Shown: positions 1-50,307 of the stretch, piece after piece
Layout of the letters: each line of letters opens with the position of its first letter
Numbering within the stretch: position 1 is the first letter of the stretch
From: Bacillota bacterium
GTDB taxonomy: Bacteria; Bacillota; UBA4882; UBA10575
Direction of reading: 5' to 3'
Length of the DNA stretch: 50,307 nucleotides
NCBI GenBank assembly: GCA_012727425.1
Contig: JAAYHQ010000007.1
Span: 1-50,307, forward strand
Translations under genes and position numbers: made by a program
The notes under the pieces: generated by a model
Seen by the model: only the letters and a program-made list of their open reading frames with translations
Told to the model about the DNA's origin: nothing
Databases searched by the model: none

Positions 1-36
1 ATGAATCGCCGTTAAATATTCTGCCTTTTCCCGTTT

Positions 37-1167
37 TTATGCCCCTTGAATTCTTCTACTCTTAATCACATTCCCAAATTGATCGACGGTAATCTCCATC
101 CGGTGAATAAAATCGCCCAGCGAAGCCAGCTTCGCAACGCTTTCCAAGTGCATAAAGTCATTGAGTGTACCATTGAGCAGTTCATAGATCTCCGTCAGTT
201 CTTTTTCACGTTTTGCCAGCCGCGCCCGTTCTTGCTCAAACCGCTCATTCAGGTTTTGGTTTTCCGCCACCAAGCGGTCAATCTCGGCCAAAAACTTTTC
301 TTCCTGTTTCAGATCCCGTTCGACGGCTAACAGATGCTCGATAAACCCTCTCAGGTCCAACTGCCGTTTTTGCGCGGCTTCGAGCGCTTTTACCCTTTCC
401 TCCAGTTTTCTGATGGCTTCCGGCAGATGGGCCAGTTGATACAGGAAAGTAGACTTTTGGTCTTCACTTTCCGGTGTAACCCTGGCTGTAACACTCGGTA
501 CGAAACCGGATTTCTGCTCTGGTTTGTCGACGGGCACTGTTTCCGGCCGGAATTTTTGCTCCGTAGGCAGTACCGGTTTTTCCGCTGCTTTCTCCTGCTC
601 GACACTTCTTGTCCCCAACGGCGGGACTTCTTTTCCGTTTAAGAGGGGGGCTTCGGGAATGATGATCCCGGATCGTTTCAGAACATCCCGCCCGATACTG
701 TTGATTTTTTCATCACTTAAACCCCGTTTTTGGACTAAGCGATAAAAACGGAGTTTTAAGGCCGCTTCACTGATGGGTTTCGGCATCAGTCGTTGTAACT
801 CCATACAAGCGTCGTTTCTTGTCCCACCTAAAACCTGGTGTTTGGCAAAGATCTCCAGAATTAATTGGTCTTCGTCATCGGACAAGATTTCTTTGGGGGT
901 GGCCGTCTGGTATTTGGCACGCATCATCTTGTAATAATCCGTGTTCGAAATCCCCTTTTCTTTCAGAATCCGGCAAAATTGGCTCCTTAACGCCGAGATT
1001 TTGCGGCCAAAACGGCGGGATAGTTCTTTACGCAATTTGGGATTCCACCAGTTTTCGTAGATCATTTCGTTCTCATTCTCCGAGTAGCGCGGTTTGGACC
1101 GCACAACTTGGCTGTTCCTCTCCGGCAACAAATCCGCACTGGCGACCATTTCGTTCGTACTCATCAT
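37..1167 (-). CDS. Two-repeat Myb/SANT-like DNA-binding protein with coiled coil
   Basis: Predicted 376-residue cytoplasmic protein of unknown function. The first ~160 residues hold two Trp/aromatic-rich helical segments (about residues 27-82 and 95-155) that look like tandem Myb/SANT-type helix-turn-helix repeats, resembling in style RsfA-like sporulation regulators. A low-complexity Pro/Glu linker follows, then a long Leu/Glu/Lys coiled coil (about residues 250-345). I chose the ATG-ATG at 1167 because GGAGGG lies 6 nt upstream; the in-frame ATG at 1200 has no ribosome binding site. It is monocistronic as far as visible. DNA binding is inferred from the pattern only; a structural role for the coiled coil, such as dimerisation, is likely. 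Confidence 0.7.
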   Translation of the reverse strand: MMSTNEMVASADLLPERNSQVVRSKPRYSENENEMIYENWWNPKLRKELSRRFGRKISALRSQFCRILKEKGISNTDYYKMMRAKYQTATPKEILSDDEDQLILEIFAKHQVLGGTRNDACMELQRLMPKPISEAALKLRFYRLVQKRGLSDEKINSIGRDVLKRSGIIIPEAPLLNGKEVPPLGTRSVEQEKAAEKPVLPTEQKFRPETVPVDKPEQKSGFVPSVTARVTPESEDQKSTFLYQLAHLPEAIRKLEERVKALEAAQKRQLDLRGFIEHLLAVERDLKQEEKFLAEIDRLVAENQNLNERFEQERARLAKREKELTEIYELLNGTLNDFMHLESVAKLASLGDFIHRMEITVDQFGNVIKSRRIQGA

Positions 1168-1363
1168 TTGCTTCCCTCCATTATGTTCAATCTGCTCCAT
1201 CCTTGTCAGCCATCAAGGATGAATCACAGTTTTATTATGTTCCGTTGTGAAAAGAATTATGCCAAAGGAGAAAATTTTTTACCGCATGATTTTCAAAACC
1301 ACCAAACCCTGCTTTATCCTATGCCATATCGCTTCGGATGTTTACTGCCAAATCAAGAAGGGT

Positions 1364-1397
1364 AAAAAAAGACCTTGACCGTAATACGGTCAAGGTC
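1364..1397 (-). terminator. Rho-independent terminator of ilvE-thrB
   Basis: Perfect 12-bp stem (1371-1382 with 1386-1397) and a 3-nt loop, followed on the minus strand by seven T residues (1364-1370). It lies 26 nt after the thrB stop codon. Confidence 0.92.
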
Positions 1398-1423
1398 AAA
1401 TTTGGATCTGTGGCGAACCGTTC

Positions 1424-2320
1424 CTAAACAAAACGGAACCCATCAAAGTTAACGGCAACCGACAACCACTGTGCGGGAATCCCCTCTTCGTTAAAGACCG
1501 AAACCATCCCGGTCCCCACCGCTTTTCGCCTGTTTTCCGGCGCAAAAGCAATGATCGTCGGACCGGAACCACTTAAGGCCACACCTAAAGCTCCTTCCTG
1601 ATAGGCTGCATCAACCACCCGGTGGAAGCCGGGGATTAATACCGCTCTCCGGTTCTGGTGCAAGGCATCTTCCATCGCCAACCGAAAAAGGTCGATCCGT
1701 CCGGCATAACAAGCCCCAACCAAAAGACCGGTCCGGGAGAGATTGAAGACCGCCTCAGCCAAGGGAACTTCCTTCGGAAGGAGTCGGCGTGCTTCCGCGG
1801 TAGACACCCGCAGATCAGGAACGGCAAGCACGACGTAGAGTTCGGACGGAAAGGGTATTTTCAAATAAGTATATGGTTGCGCAGGCGTCCTCACCACGCC
1901 CACCAAACCCCCAAACACCGCGGGGGCCACATTGTCCGGATGCCCTTCAATCTCAACCGCCAGAGCAAGCAGATGGTCGTTGCTTAATGGATCGCCCAGG
2001 TAGCGGTTGGCAGCGGCCAAACCGCCGACAATGGCGGCGGCACTGGTCCCTAAACCGCCGGCCGGCGGGATCCGGTTTTCCAAGTGGACAACACCACCTT
2101 TAAGCTCTGTGCCCACCTCGGCAAAAACCCGTTGCAGTGCTTTACAGACCAACAGGTCCGAGCGGCCGGTCAGGGTCGCAGCACTATAACCTTCCGCCGT
2201 CACCTGCCACTCATCGGCGGGTGTAAAACTCACCGTGTTATATAAATCCAAAGCCAGACCAAGAAAATCAAACCCCGGTCCCAAGTTGGCGCTCGTGGCT
2301 GGAACCATCACTTTGACCAT
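1424..2320 (-). CDS. thrB: Homoserine kinase
   Basis: Phosphorylates L-homoserine with ATP to O-phosphohomoserine, the penultimate step of threonine synthesis, in the cytoplasm. At 298 residues it has the usual GHMP-kinase length. The N-terminus shows the family start (PATSANLGPGFD, residues 7-18), and the ATP-binding GHMP loop PPAGGLGTSAA is at residues 85-95. The C-terminal SGSGPT motif is also present. The start at 2320 is preceded by GGAGGT at 6 nt spacing; the open frame runs on to 2425 but without an RBS. It lies downstream of ilvE on the same strand and shares its terminator. The partner enzyme homoserine dehydrogenase is elsewhere in the window (46371-47666). Confidence 0.96.
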   Translation of the reverse strand: MVKVMVPATSANLGPGFDFLGLALDLYNTVSFTPADEWQVTAEGYSAATLTGRSDLLVCKALQRVFAEVGTELKGGVVHLENRIPPAGGLGTSAAAIVGGLAAANRYLGDPLSNDHLLALAVEIEGHPDNVAPAVFGGLVGVVRTPAQPYTYLKIPFPSELYVVLAVPDLRVSTAEARRLLPKEVPLAEAVFNLSRTGLLVGACYAGRIDLFRLAMEDALHQNRRAVLIPGFHRVVDAAYQEGALGVALSGSGPTIIAFAPENRRKAVGTGMVSVFNEEGIPAQWLSVAVNFDGFRFV

Positions 2321-2433
2321 GCTAAAACCTCCACGGACCTGTCGCTTGTCCGTAAAATATTCTTCCTGTACTGAAGCCCTCGCCCCAAAGAAACTCTGCT
2401 CATAATGGCAGTAGCGCCGGCGCACAGCAGCTT

Positions 2434-3306
2434 TTACTCGTAGATCGGGGTGCCATTTTCCATGGCGTACTGATGGTATGCTTCTTTTAATTTTTTGGAA
2501 TAGAAGCCCGGCTTTCCGTCGCCAATCTTCCGGCCATCCACCTCAACAACAGGGATTACTTCCGCCGCTGTTCCGGTAAGGAAGCACTCGTCCGCCACGT
2601 AGACATCATAACGGGTTAATGCCGTTTCCACTACTTCCAACCCCATTTCGGCCGCTAGTTGCATGACCCGGCCCCGGGTAATCCCCTTCAAAGCGCCAAA
2701 GGAGGCCGGCGGGGTGGCCAACGTCTTCCCTTTGATCAGAAAAATATTGTCCCCGGTACACTCCGCAACATAACCTTCCTGGTTAAGCATGATCGCTTCC
2801 GCGGCACCGCTTAGATTGGCCTCGATCTTCGCCAGGATATTGTTGAGGTAGTTAAGGGATTTGATCATCGGGTTAACCGTTTCCGGTAAATTGCGGCGTG
2901 TGGGGACAGTGATAATTTTCAACCCTTTTTCGTAAAATTCCGGCGGGTACAGACTGATCCGGTCGGCAATGATAATCACCGTCGGTCGCACGCATTTGCG
3001 CGGATCAAGTCCGAGATCGCCCACACCACGGGTGACCACCGTCCGAATGTAGGCGTCGGTCAGCTGGTTTCTTCTTAGCGTCTCCAAATGCGCTTCTTTC
3101 ATCTCTTCTTTCGTCATCGGAATTTCGAGGGCAATTGCTTTCGCCGAATTATACAGACGGTCAATATGGGCGTCGAACTCAAAAACCCGTCCGTTGTAAG
3201 CACGGGTTCCTTCAAAGACCCCGTCCCCATAAAGGAGCCCGTGGTCAAAAACGGACACCTTCGCCTCGTCCTTCGGGTAAAACTGACCATCAATGTAGAT
3301 TTCCAA
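2434..3306 (-). CDS. ilvE: Branched-chain amino acid aminotransferase
   Basis: PLP-dependent class IV aminotransferase that interconverts Leu/Ile/Val and their 2-oxo acids with 2-oxoglutarate/Glu. It shows YGDGVFEGTR (residues 26-35) and the Schiff-base lysine in KSLNYLNN (K149). An AECTGDNIF segment follows in the cofactor-binding part. I place the start at a TTG (3306) because GGGAG lies upstream and LEIYIDGQF aligns with family N-termini; the ATG at 3351 has no RBS. That gives 290 residues, normal for short bacterial IlvE. A D-amino-acid aminotransferase activity cannot be excluded, but the motif set fits IlvE better. It is followed by thrB after 113 nt. Confidence 0.93.
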   Translation of the reverse strand: MEIYIDGQFYPKDEAKVSVFDHGLLYGDGVFEGTRAYNGRVFEFDAHIDRLYNSAKAIALEIPMTKEEMKEAHLETLRRNQLTDAYIRTVVTRGVGDLGLDPRKCVRPTVIIIADRISLYPPEFYEKGLKIITVPTRRNLPETVNPMIKSLNYLNNILAKIEANLSGAAEAIMLNQEGYVAECTGDNIFLIKGKTLATPPASFGALKGITRGRVMQLAAEMGLEVVETALTRYDVYVADECFLTGTAAEVIPVVEVDGRKIGDGKPGFYSKKLKEAYHQYAMENGTPIYE

Positions 3307-3382
3307 AATAAAACTCTCCCTTCCTTGAAAATTTATATTACTGGCCCCCATACGGCATCAAAATGTATGAATAATTTTCCTT

Positions 3383-3411
3383 ATTTTATCATGAATTGCC
3401 GGAGGGGACAA
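3383..3411 (-). promoter_or_regulatory. Candidate sigma-A promoter for ilvE-thrB
   Basis: On the minus strand TTGTCC (-35) and TAAAAT (-10) are separated by exactly 17 nt, about 75 nt upstream of the ilvE start. No T-box or other leader structure is evident between promoter and gene. Confidence 0.55.
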
Positions 3412-3448
3412 CGGGTAAAGAATCCCGGCACGGAAACAGGCACCAGTT

Positions 3449-4795
3449 TTATTTTGACTTGACTAAACGGGTCATAAAAAACCCGTCGGGCCCGTCCACC
3501 CGGGGCAAAGTTAAATATCCCTCCGCCATGCGGTCCAGCGGAAAATCGGTGGCAAAATTGTCCGGGAGATCCACCCGAAAATCCGGATGGTCCGCCAAAA
3601 AACGACGGATCTGGTCCTCATTCTCTTCGCTCTCCAGCGAACAGGTGCTGTAAACCAGCCGCCCACCCGGCTTCAAAAGGGACGCTGCATGGTACAATAA
3701 CTCCCGCTGGCGCGCGACCAACGACGCCAAGTCAGCCGGCTGGCGCCGCCAGCGGATATCCGGGCGGCGGCGCAAAACACCCGTTCCCGTACAAGGCGCA
3801 TCCAACAGGATGCCGTCGACCGGACCGGCCGGACACCAACGGCGGGCATCGGTGGTGATCGGTTCAATGATCCCAATCCCGAGCCGGCGCGCGTTTTCCG
3901 CAATCAAGCCGGTCTTATGCTCATATTGATCCAAAGCGTAAATCCGGCCCCGGTTGTTCATCAATTGGGCCAGATGCGTTGTTTTTCCGCCGGGGGCCGC
4001 GCATAAATCGGCAACCACGGTACCAGGTTCCGGGGCCAAAAGGTGCGCGACCAACATCGACGCTTCATCCTGGACATAAAAATAGCCCGCCGCCCACAAA
4101 GGATTACCGGTTAGGTCCCGTCCACTTTTTAACCGGATCGCTTCCGGAATCGCCGACACCGGCTCCGCCGCCAGTCCGGCCTTGGCCATGGCCGCCAAAA
4201 GTTCGTCCCGGCTAAGGCGTAACGTATTGGTCCGCACACTTAAGGGGGCGGGCGCATTGTTGGCTTCGACCAAACGATGGGTCGTTTCCGCACCCCAGCG
4301 CCGGACCCAACGCTGGATGATCCAGTGGGGGTGGGAATGGACAATCGTCAGATGGCCAATGGGGTCTTGATCAAAGGCGGGTAAAGCCGCTGCCAATTCT
4401 TGCCGCCGCCGCAGGTAATTCCGGAGTACCCCGTTGACAAGACGGGACAAACCCCGGTATTTACCCCCTTTCGTTAAGGCGACGGCTTCATTGACCACCG
4501 CATAGGCCGGAAGGTTGGTAAAGATCAGTTGATAAAGGGATAAACGAAGAACTTCCCGGATTGCCGTAGGCAACGCGGAAAGTTCCTTCGTTAACAGTCG
4601 GTTCAAAAGAAAATCAAGCATACTCCGGTGCCGAAGGGTCCCAAAGACCAACTCGGTCGCCAACCGCTTTTCCTTTTCTTCCGGTTGCCCATTGGCAAAC
4701 AGGGCGTTCAAAATCCGGTTCGCATAAGCCCCTTCCTCCGCAATGGCAATCAAGGCGTCCAGGGCAAGCTCGCGACCGGAACTTTTCTTAGTCAT
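3449..4795 (-). CDS. rsmB: 16S rRNA (cytosine967-C5)-methyltransferase
   Basis: SAM-dependent methyltransferase for m5C967 of 16S rRNA. The N-terminal ~140 residues form a NusB-like RNA-binding domain, followed by the Rossmann methyltransferase domain. Visible motifs are the SAM-binding VADLCAAPGGKTTHLAQ, the DAPCTGTGVLRRRPDIRW segment and the YSTCS loop with the catalytic Cys. At 448 residues it is full length. The ATG at 4795 overlaps the end of the upstream protease gene by 8 nt, so translation is probably coupled. It is the last gene of the fmt-side housekeeping block. Confidence 0.96.
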   Translation of the reverse strand: MTKKSSGRELALDALIAIAEEGAYANRILNALFANGQPEEKEKRLATELVFGTLRHRSMLDFLLNRLLTKELSALPTAIREVLRLSLYQLIFTNLPAYAVVNEAVALTKGGKYRGLSRLVNGVLRNYLRRRQELAAALPAFDQDPIGHLTIVHSHPHWIIQRWVRRWGAETTHRLVEANNAPAPLSVRTNTLRLSRDELLAAMAKAGLAAEPVSAIPEAIRLKSGRDLTGNPLWAAGYFYVQDEASMLVAHLLAPEPGTVVADLCAAPGGKTTHLAQLMNNRGRIYALDQYEHKTGLIAENARRLGIGIIEPITTDARRWCPAGPVDGILLDAPCTGTGVLRRRPDIRWRRQPADLASLVARQRELLYHAASLLKPGGRLVYSTCSLESEENEDQIRRFLADHPDFRVDLPDNFATDFPLDRMAEGYLTLPRVDGPDGFFMTRLVKSK

Positions 4796-5492
4796 TACTG
4801 CGGTAGCCGCGCAACAGGATCAGGCGGAAGAGTTGGAGCACCGCCATAGCCGTCGCCGCCAAATAGGTCAAAGCCGCGGCATTTAAGACTTTACGGGCAC
4901 CGGCCACTTCGCCGCCACGCAGCAAATAACCTTCGCTCTCCAGCATCCGGAGGGCCCGTCCGCTGGCGTTAAACTCCACCGGTAAAGTGACCACTTGGAA
5001 GAGAACAGCAAAGGTGAACAACAGGATGCCCAGATCCATTAAGAAGGTTCCACCCCGGCCAAACAAGAAGCCCATAATAAACAGGGGGAAAGCCAGGCTT
5101 GAACCAAAACTGGCCACCGGGAAGATGGCATTACGAATATTTAATGGAATATACTCCCGGGCATGCTGGATGGCATGACCGGTCTCGTGGGCCGCCACGC
5201 CCAGGGCTGCCAGCGATGTGCCGTGGTAATTTTCCGGGGAAAGGCGCAACCTTTTTGTTCTTGGGTCGTAATGGTCGGTCAACCGCCCCGGTGTAATCTC
5301 CACCACCACATCGGTGAGGTTGTTTTTATCCAGCAACGCGCGGGCCACTTGGGCCCCGGTCATCCCGGAACTGGCCCGGACCCGTGAGTAATGGTTAAAA
5401 GTGGATTGCACTTTCATTTGCGCATAGAGCGCCAGAATAATCGCGGGAATAAGCAGCATGTAGGTGGGGTCAAAGTAGAAAGGAAAAAACAT
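4788..5492 (-). CDS. YugP-type neutral zinc metallopeptidase (membrane)
   Basis: Membrane-embedded putative zinc protease of the YugP family, 234 residues. The HExxH zinc motif (HETGH, residues 102-106) lies in the middle. Hydrophobic segments lie at about residues 9-24, two to three between 122 and 170, and one near 205-225. The start has a strong AAGGAGGT with 8-nt spacing. It sits between fmt and rsmB, a place this family often occupies in clostridial genomes. Substrate and physiological role are not known from sequence. Confidence 0.9.
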   Translation of the reverse strand: MFFPFYFDPTYMLLIPAIILALYAQMKVQSTFNHYSRVRASSGMTGAQVARALLDKNNLTDVVVEITPGRLTDHYDPRTKRLRLSPENYHGTSLAALGVAAHETGHAIQHAREYIPLNIRNAIFPVASFGSSLAFPLFIMGFLFGRGGTFLMDLGILLFTFAVLFQVVTLPVEFNASGRALRMLESEGYLLRGGEVAGARKVLNAAALTYLAATAMAVLQLFRLILLRGYRSND

Positions 5493-5601
5493 CGTGTTAT
5501 ACCTCCTTCAACTTGAGTAAGGTCCTCCGTATTCCCCCGGAAAACCCATATCTAAGTAAAAAGAACGCCCACGTCCTTCGAAAGTTTCCTTTTTAACGGA
5601 T

Positions 5602-6549
5602 TTAACCAAATCTTAGCCCAGGCGCCAAGGGATTACCGGCTACAAACTGCAGGATGGGAAGGCGTTTCTTCCCCGGACTCTGGAGCTCCGTAATCAGCAA
5701 GACCCCGTCCCCGGTCCGGACCGGCAGTCCGCCGCCCTCCTCCCTCGTCACCGCGCCGATCGTCCCGGGCTCGGCATTTTCTAGGCCATACCAGCCTTTC
5801 CCCGGCCGGGCCGCCCAAACCTTTAAAAGCGCTCCGTTCAAAAAAGTACGGGCCCCGGGAGCCGGCGCAAACGCCCGGATCCGGTTATGGAGCGCAATCG
5901 TCGGGTCGCCCCATGCTAAAACCAGATCTTCCTCGGTTAACTTGGGAACATAGGTTGCTTCCGCATGGTCCTGAGGAACCGGTGTGATCGTCCCGGCCGC
6001 CAGACCGTCCAGGGTTTCCAGTAAGACTTCGCCCCCGAGCTTCGCCAGACGGTCATGAAGGGAGCCAAAGTTGTCGTCGGGATGAACCGGCACTTGACGG
6101 CTGAGCAATAGATCCCCCGTATCCCAGCCTTCATCCATCCGCATCGTCGTGATTCCCGTCACCGTTTCCCCGTTCAAGAGCACGGCCTGAATCGGAGAGG
6201 CCCCCCGGTATTTCGGCAGGAGGGAAGCGTGGACATTAACACACCCGTGCGGTGGAAAGCGCAAAATTTCCGGCGGAATCTTTAAACCGTAAGCGACCAC
6301 CACAATAACTTCGGGACGGGTTTCCGCCAGCAAAGCCATTACGTCTTCATCGGGAAGACGCACCGGTTGGACAACGGGAAGTTGATATTCCTGCGCCAGT
6401 TGCTTCACCGGGGAGGGCGACCGTTTCATCCCCCGCCCGCGGGGACGGTCCGGTTGGGTAACCACCCCGGCCACCTCGTGCCCGGCCTCCAGCAAACGCA
6501 GGAGCGAAGCCGCCGCAAACTCCGGCGTGCCCATAAAAACCAATCTCAT
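5602..6549 (-). CDS. fmt: Methionyl-tRNA formyltransferase
   Basis: Transfers formyl from 10-formyl-THF to Met-tRNAfMet for translation initiation. 315 residues, standard length. The formyltransferase domain shows FMGTPEFA at the start, the catalytic N105/H107 in NVHASLLPKYRG and D143 in GWDTG. The C-terminal OB-like domain follows with the LHNRIRAFAPAPGA segment. Its ATG overlaps the TAA of def (TAATG), so def and fmt are translationally coupled. The 110 nt between fmt and the protease gene show no clear signal. Confidence 0.97.
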   Translation of the reverse strand: MRLVFMGTPEFAAASLLRLLEAGHEVAGVVTQPDRPRGRGMKRSPSPVKQLAQEYQLPVVQPVRLPDEDVMALLAETRPEVIVVVAYGLKIPPEILRFPPHGCVNVHASLLPKYRGASPIQAVLLNGETVTGITTMRMDEGWDTGDLLLSRQVPVHPDDNFGSLHDRLAKLGGEVLLETLDGLAAGTITPVPQDHAEATYVPKLTEEDLVLAWGDPTIALHNRIRAFAPAPGARTFLNGALLKVWAARPGKGWYGLENAEPGTIGAVTREEGGGLPVRTGDGVLLITELQSPGKKRLPILQFVAGNPLAPGLRFG

Positions 6550-7004
6550 TACCCTTCACCCCCCGCTTCCGCCGGCAGGTAATCAGTGAACAAGATCCCG
6601 TCCAAATGGTCAATTTCGTGTTGAAACGCTCGGGCAAGAAGCCCTTCCCCTGCCAGTTCAACCCGGCGGCCCTCCAGATCAACCCCGGCTACCCTCACTT
6701 GGGCTGCTCTGGTCACATAACCGTTGCGGCCGGGAATACTCAAACAACCTTCCACATCCCGGATCTCACCCGTGGCACTGATAATTTCCGGATTGATTAA
6801 GACAATCGGGCCGTCCCCCACATCAATCACAATGATCCGTTCGCTTACGCCCACCTGGGGGCCGGCCAATCCGACCCCATCCGCCGCATACATTGTCTCC
6901 AGCATGTTCTGGGCCAACTTTTTAATCCGTTTTGTGACTTTCTTAACCGGCCTGGCTTTTTGACGTAACAACGGATTGGGTTCGGTCAGAATTGGTAATA
7001 CCAT
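6549..7004 (-). CDS. def: Peptide deformylase
   Basis: Removes the N-formyl group from nascent proteins; metal-dependent. 151 residues from the ATG at 7004, with an AGGAAG RBS 9 nt upstream; a TTG directly before it is in frame but unnecessary. The three metal/catalytic motifs are all present: [10 protein letters not shown] (residues 43-52), EGCLS with ligand C87, and QHEIDHLDG with H129, E130 and H133. It acts in series with fmt, which follows with a 1-nt overlap. Confidence 0.97.
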
Positions 7005-7100
7005 CAAACAGCTCTTCCTTTCTCCAAAATACAGGCCTTCCCAAAAGAATTGTATGCTTCATCGATGTCAACTTCGCCCAAAAAGGATTTGATAAAAGTA

Positions 7101-9560
7101 TTATAACACGGAATAGGGATTTTCGTCGATGATGATCCGGACCCCCTGACGCCGCTCGCGGTGCATCCCCTGGAGAATATGGGGCAACAGGCGCTCGGCC
7201 AGACCCAACTCTTTGGTTTTCAGTAAGGTATGCCAGCGGAATTTGTTCTTGATTTTGGCGATCAGGGCGGGCTGCGGCCCAATTACTTCCATTGCCGCCG
7301 GTGGTAATGCCAGTTTCGCCAGCGCCGCCCGCAAAAGCGCCGTCATCTTTTGGGCGGCACCTTTCACCGCCTGCTGGTCGGGACCGGAAAAGACCATCCG
7401 GATCAGGTGAGTGAACGGAGGATAGTTGGCGGCGGCGCGGTAGGCCAACTCCTGCCGGTAGAAGGCCTCCTCCTCCTGCGTAACCAGGGCCCTAATACTG
7501 TAGTGTTCCGGGTTATAAGTCTGAACCACAACCAGGCCGGTCTCTTCGCCCCGTCCCGCGCGACCCGCCGCCTGGGTTAAGAGCTGATAAGTCCGCTCCG
7601 CGGCACGAAAATCCGGAAGATTGAGCCCGGAATCGGCGGCTACTATCCCCACCAGGGTCACATGGGGCAAGTCTAAGCCTTTGGCCACCATTTGTGTTCC
7701 TAATAAAATGTCGATCTCCCGCCGGACCAGGCGCCGGTAAATCTGTTCGTGGCTTCCTTTCCGGCTGGTCGTATCCAGGTCCATCCGCGCCACCCGGGCC
7801 GTGGGAAATTCCGCGGTCAATTCCTCTTCCAACCGTTGGGTACCATGCCCAAAATAACGGATATAATGACTTTTACAGTGGGGGCAACGGTCCGGCGGCA
7901 CCGTTTGGTAGTTGCAGTAATGACAGCGGAGCAACGCCGGGTTCCGGTGAAAAGTGAGCGTCACATCACACGCTGAACATTTTAAGACCTGCCCGCATTC
8001 GCGGCAGAGAATAAAAGTGGCAAACCCCCTCCGGTTCAAGAGAATAATCACTTGCTCTTGGCGCTGGAGCCGTTTGGCAATCTCTTCTTTCAAAACGGGA
8101 GATAGAACAGTAAAACGCCGCGCTTTAAACTCTTGGCGTAAATCGACCACCTGCACCCGGGGCATGGGGCGGCCAAGCACCCTTTGGGTCAGGGTCAGTC
8201 CGGTCAGTTCACCCTTTTCCCGGGCGTAAACACTTTCCAGGGAAGGGGTGGCGCTCCCCAGAACCAGCACGCCTTTGTTCCGACGGCAGATCTCGGCGGC
8301 GACTTCTTTCGCGTGGTAACGAGGCACTTCTTCCTGTTTATAAGTGAATTCATGTTCCTCATCGATGATGATCAAACCCAGGTTGGGCAGCGGTGCAAAA
8401 ACGGCCGAACGGGCACCCACCACTACTTTGACCTCACCGTTTTTAATCTTCCACCACTGTTCAAAACGTTCACCCTCGGACAGGCTGCTGTGTAAAACCG
8501 CAACCGTCTCCCCAAACCGGGCCCGGACCCGCTCCACAGTCTGCGGGGTCAGCGCGATCTCCGGAACCAGGAATATCGCATCCTTACCCAGCTTGAGGGC
8601 TTCCGCAATCGCTTGTAAATAAACCTCGGTCTTCCCGCTCCCGGTCACACCATGCAAAAGAAAGGAGGCCGTCTCCCCTTGCTGTAAAGCGGTGCAAATC
8701 TGACGCAAAGCCTGCTCCTGCTCGGCATTGAGCTCCGGAATTGGTTGGGAGGCCACCGGTTGCCGAAAAGGATCGCGTTCCACCGTCAAGGTTGTTTTAG
8801 TCAGGTATCCCTTCCGGCACAAAGCTGTTACCACGCTGGCCGTGACCCCGGTCGCAACCAGGATCTCCTTGGTGGTTACCGGTGCGGCTTGCTTCGCCAG
8901 GAAAGCGACCACACTCTGTTGTTTCGCGGTTAACCGGCCGGAACCGGCCCCGGGAAGCTCCGGGGCTAAAGTATAGGCCTGAACCGTTTTGAAGTTGACC
9001 GCCGGTTTGCACGGCCGCCAGCTGATTTTGATGAAACCTTGCTCGATGAACTGTAATAGATAGGGTTTAATCGCGGGCGGCAGCTTGGGGACTGGCGTAT
9101 ACTCCTTGGTAATGCCGGCCAACCCTTCCAGTAAAGCCTGGCGCACCTCCGCCGGCAGGGGAAGGTGGTTGATTAAAGCCGTCATCTTCTCCGGTTCCCC
9201 CGTCAACCGCCAGCATTTCTCCGTTTGCGCTTTTAGCCCCGGTGGTAAAAACAGGCGGAGGAAATCCTGCCGCCGGCAGAAGTAACGCCGGGCCAACCAG
9301 TCGATCAGTGACATCTGCTCCGGCGTCAATAGCGGCAGCTCATCCAACACGGCAAGCACATCTTTGATCCGCTCCGGATAGGTTGGTTCCTGGCAGGCCC
9401 AAACGATCGCTTCCGCGCGGCGCCCGGCAAACGGCACCAGAACGCGACAGCCCAGGGCTGGGACGAATGGCCAGTCGGCAGGGACATGGTAATCATATAA
9501 ACGATTATCCGGTAATTCCGGTAAGTTGACACAAACCTGAATGTAGCGACCGGTTTTCAT
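7101..9560 (-). CDS. priA: Primosomal protein N' (replication restart helicase)
   Basis: 3'-5' superfamily-2 DNA helicase that reloads the replisome at collapsed forks. 819 residues. The N-terminal 3'-DNA-binding domain comes first, then a helicase core with Walker A (HGVTGSGKTEVY) and the DEEH box. The Cys-rich zinc module has CxxC pairs in CRECG, CSACD, CHYC and CPHC. GTQMVAKGLD and QAAGRAGRG are motifs V and VI. The start at 9560 has GGAGG at 6-nt spacing; the open frame continues to 9704 through the terminator that follows rpoZ, so the longer form is unlikely. priA then leads into def-fmt. Confidence 0.96.
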   Translation of the reverse strand: MKTGRYIQVCVNLPELPDNRLYDYHVPADWPFVPALGCRVLVPFAGRRAEAIVWACQEPTYPERIKDVLAVLDELPLLTPEQMSLIDWLARRYFCRRQDFLRLFLPPGLKAQTEKCWRLTGEPEKMTALINHLPLPAEVRQALLEGLAGITKEYTPVPKLPPAIKPYLLQFIEQGFIKISWRPCKPAVNFKTVQAYTLAPELPGAGSGRLTAKQQSVVAFLAKQAAPVTTKEILVATGVTASVVTALCRKGYLTKTTLTVERDPFRQPVASQPIPELNAEQEQALRQICTALQQGETASFLLHGVTGSGKTEVYLQAIAEALKLGKDAIFLVPEIALTPQTVERVRARFGETVAVLHSSLSEGERFEQWWKIKNGEVKVVVGARSAVFAPLPNLGLIIIDEEHEFTYKQEEVPRYHAKEVAAEICRRNKGVLVLGSATPSLESVYAREKGELTGLTLTQRVLGRPMPRVQVVDLRQEFKARRFTVLSPVLKEEIAKRLQRQEQVIILLNRRGFATFILCRECGQVLKCSACDVTLTFHRNPALLRCHYCNYQTVPPDRCPHCKSHYIRYFGHGTQRLEEELTAEFPTARVARMDLDTTSRKGSHEQIYRRLVRREIDILLGTQMVAKGLDLPHVTLVGIVAADSGLNLPDFRAAERTYQLLTQAAGRAGRGEETGLVVVQTYNPEHYSIRALVTQEEEAFYRQELAYRAAANYPPFTHLIRMVFSGPDQQAVKGAAQKMTALLRAALAKLALPPAAMEVIGPQPALIAKIKNKFRWHTLLKTKELGLAERLLPHILQGMHRERRQGVRIIIDENPYSVL

Positions 9561-9600
9561 CTTCCGCCTCCAAGCTCTCTTCGGTGCAAAAACCCATAGA

Positions 9601-9631
9601 TAACAAAACACCCGGCGCCAGACGCGCCGGG
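9601..9631 (-). terminator. Terminator after rpoZ
   Basis: An 8-bp GC-only stem (9611-9618 with 9624-9631) followed on the minus strand by TGTTTTGTTA. The T-run is imperfect, so termination may be partial and allow read-through into priA. Confidence 0.6.
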
Positions 9632-9645
9632 GTAAAAAGGTACCC

Positions 9646-9852
9646 TCACTGACTACTGCTATAGGGTTGCTGTACGGGGACGATCTTCCCCTCCAGAATT
9701 TCATTTAATGCGGTCGAAACTGCTCCAATCGCCCTGTCTTCTTTGGAGTCGCTTTCATCAATGATCTGGCGGGCACGTTTGGCAGCGGTGACAACAAGCG
9801 CATACCTGTTGCTCACCTTGGCCAGAAGCTCGTCTAAAGAAGGTGTAATCAT
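9646..9852 (-). CDS. rpoZ: DNA-directed RNA polymerase omega subunit
   Basis: Small RNA polymerase subunit, 68 residues, that helps beta-prime folding and assembly. It shows [10 protein letters not shown] near the N-terminus and the conserved [15 protein letters not shown] core, followed by an acidic stretch and an A-I-x-E-I-xxGKI end typical of Bacillota omega. The ATG at 9852 fits family N-termini, but GGGAGG lies 13 nt upstream, longer than usual; the in-frame TTG at 9879 overlaps that signal less well. It sits directly downstream of gmk, the normal gmk-rpoZ pair. Confidence 0.92.
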
Positions 9853-9916
9853 TGGTGCGGTGATGCCTCCCTCAACCAATACTCACATATAACCTTAAGC
9901 AGTTTTTCCAGTTTTG

Positions 9917-10513
9917 TCAAGGGTTAAGGAATCGCTTCCAGTACCCGCGGGTTACTTTAACTTCTTCGGCATTGATGATCGCTTCCACCCGCCGGCAGGC
10001 CTCCTCCAGCTGGTCATTGACGACGACATAATCATAGGATGTCACGGCGGCTAATTCCTTTTCAAGATAGGCTAGTCTTTTCTTGATCGCGTCTTCATCT
10101 TCGGTTTTCCTCTCCCTTAACCGCCGGGTTAATTCGGTAATTGATGGCGGATGGAGAAAAATCAAGACCGCATTGGCGTAATTCTGACGGATCTGAGCAG
10201 CTCCCTGAATGTCCACATCTAAAATCACGTGTTGTCCCTTCTGAATCAGCGCTAGAACCTGTTTTTTGGGCGTACCATAATAATGACCATAAATCTCCGC
10301 CCATTCTAAAAAACCGTTATTCTGACACTCCGCCCAAAACTGCTCTTTTGATAAAAAGTAGTAATCGACCCCGTCGACCTCCTGCCCGCGGGGTGGACGG
10401 GTCGTCGCCGAGATTGAGTAGGTCAGATCAGTTCGTTTGGCCAGCACTTTTTTTAAAACCGTATTTTTTCCCACTCCGGACGGACCCGAAAGAACAAAAA
10501 GCAAGCCTTCCAT
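9917..10513 (-). CDS. gmk: Guanylate kinase
   Basis: Phosphorylates GMP to GDP with ATP. 198 residues. The P-loop GPSGVGKNT is at residues 10-18, with Asn where the family usually has Ser or Gly. The GMP-binding segment SISATTRPPRGQEVDGVDYYFLS follows as several motifs, with the usual Y and E contacts. The RBS AGGAG is 9 nt upstream. It lies 6 nt downstream of remA, so remA-gmk-rpoZ are probably cotranscribed. Confidence 0.97.
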   Translation of the reverse strand: MEGLLFVLSGPSGVGKNTVLKKVLAKRTDLTYSISATTRPPRGQEVDGVDYYFLSKEQFWAECQNNGFLEWAEIYGHYYGTPKKQVLALIQKGQHVILDVDIQGAAQIRQNYANAVLIFLHPPSITELTRRLRERKTEDEDAIKKRLAYLEKELAAVTSYDYVVVNDQLEEACRRVEAIINAEEVKVTRGYWKRFLNP

Positions 10514-10519
10514 CGAATA

Positions 10520-10789
10520 TTACTCCTCAGGATCATTATTCACAACTTCCTTAGAGCTTAAACGGTGCGCAACAGTTTCGGGTTGTACTGCCGAAAGGAT
10601 AAGGTGAAGGCTATCCACAATAATCACAGCTCTGGTCCTTCTGCCGTATGTAGCATCAATCAAGGTTCCACGCTCGCGGCTCTCCTGAATAATCCGTTTG
10701 ATCGGAGCCGATTCGGGACTAACAATTGCCACAATGCGATTGGCTGCAACCATATTACCAAAACCGATGTTGATTAATTTGATATCCAT
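10520..10789 (-). CDS. remA: Extracellular matrix regulator RemA (DUF370)
   Basis: Homologue of Bacillus subtilis RemA, an oligomeric DNA-binding regulator of matrix and osmoprotection genes. 89 residues with the signature opening [20 protein letters not shown], then the SAPIKR and [14 protein letters not shown] segments. The position beside gmk and rpoZ is conserved across Bacillota. The RBS (GGGGGA) is 11 nt from the ATG. Targets in this organism cannot be deduced from the window. Confidence 0.95.
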
Positions 10790-10810
10790 TCGGAGTGGAA
10801 TCCCCCTTTT

Positions 10811-11125
10811 TTACTGGTTACCAAAACGCTCTAGCAAAGCCTGCTTCTGCCGGGAACCTAGCCCTTGGATCCTTCTGGTCTCGTCGATCCCGATCTCATT
10901 CATGATCTTACGGGTGCGAACCTTGCCAATCCGCGGTAAAGACTCCAGTAAATAGGCAACCCGCATCTTCGCGATCACATCATTGTCCGTCTGCTCCAGA
11001 ATTTCACGGATTCCGGTCCGTCCGGCTTTTAAGTCTTGGCGGATTTTTGCCCGTTCGCTCCTCACTTTCTGGGCCTTTTTCAAAGCCTGTTTTTTTTCTT
11101 CTAGTGTCAGTTTGGGAAGCGGCAT
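10811..11125 (-). CDS. mihF: Integration host factor, actinobacterial type (mIHF)
   Basis: Nucleoid-associated DNA-binding protein, 104 residues, unrelated to HU/IHF. A basic N-terminal helix (about residues 8-35) is followed by a helix-two-turn-helix core with LLESLPRIGKVRTRKIMNEIGI, in which the GKVR turn is the DNA-contact hallmark. The end has a GLGSRQKQALLERF motif. A strong AGGAGGTGAAAAG RBS precedes the ATG. It sits 21 nt upstream of remA and directly after yicC. The family is best known in Actinobacteria; its presence between yicC and remA recurs in some Bacillota as I know the family. Confidence 0.88.
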   Translation of the reverse strand: MPLPKLTLEEKKQALKKAQKVRSERAKIRQDLKAGRTGIREILEQTDNDVIAKMRVAYLLESLPRIGKVRTRKIMNEIGIDETRRIQGLGSRQKQALLERFGNQ

Positions 11126-11136
11126 CTTTTCACCTC

Positions 11137-12018
11137 CTATTCAATATTTTGAACTTGTTCTCTCATGTTCTCAATCTCACTCTTCACTTCTACAATATAA
11201 CGGGAGATGGATAACTCGCTGGTTTTGGCCGCAATCGTATTAATTTCACGGTTTAATTCCTGACAAATAAAGTCGAGTTTTTTACCGATGGCCCCCGGCG
11301 CCGTCAGTGTTGACAAAAACTGCTCCAAATGACTTTTAAAGCGGACCACCTCTTCGGTAATGGACGACCGTTCAACATAAAAAAGGACCTCCATGGCCAA
11401 CCGGTGTTCGTCCACTTCAACTTCCGCCAACAACTCCGCCAGGGCCTTGGTTAGCTTTTCCCGGTAGAGGCCGGGCAACGCCACCGCCAAGCGCTCTATT
11501 TCTTTGATCGTCTGGCCTAAGCGTTGAATTCGCACCTTCAAGTCGGCAGCCAAGTTCTCCCCTTCGCGGCGGCGCATCGCCAACAACTCTTGAACGGCAC
11601 CTTGCACCGCTTTGACCACCGCTTGTTCGAGTGCTTCTTCGTTTACTTCCTCCTTTTTTACGAAGAGATCGGGAAGTAACAGGATTTGCTCAACCCCGAT
11701 TTTGCCGGGAAGCCGGAACTCCTTCCGGACCTGGTTCAACTGGCGCAAGTAATCGGCCAGGACCGCTTGGTCAATCTCCAACCGGCAACTGCGGTTTTCC
11801 GGGCGTTCCTCAATGGCCACGTAAAGGTCGATCTTCCCCCGGTGGAGCACCGGACGCACCTGTTTGCTGATGCTCTCTTCAAGCCAGGAATAATTCTTCG
11901 GCAAACGGACCGTTAGATCAAAAAAACGATGGTTCACGCTACGGACTTCCACCGAAACCAAGTAGTTAGGATCATCCTCCAGTTTATACCTGCCGTAGCC
12001 CGTCATACTAAAAGGCAT
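11137..12018 (-). CDS. yicC: YicC family endoribonuclease
   Basis: YicC/YloC-type RNase, 293 residues. It begins MTGYGR after a short MPFS lead, the family's hallmark N-terminus, and contains SVNHRFFDLTVRLP. The C-terminal DUF1732-like domain has the LDFICQELNREINTIAAKT segment. The start at 12018 has AAGGAGT at 9-nt spacing; the in-frame upstream codon at 12048 lacks an RBS. It is the first gene of the yicC-mihF-remA-gmk-rpoZ run, divergent from htrA. No convincing promoter was found for it. Confidence 0.94.
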   Translation of the reverse strand: MPFSMTGYGRYKLEDDPNYLVSVEVRSVNHRFFDLTVRLPKNYSWLEESISKQVRPVLHRGKIDLYVAIEERPENRSCRLEIDQAVLADYLRQLNQVRKEFRLPGKIGVEQILLLPDLFVKKEEVNEEALEQAVVKAVQGAVQELLAMRRREGENLAADLKVRIQRLGQTIKEIERLAVALPGLYREKLTKALAELLAEVEVDEHRLAMEVLFYVERSSITEEVVRFKSHLEQFLSTLTAPGAIGKKLDFICQELNREINTIAAKTSELSISRYIVEVKSEIENMREQVQNIE

Positions 12019-12156
12019 TGTATCTAGACTCCTTATGCAGAAAGGCAAACAAAGGTCTATTCCAACGAGGGCCGATAAGACAATCCACGTACTTTATTCC
12101 ACCTAGAGAAGGAAACTCCTCCTTTTTCACCAGAAATTTCTGTAATTTTCCACGGG

Positions 12157-12181
12157 GGAACTTTTCACCGGCGGTAACGTT
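12157..12181 (+). promoter_or_regulatory. ECF-sigma-type promoter candidate for htrA
   Basis: GGAAC (12157-12161), exactly 16 nt, then CGTT (12178-12181). This matches the general -35 AAC / -10 CGT pattern of ECF sigma promoters (sigma-W/sigma-E like). It lies 76 nt upstream of the htrA start. The ECF sigma gene itself lies just downstream of htrA, which supports the assignment. Confidence 0.6.
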
Positions 12182-12257
12182 TAAATCCAACAAAGAATTA
12201 AGTCCAAGGCCAAATTCTGTTCCGAATAAACTAAAACTTGCGCGTAAGGAGGAATGG

Positions 12258-13469
12258 ATGATGGGAAGATTCCCCCAACGTTACCGTAATCTGTTAACCT
12301 TATTATTTGTTGTGATCGTCACTTCTATGATCACTTCCGCAGTCTTTCTGGCTTTTTACGGAAAGAAAGAGCAATCCCCGCCCGCACCGGCCGCCAATAC
12401 CGCCAGTGAAGAGCAACCCATGGTCCAACCCGCCGCCTTTAAATTCGGTACCGATGATAGCGCTTCTTCCTGGGAAAAGGCCATCATTAATGTGCACCAA
12501 AAAGTGGCACCCGCAGTCGTCTATATTGATACCGAACGGACAGTGAAGACGAACCCGATGATTCCCGAATTCTTCCGGGAATTTTTCGGCCCCGGTTTCT
12601 TTGATTTTTACGGACCGCGGGAATACAAACAACAAGGAACCGGTTCGGGCTTTCTAATCCGCCCGGATGGCTACATCGTCACCAACTACCACGTGATTCA
12701 AAATGCGGACAAAATAACCGTCAACTTGAAAGGCGGCAAAAAATACGATGCCAAGGTTGTGGGGGCCGACCGCAAATATGATCTGGCCATCTTGAAGATC
12801 AATGCAAAAAATCTCCCCTACTTAGAGATGGGCGACTCCGACCGCCTGCAGATCGGGCAGTGGGTCGTGGCCGTCGGCAACCCCTACGGTTTGCACGAAA
12901 CGGTGACCGTCGGCATCATCAGCGCCTTAAACCGTTCCATCTCCAATAGTAAAGAGGAGGGTTATCTCATCCAGACCGATGCCGCCATCAACCCGGGCAA
13001 CAGCGGCGGACCCTTGGTGAACCTGAAAGGGGAAGTAATCGGGATCAATGAGGCCATCCTGTCCAACGCCCAAAATATCGGTTTTGCGATTCCGATTAAA
13101 CTCCTGAAAGATAATCTAGATGCCCTAATCAACGAGGGCAAGATTACCCATGCGGAATCGACCGTACCCTGGCTGGGCATTTATATGCATGACGTGAACG
13201 AAGACATGACGGAATATTTTAATCTGCCCTTCAAGACCGGTGTTTATGTGGGCCGTGTTGTTGCGGGCTCACCCGCCGACAAAGCCGGCATTCGCCCGCA
13301 AGATATCATTACCCAAGTCAACCGGCAGGAGATCAAGTCCGGTGAAGAGTTGGCCGCCATCATCCAAAAAATGAAGGTCGGCGATACCGTCTCCCTGCTG
13401 GTCTGGCGGGAGGACGCCTTTAAAAAGTTCGACGTCATCCTCGAAGCAAAGCCAGAAGACCAAAGGTAA
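12258..13469 (+). CDS. htrA: HtrA/DegP-like S1C serine protease
   Basis: Membrane-anchored, extracytoplasmic quality-control protease, 403 residues. One N-terminal transmembrane segment (about residues 12-34) is followed by a Pro/Ala-rich linker and a trypsin-like domain. The catalytic triad residues are visible: His in TNYHVIQ, Asp in KYDLAIL, Ser in NPGNSGGPL. A single C-terminal PDZ domain carries AGSPADKAGIRPQD. AAGGAGG lies 5 nt before ATG-ATG (12258/12261), which fixes the start; the open frame from 12018 is not used. It is followed by an ECF sigma/anti-sigma pair, and its own promoter looks ECF-type, so it is probably part of an envelope-stress response. Confidence 0.95.
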   Translation: MMGRFPQRYRNLLTLLFVVIVTSMITSAVFLAFYGKKEQSPPAPAANTASEEQPMVQPAAFKFGTDDSASSWEKAIINVHQKVAPAVVYIDTERTVKTNPMIPEFFREFFGPGFFDFYGPREYKQQGTGSGFLIRPDGYIVTNYHVIQNADKITVNLKGGKKYDAKVVGADRKYDLAILKINAKNLPYLEMGDSDRLQIGQWVVAVGNPYGLHETVTVGIISALNRSISNSKEEGYLIQTDAAINPGNSGGPLVNLKGEVIGINEAILSNAQNIGFAIPIKLLKDNLDALINEGKITHAESTVPWLGIYMHDVNEDMTEYFNLPFKTGVYVGRVVAGSPADKAGIRPQDIITQVNRQEIKSGEELAAIIQKMKVGDTVSLLVWREDAFKKFDVILEAKPEDQR

Positions 13470-13478
13470 AACCTGCTT

Positions 13479-13507
13479 TTGACATAACAAATATTAAGCG
13501 GTAAAAT
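13479..13507 (+). promoter_or_regulatory. Sigma-A promoter for the ECF sigma gene
   Basis: Perfect TTGACA (13479-13484), 17-nt spacer, TAAAAT (13502-13507). It lies 10 nt after the htrA stop and 37 nt before the sigma-factor ATG. The operon can therefore be expressed independently of htrA. Confidence 0.8.
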
Positions 13508-13544
13508 GCTGGTAAGAGCTTATTTCAGAAAGGGTTTGGATACT

Positions 13545-14147
13545 ATGCTGCAATCGGAAACCTTATCACTGGTCCGCACGGCACCGACACCGGATGTTTT
13601 GGAGGAATTTGAGAAGCAAGTCAAGACCTATGAAAAGGCCTTTTATCACTTTGCTTACCGTTTAACCGGGAATCATGACGACGCCGAGGATTTAACCCAA
13701 GAGGCACTCCTCAAGGCTTATCGTGCTTTCCACCGCTTTAAAGCAGGCACGGCCTTTGACCGTTGGGTTTACCAAATTATCTATCGTCTGTTTATTGACC
13801 AGTACCGGAAGAAACGGCGGCGTCCCTTTGTGGCCTCTTTGGACGAAGCTCCCCCCCATCTTGACCAGGAAAAACCGAAAGACGTCCCCGACCACAGCAA
13901 GCTGCCGGAGGATTATGCCCTCCGCTACGAACTGGGCGAAACAATCCAAAAAGCCCTGTTGCGTTTACCGGAGGAGTTCCGTGCCGCCGTGGTTCTCTGT
14001 GATGTCCAGGGCTTCTCCTACGAAGAGATCAGCAATATCCTCCAGTGTTCACTCGGTACGGTCCGCTCCCGGATCCACCGGGGGCGACGACAGCTTCGGG
14101 AATATTTACACCCATACCTTAACGGGGAAAGGGGAAAAAAACAATGA
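13545..14147 (+). CDS. ECF RNA polymerase sigma factor (sigma-70 family)
   Basis: Alternative sigma factor, 200 residues, of the extracytoplasmic-function type. Region 2 is seen in DAEDLTQEALLKAYRAF, and region 4 has LPEEFRAAVVLCDVQGFSYEEI followed by the helix-turn-helix GTVRSRIHRGRRQL. I start at the ATG at 13545 because the in-frame ATG at 13506 lies in the -10 element of the promoter. Its stop overlaps the start of the anti-sigma gene (ATGA), so the two are coupled. Likely held inactive by that membrane protein and released by envelope stress; htrA is the prime target candidate. Confidence 0.94.
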   Translation: MLQSETLSLVRTAPTPDVLEEFEKQVKTYEKAFYHFAYRLTGNHDDAEDLTQEALLKAYRAFHRFKAGTAFDRWVYQIIYRLFIDQYRKKRRRPFVASLDEAPPHLDQEKPKDVPDHSKLPEDYALRYELGETIQKALLRLPEEFRAAVVLCDVQGFSYEEISNILQCSLGTVRSRIHRGRRQLREYLHPYLNGERGKKQ

Positions 14148-14686
14148 ATTGCCATCGTGTCCAAAGTCTGCTCTCGGCCTATCTTGACCAGGAGCTCTCC
14201 CCCGAAGAACGGCGCCTGATTCGCAGCCACCTCTTTAACTGTGCGGTGTGCGCCCAATGCTTCGAAGAGCTTTCCCGGATCAAGAAATATCTTGGGAGTT
14301 TGGAGCCACCCCAACCCCAGATCAACCTGGTTGATAATTTTCTCAGCTTCAAGTTGCATGTGGTTGAGACCAATCCGTGGGTATGGGCGAAACGGCTGGC
14401 TTTAACGGCCGCCTGTGTCTTTCTTTTCCTTCTCACTTCCGTTTATTTATTCCCGGTAAATGATCCCCATCGGAAAATTGCTGGCCATGAGGTTGAATAC
14501 CGTCAGTTCCATGAACAGTTCACCCCTTACCAGCTTGTCAGCGAACAAAGCAGCAACGTCAACCTCTTCCTGCAAGAAGAGGAAGCGGAGGAGAAGAGCA
14601 ACCAAAACAAAAAGAAAGACCATTTCTATCTCTCTCTCCCACAACACAAAACCCTTATCCCCGGAATTCCGGTTTCATCCCGTTAA
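14144..14686 (+). CDS. Zinc-finger anti-sigma factor (RsiW-like)
   Basis: Single-pass membrane anti-sigma factor, 180 residues. The N-terminal cytoplasmic part carries the ZAS motif H-x3-C-x2-C in SHLFNCAVC, with the upstream partner His or Cys near MNCHRVQ. A transmembrane helix spans about residues 85-105. The extracytoplasmic tail (~75 residues) is acidic/basic and Gln/Asn-rich and would be the sensor or protease target. It overlaps the sigma gene by 4 nt. No RseP/PrsW-type protease is in the window, so how it is cleaved is not visible. Confidence 0.92.
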   Translation: MNCHRVQSLLSAYLDQELSPEERRLIRSHLFNCAVCAQCFEELSRIKKYLGSLEPPQPQINLVDNFLSFKLHVVETNPWVWAKRLALTAACVFLFLLTSVYLFPVNDPHRKIAGHEVEYRQFHEQFTPYQLVSEQSSNVNLFLQEEEAEEKSNQNKKKDHFYLSLPQHKTLIPGIPVSSR

Positions 14687-14765
14687 AGGACTTCGGCACC
14701 TCCAAACCGGTCGCCGCATACAATGGCATGGAAACGACTGCGGAAAGTTTGGAGGTGGGTGCTGA

Positions 14766-15179
14766 TTGCGTGCCTTGTATCCTTACCCGGCCGTCCAGTA
14801 TATTCCACTGAACTTCAAAGTCCTTCTACAGCAGGAGAGCAAGTCATCCCGCCCTTTTATCCTGATCGGGCGGGAGATCTTTACCCAGCAGGAAGCATTT
14901 GGGGCAAACTCCGGGGTACAACTGCCGGCCCTTAAGGAAACCACCGACCAGCTTCTGCTTATGGTCGGTGGTTTTGAACCACTAGAAATGAAATACCGGG
15001 GGTTTTATATAACAATCAAGGCTGTTCCCCGCCCCATGATTGGTTTAATCTCCGTGCCGCGCTGCTATTTTTATAAAGAAACCCTGGTTTTTCAAGCCAA
15101 AACCGCCGACGGTAAGCTGCTAGCCGCCAAAACATGCCAACTGCCACTGCCGCGTCGCCGGGTTGGCCGGGTTACATAA
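14766..15179 (+). CDS. Unidentified protein; reading frame uncertain
   Basis: No family recognised. The frame 14766-15179 (137 residues) reads like real coding sequence, with Val/Ile/Phe-rich beta-like stretches. Its only start is a TTG with GGAGG ten nt upstream, and an in-frame TGA lies directly before that TTG. In the other frame an ATG at 14723 opens a convincing signal peptide (about residues 1-28: basic N-end, hydrophobic core, VYS cleavage-like end). That frame stops at 14935. The simplest view is a secreted protein split by a +1 frame change between about 14800 and 14830, by mutation or sequencing error. The location directly after the anti-sigma gene suggests the same envelope-stress operon. 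Confidence 0.5.
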   Translation: MRALYPYPAVQYIPLNFKVLLQQESKSSRPFILIGREIFTQQEAFGANSGVQLPALKETTDQLLLMVGGFEPLEMKYRGFYITIKAVPRPMIGLISVPRCYFYKETLVFQAKTADGKLLAAKTCQLPLPRRRVGRVT

Positions 15180-15294
15180 TTTAAAGCCGGAACGGAACCA
15201 CCCTTGCCCCAGCCGTGCGAAGACCAGAAGGAACCAGACTTCCGGAGGAGAAAATCAAGAAGATAAATAAAGATCAAAGATCGGAGGAAGAAAG

Positions 15295-15810
15295 ATGCAT
15301 AAGGATATTGCCTTCAACGAATATGCGCAGGAGGTTATCACGCAGCTCGCCAACGGCGGGGCCTTTTTAACCGTTAAAGACCCCGGCCAAAACCGCGCCA
15401 ACATCATGACGATCGGTTGGGGAACCATCGGTTACATATGGCGCAAACCCATCTTCATGGTGATGGTCCGCTATTCCCGGCATACCTACGGCTTATTGGA
15501 AAAAACCGGCGAATTTACCGTCAGTGTCCCCTTAAATCAAGACCGCCGCAAAGAACTGTTGATCTGTGGACGGCAGTCCGGCCGGGATCTTGACAAGTTT
15601 AAGGAGTGTGGTTTCACTCCGGAAAAGGGTAAAACCGTGGACACACCGATCATCAAAGAGTGCCCCCTGCACTTCGAATGCCGGGTCGTTTACCAACAAG
15701 CTATGGAACCGGGACAGCTCAGTCCGGAATTACGGTCGAGCTGTTACCCAACCCCGGATTATCATGTCCTCTATTACGGTGAGATCCTCGCCAGCTACCT
15801 TACGGAATAG
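15295..15810 (+). CDS. Flavin reductase family protein
   Basis: FMN-binding split-barrel protein, 171 residues, of the flavin-reductase-like family. The N-terminal part has the FMN-contact segment ANIMTIGWGTIGYIWRKP and the RYSRHTYGLLEKTGEFTVSVP pattern. It probably reduces flavin or binds FMN for an unknown partner. A GGAGGAAAG RBS precedes the ATG. Its 3' end overlaps the convergent UDP-sugar pyrophosphorylase gene by 11 nt. Substrate not deducible. Confidence 0.88.
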   Translation: MHKDIAFNEYAQEVITQLANGGAFLTVKDPGQNRANIMTIGWGTIGYIWRKPIFMVMVRYSRHTYGLLEKTGEFTVSVPLNQDRRKELLICGRQSGRDLDKFKECGFTPEKGKTVDTPIIKECPLHFECRVVYQQAMEPGQLSPELRSSCYPTPDYHVLYYGEILASYLTE

Positions 15811-17404
15811 CCGCAGACATCTCCTTTTTCAGCTCCGCAATGGTTTTCGGCGTCCAACGCCCGGCTACCTTTTTTAAACCATAGACCGTCATCAGCTTCC
15901 GCTGTAAACCAGCATGAAGCTTGGTGGCGGTTGTTTTTAGGTCCTTTGCCGGATCGGCGGCCTGCGGGAACCGGGGATCGTTCAGCCCAACCCCACTGGC
16001 AAGCAAGGTCTCCAACGCGATTTTAGCCGCCAAGAAACGATCGTATTTGTCAATGCCGAAGACATAAAAGTCATCCAACATCCCGATAACCTCCCAGGTT
16101 ACTTGCTCGGCCTGGGAATAACGGCCGGCATCCTTATCCTGATCCGAGAAACGCACCGGCAAGTTTGTCGTGATCTCTTCCAGATGAGCCACCAGGTATT
16201 CCAAGTTAAAGAGGCCGGTGGCGCAGTTGAAGAGGATCTGCTCCCCTCTTTGCTCGGCGGCCAAGACCTCTTCCTGGGAGATCGCCACACCCAAATCGGC
16301 ACAGTTCAACCGGCCATTTTGGTCAAGGACCAGTACGCCGCCCTTGGTATCGACAATAGTCCGGAACGCAAACTCAAAGCCGGCAGTCTTTTCTTGGAGG
16401 GCAAGCAAGGCAACGGCTACCGGGTTCACCGTAAAGCCCAGGTTGTCAACGTTGCCTAAGTAGACCAACTTGACTCCACGGGCTAATAGTTCACGGTAAC
16501 AAGGGCCTAAGATCTGAAAGTTCTGGCCATGCCCGCCGGGCATCGGAAGGGGATTATTGGGTTTGCCGTACGCGGTGGTAAAAACCTCCTTCGGCCGCCC
16601 GAAACTGCTGTGGGTGTAAGCCGCCAGCATCGGTTGCACCCCAGTTAACACTTCTTTGTTGATCTCCACCCCCGTCTCGTCCATTAAATCACGCAGGTAA
16701 GGACTGTCCCCAAAGCTTTCGTAGGCCTTCTCCAACTCCTGGTAGTTATAGATGCTGGCCATTTGAAAGAGGGGCAGGATCCGTTGCTCCTTGCTCCCGG
16801 TATATAGTTGGTAGCGGAGAATTTCCAGCAAAAGGGCGCGCATTTTCAATTCAATAAAAGTCGCCCCTGGGGTGCCGTCTTCGTTAATGTACCCGGGGAC
16901 CAAAGCTTTCGCTTTGTTCCGTCCAAGCTCCGCCAGGAAGTGGAACTGATCCGCACAGATCTCGTACAATTCGGGACTAAGAGCCACGTTCTTTTTATAA
17001 TCAAAGTAACTGCTGGCCGACCCGCCGTTTAAGACCCCATAACCCACATAGGGGTAGAGCAAAATCCCGATCCGGGTCAGTCCGGCCCGGTCAAAAAGGC
17101 CGGTCTCCCCTTCCACCCGGCAATAGGCGGACAGATCGAGGTCCAGACCCCAGTGGCGCAAACGTGCTTCCGCGGTGGCCAGATCAACCCGTACTTCCAG
17201 CGGGACGGTGAGATCGACAATCTGTTTCCCGTCGATCCGCGGAAAGCCCGTAGGCTGCACCGGCTGGAAACGGTCAAACTCCCCCGCATTATAGCGCGTT
17301 AAAATAGCTCTGGTCAGTTCTAAATCAATCCCCTTGCGCCGCATCGCGTCCGCCAAAGGAGCCGGAAAACCGTAATTATCCCGTGTTCGATCGAAAGAAC
17401 TCAT
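15800..17404 (-). CDS. UTP-glucose-1-phosphate uridylyltransferase family (UDPGP)
   Basis: Nucleotidyltransferase of the eukaryotic-type UDP-sugar pyrophosphorylase family, 534 residues, probably making UDP-glucose or UDP-GlcNAc. It shows PMPGGHGQNFQILG, the uridine/sugar loop, and KLVYLGNVDNLG, the metal/sugar site of this family. A C-terminal domain follows. The start at 17404 (MSSFDRTRD) has AAAGGA at 8-nt spacing; the frame continues to 17512 without an RBS. This family differs from the short bacterial GalU. The sugar specificity is uncertain. It converges on the flavin reductase gene with an 11-nt overlap. Confidence 0.8.
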   Translation of the reverse strand: MSSFDRTRDNYGFPAPLADAMRRKGIDLELTRAILTRYNAGEFDRFQPVQPTGFPRIDGKQIVDLTVPLEVRVDLATAEARLRHWGLDLDLSAYCRVEGETGLFDRAGLTRIGILLYPYVGYGVLNGGSASSYFDYKKNVALSPELYEICADQFHFLAELGRNKAKALVPGYINEDGTPGATFIELKMRALLLEILRYQLYTGSKEQRILPLFQMASIYNYQELEKAYESFGDSPYLRDLMDETGVEINKEVLTGVQPMLAAYTHSSFGRPKEVFTTAYGKPNNPLPMPGGHGQNFQILGPCYRELLARGVKLVYLGNVDNLGFTVNPVAVALLALQEKTAGFEFAFRTIVDTKGGVLVLDQNGRLNCADLGVAISQEEVLAAEQRGEQILFNCATGLFNLEYLVAHLEEITTNLPVRFSDQDKDAGRYSQAEQVTWEVIGMLDDFYVFGIDKYDRFLAAKIALETLLASGVGLNDPRFPQAADPAKDLKTTATKLHAGLQRKLMTVYGLKKVAGRWTPKTIAELKKEMSAAIP

Positions 17405-17523
17405 GCCGTCATTCCTTTCGCATCGAGATTTCGCCTGGTTACCAGGCCTTTTATCTAATTCTTGTTTGTTTCCGCTTTTTCCTTCAAAAAAGTTAAAATA
17501 TTCTGCGTACAAGCGTCCTCCCC

Positions 17524-17552
17524 TTGTTCTTTCGGGAAAATGGTAGTATAAT
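17524..17552 (+). promoter_or_regulatory. Sigma-A promoter for serC
   Basis: TTGTTC (17524-17529), 17-nt spacer, perfect TATAAT (17547-17552), 42 nt before the serC ATG. Confidence 0.75.
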
Positions 17553-17594
17553 TGCTCTAAACAAATCTACAGCGGAAGCGAGGTCTTGTTGGCA

Positions 17595-18683
17595 ATGAAG
17601 GAACGGGTTTACAACTTCTATCCCGGCCCGGCAACTCTTCCCCTTCCGGTTTTAGAGGCCGCACGCGAAGAGTTGCTTAATTTTCAATCCTCCGGAATGT
17701 CGGTCATGGAGATCAGCCACCGTTCGAAACAGTACGAGGCACTGCAGAACGAAACGGCTGACCGCTTAAAGCGCCTCATGAAGATTGGCGACAATTACAA
17801 AGTCCTCTTTTTACAAGGCGGCGCCAGCCTGCAGTTTGCCATGGTCCCCATGAACTTTCTGACCCCGGAAAAGACCGCCGATTACCTGGTAACCGGTAGT
17901 TTTGCCCAAAAAGCGGCGGCCGAAGCAAAATACTTCGGACAGGTCCACACGGCGGTTAATACGAAAGAACAAGATTTCCGGCGCATTCCGGACCAGGCGG
18001 AGCTTAAGTTCTCCCCCAACCCGGTTTATGTCCACATCACCAGTAATAATACAATCTACGGTACCCAGTGGCAAACCTTCCCCGACTGCGGAGATGTCCC
18101 CCTAGTTGCCGATATGTCCAGCGATATTCTTTCCCGTCCATTCGACGTTAAACCCTTTGGCTTGATTTACGCCGGCGCCCAAAAAAACCTTGGTCCGGCC
18201 GGAGTAACCATCGTCATTATCCGCGAGGATCTGCTGGCCAAAGCCAACCCCAACCTGCCGGTCATGTACCGGTACGAAACCTTTGTCAAAAATAATTCGC
18301 TCTATAATACCCCGCCCACCTTCTCCATCTATATGGTCTCCCTCGTGCTCAAATGGCTGGAGGACCAGGGTGGCGTTGAGGCCATCTACAAACATAACCA
18401 AGAAAAAGCCGCTTTAATCTACGAAGTCATCGACCAAAGCGGCGGCTTCTACCGGGGCCACGCCGAGAAGAACAGCCGTTCGCTGATGAACGTCACCTTC
18501 CGCCTCCCCAGTACGGAGTTGGAAGAGAAGTTCGTCCGCGAAGCCACGGAGCAGGGCTTAGTTGGTCTGAAAGGTCACCGGTCCGTCGGCGGCTTACGTG
18601 CTTCCATCTACAACGCCATGAGTTACGAAGGCTGCAAAGCCCTGGCCGACTTTATGAAGGATTTTCTGGCGAAGAACGGGTGA
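17595..18683 (+). CDS. serC: Phosphoserine aminotransferase
   Basis: PLP enzyme converting 3-phosphohydroxypyruvate and glutamate to phosphoserine (serine synthesis), 362 residues. It begins NFYPGPATLP, the SerC hallmark, and has LFLQGGASLQFAMVPMN. The PLP lysine lies in YAGAQKNLGPAG, and the end shows KGHRSVGGLRASIYNAM. The ATG at 17595 is chosen over TTG codons at 17586/17589 on family length, with a GCGAGG element 11 nt upstream. Monocistronic: own promoter and terminator. No serA or serB in the window. Confidence 0.97.
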   Translation: MKERVYNFYPGPATLPLPVLEAAREELLNFQSSGMSVMEISHRSKQYEALQNETADRLKRLMKIGDNYKVLFLQGGASLQFAMVPMNFLTPEKTADYLVTGSFAQKAAAEAKYFGQVHTAVNTKEQDFRRIPDQAELKFSPNPVYVHITSNNTIYGTQWQTFPDCGDVPLVADMSSDILSRPFDVKPFGLIYAGAQKNLGPAGVTIVIIREDLLAKANPNLPVMYRYETFVKNNSLYNTPPTFSIYMVSLVLKWLEDQGGVEAIYKHNQEKAALIYEVIDQSGGFYRGHAEKNSRSLMNVTFRLPSTELEEKFVREATEQGLVGLKGHRSVGGLRASIYNAMSYEGCKALADFMKDFLAKNG

Positions 18684-18716
18684 GTAAACACCCTCTACAA
18701 CTAAAATGCAAAAGTA

Positions 18717-18752
18717 AACCCGGTTTCTCCTCGAGGAACCGGGTTTTATTTT
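18717..18752 (+). terminator. Terminator of serC
   Basis: 9-bp stem (18717-18725 with 18737-18745) and TTTTATTTT tail, 33 nt after the stop. Confidence 0.9.
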
Positions 18753-19172
18753 ACTGCATGAAAATTGATTACAGTAATATTGGTTTTTTCTAGTAAACAG
18801 TTAAAAAGGCGTCATCGTAAGTAATCCCGCGGCAACTAACACTAATATTCTTTTATTGTCAATAACTTCCCGTAAGCAACGCCTTTTCTCCCTTCCCCCT
18901 GTTCAACCTGCTCGGGTGCGCCTTATGCGGCCTGACGGTCCGTATCTTTTGGCCCGGAACATTAAGTATCACCGCCCAGAACTGCCCACACGGCGGCAGC
19001 GCCTGCCCTACTTGTTTTGGCTGGCGATGTGGGTCACCAGGCCAACACAGGTTGGTCTGTGGCCGGCGTCGCCGGCAACAACCACAAAACCGGACTGGTT
19101 GCGGCAATCCTCTTCCCCCTTACTGGATGATCTTTTCCGCGTAAAAAACAGCCGTTCAGTTAAGACAGCCCA
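18753..19172. other. Hairpin-rich non-coding stretch between serC and rtcB
   Basis: About 420 nt with no gene I can support. The part 18890-19110 is markedly GC-rich with several compact hairpins: GGCAG/CTGCC at 18995-19007, CCAAC/GTTGG at 19042-19055 and GCCGGCG-T-CGCCGGC at 19062-19076. Short open frames exist on both strands (for example 18856-19242 plus) but have no RBS and no recognisable family. It could be a structured RNA, a dispersed intergenic repeat or a decayed gene. Confidence 0.4.
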
Positions 19173-19202
19173 TTGCGGACGGACCAACGTTAAAACTATA
19201 AA
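19173..19202 (+). promoter_or_regulatory. Candidate promoter for rtcB
   Basis: TTGCGG (19173-19178), 18-nt spacer, TATAAA (19197-19202), 67 nt before the rtcB GTG. Confidence 0.4.
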
Positions 19203-19269
19203 TAAAGGATTTTCCTTGTCGGGTATGGAACTTCCAAGTTAGCAAGGGACAACCAAAGGAGAGTGAAGA

Positions 19270-20394
19270 GTGCTTATCCTGAAAGGACAGTGTAATTCCG
19301 CGCACATTATGATCGACGAGATCGATGAGACCACCCGCCAGCAGATTCAAAGGATGTTGGATCACCCCGCCTTCGCCAATACTTATATTGCAATCATGCC
19401 CGACTGCCACGCGGGGAAAGGGGCCGTCATCGGTTTTACCATGAAGATGAACGAGTATATCATCCCCAACATCGTTGGTGTTGATATCGGGTGTGGAGTG
19501 CTGGCCGCCCGTTTCCCGGTGACCCTTGACGAGATCGATCTGCCCGCCTTCGACAAGTATATCAAGAAAAACATCCCCGCCGGGTTCGCCATCCACCGCA
19601 CACCCAAGGTCGACGATGATCCTACCCTTCGCCACTGGACAAAGGTGGTTGGCATGGATTATGACAAGGCCCTCCGGAGCATCGGCACCCTTGGGGGCGG
19701 TAATCACTTCATCGAAGCCGGAAAAGACTCGACTGGAAACACCTGGGTGACGATTCATTCGGGAAGCCGCCATTTCGGCCTCCGGGTCGCCACCCACTTT
19801 CAGCAGTTGGCCCGGCAAACCCTGAGGCGGAACTCCTCTGCAAAACAGGAGAAAGACCTGGAATACCTTTTAGTCGACAGCCAAGACGGTCAAGATTACC
19901 TTCACGCCGCCCGGTACGCCCAAGCTTATGCTTCCTTGAACCGCCAAACCATGCTTGAAACCATCGCCCGCTTTTTGGGCCGCGATCCGGTCGAAACCAT
20001 TGAATCGGTTCATAATTTCATCGGTGACGATGATATTATCCGTAAAGGGGCAACACCGGCCCGGAAAGGAGAAAGGGTAATCATCCCCTTCAATATGCGC
20101 GACGGTCTGGCCCTCTGCACCGGTAAGGGTTCAGCCAAATACAATTATTCCGCGCCCCACGGTGCCGGACGGATCCTCTCCCGGACCAAAGCCAAACATA
20201 TGCTTTCCGTGGATGAGTTTGCGCAAAGCATGAAAAAAGCCGGCGTCTACACCACCACCGCCAACAAGGATACTTTAGACGAAGCGCCCGACGCGTATAA
20301 GGATAAAGAATTAATTATTCAAAATATCAGAGAAACAGTAGAAATCAATGACTTTGTAATCCCCGTCTACAATTTCAAGGCTGGTAAAGAATGA
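19270..20394 (+). CDS. rtcB: RtcB family RNA ligase
   Basis: GTP- and Mn-dependent ligase joining 2',3'-cyclic phosphate or 3'-phosphate to 5'-OH RNA ends; roles in RNA repair. 374 residues, the short RtcB form. Metal-site motifs are PDCHAGKGAVIGFT, VGVDIGCG, GGGNHFIE and HSGSRHFG. The guanylylated His lies in SAPHGAGRILSR. A GTG start follows AAAGGAG at 8-nt spacing. No archease or RtcA partner is nearby. It is followed by a tRNA-Ala gene with an independent promoter. Confidence 0.93.
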   Translation: MLILKGQCNSAHIMIDEIDETTRQQIQRMLDHPAFANTYIAIMPDCHAGKGAVIGFTMKMNEYIIPNIVGVDIGCGVLAARFPVTLDEIDLPAFDKYIKKNIPAGFAIHRTPKVDDDPTLRHWTKVVGMDYDKALRSIGTLGGGNHFIEAGKDSTGNTWVTIHSGSRHFGLRVATHFQQLARQTLRRNSSAKQEKDLEYLLVDSQDGQDYLHAARYAQAYASLNRQTMLETIARFLGRDPVETIESVHNFIGDDDIIRKGATPARKGERVIIPFNMRDGLALCTGKGSAKYNYSAPHGAGRILSRTKAKHMLSVDEFAQSMKKAGVYTTTANKDTLDEAPDAYKDKELIIQNIRETVEINDFVIPVYNFKAGKE

Positions 20395-20410
20395 TTTTCG
20401 CAAAAACCCC

Positions 20411-20439
20411 TTGACAAAAATCAAGTTTCACGGTATGCT
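20411..20439 (+). promoter_or_regulatory. Sigma-A promoter for tRNA-Ala
   Basis: Perfect TTGACA (20411-20416), 17-nt spacer, TATGCT (20434-20439), about 33 nt before the tRNA 5' end. Confidence 0.85.
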
Positions 20440-20472
20440 AGTGTTTGTCAACACCACGTTGACACCAAACGT

Positions 20473-20548
<76 letters not shown>

Positions 20549-20564
20549 AAATGAAACAATGAAG

Positions 20565-20587
20565 ACCCTGCATTTGCAGGGTTTTTC
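20565..20587 (+). terminator. Terminator of tRNA-Ala
   Basis: Stem ACCCTG/CAGGGT (extendable inward) followed by TTTTTCT, 16 nt after the CCA end. Confidence 0.85.
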
Positions 20588-20878
20588 TCATTTTCGGACG
20601 AAGATGAAACACCCCCCGAAAATCGTAGAAAATCGTCAGAATTGGGGATCTGACCGGGGAAATGGGCGGAGATGTTCTGACACATTTCTGACACAAAAAA
20701 GACGACTTTCACCGTTCACGCCTCGCCCTCAAAACCTCAATCAATTGTTTGAGTTTACCTTAATGCCTTCGCGCCTCTGTTCCCAATCATTTTATCGGTC
20801 GATAAAGGAATTAATCACCAATTATTGAATATTTCTAATTAACTAATTGGTTATCGTCAAAATTCTTGACTTTTGTCG
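20588..20878. other. AT-rich intergenic stretch before the CsgG-like pair
   Basis: No gene seen. It contains two close copies of TTCTGACACA-like sequence near 20675-20695 and an 8-bp inverted repeat (ACCAATTA at 20817-20824 with TAATTGGT at 20844-20851). Neither has an assigned function. Confidence 0.4.
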
Positions 20879-20907
20879 TTGTGGACAGACCTGATTTCGC
20901 TGATAAT
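20879..20907 (+). promoter_or_regulatory. Candidate promoter for the CsgG-like pair
   Basis: TTGTGG (20879-20884), 17-nt spacer, GATAAT (20902-20907), just upstream of the RBS. Confidence 0.4.
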
Positions 20908-20930
20908 TATGGTTTTGGGGAGGGAAACGG

Positions 20931-21767
20931 GTGAAAAAGGCCTGCTTGTTTTTTCCCGTCTTGTTCCTGGTATTCCTCGGCGCTGGCAGCGTTCCGGCAA
21001 CGGCCGGGGAGACGACGACCACCGTGGCCATCGTTGATTTTACCAACACCAGCGGCCAATATCTCCCGAAAATCGGAGAGAGTGCGGCGGAAATCCTGAG
21101 TGTGTTGTTGGTCCAGACCAATCAGTTCAAGGTGGTCGAAAGAGATAAGTTAAGAGCAATCCTCCAGGAACAAGGCCTGGCCGGTTCCGGGCTGGTCGAT
21201 AACGGCCAATCCGCGATTCAGATCGGGAAACTCCTTGGGGCCGACCTTTTGATCACCGGTTCCATCGTCGCCTATCGGGAGCATAGTGTGGAGTTTCATG
21301 GTTATGGCTTGAATACCAAAAAAATCTTGACGGAAATGACCGTAAGCATAAAAGTGCTGGATGTAACCAGCGGCCAGATTGTGTTGGCTTCCCTCTTCGG
21401 TGACCAGGTCGAAAAAGAAGATTCCGGATTTCTAAAAACATCCGGCGGCGATCCTTCCCGGATTCTGCTCTCTAAAGTACTGCAATCAACGGTCAACCAC
21501 CTGACCAAGGAGATCGGAACAGCGAAATCAACCGCCGCTACAGTTGAAGTCAGCTTTATTTCCAACCCGGAAGGAGCGGACCTGGAGATCAACGCGGTCT
21601 ATTACGGCAGCACCCCTCTTAAACTGCAACTCAACCCCGGACTTCATCGGGTAAGGATCAGCCTGGCCGGGTACGTTCCCTGGGAGAAAACAATCAACGC
21701 GTACGAAGGATTGGAAGTAAAAGTAACTCTCGAAAGAAAAGTCGAACAAAAAAAGGAGGAAGATTAA
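20931..21767 (+). CDS. CsgG-like secreted protein with PEGA domain
   Basis: Exported protein, 278 residues. A signal peptide (about residues 1-26, ending PATAG) has no lipobox Cys. A CsgG/LpoB-type domain follows (about residues 30-190), with VAIVDFTNTSGQYLPKIGES, FKVVERDKLRAILQEQ and GKLLGADLLITGSI, the family's three recurring blocks. A PEGA domain at the end (about 205-268) includes SNPEGADLEI and YYGSTPLKL. GTG start with GGGAGGG at 6-nt spacing. CsgG itself is an outer-membrane curli pore, but related domains serve envelope assembly. It is coupled to a second CsgG-like gene 1 nt downstream. Confidence 0.82.
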   Translation: MKKACLFFPVLFLVFLGAGSVPATAGETTTTVAIVDFTNTSGQYLPKIGESAAEILSVLLVQTNQFKVVERDKLRAILQEQGLAGSGLVDNGQSAIQIGKLLGADLLITGSIVAYREHSVEFHGYGLNTKKILTEMTVSIKVLDVTSGQIVLASLFGDQVEKEDSGFLKTSGGDPSRILLSKVLQSTVNHLTKEIGTAKSTAATVEVSFISNPEGADLEINAVYYGSTPLKLQLNPGLHRVRISLAGYVPWEKTINAYEGLEVKVTLERKVEQKKEED

Positions 21768-21768
21768 A

Positions 21769-22686
21769 GTGCGACCAAAGCGGCTCCTTTTCATGATCCT
21801 TTCCCTGCTCAGCTTCTGGATGGCGTTATCGGTCCCGGCTTTTGCCCAGAAGACCTATTCCATCGCCATCCTCCCTTTTGAAGCGGCAGGCAATCTCCGG
21901 CTAAACTGGGGGCAAAGGGAAGATCTCCTGGAGGGGATCACCCAAATGATCACCGACCGCTTAGCAAACCACCCTGACTTGGTCTTGATCGAAAGAAACC
22001 GGATCAAGGATCTAATCACCGAACAACGGTTTCAACATTCCGGAGCGGTTGACCTAAGTTCGGCCGTGCGGATCGGACGGTTGTTGGGTGTTGATATCTT
22101 GCTTTTAGGAAGCCTGAATGAGTTTTCCCTAACCAGCAAAAGCGGTGTCGGGTTTGGTCCCTTGCAATTAAGTGGAACAACGGCGCGCACTGTTTTGTCG
22201 GCACGTCTGGTCGGGGTGGAAAAGGGGCAAATTTTGGGTTCGATCGAAGCCGAGGGCAAAGAAACCAGCTTTGATATTTCTGTTAACCAACTGAAAGGTC
22301 TTACTTTTGGGAGTAAACAATTTGAAGAGTCGATCATGGGCAAAGCTTTGACGGCCGCGATTGATGACTTCACCGCCCAATTCGAACGGGCATTAAACAA
22401 TGCCAAGGAGCGACTGGTAACGGTTGGGGATTTAAAAGGGGAAATTATTGCGATCACCGGCAATTACATCATTGTCAACCTGGGTTCGAAAGACGGTATC
22501 ACCCCAACCACAAAGTTTGCGGTCTACCGCTTAGAAAAAGTCCCCGGGTTAAAAGACCCGGTCCGGCTGCCGAATGGTACTTTGCAGGTAATCAGTGTCG
22601 ATGAAGAGGCGGCGGTAACGCAGATTCTCTCCTCCGTAGACGGTTTACCGATCCAAGTCGGTGACATGGTGGCAGTGGAGCACTAA
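21769..22686 (+). CDS. CsgG-like secreted protein, second copy
   Basis: Exported, 305 residues, with an N-terminal signal peptide (about residues 1-27, AFA cleavage-like). The CsgG-type domain has SIAILPFEAAGNL, LVLIERNRIKDLITEQ and GRLLGVDILLLGSL. The C-terminal third (about 220-305) reads like a FlgT-C/OB-like beta domain: GEIIAITGNYIIVNLGSKDGI. No PEGA domain here. GTG start, with AAGGAGG inside the end of the first gene, so the pair is translationally coupled. Function unknown; the two may form a hetero-oligomer in the envelope. Confidence 0.82.
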   Translation: MRPKRLLFMILSLLSFWMALSVPAFAQKTYSIAILPFEAAGNLRLNWGQREDLLEGITQMITDRLANHPDLVLIERNRIKDLITEQRFQHSGAVDLSSAVRIGRLLGVDILLLGSLNEFSLTSKSGVGFGPLQLSGTTARTVLSARLVGVEKGQILGSIEAEGKETSFDISVNQLKGLTFGSKQFEESIMGKALTAAIDDFTAQFERALNNAKERLVTVGDLKGEIIAITGNYIIVNLGSKDGITPTTKFAVYRLEKVPGLKDPVRLPNGTLQVISVDEEAAVTQILSSVDGLPIQVGDMVAVEH

Positions 22687-22703
22687 CCCGTTTGCCATTA
22701 AAT

Positions 22704-22726
22704 TTCGTCTGCGCAGAGCGGACGAA
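22704..22726 (+). terminator. Weak hairpin after the CsgG-like pair
   Basis: 9-bp stem with one G-U pair (22704-22712 with 22718-22726) and a 5-nt loop, but only TTATGAT follows. It may be a weak terminator or an RNA-stability hairpin. Confidence 0.4.
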
Positions 22727-22768
22727 TTATGATAAGATAGATTTGATAATCATAACGGGAACGGAGAA

Positions 22769-23830
22769 GTGAATGTTTTGTGGACCATCCTGACCGAATA
22801 CAAGTTCTTTCAGAACAGTATATTAGATTATCTGCTTGCGCTGGCCTTCTTTATCGTGGGCTCCTGGTTCCTCCGTATGATCAAAAAATTCTTCCTGACG
22901 CGACTAGGCCGGTGGGCGAAACGCAGAAAAAAAGAGTTGGCTTCTTTCTTGATTAACTCCGGAGAACAGAACCTTTTACCCCTGATTTATTTGGGCGTCT
23001 TCTACCTAAGCATCCACCGTCTCATCCTGACCCCGTTCTTAAATAAGATCATTAACAGTCTGTGCCTTGCTTTGTTGGTGTTTTTCGGCGTCCGTTTTCT
23101 ACTGGCCTTGTTCAACCGTATTTTAGATTACTATCTTCTCAAGCGCGAAACCGAAGCCACTAAACGCTATGCTTTCCGGATCATCTCCAAATTCTTCACG
23201 ATCTTGGTTTGGATTTTAGCGTTTATCGTTTTCCTGGACAACTTGGGGGTGGAAATCTCCGCTCTCGTGGCCGGACTGGGGATCGGTGGGATTGCGGTCG
23301 CCCTGGCCGCCCAGGTTCTCCTCAGTGATTTATTCAGTTATTTCACCATCTATTTTGACCGTCCTTTTGAAGTTGGCGACTACATCATTGTCGACAACTT
23401 CTCCGGAACGGTCGAACATATCGGTTTAAAGACCACCCGGTTACGTAGTCTGACCGGCGAAGAACTGGTTTTTCCCAATGCCGACCTCACCAGCTCCCGC
23501 CTGCGTAATTACAAAACGATGAAACGACGGCGCATCTCCTTTACCATTGGCGTGAGCTACCAAACCGATGCCGCGCTGGTTAAAGAGATCCCCCAAATCC
23601 TCGCCGACATTGTCAACAGTATCCCCGGTACCGAACTAAACCGGTCTCACTTCAGTGGTTTCGGCGAATACAGCCTCCGTTTCGAAGTGGTCTATTATGT
23701 CCTCACCCGCGACTATATTAAATATATGGATATCCAGCAGGAGATTAACCTGAAAATAATCGAGGAGTTCAGCAAACGGGGAATCCAGTTTTCCTACCCC
23801 ACCCAAACGCTGTACCTCAAGAACGGTTAA
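22769..23830 (+). CDS. MscS family mechanosensitive channel
   Basis: Inner-membrane small-conductance channel releasing solutes under hypo-osmotic stress, 353 residues. About five hydrophobic segments fill the first 185 residues. The pore helix is GLGIGGIAVALAAQVLLSDLFSYF, with the typical Gly/Ala face. The MscS beta domain has RPFEVGDYIIVDNFSGTVEHIGLKTTRLR and VFPNADL. The start is either GTG at 22769 or TTG at 22778; GGAG (22763-22766) fits the TTG spacing slightly better. It is separated from the CsgG pair by 82 nt. Confidence 0.92.
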   Translation: MNVLWTILTEYKFFQNSILDYLLALAFFIVGSWFLRMIKKFFLTRLGRWAKRRKKELASFLINSGEQNLLPLIYLGVFYLSIHRLILTPFLNKIINSLCLALLVFFGVRFLLALFNRILDYYLLKRETEATKRYAFRIISKFFTILVWILAFIVFLDNLGVEISALVAGLGIGGIAVALAAQVLLSDLFSYFTIYFDRPFEVGDYIIVDNFSGTVEHIGLKTTRLRSLTGEELVFPNADLTSSRLRNYKTMKRRRISFTIGVSYQTDAALVKEIPQILADIVNSIPGTELNRSHFSGFGEYSLRFEVVYYVLTRDYIKYMDIQQEINLKIIEEFSKRGIQFSYPTQTLYLKNG

Positions 23831-23832
23831 GC

Positions 23833-23868
23833 AAAAAGTCCGGCGGGGCTCCCCACCGGACTTTTTTT
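23833..23868. terminator. Bidirectional terminator between mscS and ychF
   Basis: 11-bp stem (23833-23843 with 23856-23866) capped by a further GGGG/CCCC pairing. A-run on one side and T-run on the other serve both convergent genes. Confidence 0.92.
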
Positions 23869-23926
23869 CTTTGTTTCTTTGCCGTGTTGTAGGGCTCGGC
23901 CGCTGGTCACGCCAACGGTGGCCTGC

Positions 23927-25024
23927 TCAAACATTAAACCGGAACAAAGTAACATCCCCGTCCTGCATGATGTAATCCTTTCCTTCCAGCCGGACCAGGC
24001 CTTTTTCCTTCGCCACCGTATAGGAACCGCACGCCATTAAATCCTCGTAAGCAATGACCTCAGCCCGGATAAAACCGCGTTCAAAATCACTGTGGATCTT
24101 TCCGGCCGCTTGCGGAGCCTTGGTCCCTTTTTTGATGGTCCAAGCCCGTACTTCTTGGGGCCCGGCGGTCAAAAAACTAATTAAACCAAGCAACTCATAA
24201 CCGGCCTTGATCAAGCGGTCTAAACCCGACTCTTTAAGCCCTAAATCCGCCAGGAAAACCTTTTTATCCTCCTCGTCCAGTTGGGCAATTTCTTCTTCCA
24301 ACGCCGCACAGATCGGAATCACTTTTGCCCCTTCCTCCGCGGCCAAGTCGCGGAGGGCGATGACCCAGGGGTTCCCGTTCCCGGCCGTGGTCAGATCGGG
24401 CTCTGAAATATTGGCGGCATAGATCACTGGTTTGTCGGTCAGCAAAAAGAGACCGCGGACCAGTTCTTGCTCTTCCTTACTAAAAGACAGCGCACGGACG
24501 GGAAGCCCGTTTTCCAATCCCTCCTGGATCTTCTGGTATAAATCCAGTTCGGCCAGGAGCTTTTTATCACCGGATTTTGCCAAATTTTTGGTTTTTTCGA
24601 TCCTTTTCGCCAACGTCTCCAGATCGGCCATGATGAGCTCCAAATTAATAATCTCGACGTCGCGCCAGGGATCGATGGACCCCTCCACATGCACGATATT
24701 GTCTTCAGCAAAGCAGCGGACAACATGGAGTATGGCGTCTACCTCCCGAATATGGGCGAGGAACTTGTTACCCAACCCTTCCCCCCGGCTGGCGCCCTTG
24801 ACCAACCCGGCAATATCCACAAATTCAACGGTTGCCGGGGTCACCTTCTTCGGCTGGTACATGGCCGCCAAACCCGCCAACCGCTCATCAGGAACAGCAA
24901 CAACCCCCAGATTCGGTTCGATTGTGCAAAAGGGGTAATTGGCACATTCGGCGCCGGCTTGGGTAATCGCATTAAATAACGTGCTTTTGCCAACATTCGG
25001 CAATCCGACAATTCCGATCTTCAT
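23927..25024 (-). CDS. ychF: Redox-regulated ATPase YchF (OLA1 type)
   Basis: Obg-related P-loop NTPase that prefers ATP and associates with ribosomes and oxidative-stress control. 365 residues. G1 loop GLPNVGKSTLFNAIT (residues 7-21), G3 VDIAGLVKGASRGEGLGNKFL, then a coiled-coil insertion and the C-terminal TGS domain ending DVTLFRFNV. The start at 25024 has AAGGGA at 8-nt spacing; upstream frame to 25105 is not used. Confidence 0.96.
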   Translation of the reverse strand: MKIGIVGLPNVGKSTLFNAITQAGAECANYPFCTIEPNLGVVAVPDERLAGLAAMYQPKKVTPATVEFVDIAGLVKGASRGEGLGNKFLAHIREVDAILHVVRCFAEDNIVHVEGSIDPWRDVEIINLELIMADLETLAKRIEKTKNLAKSGDKKLLAELDLYQKIQEGLENGLPVRALSFSKEEQELVRGLFLLTDKPVIYAANISEPDLTTAGNGNPWVIALRDLAAEEGAKVIPICAALEEEIAQLDEEDKKVFLADLGLKESGLDRLIKAGYELLGLISFLTAGPQEVRAWTIKKGTKAPQAAGKIHSDFERGFIRAEVIAYEDLMACGSYTVAKEKGLVRLEGKDYIMQDGDVTLFRFNV

Positions 25025-25149
25025 TCCGGTCTTCCCTTCTTGTATGATCTTGAAAGCTTTAAACATTCCTTTATAATAACAAAGACCACGATTTTGATCA
25101 ACCAACCACCCGCGGCATAAAATTTTTTAAAAAAATTTGCCACAACCTG

Positions 25150-25178
25150 TTGCATTTGGATAAATTCTATGGTAATAT
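25150..25178 (+). promoter_or_regulatory. Promoter of the 25185-25384 RNA
   Basis: TTGCAT (25150-25155), 17-nt spacer, TAATAT (25173-25178). The expected start near 25185 coincides with the first base-paired hairpin. Confidence 0.65.
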
Positions 25179-25184
25179 AGTGGT

Positions 25185-25384
25185 ACATTCTTCAGTGGTA
25201 ATTACCCTATCCTGAAGAATGGAGAGCGCCTCAGGCGTAAGGGCCCTACGGCTGAAGCAGCTCGCCTCCCTCTTGACCACGCCGGCAGTCAGAGGTGAGT
25301 GAAATCAATCAATTATTATTCCAAATCATTAAAATAAACTTTTCAATTTAATTTTCGCCACCGTTCAGGGTGGCTCTTTTCTTT
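25185..25384 (+). ncRNA. Probable structured RNA, class not recognised
   Basis: About 200 nt bounded by a promoter and a terminator and without an open frame. The 5' end forms a perfect 10-bp hairpin (25186-25195 with 25212-25221) with a GGTAATTACC dyad in its loop. Then come CGCC-TCA-GGCG and GCTG-AAG-CAGC mini-hairpins enclosed by GGAG/CTCC. A CTCGCC...GGTGAG hairpin holds an inner TGAC/GTCA stem. An AT-rich single-stranded tract precedes the terminator. I compared it with the common riboswitch classes, 6S, SRP and tmRNA from memory and none fits. It could be a small RNA or a leader for the PHP-domain gene 107 nt further on. Confidence 0.55.
25357..25384 (+). terminator. Terminator of the structured RNA
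   Basis: 6-bp GC stem (25357-25362 with 25369-25374) and a TCTTTTCTTT tail. Confidence 0.8.
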
Positions 25385-25491
25385 GCCCAAAAACGGTCAA
25401 ACCCATCGTAAAACACGGCATCCTCCCCACATCTTTTCTCCCCGATTGCCAATAATAATGAAGAAACCTCTACACGCAGGAGCGAATGATA

Positions 25492-26250
25492 ATGCCTTTT
25501 CGGATTGATCTCCATGTCCATACGCGGGAAACCAGCCCATGCGGGCGCACGGCCGGACGCTTGGTGGCCCAGTTATACAAAAAAGCCGGTTATGACGGAA
25601 TTGTCATTACCGACCATTATAACCGGGGGTTCTTCCGTAAGTTTCCCGCTTCCTTACCCTGGTCCGCCCGGATTGACCTCTTTCTCCGGGGTTACCGTGG
25701 CGCCCGGGAGGAAGGGGAAAAAATTGGTTTAACGGTTTTATTGGGGATTGAGGTAAAGTTTGTCGATTCACCGCAGGAGTTTTTGGTCTACGGGATCGAT
25801 GAAACTTTCCTTAAAACACACCCCGAATTGTACAAGCTGGGACTGGCGAAATTCCGGCAATTGACCAAGGAATTTTCCACCGGTCCGGAAATACTAATCT
25901 ACCAGGCTCATCCTTTTCGCCCGGGGATCACGCCCGCTCCCCTGGCCCTGATTGACGGTATTGAAGTCTACAACGGTAATCCCCGCCAAAATTCCAACAA
26001 TGAGCGGGCGCTCGCTTTTGCCCGGCAGCATAACCTGCGCATGATCTCCGGTTCTGATTTTCATCGCCGTCCTGACCTGGCGCGCGGTGGCCTGATTCTC
26101 CCCGAAGCGGTTACAGACGCCCGTGGACTGGTCCGCGTCTTAAAACAAAACGAAGGGATCCGGTTGATTACGACCGAGCACACTCCCTTCTCCTTTTTAC
26201 GACTGGTCACCGTTACCGGCAATTGGTTAAAAAGTTGTTTTCTTAAATAA
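25492..26250 (+). CDS. PHP-domain metal-dependent phosphoesterase
   Basis: PHP superfamily hydrolase, 252 residues, likely trinuclear-metal phosphoesterase; substrate unknown. Metal-ligand motifs are DLHVHT near the start, ITDHYNRG, LGIEVKF, YQAHPFRP and SGSDFHRRPD. The ATG at 25492 lies 9 nt after AGGAG; the ATG at 25486 is too close. It is the only gene downstream of the structured RNA. Its stop overlaps the convergent fabZ-like gene by 8 nt. Confidence 0.9.
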   Translation: MPFRIDLHVHTRETSPCGRTAGRLVAQLYKKAGYDGIVITDHYNRGFFRKFPASLPWSARIDLFLRGYRGAREEGEKIGLTVLLGIEVKFVDSPQEFLVYGIDETFLKTHPELYKLGLAKFRQLTKEFSTGPEILIYQAHPFRPGITPAPLALIDGIEVYNGNPRQNSNNERALAFARQHNLRMISGSDFHRRPDLARGGLILPEAVTDARGLVRVLKQNEGIRLITTEHTPFSFLRLVTVTGNWLKSCFLK

Positions 26251-26688
26251 ATGAAGCTTTCTGATCGGCGGCAAGCATACAACTGAACACTGCTTCGCAG
26301 GTTTTCTTGTCGCCAATATAACAGCAGCCTTTGAACTTGCCGGCGCGGGCACGTAAACGCACCAGTTCCACTTCGATCCGCAGTTGATCGCCGGCCAGTG
26401 CCGGTGTGCGGAACCGGACATGTTCAATATTGGAGAAGTAAGCCAGCTGTCCTTTGTTCTCTTCGGAGTTGAGAATCAAAAGGCAGCGGTCTGCGCCATG
26501 GCTTCAACTTGAAGAACCCCTTGCATTGGATAGAGTCCCCCGTAATACTCCTGGGAAAACACCTCATTGACCGTGATATTCTTAATCGCCACCACTCTTT
26601 TCCCCGGTTCCACCTCGATCACACGGTCAATAAGTAAAAATGGGAAACGGTGTGGTAAGACTTTCTTGATTTCGGTAATATCCAGCAA
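26243..26688 (-). pseudogene. fabZ: FabZ-like 3-hydroxyacyl-ACP dehydratase, frameshifted
   Basis: Two adjacent frames together give one complete FabZ-like hot-dog protein of about 148 residues. The first (26688 down to about 26478) covers the N-terminus with [18 protein letters not shown] and [10 protein letters not shown]. The second continues LNSEENKGQLAYF to the end. The break sits in a T4 run (plus-strand AAAA, 26478-26481), and one extra T would restore the frame. In addition the catalytic His of the FabZ GHFPG loop is Tyr48 here, although the Glu (E62) remains. The TTG start has GGGGGAG at 6-nt spacing. It may be a decayed gene, a sequencing error, or a non-catalytic paralogue. Confidence 0.8.
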
Positions 26689-26865
26689 GTAATTCTCCCC
26701 CTTTACCGATCATTCATTCCCCAATGAGGCTTTTAGTGACAACATATTAGTACTAGTTCTTGATACCTGGTCCTAATTCCTCTATTTTTTCGTAAATTTT
26801 TCTCCCCTTTTTTCGTACTTAGCGGTTCTTTTTTTCGGAAAAACGTTAAATTTAACGAATTAGTA

Positions 26866-26892
26866 TAAAGAATGTACTATAAAAACCGATAT
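26866..26892 (+). promoter_or_regulatory. Sigma-D (sigma-28) promoter of the chemotaxis operon
   Basis: TAAA (26866-26869), 16-nt spacer, CCGATAT (26886-26892): a near-perfect match to the Bacillus sigma-D consensus. It lies about 100 nt before the mcp ATG. The upstream part of this 306-nt intergenic region (26689-26860) is AT-rich and shows no other clear signal. Confidence 0.82.
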
Positions 26893-26994
26893 TATGTTGT
26901 AAGATGTCGATTATTACCTATATTTGCCCCCGGTTAAAATCAATCCAGGTTAATATGGCTTTAGCTTTTTCAAAATACAAGAAGGTAGCCGGTA

Positions 26995-29010
26995 ATGGTT
27001 CAAAAAAAATTATCGCTGCGGTTGAGGTTCATTCTTACCTTTTTGTTCATCGGACTTGTACCGGTCCTGATCTTAGCATCAATCGCCTTTCTTTCTGCCA
27101 ATAACGTCCTCCATGCCGAAGTTGAGTCCAAATTCAACATTTTTACTTCCGAAAAAGAAAGTCTTCTGGAGACCTGGTTTGAAAATCAGCAAAAAACGCT
27201 CAGTATTATTTCTTCATTTAAAGATATTTATGAAAACATAAACTTGTATTATCTTTTACGCGGTGGTTCCGAATGGCACTATCAGAATGAAACCATTGTC
27301 ACTCCCCTCCTTCAGAGGATTAAGAACGAGGTTGGCTTCCGTGATGTGTTTATTATCAACCAAAATGCCGAAATTATCAGTGCATCCAATGAAGCCCTCC
27401 TCAACCAGAGCGTAGCCCACCGCGATTATATTCAACGAAGCTTAAGTGGACAGGTTACCACCTCCGAAATCTACTATTCGGAGCTGGTTGGTAGCAATAT
27501 TATCGTGATCAGCGCGCCCGTCTACAACTACTATACTAAACGGGATGTCCTGGGGGTAATCTGCGGTTTTTACGACAGTGACCAAATAACCGAAATGACC
27601 CTGACCGGTCTCGACAACATCGGGGAAACCGCCGATAGTTTTCTGATTAATGAAAGTGGGCTCCTTTTAACGCAGCCTAAGTTCAGTTACGGAGCAGAAG
27701 TATTGAAAACCAGGATTGATAATGAAGCCATCGACACCCTGAGTGCCGCCCTGCGCCGTGGGGAACTGGGCTTTGACCAAAACTTAATCTTCCGTAATCA
27801 CCTGGGAAAAAAGGTCCTTGGGAACCTAAAAACATTTAACTTAGGAACTTTTCCGGTTGGCATTGTCACCGCTATCGATTATGACGAAGCCTTTGCCTCC
27901 GTCAACTCCTTTCGGACGATCTTTACCACCCTTGCCATCTTCATCAACGTCGGTGTTTTAATCCTGGGGTTCTTGTTCTCCAATTCATTATCAAAACCGA
28001 TTCTCCTCATCAATGAGGGCGTTAAACGAATGGCCCAGGGTGATCTGACCATCCAAATTGATCTCAACCGCTACGACGAACTGGGTGACCTGGCGGCTGA
28101 GCAGAATAATATGGTACAGCAAACGGCCCAATTGATTACCCAGATCGCGGAATCTTCCGACCGCATCAACCAATCTTCCCAGCAAATTGCCGCCGGCACC
28201 CAAGAGTTATCCCACCGTACCCAGGAACAGGCTTCGACGCTCGAAGAGATCTCCTCGACCATTGAGATGATAAACAACTCCATTCAGGAGGTTGCCGCCA
28301 ACTCGAACCGGGCCAATGAACTTTCGCAAAGTACTTTGGAAGTGGTGAACAATGGCAAACAGAAGATTCAAGATACCATCAAGGCGATGGCCGATATCAC
28401 CACCAGCAGCAAACAGATTGCCGAGATCATTAAAGTCGTCAATGATATCGCCTTCCAAACCAATCTCTTAGCTCTCAACGCAGCGGTCGAAGCGGCCCGC
28501 GCCGGCGAGCAAGGCCGGGGGTTTGCGGTCGTCGCGGCCGAAGTTAGAAATCTCGCCGGCCGGACCGCCGAATCGGCTAAAGAAATTGAACAACTAATCA
28601 ATGAAAGCGTCAAACGGGTCGGAATCGGAAATGAACTGGTCAACAGCTCCTCGGAGATGCTTGAACAGATTGTGGTCAACAGCAAGCGGGCGTCCGATGT
28701 CATCATGGAAGTGGCCGCCGCAATGCGTGAGCAATCCAGTTCTTCCCAGCAAATTCAGGCTTCGATTGAACAGTTGAACCAGGTGACCCAAGAAAATGCG
28801 GCGATGGTTGAAGAGTTGACCTCCTCCTGTGAAGCGCTGTATGCCGAGGCCGAGATCCTCCGTAAACAAGTGGACTTCTTTAAACTCGAGGAGGAACAGA
28901 CCACGACCGAAGAATCCAGGGACGCCGCTGAACAGTTACCAAAAAAGTTTAAGTTCAACACCACGCCAAACCGTCAATCCTTTAAGGAAGATAGTATTGA
29001 GCACTTTTAA
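26995..29010 (+). CDS. Methyl-accepting chemotaxis protein
   Basis: Transmembrane chemoreceptor, 671 residues. TM1 about 11-33, an extracellular dCache-type sensor (about 35-300), TM2 about 307-329, HAMP about 330-382, then the coiled-coil signalling domain. The hairpin tip is [21 protein letters not shown]-like, with [17 protein letters not shown] after it. No C-terminal NWETF-type tether pentapeptide is present. Ligand unknown. First gene of the che operon, 0 nt before the cheW open frame, and under the sigma-D promoter. Confidence 0.96.
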
Positions 29011-29025
29011 TTGGGGGTGTACGCC

Positions 29026-29556
29026 ATGGCCAAAAAAGATAACACCATGGATATCTTAAACCTACAATTCACCAGCTCCGAAGCGGAGGAACAGCTAATT
29101 ATCTTCACCGTTGGTAATGAGGAGTATGGTCTTGATGTGCTTCGTGTTCAAGAAATTATCCGGTATGTTACGCCAACCAAAATACCCCATGCTCCCGATT
29201 ATGTGGAAGGCGTGATCAATTTCCGTGGCGAGGTGATCCCCACCCTGTGCTTGCGAAAAAGGTTCGGTCTCCCCGCCCGCGCCGATAATGACTTCAGCGT
29301 GATTATTGTAATCGAGATGAACGGGAAGACCGTCGGACTCACCGTTGATCAGGTCTCCGATATTCTCAATATCCCCAGCGAACAGATTCAAGTCACCCCG
29401 GAACTCTCCGCCCGTCCTGAAACCCAATACCTCAAAGCCATGGGGAAACTGGGTGACCGTCTGATTATGATCCTTGATTTAGACAAGATCATGTCGATCA
29501 GTAGTCAAGAGCAGTTGGAGCAGATCATTGCCGAAACAAATCCATCCGTCACTTAA
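29026..29556 (+). CDS. cheW: Chemotaxis adaptor CheW
   Basis: Couples receptors to CheA, 176 residues. CheW/SH3-like fold with IIFTVGNEEYGLDVLRVQEI, YVEGVINFRGEVIPTLCLRKRFGL and ILDLDKIMS. ATG at 29026 with GGGGGTG 6 nt upstream; a TTG at 29011 is in frame but weaker. It follows mcp by 15 nt. Confidence 0.95.
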   Translation: MAKKDNTMDILNLQFTSSEAEEQLIIFTVGNEEYGLDVLRVQEIIRYVTPTKIPHAPDYVEGVINFRGEVIPTLCLRKRFGLPARADNDFSVIIVIEMNGKTVGLTVDQVSDILNIPSEQIQVTPELSARPETQYLKAMGKLGDRLIMILDLDKIMSISSQEQLEQIIAETNPSVT

Positions 29557-29579
29557 TATTACCGGTGATAAACATCCTG

Positions 29580-29610
29580 AACGGCCGATTGGTTGACCAG
29601 TCCGGCCGTT
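29580..29610 (+). other. Intercistronic hairpin between cheW and cheA
   Basis: Stem AACGGCC/GGCCGTT (29580-29586 with 29604-29610), continued inward with pairs and a small loop. No T-tract follows, so it is more likely an RNA-processing or stability element than a terminator. Confidence 0.5.
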
Positions 29611-29652
29611 TGCAGTCCCGGAAGAGTGGTTGATTTAAGGGGTTGAGCAAAG

Positions 29653-31635
29653 ATGACAGGTAAAGATAGTAACTTTATTGACAGCGAACTTCTCGCGACC
29701 TTTATTGCAGAAACCAGTGAACAAATTGAACGGTTGGTGCTGATTCTGCTCCAAATTGAAGAAAACGCCGGGCGTCAGACGGAGTTTATCGACGAAATGT
29801 TTCGTCTTGCCCATAATATCAAAGGGTCCTCCGGGTTAATCGGCTTGGTAGAAGTAACCGAGGTCATGCACGAAATTGAAAACCTCTTTTCCGCCGTGCG
29901 TAATGGCCAGTACACTTTAGACAGCGAAGCGATTGACCTGTTGCTCGCTTTTACCGACGAGTTTAGTGATTATTTAGCCAACAACGTCATGACGACTCCT
30001 TTTGCCGGTGAAAAATGGCTGGAAAAGCTAAAAGCGCTCACCAGCAAAGAATCTTCCAAACAGGAAGCCAACCAAAAGCCGGTGCCTCCACTCATCCTCA
30101 GTGAGGAAGAAAAAGAGAAGGTCAATTCCTGGCAAGAGGAAGGAAAAAGCGTCTATGAAGTCAGCGTTAAATTTGCGCCTGACGCCAAGATGCGGAGTGT
30201 TTCGGCGGTCATCCTTCTCCGCTTTCTCCGCACCCTCGGCCAGGTGTTGACCACAGCACCAAGTGAAGAAGCCATTCCCGAAGAAAATTATGCCGCCTTT
30301 CGGGTGGTCCTGTTCACCGAAGACCAGCTAACGCCGGAGGAAGAACAATCAATCCTGAACTATCCCCTCAACAACGGTGCGCAAGAGATCAACATCCGCA
30401 AATGGCAGCAATTCCGCAAGGGCGAGCAGAAAGGAATCGAGCTGACCCCCGGTGACTTGTCCGCCGGACAAACCATCCGCGTCAAAGCGGAACGCATCGA
30501 CAATGTCATCAATCAACTTGGGAAGCTGCTGACCATCAAAACCAGCCTCTCCCACCTCTATTACCAAGGCTATCAGGGTAAAACCACCTGGGAACAGTTG
30601 TCCAAAATCGTGCAGGAGCTCGACCAAACTGTTTCGATTCTCCAAATCGGAGCCATGGATCTACGGATGATCCCGGTGCGTCAGCTTTTTTCCCGTTTCC
30701 CCAAAATTGTCCGGGACATCACCAAGCTACTGGGGAAAAAGGTTGAACTGCATTTTGTCGGGGAAGATACCGAGATCGATAAACACATTGCCGAAGAACT
30801 CATCGACGCTTTAACGCATCTCCTCCGTAACGCGGTTGACCACGGGCTTGAAGATATGGAGACCAGAAAAAAACTGGGGAAAGATCCGACCGGCCATATT
30901 ACCCTGGGCGCCCGCCAAGAAGGTAGTCATATCGTCATCAGTGTGACCGATGACGGACGGGGACTTAACTTGGAAAAGATCAAAGAGAAAGCCCTTGCCA
31001 GCGGATTAATCGCCGAAGATAGCAATCTAAGTGGCGAGGAACTGATCCGCCTCATCTTTGCCCCCGGGTTTTCCACCACCACAGAGGTGAGCGAACTTTC
31101 CGGACGGGGCGTTGGGATGGATGTGGTCAAGACCAACCTCAAGAAGCTGCAAGGCGATATCGATGTGCAAACCGAACCGGGGCGCGGAACCACTTTTTTG
31201 CTGCGCGTCCCCTTGACTTTGGCGATTATTCAATCGTTTATGGTTAAAGTCGGCGGGCAAATTTTTGGGATTCCCGTGGCCGACGTGGTGCAAAGTATTG
31301 TCATTAAGGAAGAAGAGATTCATCAAGTCGGCGACCAATTAATCTTTTACCGCTATCCTGAGACGATCCCTTTGGTTGATCTAGGGGAGTATTTCCGCTT
31401 CCCCTTTGAACAGGATAAAATGCGCATTCCTGTGGTGATCATTAACAGCGGCCGTGGTCATGTCGGCTTTATCGTCGAAGAATTGATTGGCCTGGAAGAT
31501 ATCATGATCAAACCAATCAATAAAGCCATGGGTGAACTCCAACAAATTGCCGGTGCGGCGATCCTTGGCAGTGGCCAGATCGGCCTTATCCTTAACCACC
31601 AGCAAATTGCCCAGCAACTGCTGCACATCGAATAA
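29653..31635 (+). CDS. cheA: Chemotaxis histidine kinase CheA
   Basis: Cytoplasmic kinase, 660 residues. P1 Hpt domain with the phospho-accepting H54 in RLAHNIKGSSG. A variable P2-like part (about 130-270) follows. The dimerisation helices contain RIDNVINQLGKLLTIK. P4 ATPase N-box HLLRNAVDHGLE and G1 DDGRGL are present, with GRGVGMDVV. The P5 CheW-like domain starts near residue 520. The RBS AAGGGG is 10 nt from the ATG. No cheY follows, so the phosphate acceptor for the motor is encoded elsewhere; cheB has a receiver domain. Confidence 0.97.
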   Translation: MTGKDSNFIDSELLATFIAETSEQIERLVLILLQIEENAGRQTEFIDEMFRLAHNIKGSSGLIGLVEVTEVMHEIENLFSAVRNGQYTLDSEAIDLLLAFTDEFSDYLANNVMTTPFAGEKWLEKLKALTSKESSKQEANQKPVPPLILSEEEKEKVNSWQEEGKSVYEVSVKFAPDAKMRSVSAVILLRFLRTLGQVLTTAPSEEAIPEENYAAFRVVLFTEDQLTPEEEQSILNYPLNNGAQEINIRKWQQFRKGEQKGIELTPGDLSAGQTIRVKAERIDNVINQLGKLLTIKTSLSHLYYQGYQGKTTWEQLSKIVQELDQTVSILQIGAMDLRMIPVRQLFSRFPKIVRDITKLLGKKVELHFVGEDTEIDKHIAEELIDALTHLLRNAVDHGLEDMETRKKLGKDPTGHITLGARQEGSHIVISVTDDGRGLNLEKIKEKALASGLIAEDSNLSGEELIRLIFAPGFSTTTEVSELSGRGVGMDVVKTNLKKLQGDIDVQTEPGRGTTFLLRVPLTLAIIQSFMVKVGGQIFGIPVADVVQSIVIKEEEIHQVGDQLIFYRYPETIPLVDLGEYFRFPFEQDKMRIPVVIINSGRGHVGFIVEELIGLEDIMIKPINKAMGELQQIAGAAILGSGQIGLILNHQQIAQQLLHIE

Positions 31636-31656
31636 TTTCAACCACGGAGGACCTTC

Positions 31657-32490
31657 ATGCTAAACAAATCGGTTATCCCTCCTACAGACCAAGAGATTGA
31701 GGAAATATGCCGCATTATTAATCAAACCTTGGGTTTCAACTACACTGCCCAAAAAAAATATTTGATCGAAAGCCGTTTAAACAAACGCCTTCTCCAACTG
31801 GGAATTGATAACTACCAAACGTATCTGGCCCGTTTACGGCAAGATGCGCAGGAACGTGATATTCTCTGCGAACTCCTGACCACTAATGTGACGTCTTTCT
31901 TCCGTGAACCGGTCCAGTTCAAATACTTAGCCGGAACCCTCCTGCCCCGTTTTTCCGCCGAAAAAAAAGGACCCAAAAAGATCCGGTGCTGGTCCGCAGG
32001 GAGTTCGTCCGGAGAAGAAGCTTACAGTATCGCCATCACCTGCCGTGAAACTTTGGGTGAAAACTGGGATATAAAAGTCTTAGCCACCGACATCAGTGTG
32101 GAACAGTTAAAAATCGGAAGTTTGGGCAGCTTTCCCCGGGAAAAACTGGCTTCCGTGCCTGCCCGGTGGCGTATGAAGTACTTTCATCCCGACCAAACCC
32201 TCGACGGTTACTTCCGTGTTATCCCCGAACTAAGAAGGGATGTACTCTTTCGCGTGGCCAATCTGTTGGACGAAAATTCCCTTCCACCCCACATCCGTAT
32301 GGATATCATTTTCTGTCGGAACGTCTTTATCTATCTGTCCAAAGCGGCCCGTACTCAAATCCTCAACCACTTTCATGATCGTTTGCACACCGGAGGGTAT
32401 CTGTTTCTCGGCCATTCCGAATCGATCGATACTACGGCCGACCGCCGTTGGCTTTCGCTGGGAAAATCAATTTACAAAAAAGGCAGGTAA
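31657..32490 (+). CDS. cheR: Chemoreceptor glutamate methyltransferase CheR
   Basis: SAM-dependent methylation of receptor Glu residues, 277 residues. An all-helical N-domain precedes the methyltransferase domain. It shows LTTNVTSFFRE, CWSAGSSSGEEAYSIAI (SAM loop) and DIIFCRNVFIYLS. GGAGGA RBS; 21 nt after cheA. No C-terminal pentapeptide-binding extension is evident. Confidence 0.96.
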   Translation: MLNKSVIPPTDQEIEEICRIINQTLGFNYTAQKKYLIESRLNKRLLQLGIDNYQTYLARLRQDAQERDILCELLTTNVTSFFREPVQFKYLAGTLLPRFSAEKKGPKKIRCWSAGSSSGEEAYSIAITCRETLGENWDIKVLATDISVEQLKIGSLGSFPREKLASVPARWRMKYFHPDQTLDGYFRVIPELRRDVLFRVANLLDENSLPPHIRMDIIFCRNVFIYLSKAARTQILNHFHDRLHTGGYLFLGHSESIDTTADRRWLSLGKSIYKKGR

Positions 32491-32494
32491 TCTA

Positions 32495-33559
32495 ATGAGA
32501 AAAAAACCGCCCAGCCGCGTTCTTGTGGTTGACGATTCCGCCTTTATCCGTCAGTATCTTAAAGAAATCATCAATCAAACCGGGGACCTGGAGGTCGTGG
32601 CCACCGTTGCGGACCCGCTAAAGGCCATCGAAGTCCTAAAAAAAACAGACGTCGATGTTATCACACTTGATGTGGAAATGCCCAACATGGATGGGCTGGA
32701 TTTTCTCCGTTACCTGATGAAGTTCCGCCCCCTACCAGTGGTGATGATCAGCTCTTGGACGCAAGAAAACAGTGACATCGCCGTCCAAGCTCTTGCTTTA
32801 GGCGCCGTTGATGTTGTGGCCAAGCCCACCCTGGGTTTACTCGGCGGAATGGAGAAGATCAAAGCAGAGATCATCAGTAAGATCCGTACCGCGGCCCAGG
32901 CCAGCATAGCCCGGACCCCTCTGGCCGTCGACCCTCCTGCTTCCGGAGCCTCCTTGCCGAAGAGTGAAGGCCTAAAAATCACGACTGATAAAATTATCGC
33001 GATCGGGGCGTCAACCGGCGGAACCGTTGCTTTAACTGAAATCTGCAAACAATTACACCCCGATGTCCCCGGGCTGCTGATCATCCAACATTTACCCGCC
33101 ATGTTTACATCGTCTTTTGCCCAATCCCTAAACCAAATTGCCCGCATTCGTGTGAAAGAAGCCGAGGACGGTGAACAAATCACTTCCGGCTTGGCTCTGG
33201 TCGTTCCGGGTGACCGTTCGCTCACCATTGAGAAAAGCGGGGCCAAATATCTGGCGCGGCTCGGCCCGAAACTGAAGGACTCAATTTATAACCCTTCCAT
33301 TAATCACACGTTCTTCTCTGTTGCGCAAGTAGCCCAAGTTAACGCCATGGGAATCATCCTGACCGGCATGGGCGACGATGGTGCCGCCGGCTTAAAAGCA
33401 ATGCGGGACAAAGGAGCCTATACCATTTGCCAAGACGAAAAAACCTCGGTCATTTACGGTATGCCCCAGAAAGCCTGGGAATACAAGGCGGCGGTTAAAC
33501 AAGTCCCGCTGCCGCTGATTCCCGATGAAATCCACCGTTGGGCGGGGATCAATCAATGA
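32495..33559 (+). CDS. cheB: Chemotaxis methylesterase/deamidase CheB
   Basis: Response regulator-type methylesterase, 354 residues. The receiver domain has the DD pair (residues 13-14) and phospho-acceptor D59 in TLDVEMPNMDG. The C-terminal esterase has GASTGGTVAL (catalytic Ser), IQHLPAMFT (His) and TGMGDDGAAG (Asp). The ATG at 32495 has AGGCAGGT at 6-nt spacing. The longer frame from 32240 lies inside cheR. Last gene of the operon, 4 nt after cheR. Confidence 0.97.
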   Translation: MRKKPPSRVLVVDDSAFIRQYLKEIINQTGDLEVVATVADPLKAIEVLKKTDVDVITLDVEMPNMDGLDFLRYLMKFRPLPVVMISSWTQENSDIAVQALALGAVDVVAKPTLGLLGGMEKIKAEIISKIRTAAQASIARTPLAVDPPASGASLPKSEGLKITTDKIIAIGASTGGTVALTEICKQLHPDVPGLLIIQHLPAMFTSSFAQSLNQIARIRVKEAEDGEQITSGLALVVPGDRSLTIEKSGAKYLARLGPKLKDSIYNPSINHTFFSVAQVAQVNAMGIILTGMGDDGAAGLKAMRDKGAYTICQDEKTSVIYGMPQKAWEYKAAVKQVPLPLIPDEIHRWAGINQ

Positions 33560-33574
33560 ATTGCGCACGAAAAT

Positions 33575-33607
33575 AAAAAAAGCGGCCGACAAAGGACCGC
33601 TTTTTTT
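33575..33607. terminator. Bidirectional terminator between cheB and uraA
   Basis: AGCGG/CCGCT stem extended by A7/T7 runs (33575-33581 and 33601-33607). It serves the convergent cheB and uraA ends. Confidence 0.88.
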
Positions 33608-33632
33608 ACCAAATTCAATGGATCACTACTGC

Positions 33633-34976
33633 TTAGCCCCGGGCTGCAGCCTCTGGTTCAGCTTCTTCGGAAGGACCCTCCTCGCCTCGGTCCAAAGATT
33701 TCGGCAAAATAAGGTTTAAAATTATTCCCACCAAAGCCGCCAAAGCGATCCCCTCTAAGTTAAAGTTTAACTCGTCACTCAAGGGGAAGAAGAGCTTCCC
33801 GCCGCCGATCCCGATAACAAGAATAACGGAAGAGATAATCAGGTTCCTTTTGTTACTATAGTCAATCCCACTCTCCACCAAGGTTCGAATCCCGCTGCTG
33901 GCAATGATGCCAAAAAGCATCATGCTAATGCCGCCCATTACCGGCACGGGAATGGTCTGGATCAACGCACCGAACTTGGTGAAAAAGGAAAGGAGCACGG
34001 CAAAGACGGCAGCCCCGCCAATCACCCAAACACTGTAGACCTGGGTGAAAGCCATGACGCCAATATTCTCACCGTAAGTCGTGTTGGGCGGACCACCAAA
34101 GAGAGCAGCCAAACTCGTCGCCAGGCCATCACCGGCCAACGTCCGGTGAAGACCCGGGTCTTTGTAAAAGTCTTTACCCACTACTTTACTGGTGACCAAG
34201 GTATCACCTAAATGCTCCGCAATGGTCGCCAAAGAAACCAAGGCAAAAGTCGCAACCGGTACCAATCCAAATTTCGGCCTGATCAGGCTCGGAAAGCCAA
34301 ACCACGGCGCTGACCTTACCACCGAAAAGTCAATTAAAGCATATTCCGGAAAGAGCCAACCGATAATCAGCGCAAACAAGTAGCCGCCAATAATCCCAAT
34401 CAATACTGGAATTACCGTAAAAAAGCCCTTTAAAACCACCGAGGCGAAGATGGCAATGGCCAGCGTAACCGTGGCCACCAAAACATAGTACAGATTATAC
34501 GTATCCCCCGACCCCTTCATCGCCATATCCATGGCGGTCGGCGCTAAGTTCAGTCCGATCGTGACGATGATCGACCCAATCACGACCGGTGGCAAAAGCT
34601 GATCTAACCAGTGCAAACCAAAAAACTTGATAATTAGGGCAAAACCGACGTAAATGAGCCCCACAAAAAATGCGCCACCCATCGCGTAAGGAAAACCATA
34701 AACCGTTGACACCGAGATTAGAGGCGCAATAAAAGCAAAGGATGACCCGAGATAAGCCGGGACCTTTCCTTTGGTGATCAGAATGTAAAGCAAGGTCCCG
34801 ATCCCGGAAGTGAAGAGCGCGGTTGAAGTCAACATTACGGTATGGTCCGGAGTGTTGAGCGTGACTAAGAACGGAACCAAAACCGTCGCCCCAAACATCG
34901 CAAAGACATGTTGCAGACTGAGTGGAATCCATCTACTGAGTGTTGGCTTTTCTGTTACACCGATCCCTTTTTCCAT
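33633..34976 (-). CDS. uraA: Uracil permease (NCS2 family)
   Basis: Proton-coupled uracil importer, 447 residues, about 14 transmembrane segments. The N-terminus has LSLQHVFAMFGATVLVPF, then YLGSSFAFIAP and the signature GGPPNTTYGENIGVMAFT. The C-terminus is acidic. RBS GGAGGG at 6-nt spacing. Controlled by its own PyrR-type attenuator upstream, and cotranscribed or separated from pyrR by it. Specificity for uracil over xanthine is inferred from both motifs and regulation. Confidence 0.94.
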   Translation of the reverse strand: MEKGIGVTEKPTLSRWIPLSLQHVFAMFGATVLVPFLVTLNTPDHTVMLTSTALFTSGIGTLLYILITKGKVPAYLGSSFAFIAPLISVSTVYGFPYAMGGAFFVGLIYVGFALIIKFFGLHWLDQLLPPVVIGSIIVTIGLNLAPTAMDMAMKGSGDTYNLYYVLVATVTLAIAIFASVVLKGFFTVIPVLIGIIGGYLFALIIGWLFPEYALIDFSVVRSAPWFGFPSLIRPKFGLVPVATFALVSLATIAEHLGDTLVTSKVVGKDFYKDPGLHRTLAGDGLATSLAALFGGPPNTTYGENIGVMAFTQVYSVWVIGGAAVFAVLLSFFTKFGALIQTIPVPVMGGISMMLFGIIASSGIRTLVESGIDYSNKRNLIISSVILVIGIGGGKLFFPLSDELNFNLEGIALAALVGIILNLILPKSLDRGEEGPSEEAEPEAAARG

Positions 34977-35059
34977 ATTAATCCCTCCATTTTAATTTAA
35001 AAATCTACCTTCTTCGTTTTCCACCGGATCTTACCACATCTTTTATTGATTATTACACC

Positions 35060-35130
35060 AAAAAACCCCCGATCTAAGGCCAATCAGGGGTAAATTTAAG
35101 CTTTCCTCCTTATTGACCTCACCGGATCAA
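35060..35130 (-). promoter_or_regulatory. PyrR attenuator before uraA
   Basis: On the minus strand a PyrR-binding loop with GATCCGGTGAGGTC lies at 35113-35130. It is followed by a terminator hairpin (35083-35090 with 35066-35073) and a T6 tail (35060-35065). Rising UMP/UTP would favour PyrR binding and termination before uraA. Confidence 0.85.
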
Positions 35131-35149
35131 TTTAAAGTCGGACACAGCT

Positions 35150-35820
<671 letters not shown>

Positions 35821-35835
35821 TATCCTTTCTATGTA

Positions 35836-35864
35836 AGAATAGCAGAAGAAACAGCCAATGTCAA
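35836..35864 (-). promoter_or_regulatory. Sigma-A promoter for pyrR-uraA
   Basis: Perfect TTGACA (35859-35864), 17-nt spacer, TATTCT (35836-35841). Transcription would start near 35829, just ahead of the PyrR loop. Confidence 0.85.
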
Positions 35865-35986
35865 CACCCTTTCCGGGCAACATCACCATACGCCGCTTTC
35901 CACGCCGCCGGTCAGCACTCCGGCCAAAACCCGCGCTCAACTTTGGACCGCTTTTGAACGGGCGATAGCTAACACCGGGATATCTT

Positions 35987-36526
35987 CTACTCCGTCGCCA
36001 CCCGCACCGGGATCGCCAGCAGGGGATGGACATCATAGTAATAGGTCTTCCCGGCCACCTCCCGCTTGAACGCCTCCCGCGTCTTTGCCAGTGCTTCCTG
36101 GCCAATTTCCTCCACAAAAGGGGTGGGATCAACCCGTTGCAAAAAGGCGCGCACCGCCTCCACCGCCAACCGCTGAAAATGTTCCCGGGCGGCCGCTCCC
36201 ATTCCCGGCGGTAGACTGACCGCACCTTCTTCGTACGGGATGAATAAACTTTCCGGAACCTGAAAAGCTCGGTTAATGGCGGCCGGTAATTCCAGCTTCA
36301 ATTTCTCCACAAAGAGATTGAATTCGGCGAAAGCTTCCGCTTTGATTTGGTCCCGGAGAAAGAACGCCGGCCGGTCCCGGTCCAATTGAATCCGGAATCC
36401 GCCCACACTTAAATAAGTATAAACCAGAACCGTGGCCAGAAAGAGAGCACAAAATACCCCAAGGCAAAGTCCGGCCCAAAAACCGCTTTTATGCGGTTCG
36501 GTCTTTGCGGTGTTGGTCTTTTTCAT
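35987..36526 (-). CDS. Unknown membrane-anchored protein
   Basis: 179 residues; I recognise no family. A basic N-terminus is followed by one strong transmembrane helix (about residues 15-38) with no signal-peptidase site. The remaining ~135 residues are predicted outside, helical and charged, with a Pro-rich middle. The start at 36526 has GGAGGA at 6 nt. It sits upstream of pyrR, but the pyrR promoter separates the two. Confidence 0.72.
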   Translation of the reverse strand: MKKTNTAKTEPHKSGFWAGLCLGVFCALFLATVLVYTYLSVGGFRIQLDRDRPAFFLRDQIKAEAFAEFNLFVEKLKLELPAAINRAFQVPESLFIPYEEGAVSLPPGMGAAAREHFQRLAVEAVRAFLQRVDPTPFVEEIGQEALAKTREAFKREVAGKTYYYDVHPLLAIPVRVATE

Positions 36527-36592
36527 CCCTTGTCCTCCTTCCGGAATATCAGGCTTATTATACCAAAACCGGACAAGGTTTATGTGCCATGG

Positions 36593-36633
36593 AAAAAGGC
36601 AGTGGTGCATTGACCATTGCCCCACTGCCTTTT
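36593..36633. terminator. Terminator of the 2-oxoacid oxidoreductase operon
   Basis: 8-bp GC-rich core (GGCAGTGG with CCACTGCC) plus A/T flanks, 29 nt after the last stop on the minus strand. T-tracts exist on both strands. Confidence 0.85.
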
Positions 36634-36661
36634 CCTTTTATTCGTAGTTTGCTCTTATGCG

Positions 36662-37201
36662 CTATTCGGTGACTAAAGAAAAACCCTTCCGCAGCGCGGC
36701 ACTGTTCAAGGGGATCAAATGGTGCCGCCGGGCGGGTAGAACTTGTTGCAAAGCGGTTTCGATACTGGACACCGCCACCGCTTTCGTCAGACCCAAAAAG
36801 GCCCCTAAAACCACCATGTTGCTAATTTTATCATTCCCCAGCTCCCGGGCCAATTCATTGGCGGGTACCGCACAGATCTTGACTCCGGGCAGCGCCGGTA
36901 CCGCGGTAACCAAGGAAGAGTTGTAAACAATCACCCCGCCCGGCTTCACCGCCGTCTTAAACCGGGTCAACGAAGGACCGTTCATCGCAATCAGACCGTC
37001 CGGTTCGGCCACAATCGGCGAGCCCACCGGCTGGTCGGAGATGACCACCGAACAATTGGCCGTCCCACCCCGCATCTCCGGTCCGTAGGACGGGAACCAG
37101 GTCACCTCTTTCCCTTCCAACATTCCTCCGTACGCCAGCAACTGTCCGATCAGCATCACACCTTGCCCACCGAACCCGGCACAAATAATCTCATGCGTCA
37201 T
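36662..37201 (-). CDS. 2-oxoacid:ferredoxin oxidoreductase, gamma subunit
   Basis: Gamma (POR/KOR-C) subunit of a four-subunit 2-oxoacid:acceptor oxidoreductase, 179 residues. It opens [17 protein letters not shown], and [18 protein letters not shown] follows. GGAGG RBS. It overlaps the beta subunit gene by 11 nt. Together with the subunits below it oxidises a 2-oxoacid (branched-chain by subunit similarity) to the acyl-CoA, reducing ferredoxin. Confidence 0.9.
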
Positions 37202-37949
37202 CCCCGCTCACCTCCTCCGGAGCGCGGAACACGCCCAATGGATAATAGGGGACCAGCACTTCCTTGATATGGCGAAGCGCTTGCGTCGGCGTCATCCCCC
37301 AGTTCGTCGGGCAGGAGGACAAGACTTCCACCAACGAAAACCCTTTTCCGGCAACTTGCAAGGCAAAGGCTTTGCGGATCGCCCGTCCCGCTTTAATAAT
37401 ATGCTGCGGATCGTGGACACTGACCCGTTCGAGATAAGCCGGACCATCCAACGTGGCCAACAGTTCACAGACCCGGATCGGATAACCAACGGTCGCCGTA
37501 TCCCGCCCGTAAGGGGAGGTGGTGGTCTTCTGACCCGGAAGAGTCGTCGGCGCCATCTGGCCGCCGGTCATCCCGTAAACGGTGTTGTTGACAAAGATTA
37601 CCGTGATATTTTCCCCCCGGGTCGCCGCGTGGATGATCTCGGCCATCCCAATCGAAGCCAGGTCCCCATCGCCTTGGTAGGAAAAGACGATGGCCTCGGG
37701 GTGGACCCGTTTCACCCCGGTTGCCACGGCCGGCGCCCGGCCGTGGGCCGCTTCCAGAAAATCAACATCAAAGTATTCATAGGCCAAAACTGCGCAGCCC
37801 ACCGGGGCAATCCCGATCGTCCGTTCCTGAATCCCTAAATCATCAATGGCTTCCGCCACCAAGCGGTGGATAATGCCGTGGGTGCAGCCGGGACAATAAT
37901 GGGTGCGTTTTGGGGACAGCGCGCGGGGGTAGGCAAAGATCTTCTTCAT
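37191..37949 (-). CDS. vorA: 2-oxoacid:ferredoxin oxidoreductase, beta (TPP) subunit
   Basis: TPP-binding subunit, 252 residues. The N-terminus has [10 protein letters not shown]; the TPP/Mg motif is [22 protein letters not shown] with [13 protein letters not shown]. The closest type by pattern is VorA/KorB. RBS GGAGG inside the end of the alpha gene; 4-nt overlap with it. Confidence 0.9.
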
Positions 37950-39010
37950 TCTTCTCCTCCTTCCGGCAGCAATGACATGATCCGGTCATAAACTTCTTTG
38001 ACCGTCGGTACCGTTCCGTTCAATTTACCGAAAAATGTCACCTTCGCCCGGTCATTTACACTGAGGATCACATCCTCCACCATCTGACCGGCGCTCATTT
38101 CCACAACCAAAAACCGTTTCCCGGCCGCCGCGAGCTCAGCCAATATCTGCTGCGGAAAGGGCCATAAAGTAACTGGACGGAGCAGTCCGACCTTTTTCTT
38201 CTCCTGACGTAGACGGGAGATGGCCGACCGCACCACCCGGGAACTGGTCCCGTAGGCAACCACGACCAGATCGGCGTCTTCTACCCCATCGGCCTCATAG
38301 CGCACTTCGTCCGCGGCCATCCGGGCAAATTTCGCCTGGAGTTCGACGTTGATCCTCTCCAAGTCTTCACCCACAATCCCCAAGCTGTTAATGAGATTGG
38401 GTTTGCTGCGCCCTTTTTTGCCCGTGGTCGCCCACGGTTTGTCCGGTGAAACTTCCCGTAACGGGGGCAAAACAACCGGTTCCATCATCTGGCCCATGAT
38501 CGCGTCGGTCAAGATCATGACCGGATTCCGGTATGCTTCCGCCTTATCGAAGGCCAAGCCGATTAAATCCACCATCTCCTGGGCGTTACCGGGCGCATAG
38601 ACCAGCAAGCGGTAATCGCCGTGGCCGCCGCCTTTGGTCGCCTGAAAATAATCGGATTGGGACGGCGTCAGGCCACCCAGGCCCGGACCCCCACGGGCGA
38701 CATTCACAATGACACAGGGCACCTGGGCCCCAACCAAATAAGAGATGCCCTCCTGTTTCAGACTGATCCCCGGACTGGAAGAGGAAGTTAACACCCGGCC
38801 GCCCGCGCCGCCGGCCCCATAGACCATATTAATGGCGCTCACTTCACTCTCCGCTTGCAAAAAAACACCGCCCACTTCCGGCATCCGTCGGGCCATGTAT
38901 TCCGGGATTTCATTCTGGGGCGTAATCGGATAGCCAAAGAAGAACCGGCAGCCAGCCCGGATCGCTCCTTCGGCCAACGCCTCATTCCCTTTCATCATTA
39001 CTCGTTCCAA
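37946..39010 (-). CDS. vorB: 2-oxoacid:ferredoxin oxidoreductase, alpha subunit (VorB-like)
   Basis: Alpha subunit, 354 residues from a TTG at 39010 placed 9 nt after GGAGGT. It opens [30 protein letters not shown], typical of 3-methyl-2-oxobutanoate dehydrogenase VorB, and has [14 protein letters not shown]. The longer frame to 39037 crosses the RBS. The KOR family is very close; 2-oxoglutarate cannot be excluded as substrate. Confidence 0.88.
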
Positions 39011-39051
39011 AAACACCCTACCTCCTGTTCCTACCATTTGTTACCATGGTG

Positions 39052-39252
39052 TTATTTATAGACCTCAATCACCACATCCGGGCAGATCCGTGCGCAAAAC
39101 GCACACCCGATGCAATCGGGGCCGATAGTTTCGACAAAATGATACCCTTGACTATTGATCCGCTCCGACATCCCCAGGATCTTCTTGGGACAAACCGAAA
39201 CGCACAATTCACAACCTTTGCAACGTTCTTCATCAATGGTAATCCGTGCCAA
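39052..39252 (-). CDS. 2x[4Fe-4S] ferredoxin-like delta subunit
   Basis: 66 residues with two full CxxCxxCxxxCP clusters (C11, C14, C17, C21 and C47, C50, C53, C57). It is the electron-transfer subunit of the complex that follows. A TTG start, GGAG 10 nt upstream, is likely. It leads the four-gene operon; the 139 nt upstream hold no clear promoter. Confidence 0.92.
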   Translation of the reverse strand: MARITIDEERCKGCELCVSVCPKKILGMSERINSQGYHFVETIGPDCIGCAFCARICPDVVIEVYK

Positions 39253-39391
39253 GATTCGCCATCTCCTCTCTCCAACTTGTTATGGCCAATCCAAAAGGCG
39301 GGCTGACCATTTTAGATCAAACTTTTCCGCTGTGGCCGCCACCTAGACAATAAAATAACTATTTATTACGCGCCGCAACCCGCAAAAAGCG

Positions 39392-40069
39392 CTATTCGCC
39401 TTCCCAAGGCGGACGCATAAACAACTTCAGCGGAAAGACCGGCTCCGGCCCGGCCCGTTCGGGCTCGGTCAGTAAAGCCTGATCCGTATAAGTACGGAAA
39501 ACCACCGGCACCCGCAACCGCTCGGCCGCCGCCGTCACCAGTTCCGCCCCTTCCGCCCGCACCCGCCGGTCGGTTAATTGCCCTAAATTACTGTTGTCAA
39601 TCAAACCGTTAATCTGGAGACGGGAAGCTGTTTCCACTTCCCGGGCCAGCTTGACAAGGCGCTCCGGTTCTTGATACCCAGGCCGGTAAGGGTTGACCAC
39701 CAGCCAGAGCCGATACGGGGTGGCCTGAAAATAAGGTTGAAAGCGGCCCAAGACCCGGGCGCCGGTCGGATCCCCGCCGACGTCAAAGACCACCTGGCGG
39801 TCCGGGCTCTGCAAAAAGCTGAAAATCCGGGGCGAAAGGGCGGGCAGATCCGCCATCTCCAAACCCGGCTGGGTTGAGACCAGGTCAATCCCCTCCTCCT
39901 TTAACTGCCGGGCTAAAGAACGGGAACGGAAGTAGGGATTGACGATATCCAAATCAACCAGCCCAACCCGCTGCCCCTGCCGGTTGAGATGTAAAGCGTA
40001 ATTCACGGCCACCTCCGTTTTGCCGCTCCCAAAGGGCCCGGTAAAGATGGTAATTCTTTCAGCTTCCAC
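39392..40069 (-). CDS. P-loop ATPase of unknown role
   Basis: 225 residues from a GTG at 40069 with GGGGGGA 6 nt upstream. Walker A TGPFGSGKTEVAVNYA lies at the N-end, followed by VDLDIVNPYFRSR, which resembles the deviant/SIMIBI ATPase pattern. A VFDVGGDPTGARVLG segment may be the Walker B region. It overlaps folC by 11 nt. No characterised relative recognised; maturation or chaperone role is possible but unproven. Confidence 0.8.
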   Translation of the reverse strand: MEAERITIFTGPFGSGKTEVAVNYALHLNRQGQRVGLVDLDIVNPYFRSRSLARQLKEEGIDLVSTQPGLEMADLPALSPRIFSFLQSPDRQVVFDVGGDPTGARVLGRFQPYFQATPYRLWLVVNPYRPGYQEPERLVKLAREVETASRLQINGLIDNSNLGQLTDRRVRAEGAELVTAAAERLRVPVVFRTYTDQALLTEPERAGPEPVFPLKLFMRPPWEGE

Positions 40070-41402
40070 ATGTCTTCCCCCCAGACGCCACGGAAAAAAG
40101 GTCAAGAATATACGGGCGTAAAAAACCCACCAGATACAGGGAACCGCAGACCACCAACAACTCATCCTCCTCCAACTCGGCCAGGGCTGTTTTGAGTGCC
40201 GTCAGCGGATCATCCAGCGCAACGGTGCTGACGCCTAAACCCTGAAAACAGCGGACCAGCCGGGCGCTGGGGGCGGTTTTCGCATCCGGGACCGTGGTGA
40301 CGTAAACCCGGTGCAGCTTCGCCCCCAAGATCGAAGCCAGGATTGTCCCCATCTTTTCCACTGGCCGGTTATCCAAAATCCCCACAACCAAGCGGATCCG
40401 GTGTTCCGGAAACAGTTGGCAAAGCCCGTGGGCCAGGTTGGTGACCCCGTCCGGATTATGGGCCCCGTCCAGCATCAGCGCCGGCGGACCTGGGAAAAAC
40501 TCCATCCGGCCGGGCCAGGTGACCTTAGCAAAACCTGCCATCAGGTGGTGTTGACTCCAGGGAAAACCTTGGGCTTTAACTATTTGAAGCAGGCCAAAGG
40601 CCAGCGCCGCATTGGCCGCTTGGTGAGCACCATAGAGGTTAACCCGGACCGGAAACGCCGGTTCATCCTGCCACTGGAGCTCAAGATGGGTTCCGGATAA
40701 ATCCACCCGAACGAGCCGGCAGCCAATCTCCTTCCCCACGCGATAACAGGGTGCCGCCACCGACCGGGCTGTTTCTTCTAACACCGCGTTTGCTTCCGGC
40801 GCTTGTGGCCCAAACACCACCGGAATGCCGGGTTTAATGATCCCGGCCTTCTCCCGGGCGATGGAGACCAGATCCGTCCCGAGATACTCCTGGTGATCAA
40901 GGGCGATATGGGCGATCCCCGCCACCAGTGGGGTCAGGACATTGGTCGCATCCAGACGGCCGCCCATCCCCACTTCGATCACAGCCAAATTAACTTGTTC
41001 CTCAGCAAAATATTTTAAGGCTAAAAGGGTTCCAAATTCAAACTCAGTCGGATGGCCAATCCGCGGATCCAAGGCCGCTTCCTCCACCACCGGCCGGACC
41101 GCATCAACCAGGGCTGCCAATCTCGCCGGCGGAATCGGGGCCCCGTTAATCGCCAGACGCTCGCAATAAGAACTCAGGTGCGGTGACGTAAAGGCGCCCA
41201 CCCGGTAGCCGGCCGTCTTCAAAACCGCACCGACCAGTGCAGTTGTTGACCCCTTGCCATTGGTCCCGGCGATATGGATCACCGGGTATTGGCGATGGGG
41301 TGCACCCAAAATGGTTAAGAGTGCCCGCATCCGGTCCAGCCCCAGCTTGATCCCAAACCGGTTACGGCTATGAATGTACGCCAATGCCTGCTCGTACGTC
41401 AT
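40059..41402 (-). CDS. folC: Folylpolyglutamate/dihydrofolate synthase
   Basis: Adds Glu to (dihydro)folates; 447 residues, Mur-ligase fold. P-loop IHIAGTNGKGSTTAL, then AFTSPHLSSYCERLAING, GMGGRLDATNVL and MLDGAHNPDGVTNLA. ATG at 41402 has GAGGTG at 6-nt spacing; GTG at 41411 is the alternative. It overlaps the ATPase gene. Confidence 0.95.
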   Translation of the reverse strand: MTYEQALAYIHSRNRFGIKLGLDRMRALLTILGAPHRQYPVIHIAGTNGKGSTTALVGAVLKTAGYRVGAFTSPHLSSYCERLAINGAPIPPARLAALVDAVRPVVEEAALDPRIGHPTEFEFGTLLALKYFAEEQVNLAVIEVGMGGRLDATNVLTPLVAGIAHIALDHQEYLGTDLVSIAREKAGIIKPGIPVVFGPQAPEANAVLEETARSVAAPCYRVGKEIGCRLVRVDLSGTHLELQWQDEPAFPVRVNLYGAHQAANAALAFGLLQIVKAQGFPWSQHHLMAGFAKVTWPGRMEFFPGPPALMLDGAHNPDGVTNLAHGLCQLFPEHRIRLVVGILDNRPVEKMGTILASILGAKLHRVYVTTVPDAKTAPSARLVRCFQGLGVSTVALDDPLTALKTALAELEEDELLVVCGSLYLVGFLRPYILDLFSVASGGKTCGS

Positions 41403-41526
41403 AACTAGCACCTCGCGGATTTACTATTATAACATTATAACATACATTTTCCGGCCGGAACGGTACCCGGTAAATCCTGTCCCCGTTTTACCCCGCCGCT
41501 TGCTACCGGAAACAAGCAAAGAATGA

Positions 41527-41555
41527 TTGCCACGGGAAAGCAGGGGAGTTAAAAT
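41527..41555 (+). promoter_or_regulatory. Sigma-A promoter for trmL
   Basis: TTGCCA (41527-41532), 17-nt spacer, TAAAAT (41550-41555), 32 nt before the ATG. Confidence 0.7.
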
Positions 41556-41587
41556 TAAAGAAAATATAAAAAAAAAGGAGTTTCACC

Positions 41588-42046
41588 ATGAACGTCGTTT
41601 TATTTCAACCCGAAATCCCGCAGAACACCGGAAACATCGCCCGTTTATGCGCCGCGACCGGCTGTCGCCTGCACCTCATCGAACCCTTCGGTTTTATCTG
41701 GAACGACCGCCATTTGCGCCGGGCCGGCCTTGATTACTGGGCGCTTGCTGATATTCAAAGGTATCTCGATTTTGACGCCTTCGTCCAAGCAAACCCGGAT
41801 GGCAACTACTATTACCTAACCACCAAAGCCCAACGGCTCTACAGCGAAGTCCGCTTTCTACCCGATGATTATCTGATCTTCGGTCCAGAAACCCGCGGCC
41901 TGCCGCCGGAGATTCTCGCGTTAAATCCCCACCATAACCTGCGCATTCCCATGCGGACCGCCGCCCGTTCCCTCAATCTGGCCAATTCCGTGGCGATTGT
42001 GCTCTACGAAGCCCTCCGTCAGCAGGGTTTTCCTGGTTTGGACTGA
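41588..42046 (+). CDS. trmL: tRNA (cytidine(34)-2'-O)-methyltransferase
   Basis: SPOUT methyltransferase of the TrmL/YibK type modifying the wobble base of leucine tRNAs, 152 residues. Knot motifs are VLFQPEIPQNTGNIARLCAATG, LIFGPETRGLPPEIL and LRIPMRTAARSLNLANSVAIVLYEALRQ. RBS AAGGAG at 8 nt. Single gene, convergent with the lipid kinase. Confidence 0.95.
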   Translation: MNVVLFQPEIPQNTGNIARLCAATGCRLHLIEPFGFIWNDRHLRRAGLDYWALADIQRYLDFDAFVQANPDGNYYYLTTKAQRLYSEVRFLPDDYLIFGPETRGLPPEILALNPHHNLRIPMRTAARSLNLANSVAIVLYEALRQQGFPGLD

Positions 42047-42065
42047 ACTTGGGTTGCAAGTTTTT

Positions 42066-43001
42066 TTAAGCTTCTTGCACCCGGGCCGGTTTTTCGGCGG
42101 CAAAATCAAACCCGCCGGCCGGCTCCACTTGGGCCCCTTTGACCGCCAGTGCCCGCGGGATCAGACTAAAACGGAGGGTTTTATCGGTCAATATTTCGCC
42201 ATCCACCTGATAGTAAAAGGATTCATTGCTTTCCAACGTGATATTGCGTCCTTTCATCAGCCGGACTTTTTTTAAGTTTTGGTGCCAACCGGGGAGCAAT
42301 AAAGGTAAATAGGTTAAAATCTCCGGTCTGCTCATATACTGGACGGCGCAGACATCAAATAACCCGTCGTTGATCCGGGCCTCCGGATTGATCTTCAAGC
42401 CCCCGCCGTAGGTGGGCGAGTTAGTAACCGCCACCAGCAAACTGTTGAATTCCATCACCAACCCGTCAATGGTTAATTTGATCCGCCGGGGCCGGTAAGA
42501 AAAAAGGGTCTTAAAAACACTGCATAGATAGGCCGCTTTGCCCCGGATCCAACGAAAACCCTGGTTGGTATGGAAAGCAACTTCGCCGTCAAAACCAACA
42601 CCCACCGATGAAACAAAATAACTCTGGTTAACACGGCAAAGATCGATCTGCCGGGTCACGCCGCCCATAATCTGCCGGACCGCCGCCACCGGGTCGGCGG
42701 GCATCCCCAAAGCCCGGGCAAAATCATTGCCTGTGCCACAGCCAATTACCCCGAGGGGGATCCGTTCCTCGCCCATGCCATTGACCACTTGATTGATCGT
42801 ACCGTCACCACCCGCCACCACAATCAGATCAAAACCAGCCCGCACCGCTTGGCGGGCGATCTCCGTCGCATGGTTGATTCCTTTGGTCTCTTCCAGATGA
42901 AGCTCCACATCATACTCCAATAAAGCCTTTAAGATCTGGGGTTTCGCCTTTAAAGCCCGTCCGCGGCCGGCCACCGGATTCATGATGACTTTGACCTTCA
43001 T
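42066..43001 (-). CDS. Diacylglycerol kinase family lipid kinase (YegS/BmrU)
   Basis: 311 residues, soluble lipid kinase. N-terminal MNPVAGRGRA, the nucleotide loop VVAGGDGTINQVVNGM and GVIGCGTGNDFARALG are present. C-terminal beta-domain follows. RBS GGGGTG at 5 nt from the ATG at 43001; the frame to 43091 overlaps the promoter. Substrate may be diacylglycerol or another lipid. Confidence 0.92.
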   Translation of the reverse strand: MKVKVIMNPVAGRGRALKAKPQILKALLEYDVELHLEETKGINHATEIARQAVRAGFDLIVVAGGDGTINQVVNGMGEERIPLGVIGCGTGNDFARALGMPADPVAAVRQIMGGVTRQIDLCRVNQSYFVSSVGVGFDGEVAFHTNQGFRWIRGKAAYLCSVFKTLFSYRPRRIKLTIDGLVMEFNSLLVAVTNSPTYGGGLKINPEARINDGLFDVCAVQYMSRPEILTYLPLLLPGWHQNLKKVRLMKGRNITLESNESFYYQVDGEILTDKTLRFSLIPRALAVKGAQVEPAGGFDFAAEKPARVQEA

Positions 43002-43062
43002 TGTATCACCCCGTAATCTTCTTCGTCCCTTAGCCATGTTAAGCTTCATTGCTAATATAACT

Positions 43063-43091
43063 ATCATAATATTCTTTATCCGAAAAAACAA
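43063..43091 (-). promoter_or_regulatory. Promoter for the lipid kinase
   Basis: TTGTTT (43086-43091), 17-nt spacer, TATGAT (43063-43068), overlapping the T-tract of the adhE terminator. Confidence 0.6.
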
Positions 43092-43141
43092 GCAAAAACA
43101 AGAAACCGGGTGGCCAAAATCATGTTACGGTCAACCCGGTT
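43092..43141 (-). terminator. Terminator of adhE
   Basis: 8-bp stem (43134-43141 with 43104-43111) and a TTTCTTGTTTTT-like tail on the minus strand. Confidence 0.75.
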
Positions 43142-43196
43142 GCCAATAAGATTTACACTTAATTCTAAGATTTATAAGAAAGCCAAGGGCCGGCGG

Positions 43197-45824
43197 TTAG
43201 CTGACTTGCTTAACCGCGACCGGTTTCCCTTCATAGGCTTCCAGATAAAGGGCCTCGATCTCGGCGACCAGCGGCATCCGAGGATTTGCCCCTGTGCACT
43301 GGTCGTTAAAGGCAATATCCGCCATCGCCGCCACCTCGCGCTTAAAGGCATGGCGGTCGATCCCGGCCTCCTTTAACGACAAAGGCATCTCCAATTGGCG
43401 CGCCAAGTCACGCACCGCCTGAATGAGGCTGGCTACACCTTCTTCGGTGGTTGCCGCCGGTAGTCCTAAGAAGCGAGCAATCTCGGCATACCGCTCGGGT
43501 GCCTTATAGGATTCATACTGGGGAAAGGCCGCAAACTTGCTGGGCTTTTCCGCATTGTATTTGATTACGTACGGCAGCAAAATCGCATTCGCCCGACCAT
43601 GGGGCAGATGGAACTTCGCCCCCAGGATATGGGCCATACTATGGTTCAGGCCCAAAAAGGCGTTGGTAAAGGCCATTCCCGCCAGACAGGAGGCATTATG
43701 CATTTTCTCCCGGGCCTCTTTGTTCTCCCCGTCTTGATAGGCGAGGGGTAAATACTTAAATACGAGTTTGATCGCCTTTTCCGCCAGGGCATCGGTGTAG
43801 TCGGATGCCATCACCGAAACATAGGCTTCGATCGCATGGGTCAGAACATCCATCCCCGTATCGGCCGTCACCGCTTTCGGTACCGTCCGGACCAGTTCCG
43901 GGTCGAGGATCGCGATATCCGGCGTTAATGCGTAATCCGCCAAGGGGTATTTGACATCCTTTGTCTTATCCGTAATTACCGTGAAGGCGGTCACTTCGGA
44001 ACCCGTCCCGGAAGTAGTCGGAATGGCCACAAAGGTTGCCTTCTTGCCCAGGGGCGGAAAACGGAACACCCGCTTCCGGATATCGGCAAACTTAAGCCGC
44101 AGATCCCGGAAGGATGTCTCCGGACTCTCGTAGAGGAGCCACATTCCTTTCGCCGCGTCGATGGCCGAACCGCCACCCAAGGCAATGATTACGTCCGGCT
44201 GAAATTCGTGCATGGCCCGGCACCCCTTTTCCACCGTCGCCACGGAGGGATCGGGCTCCACCTCGGAAAAGATCCGGTAGTCCATCCCCGTCTTTTTCAG
44301 TTGGTAAAGGACTTTGTCGACATACTTCAGTTTAATCATAAACGGATCGGTGATAATCATGGCCCGGTTCCCTTTTAAATTGGCCAGATATTGCAGCGCA
44401 CCATATTCAAAGTATATTTTCGGCGGCACTTTGAACCATTTCATCCGGGGCCGTCGTAACGCCACCCGTTTGATATTGATCAAGTTCCCCACACTCACGT
44501 TATCGGTGGTGGCGTTTTTTCCCATCGAACCACAGCCCAAGGTTAAGGAAGGAGTAAGACCGTTGTAAAGGTCACCAATTCCCCCGTGACTCGACGGCGA
44601 ATTCACCAGTAAACGTCCCGTCCGGACCCGGCGGGCGAATTCATCGATCACCGCCTGGTCTTTGGTATGGATCACCGCCGAGTGTCCCAATCCACCGAAC
44701 TCGGTCATCTCGATACACCGTTCGATCCCTTCCTGCACACTGTTGACCACATACCAAGCCAGAATCGGGCTTAACTTTTCGCGGGAAAGGGGATATTCCG
44801 GGCCGACGCCTTCCAACTCCGCCACCAAGATTTTGGTCGCCGCCGGGACCTTGAACCCGGCCAGGGCGGCAATTTTTACCGCTGGCTGCCCCACCACCGC
44901 CGGACTCATGCCTCCTCTTTTTTCATCAATCGCCACTTTGGATAAGGCCTGCGTCTCTGCGGGCTTCAAGAAATAGCAACCGTTGGCAACCATTAATTCC
45001 TTAACCTCCGCCGCCACCTCCCGGTCGACAATGACCGCCTGTTCCGAAGCGCAGATCATTCCGTTGTCAAAAGTCTTGCTTAAGATTAAATCCGTCACGG
45101 CCTGCCGCAAATCGGCGGATTTCTCAATGTAACACGGAACGTTGCCGGGGCCAACTCCCAAGGCCGGTTTCCCACTGGAATAAGCGGCTTTGACCATCCC
45201 CGCACCGCCGGTAGCCAGAATCAAGCTGACCTGATCGTGTTTCATCAGATAATTGGTGGCCTCAACCGAGGGGTTGGCGATCCAGCCGATACAGCCCGCA
45301 GGGGCACCGGCGGCCACCGCCGCCTCCAACATCACTTGGGCCGCCGCTATGCTCGACTTCAGGGCTTGCGGATGAAAACTAAAGATAATCGGGTTGCCGG
45401 TCTTTAACGCGATCAAGCATTTAAACAGCGTGGTTGAGGTCGGGTTGGTCACCGGGGTGAGAGCCGCAATCACCCCGATCGGTTCAGCGATCTCTATATA
45501 CCCCGCTTCGTGGTTCTCCTCCAGGACACCAATGGTCTTGGTATCTCTAATGCTGTTGTAGATGTACTCGGTGGCAAAGAGGTTTTTCGTGATCTTGTCT
45601 TCATAAACCCCTTTTCCCGTCTCTTCCCAGGCCAGCTTGGCTAGTTCAACGTGGTGTTCCACCCCGGCCAGCGCCATGGTTTTGACGATCGCATCAAGTT
45701 GTTCCTGCGTGAACCCGCGCAGCTTCTCCCCGGCGGCCGCCGCTTTCGCCACCAAAGCATCGACTTCCTGCGCAACATTCTTGGCTTCTTCTTTCTCCAC
45801 TACTTTCAACTCAAACGTTTTCAT
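43197..45824 (-). CDS. adhE: Bifunctional acetaldehyde-CoA/alcohol dehydrogenase
   Basis: 875 residues; reduces acetyl-CoA via acetaldehyde to ethanol with NADH. The N-terminal aldehyde dehydrogenase (about 1-440) has the catalytic Cys in FDNGMICASEQ. The C-terminal iron alcohol dehydrogenase (about 455-860) has GGGSAIDAAKGMW, IPTTSGTGSEVTAF and the Fe-ligand region HSMAHILGAKFHLPHGRANA. Full length and intact. Own promoter with an inverted repeat at the transcription start; a terminator follows. It marks fermentative ethanol production. Confidence 0.97.
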   Translation of the reverse strand: MKTFELKVVEKEEAKNVAQEVDALVAKAAAAGEKLRGFTQEQLDAIVKTMALAGVEHHVELAKLAWEETGKGVYEDKITKNLFATEYIYNSIRDTKTIGVLEENHEAGYIEIAEPIGVIAALTPVTNPTSTTLFKCLIALKTGNPIIFSFHPQALKSSIAAAQVMLEAAVAAGAPAGCIGWIANPSVEATNYLMKHDQVSLILATGGAGMVKAAYSSGKPALGVGPGNVPCYIEKSADLRQAVTDLILSKTFDNGMICASEQAVIVDREVAAEVKELMVANGCYFLKPAETQALSKVAIDEKRGGMSPAVVGQPAVKIAALAGFKVPAATKILVAELEGVGPEYPLSREKLSPILAWYVVNSVQEGIERCIEMTEFGGLGHSAVIHTKDQAVIDEFARRVRTGRLLVNSPSSHGGIGDLYNGLTPSLTLGCGSMGKNATTDNVSVGNLINIKRVALRRPRMKWFKVPPKIYFEYGALQYLANLKGNRAMIITDPFMIKLKYVDKVLYQLKKTGMDYRIFSEVEPDPSVATVEKGCRAMHEFQPDVIIALGGGSAIDAAKGMWLLYESPETSFRDLRLKFADIRKRVFRFPPLGKKATFVAIPTTSGTGSEVTAFTVITDKTKDVKYPLADYALTPDIAILDPELVRTVPKAVTADTGMDVLTHAIEAYVSVMASDYTDALAEKAIKLVFKYLPLAYQDGENKEAREKMHNASCLAGMAFTNAFLGLNHSMAHILGAKFHLPHGRANAILLPYVIKYNAEKPSKFAAFPQYESYKAPERYAEIARFLGLPAATTEEGVASLIQAVRDLARQLEMPLSLKEAGIDRHAFKREVAAMADIAFNDQCTGANPRMPLVAEIEALYLEAYEGKPVAVKQVS

Positions 45825-45879
45825 CCTTATAACCCCCTATTCTAATATCTCCGTACATTTGTTGCGGACTCTAACTATG

Positions 45880-45921
45880 ATCGTTATTTTTATTAACAAA
45901 CTACGTTAAAAAAATAACGAT
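45880..45921. promoter_or_regulatory. Inverted repeat operator candidate at adhE
   Basis: Near-perfect 17-bp inverted repeat (45880-45897 with 45905-45921, one extra A). It falls just downstream of the predicted transcription start. The arm CGTTA-N6-TAACG resembles a Rex half-site pair (TTGTTAA-N4-TTAACAA), with four mismatches. Rex control of adhE is common in Bacillota; here it is a suggestion. Confidence 0.55.
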
Positions 45922-45932
45922 TCTTTGTCTTG

Positions 45933-45960
45933 ATTATACTTATTTTACACGAAAAGTAAA
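45933..45960 (-). promoter_or_regulatory. Promoter of adhE
   Basis: TTTACT (45955-45960), 16-nt spacer, perfect TATAAT (45933-45938). Confidence 0.7.
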
Positions 45961-45990
45961 TTACAGAATTGCAAACAGTTGATAAACATA

Positions 45991-46027
45991 AAAAAAAACC
46001 GTCCAGCAATAAAGCTACACGGTTTTT
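45991..46027 (-). terminator. Terminator after the NifU-like gene
   Basis: 9-bp stem AAAAACCGT/ACGGTTTTT with a long T-run on the minus strand, 27 nt after the stop. Confidence 0.85.
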
Positions 46028-46053
46028 GGCAAAAAGATAAAGCGCCATGCCGA

Positions 46054-46278
46054 CTAGACCTGTTGCACCTCTTTTACTTCCGGTATTTGCTCTTTAAGAT
46101 AACGCTCTATTCCGTTTTTTAAGGTCATCATCGACATGGGACAGCCAGCACAACGGCCTTGCAGCCGCACCTGGACCACGCCATCCTCCGACACCCCCAC
46201 CAGCTCCACATCACCGCCGTCGGCTTGTAAGGAAGGACGGACCTTGTCCAACGCTTCTTGTACCCGTTCTTTGATCAT
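46054..46278 (-). CDS. NifU-like Fe-S cluster scaffold (Nfu type)
   Basis: 74 residues, a stand-alone NifU C-terminal domain. It contains [13 protein letters not shown] and the cluster-binding CAGCP (C43, C46). GAGGAGGAG RBS. Likely carries [4Fe-4S] clusters to client proteins such as the ferredoxin enzymes nearby. Own promoter and terminator. Confidence 0.93.
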
Positions 46279-46329
46279 TTCTTCTCCTCCTCATCCTTAA
46301 TTAAACTCGGGCTGCCACTACTTTTTGTT

Positions 46330-46358
46330 ATTATAACCCGAAAGGCCAGCCTTGTCAG
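46330..46358 (-). promoter_or_regulatory. Promoter of the NifU-like gene
   Basis: CTGACA (46353-46358), 17-nt spacer, perfect TATAAT (46330-46335). Confidence 0.75.
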
Positions 46359-46370
46359 GAAAACCCGATC

Positions 46371-47666
46371 TTATTTAAAAAGTCTTAATCTTAGAAGATC
46401 CGGCCGGACAAACGGAAACTCTTTGATCGCCGTCATCGCTTTAAACATGGCTTTTTCCGAGGCCTCATGGGTCAGCAAAACAATGGGTACGTAGTTTTCA
46501 TCACCATGGGTCTCCAACTGCACGACCGAAGAGATCGAGATGCCGTATTTCCCAAGCACGCCGGCAATCTGAGCCAGGATCCCCGGTTGGTCCAGAGTAA
46601 ACAGGCGGAGGTAAAAACGGTTGGTAATCTCTTCTAGGGAGAAGAGGGCTACATCCTTCTCCGGATTAATTGGGGAGACGGAAACGGGCTTCTCCGCCGG
46701 CCACAGCCGGGCCAGATCCACCAGATCGCTCACGATCGCACTGGCGGTCGGTGTTTGGCCCGCACCCGGACCGTAAAACATCGTGTCGCCCACATAATCC
46801 CCAGTAATAAAGACCGCATTCAGTTCATTGTTGACCGCCGCCAACAGATGATCCCCCGGAACCAGAGTGGGATGAACCCGCAGATCCAGTTTTCCTTCGT
46901 CAAAACGGTAAATCGCCAGAAGCTTTATGACGTAGCCAAAGTTCTTGGCAAAATTGATATCCAGCGTCGTCAGCTCGGTAATTCCTTCCACCGGAATGGC
47001 GTTAAAATCAACAAACCCCCCCGCGGCCAAGGAAGCGAGGATCGTCAATTTGTGGGCGGCATCGCCCCCACCCACATCCAGCGTGGGATCGGCCTCGGCA
47101 AAGCCCTGGATTTGTGCCGCCCGGAGAGCGGCGTCAAAATCCATTCCCTCCCGGTGCATCCGGGTTAAAATGTAGTTGGAGGTACCATTGATAATCCCGT
47201 ACATGTTGATGATCTTGTTGGCCACCAAGCCTTCCCGTAAACTCTTGATAATCGGGATTCCCCCGCCGACACTGGCTTCAAAACGCAGTTCAACACCGTG
47301 TTCTGCCGCTTCCTTGAAGAGGGTCCTTCCTTCCATGGCAAGAAGTGCTTTGTTGGCGGTGACCACGTGTTTCCCGGCGGCTAGCGCCCGCCGGACCATG
47401 GTAAAAGCCGGTTCGATCCCGCCCACCGTCTCCACGATGACATCGATGGCCGGATCGGACACCAGTGTTTCAAAATCGGTGGTCGTCTGCACATTCGAAA
47501 GGTCGACACCCCGCTCCCGTTCCCAATCCAGATCAGCAACGGTCTTTAAAACAAAACGTTTGCCCGTACGTTCGCGAAGTAAGGGGCCTTGGTTCAGAAG
47601 GATCTTGGCCACGCCGGTGCCAACCACACCCATACCCACAATGCCAACGTTTATAACCTTCTCCAT
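46371..47666 (-). CDS. hom: Homoserine dehydrogenase
   Basis: NAD(P)-dependent reduction of aspartate semialdehyde to homoserine, 431 residues. Rossmann GIVGMGVVGTGV at the start, GTSNYILTRM, and LDVGGGDAAHKLTILA in the catalytic domain. The C-terminal ~85 residues form an ACT domain, the usual site of threonine feedback. RBS GAGGTG at 7 nt. Controlled by the T-box leader upstream; with thrB it supplies threonine. Confidence 0.97.
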   Translation of the reverse strand: MEKVINVGIVGMGVVGTGVAKILLNQGPLLRERTGKRFVLKTVADLDWERERGVDLSNVQTTTDFETLVSDPAIDVIVETVGGIEPAFTMVRRALAAGKHVVTANKALLAMEGRTLFKEAAEHGVELRFEASVGGGIPIIKSLREGLVANKIINMYGIINGTSNYILTRMHREGMDFDAALRAAQIQGFAEADPTLDVGGGDAAHKLTILASLAAGGFVDFNAIPVEGITELTTLDINFAKNFGYVIKLLAIYRFDEGKLDLRVHPTLVPGDHLLAAVNNELNAVFITGDYVGDTMFYGPGAGQTPTASAIVSDLVDLARLWPAEKPVSVSPINPEKDVALFSLEEITNRFYLRLFTLDQPGILAQIAGVLGKYGISISSVVQLETHGDENYVPIVLLTHEASEKAMFKAMTAIKEFPFVRPDLLRLRLFK

Positions 47667-47698
47667 TTCCGCTCACCTCAAGCCGTTTGTTCTCGAAT

Positions 47699-47940
47699 AA
47701 AAAAACCTCCATCCCGATAAAGGACGGAGGGTTCCGCGGTTCCACCTTTTTTCACCGGCCCCAACAACGGAGACCGGTGCACTTCATTGGCGATAACGGT
47801 TCCACCGGGCTGCTCATCACAGCCGCTCCGGGGTGGTCTTCCCCGCGGTTCCTCTCAGGCGGCTTCCAGCTATAGCCTCCTGTCTCTGGCAAAGGCGATC
47901 CGGGGTACTCTTCCCATCCTCACGTTAACCGAATTATGCT
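47699..47940 (-). ncRNA. T-box riboswitch leader of hom, threonine type
   Basis: The T-box sequence GGTGGAACCGCGG (minus sense, 47734-47746) is followed by the terminator hairpin (47704-47733, one G-U pair) and T7 (47699-47705). Upstream, a Stem I-like arrangement has an AGTA loop side and, opposite, the specifier strand AAGACCA. The likely specifier is ACC (Thr), which fits hom. Uncharged tRNA-Thr would stabilise the antiterminator. Confidence 0.9.
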
Positions 47941-47946
47941 GAAAAC

Positions 47947-47975
47947 AGTATACCATCGACCGCGGGGAAAGTCAA
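47947..47975 (-). promoter_or_regulatory. Promoter of the hom T-box transcript
   Basis: TTGACT (47970-47975), 17-nt spacer, TATACT (47947-47952). Confidence 0.8.
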
Positions 47976-48006
47976 TCATGATCCGCACGGGGTTATGCAC
48001 GAAAAG

Positions 48007-49440
48007 TTACTTTCCCGCGAGATTCCCGACCACATTCACCTTCATGGTGTTGGTCGTCCCGCTGACCCCAATCGGGACGCCGCCGGTGATCACGATCATA
48101 TCACCTTTTTGAACAAGACCGGATTCCAAAGCTTTCTTCTCCCCAATCGCAAACAAAGCGTCCGCCGTAAAAACCTCATCCACCAGGAAGGGGGTCACCC
48201 CCCACGATAAAGCCAGTTGGCGCCAGACCCTTTCCACCGGTGTGATCGCAATGATTTCACAATCGGGCCGGAAGCGCGAGATCATCCTAGCCGTATGTCC
48301 CGATTGCGTAAACGCCACAATAGCCGCAGCATTCAAATCCATCGCCGTCGTACAAGTGGCATGGCTGATCGCATCGGTGACGTCTCCCATGGTGTCACAC
48401 TTGGTTTGCGCAATTGCCGCCCAGTAATCAATGGCCTTCTCCGCCTTTTCGGCAATCTTGCTCATCACGATCAAGCTTTCCAGCGGATATTGCCCCATTG
48501 CCGTCTCTCCCGAAAGCATAATCGCGCTTGTCCGGTCATAGATGGCATTGGCAATGTCGCTGGCTTCCGCTCTGGTTGGGCGGGGATTGGTAATCATCGA
48601 CTCCAACATTTGCGTCGCCGTAATCACCGGCTTACCAAGGCGGTAGCATTTTTCGATCAGCGCCTTTTGCACAATCGGTACTTCTTCCACGGGAATCTCG
48701 ACGCCAAGGTCACCACGGGCGACCATGATCCCGTCGGCCACCTTTAAGATCTCGTCAAAATTCTCGATCCCCTGCCGGTTTTCGATTTTGGCGATGATTT
48801 TAAGATCAGCCCCGCCGTGCTGTTCCAGTACCTTTCGGATATTAATGACATCCTCGGGCCTGCGCACAAAGGAGGCGGCGATAAAGTCAAAACCATTTTC
48901 GATTCCGAAGATAATATCCTTAACATCCTGCGGGGTTAAAGAAGGCAAATTGATGTTGGCATCGGGGACATTGATTCCCTGGTTGTTCCGGATCACGCCC
49001 CCATTGCGCACAACACAGTGGATCTCCTGGCCTTTAATCTCTTCGACCAGCAGTTCAACCAAGCCGTCATTGAGCAAGATCCGGCCGTGTTTTTTCACAT
49101 CTTTATATAAATCCTTGTACGTAACCGTGGCTTTGGTTTCATCCCCAAGGATCTCTTCAGTGGTGAGGATAAACGGTGCTCCCTTTTTCAAAGTGATCTC
49201 GCCGCCTGCGAACTTCCCCGTCCGGATCTCCGGTCCCTTTGTGTCCAAAAGTAGAGGAATAGGCAATTTCAGACTGTCCCTCACCTTTTTAAACCGGTCG
49301 ACACGTTGTTTGTGCTCCGCATGGCTTCCGTGGGAGAAATTACAACGCGCCCCATTCATCCCATTGACCATCAGTTCCCGGAGGATTTTCTCATCATCCA
49401 CGGCTGGTCCCAGCGTACAGATTATTTTGGTTCTTCGCAC
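48007..49440 (-). CDS. pyk: Pyruvate kinase
   Basis: Converts PEP and ADP to pyruvate and ATP, 477 residues. RRTKIICTLGPA at the start, MVARGDLGVEIP and ATQMLESM in the barrel. It lacks the extra C-terminal PEP-utiliser-like domain found in many Bacillus pyruvate kinases. GTG start at 49440 with GGGAGG at 8 nt; GTG at 49449 would overlap the RBS. No clear terminator: hom's promoter lies just beyond the stop. Confidence 0.96.
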   Translation of the reverse strand: MRRTKIICTLGPAVDDEKILRELMVNGMNGARCNFSHGSHAEHKQRVDRFKKVRDSLKLPIPLLLDTKGPEIRTGKFAGGEITLKKGAPFILTTEEILGDETKATVTYKDLYKDVKKHGRILLNDGLVELLVEEIKGQEIHCVVRNGGVIRNNQGINVPDANINLPSLTPQDVKDIIFGIENGFDFIAASFVRRPEDVINIRKVLEQHGGADLKIIAKIENRQGIENFDEILKVADGIMVARGDLGVEIPVEEVPIVQKALIEKCYRLGKPVITATQMLESMITNPRPTRAEASDIANAIYDRTSAIMLSGETAMGQYPLESLIVMSKIAEKAEKAIDYWAAIAQTKCDTMGDVTDAISHATCTTAMDLNAAAIVAFTQSGHTARMISRFRPDCEIIAITPVERVWRQLALSWGVTPFLVDEVFTADALFAIGEKKALESGLVQKGDMIVITGGVPIGVSGTTNTMKVNVVGNLAGK

Positions 49441-49449
49441 CAAAAGCAC

Positions 49450-49657
49450 CTCCCTTAAATAAGGCCCCGATCACAAATGCGTATTATATAAAGTTGCTTG
49501 CGTAATTATGCAACTACACATTTAGTGAAGGATTCTTGATCGTCTTGCAAAATCCCTACCAAAATTCCCTTTTCGATACAAAATTGTTTGTTTCGTCCTT
49601 TCACAACGGGCAGGTGCCTTTTGCTTTCTTTTCAATGGCTTTTCGCGGATCCTTCTT
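49450..49657. other. Intergenic region upstream of pyk
   Basis: 208 nt. A TATAAT (minus strand, 49483-49488) with a poorly spaced TTGCAT 19 nt upstream may be the pyk promoter. GTTGC/GCAAC (49493-49497 with 49510-49514) forms a short inverted repeat over it. No terminator for the next gene was found. Confidence 0.4.
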
Positions 49658-50272
49658 CTAAATCCGCAACTTAAAATTGATCCCTTTAAGAGCTGGTGTC
49701 TCCCAACCAAAACTGAAGATAATATCCCCATAACTACCGGCCAAACCAAAACCAATACTCCTGCTGTCCGGGTGCAAACTGGTTAGGAAGTCGATTATGC
49801 CCATCGGATGCTGGTATCTTACAACAAAGTCCCGGTTTTCGCCTTGGGCGAAAAGATCGGTCGCGACTACTCCCCCATATCCTAAAGTATAGGCGGCCTG
49901 AAGCCCTAGGCTTAACGGAAGACGGTAAAAAAAGGGGTCCTTGGTGGTAAACCCCATAACCGGAAGCGGACCGATGCTTGCCTCCTTGGTATCAATCCAA
50001 CCACTATCCCGCTGCAATTCTTTAAAATACAGTCCCCCTAGGAGATTATGGAAAACTAAATTCAGCGAAAGACTGGCGTGACTATAGCCAAAACCACCGT
50101 CCAAGCTTAAACCCCAACCCCACGGATTCCCGGCGTCAAGCCAATCCCATTGGTAATTGGCGTATAGCTCATATTGCTTGGAACCGGTAAACTGATACTT
50201 TACTCTGCCCTGTCCGATCATGTCCAGTCGGGAAAATTCGGGGCAAAAAAAGAAGTCACCACGAAGCACCAC
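49658..50272 (-). CDS. Beta-barrel-like protein, 5' end uncertain
   Basis: 204 residues, no family recognised. Alternating polar/hydrophobic beta strands with many Gly, Tyr, Trp and Phe continue to the C-terminus, as in outer-membrane barrels. No signal peptide is seen: the GTG at 50272 lacks an RBS, and an in-frame TAA at 50297-50299 closes the frame upstream. A second frame opens an ATG at 50304 with a short hydrophobic peptide. The gene is therefore probably truncated or frameshifted at its 5' end, or continues beyond the window. Confidence 0.6.
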   Translation of the reverse strand: MVLRGDFFFCPEFSRLDMIGQGRVKYQFTGSKQYELYANYQWDWLDAGNPWGWGLSLDGGFGYSHASLSLNLVFHNLLGGLYFKELQRDSGWIDTKEASIGPLPVMGFTTKDPFFYRLPLSLGLQAAYTLGYGGVVATDLFAQGENRDFVVRYQHPMGIIDFLTSLHPDSRSIGFGLAGSYGDIIFSFGWETPALKGINFKLRI

Positions 50273-50307
50273 ATAGAATGAGTCCCGAACCCATTTTTAC
50301 GCATAAT

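Follow-up and report, generated by a model that had tools for sequence, protein, structure and literature searches.

What kind of molecule, if any, is made from positions 25185-25384 of a stretch of 50,307 nucleotides of DNA from a Bacillota bacterium (hereafter the window)? The sequence-only reading of this locus had called it an unclassified structured RNA with its own promoter and terminator, and had left two alternatives side by side, a stand-alone RNA and a leader of the PHP-domain gene that follows. Comparison with related genomes, as described below, makes it very probable that the locus encodes a stand-alone, trans-acting structured RNA of about 200 nt; how such an RNA might act is a matter on which several explanations compete.

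A probable RNA gene with its own promoter and terminator

The elements picked out from the letters alone (TTGCAT-17-TAATAT, a hairpin at the predicted +1 at 25186, GC hairpins and a terminator) are all present in the sequence (Table 1), and the GC hairpins said to follow the first prove to be two further GC-rich hairpins 3′ of P1, after which comes an A+U-rich stretch. The window RNA folds at -61.6 kcal/mol (z = -4.1), and none of 200 dinucleotide shuffles folds as well. No tRNA overlaps 25185-25384, and the statement that the region has no open frame holds in substance, the exception being a 27-aa ATG frame (25219-25302) whose ATG is absent in relatives such as L006 and L008 and in the paralogs.

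Table 1. Features of the RNA locus in the window; identities are mean pairwise values over eight type-A copies (copies of the window's type) from the same genus
Feature	Position	Strand	Identity	Remarks
Region farther upstream			0.54-0.56	
Promoter	25150..25178	+	0.81	-35 TTGCAT 25150-25155, 17-nt spacer, -10 TAATAT 25173-25178
P1, 5′ hairpin from the predicted +1	25185..25221	+	0.66	10-bp-plus; from the fold
P2, long irregular hairpin	25224..25263	+	0.89	GAGC/GCUC base, variable extension, 4-bp tip stem CGUA/UACG
P2 tip loop, A-GGGCCC	25240..25246	+		self-complementary hexamer; candidate kissing loop 1
P3 hairpin	25266..25299	+	0.96	most conserved part
GCCGGC palindrome in P3 loop	25281..25286	+		candidate kissing loop 2; 40/40 copies class-wide
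A+U-rich single-stranded linker	25300..25356	+	0.70	unpaired in the fold
Intrinsic terminator	25357..25384	+	0.91	GCCACC-GTTCAG-GGTGGC and T-rich tail
Region after the terminator			0.40	

The two ends of the transcription unit are credible because comparable elements recur across copies of the RNA, and not from single-sequence scans: the promoter scan at its thresholds did not report the TTGCAT/TAATAT pair, and the generic terminator scan, taken by itself, gave no significant excess (1 found against 0.8 expected). In most copies a -10-like box lies just 5′ of P1, and TTGC is often present 17 nt before that box; 3′ of the linker, a script found a hairpin and T-run in 37 of the 40 copies; the terminators of L008 and L111 are visible by eye although the script missed both, and in L018 none is visible by eye or script. 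Among the type-A copies of the genus, identity in the promoter region stands well above that farther upstream, stays above it as far as the terminator and then drops, which is the profile of a self-contained RNA gene. Both the promoter and the intrinsic terminator are conserved and the conservation ends at both, so that comparison places the boundaries of the gene there.

Relation to known RNAs

The designation as unclassified has stood up to the covariance search against Rfam that had been suggested for it. When the whole window was compared with Rfam 15, the only families at gathering score were tRNA and PyrR, both elsewhere (the PyrR binding site, RF00515, lies at 35715-35823 on the minus strand with 61.1 bits, and another PyrR site was seen near the copy of the RNA in genome G021, at L151:642-737). 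Over the RNA region itself, with E up to 10, the best match scored 24.3 bits where its family's gathering score is 88; over the paralog loci there was nothing on the RNA, and at the other loci a match to MicX (21.1, the gathering score being 75) lay on the opposite strand. Matches of this kind, seen at relaxed thresholds, were taken to be at chance level. A small literature search found no published description of the family, which is undescribed in Rfam 15.

Several known RNAs bear comparison. The 6S RNA (RF00013) is of similar length, forms its own transcription unit, is present in one or two copies per genome and occurs in the same genomes, but it is one long bulged rod, in contrast to the separate hairpins of the new RNA. 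Identity with 6S RNA was rejected: RF00013 matches lie elsewhere, in the window's genome (G000) at C13:31757-31940 and not on C25 or C73, and true 6S RNA was found at a separate locus in 29 of the 31 genomes searched. It was also observed that class genomes such as G003, G005, G007, G008 and G010-G013 carry two 6S copies each, one of about 100 bits and one of about 55-70 bits. The raiA motif RNA is likewise structured and stand-alone, but has no covariance match to the new RNA. The short loop of the retroviral dimerisation initiation site carries a GC-rich self-complementary hexamer beside unpaired bases, an analogy of loops for which no homology is claimed. OLE, GOLLD and ROOL, which are also stand-alone structured bacterial RNAs, are large and form RNA-only homo-oligomers, in contrast to raiA, which was resolved as a monomer (PMC12286853). 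These three are far larger than the ~200-nt RNA, the Rfam searches found no sequence or covariance relation of it to them, and its oligomers are only predicted.

A family found in one class

A nucleotide search of 101 genomes gave a match in every same-genus genome and weaker ones in same-family genomes, and most of the matching genomes had a second match elsewhere. Three covariance models extended this picture. Model R1, run on 29 genomes of the class, detected the RNA in each of the 16 genomes of f1, the family to which the window belongs, in G016 (f2) and, in two copies, in G018 (f4), with weaker matches in f5. These f5 matches score 17 to 46 bits, and each of them except L115 shows by eye a promoter-like box, P1, GAGC/GAGT, the loop, P3 and a terminator; L115 (G028) looks coding and was discarded as a false positive. 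Of the 30 f1/f2 copies, 28 were recovered in the correct orientation by model R2, which was built from f4 and f5 copies only; in 139 kb it made neither false nor antisense matches, and it added G021 to the copy-bearing genomes. Model R3, for which the same-genus type-A copies were left out and 28 rows used, found the window copy at 53.4 bits (E = 1.8e-13) along with the other copies. Altogether, 40 full copies were collected from 26 of the 29 genomes of the class, with no trusted copy in G017, G023 and G028, and comparison of these copies shows them to be one family.

In the rest of the phylum, 398 genomes were searched with R1, R2 and R3 under stricter filters, and nothing convincing came to light: R1 made one match, R2 none, and R3 nine weak ones at E up to 0.01, where about four would be expected by chance. 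The R1 match (G280) and five of the R3 matches (G323, G207, G289, G225 and G328) look coding and are without the promoter/terminator frame, and the remaining four have E values of 0.0066-0.0093. An exact-core 16-mer scan of 84,980 species genomes returned true matches that include Hydrogenispora sp. and Bacillota MAGs; 16 other records scored low with R1, on matches that mostly did not reach beyond the 16-mer, and were judged chance. Viral contigs gave no match. As far as sampled, the family appears confined to the class that contains the Hydrogenispora-like MAGs.

Fold and compensatory changes

The overall order of elements is P1, a long P2 with a 7-nt loop, P3, an A+U-rich linker and the terminator, and the strong conservation and compensatory changes in related genomes by which the sequence-only reading had proposed to judge its RNA were both found. 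In a 30-copy alignment, 90.8% of the cells are paired and 21 of the 29 pairs show changes on both sides; the covariation is 0.454, compared with 0.216 after shuffling and at most 0.158 when partners are slid, a control in which at most 44% of the cells are paired. P3 contributes 8 doubly changed pairs out of 11, with 95% of its cells paired in this alignment, and in P1 all 7 class-wide pairs have both-side changes.

Constrained folding of the 40 copies gave P2 a common plan, namely the GAGC/GCUC base, a variable extension, in many cases an internal loop rich in G and A, then a short tip stem and the 7-nt loop. Across the class, pairing in the 10-pair P2 helix amounts to 90-91%, and 7 of the pairs have changed on both sides, in alignments that were fitted to the R2 structure, itself trained on f4/f5 rows only. 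In alignment A5 the same-genus type-A rows are misaligned and its use is confined to counting, A6 being the cleaner set; alignment A2, which antisense hits contaminate, was left out. A different hairpin, P2a (GCGYC/GRCGY), covaries within f1; as a universal structure it was rejected, since the other families lack it and share the long P2 instead. In several f1 copies P2a and the long P2 come out near-equal in energy, so that P2a may represent an alternative fold or a transient one. The comparison shows P1, the long P2 and P3 as the fold of the family. As a separate observation, AGGTTGT or AGGTTTT recurs by eye in the type-B and f5 linkers, between P3 and the terminator, and might be a binding site.

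Palindromic loops and a possible self-association

Two of the loops are GC-rich palindromes, and it is these that suggest how the RNA might act. The P2 loop hexamer is GGCGCC in 26 of the 40 copies, GGGCCC in 9, GACGUC in 3, and GGUGCC and GACGCC in one each, and it is self-complementary in 39; the sole exception is GACGCC, in the second copy of G018 (L122). Paired with itself, the hexamer gives 99.0% standard cells, compared with 85.6% after shuffling (none of 500 shuffles reached the observed value) and no more than 77% with slid partners, so that self-complementarity appears by comparison to have been maintained. The five hexamer types need 5 changes on the tree, and independent compensated switches from palindrome to palindrome are therefore few, about three; by our own arithmetic, about 35-40% of random per-position letter combinations, taken type by type, would also be self-complementary, which makes the P2 signal suggestive and not decisive. 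The P3 palindrome was counted in f4 and f5 copies as well, these having been recovered by profile model and not by the exact 16-mer. Since it never varies, it cannot covary, and it could equally be a protein site.

Loops of this kind have been met before: palindrome-switching loops are reported for OLE (L9.3) and GOLLD (L21a), where switching at adjacent loop positions served as an argument for symmetric intermolecular contacts (PMC12286853), and the P2 loop resembles them in passing from one palindrome to another. A pseudoknot between the two loops of one molecule was ruled out by inspection, as the P2 loop changes while GCCGGC stays constant, and the P2 and P3 hexamers are not complementary to each other. 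A possible complementarity of the P3 loop to a stretch of 16S rRNA was set aside on the ground that the matching AGTC is not kept in the f5 copies; of these MAGs, G019 alone yielded a 16S sequence, a partial one.

A plausible sequence of events would begin with a sigma-70-type promoter giving a transcript that terminates intrinsically at about 200 nt and folds into P1, P2 and P3; the palindromic P2 loops of two RNA copies (GGGCCC in the window copy) would then kiss, with P3 perhaps adding a second loop-loop contact through GCCGGC, and the dimer would form a two-fold symmetric scaffold whose exposed A+U-rich linkers are free for protein or target RNAs. Self-association through kissing loops is moderately supported as the best mechanism; transcription in the cell, dimerisation and a role of the complex are inferred. 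The whole statement, that of a stand-alone trans-acting RNA which associates with itself through kissing loops, is a tentative one that we regard as quite possible. In a more specific version, the RNA would form a small homodimer or oligomer through both palindromes, and paralogs with incompatible P2 palindromes would form separate homodimers. The paralogs of the window's genus carry GGGCCC and GGCGCC, which are mismatched at two central positions; G009, G010, G012 and G014 have GGCGCC in both paralogs, so incompatibility of the paralogs is not general. The specific version is rather unlikely.

The self-association proposed here has to be weighed against a stand-alone RNA that binds protein, as a sponge or scaffold, with the GC-rich loops as protein or ligand sites and the palindromes incidental. 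The full invariance of GCCGGC in the P3 loop is what protein sites often show, conservation is much higher in P2 and P3 than in P1, and the RNA occupies fixed positions, once or twice per genome, in the manner of a housekeeping RNA; protein binding by itself, however, leaves unexplained the changes in the P2 loop that keep it self-complementary, and we consider this explanation possible though somewhat unlikely. Next comes an antisense small RNA whose A+U-rich linker, perhaps together with the loops, pairs with mRNAs while P1-P3 mainly stabilise the molecule. It would account for the RNA having its own promoter and terminator, and for a linker that within the genus is better conserved than the sequence beyond the terminator, yet conservation peaks in P2 and P3 and not in the linker, and no single linker sequence is common to both paralogs and the other families, which leaves this role distinctly unlikely.

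Paralogs and gene neighbourhood

The window's family usually has two syntenic paralogs, the type-A copy of the window and a second, type-B copy, which in the window's genome lies on the minus strand of contig 73 (26277-26399 of G000) and has the same layout: promoter, P1, the GAGC...GCTC hairpin, P3, linker and terminator. In three f1 genomes (G004, G013 and G015) the models found one copy only; in G013 the contig ends within the type-A copy (L011). Comparison of positions indicates that two paralogs at fixed places were already present in the ancestor of most of the family. Type A lies in most of f1 upstream of a PHP-domain gene with a weak CehA/McbA match, and also adjoins ychF (TIGR00092) or pheS/pheT-like genes, the latter named by reading translations. 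Type B comes after ahcY and an amidohydrolase gene and before a gene of the aminoacetone-oxidase family, nrdR and an nrdD-like gene. The f5 copies mostly follow sigK, and the genes after them differ (IMP-dehydrogenase-like, nrdR, AMP-ligase-like); a RibD-like gene is also among those downstream of paralog and other-family copies. At the f5 loci L124, L126, L127, L128, L130 and L131, where sigK precedes the RNA, the neighbourhood is conserved and includes prfB-like and penicillin-binding-like genes.

These contexts bear on the second of the alternatives first offered, that of a cis-acting leader (a riboswitch or attenuator) of the PHP-domain gene. The distance of 107 nt given for that gene agrees with a PHP frame whose start, at 25486 or 25492, leaves about 101-107 nt between it and the terminator, and in 12 f1 genomes a PHP gene follows the type-A copy in the same direction at about 80-210 nt. 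Against this, the copies do not share one same-direction downstream gene or pathway: the paralog and the copies of other families are followed by unrelated genes, or by genes facing the other way (as happens after one copy in each of G010, G014, G009 and G018), and conservation ends at the terminator. With downstream genes that are unrelated or opposite-facing, the RNA is therefore better seen as standing alone than as the leader of one gene; the first alternative is favoured and the second is very improbable. At L046 (G008) the RNA has a PHP-domain gene on each side, both in the same direction, possibly by local duplication. Elsewhere in the window, a fabZ-like gene (26243-26688, minus strand) is split into two frames of 78 and 70 aa where relatives have a single frame of about 148-155 aa, a frameshift that may be real or a sequencing error.

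Chance secondary structure or a sequence remnant without a functional RNA would fit the generic terminator scan, which is not above chance here, but is hardly credible in view of the 40 copies, which show extensive compensatory changes, keep their synteny and are conserved within clear bounds.

Significance

The RNA represents a new family without an Rfam counterpart, near-universal in one little-studied class that is so far known mostly from MAGs, and, judged by its conservation, it is probably important to the members of that class. Natural RNA-only homo-oligomers have to date been demonstrated for a few bacterial RNAs of very large size (PMC12286853). If the loops of the new RNA do pair from one molecule to another, they would make it a small and tractable natural homo-oligomer of RNA only, and its paralogs would provide a built-in test of specificity.
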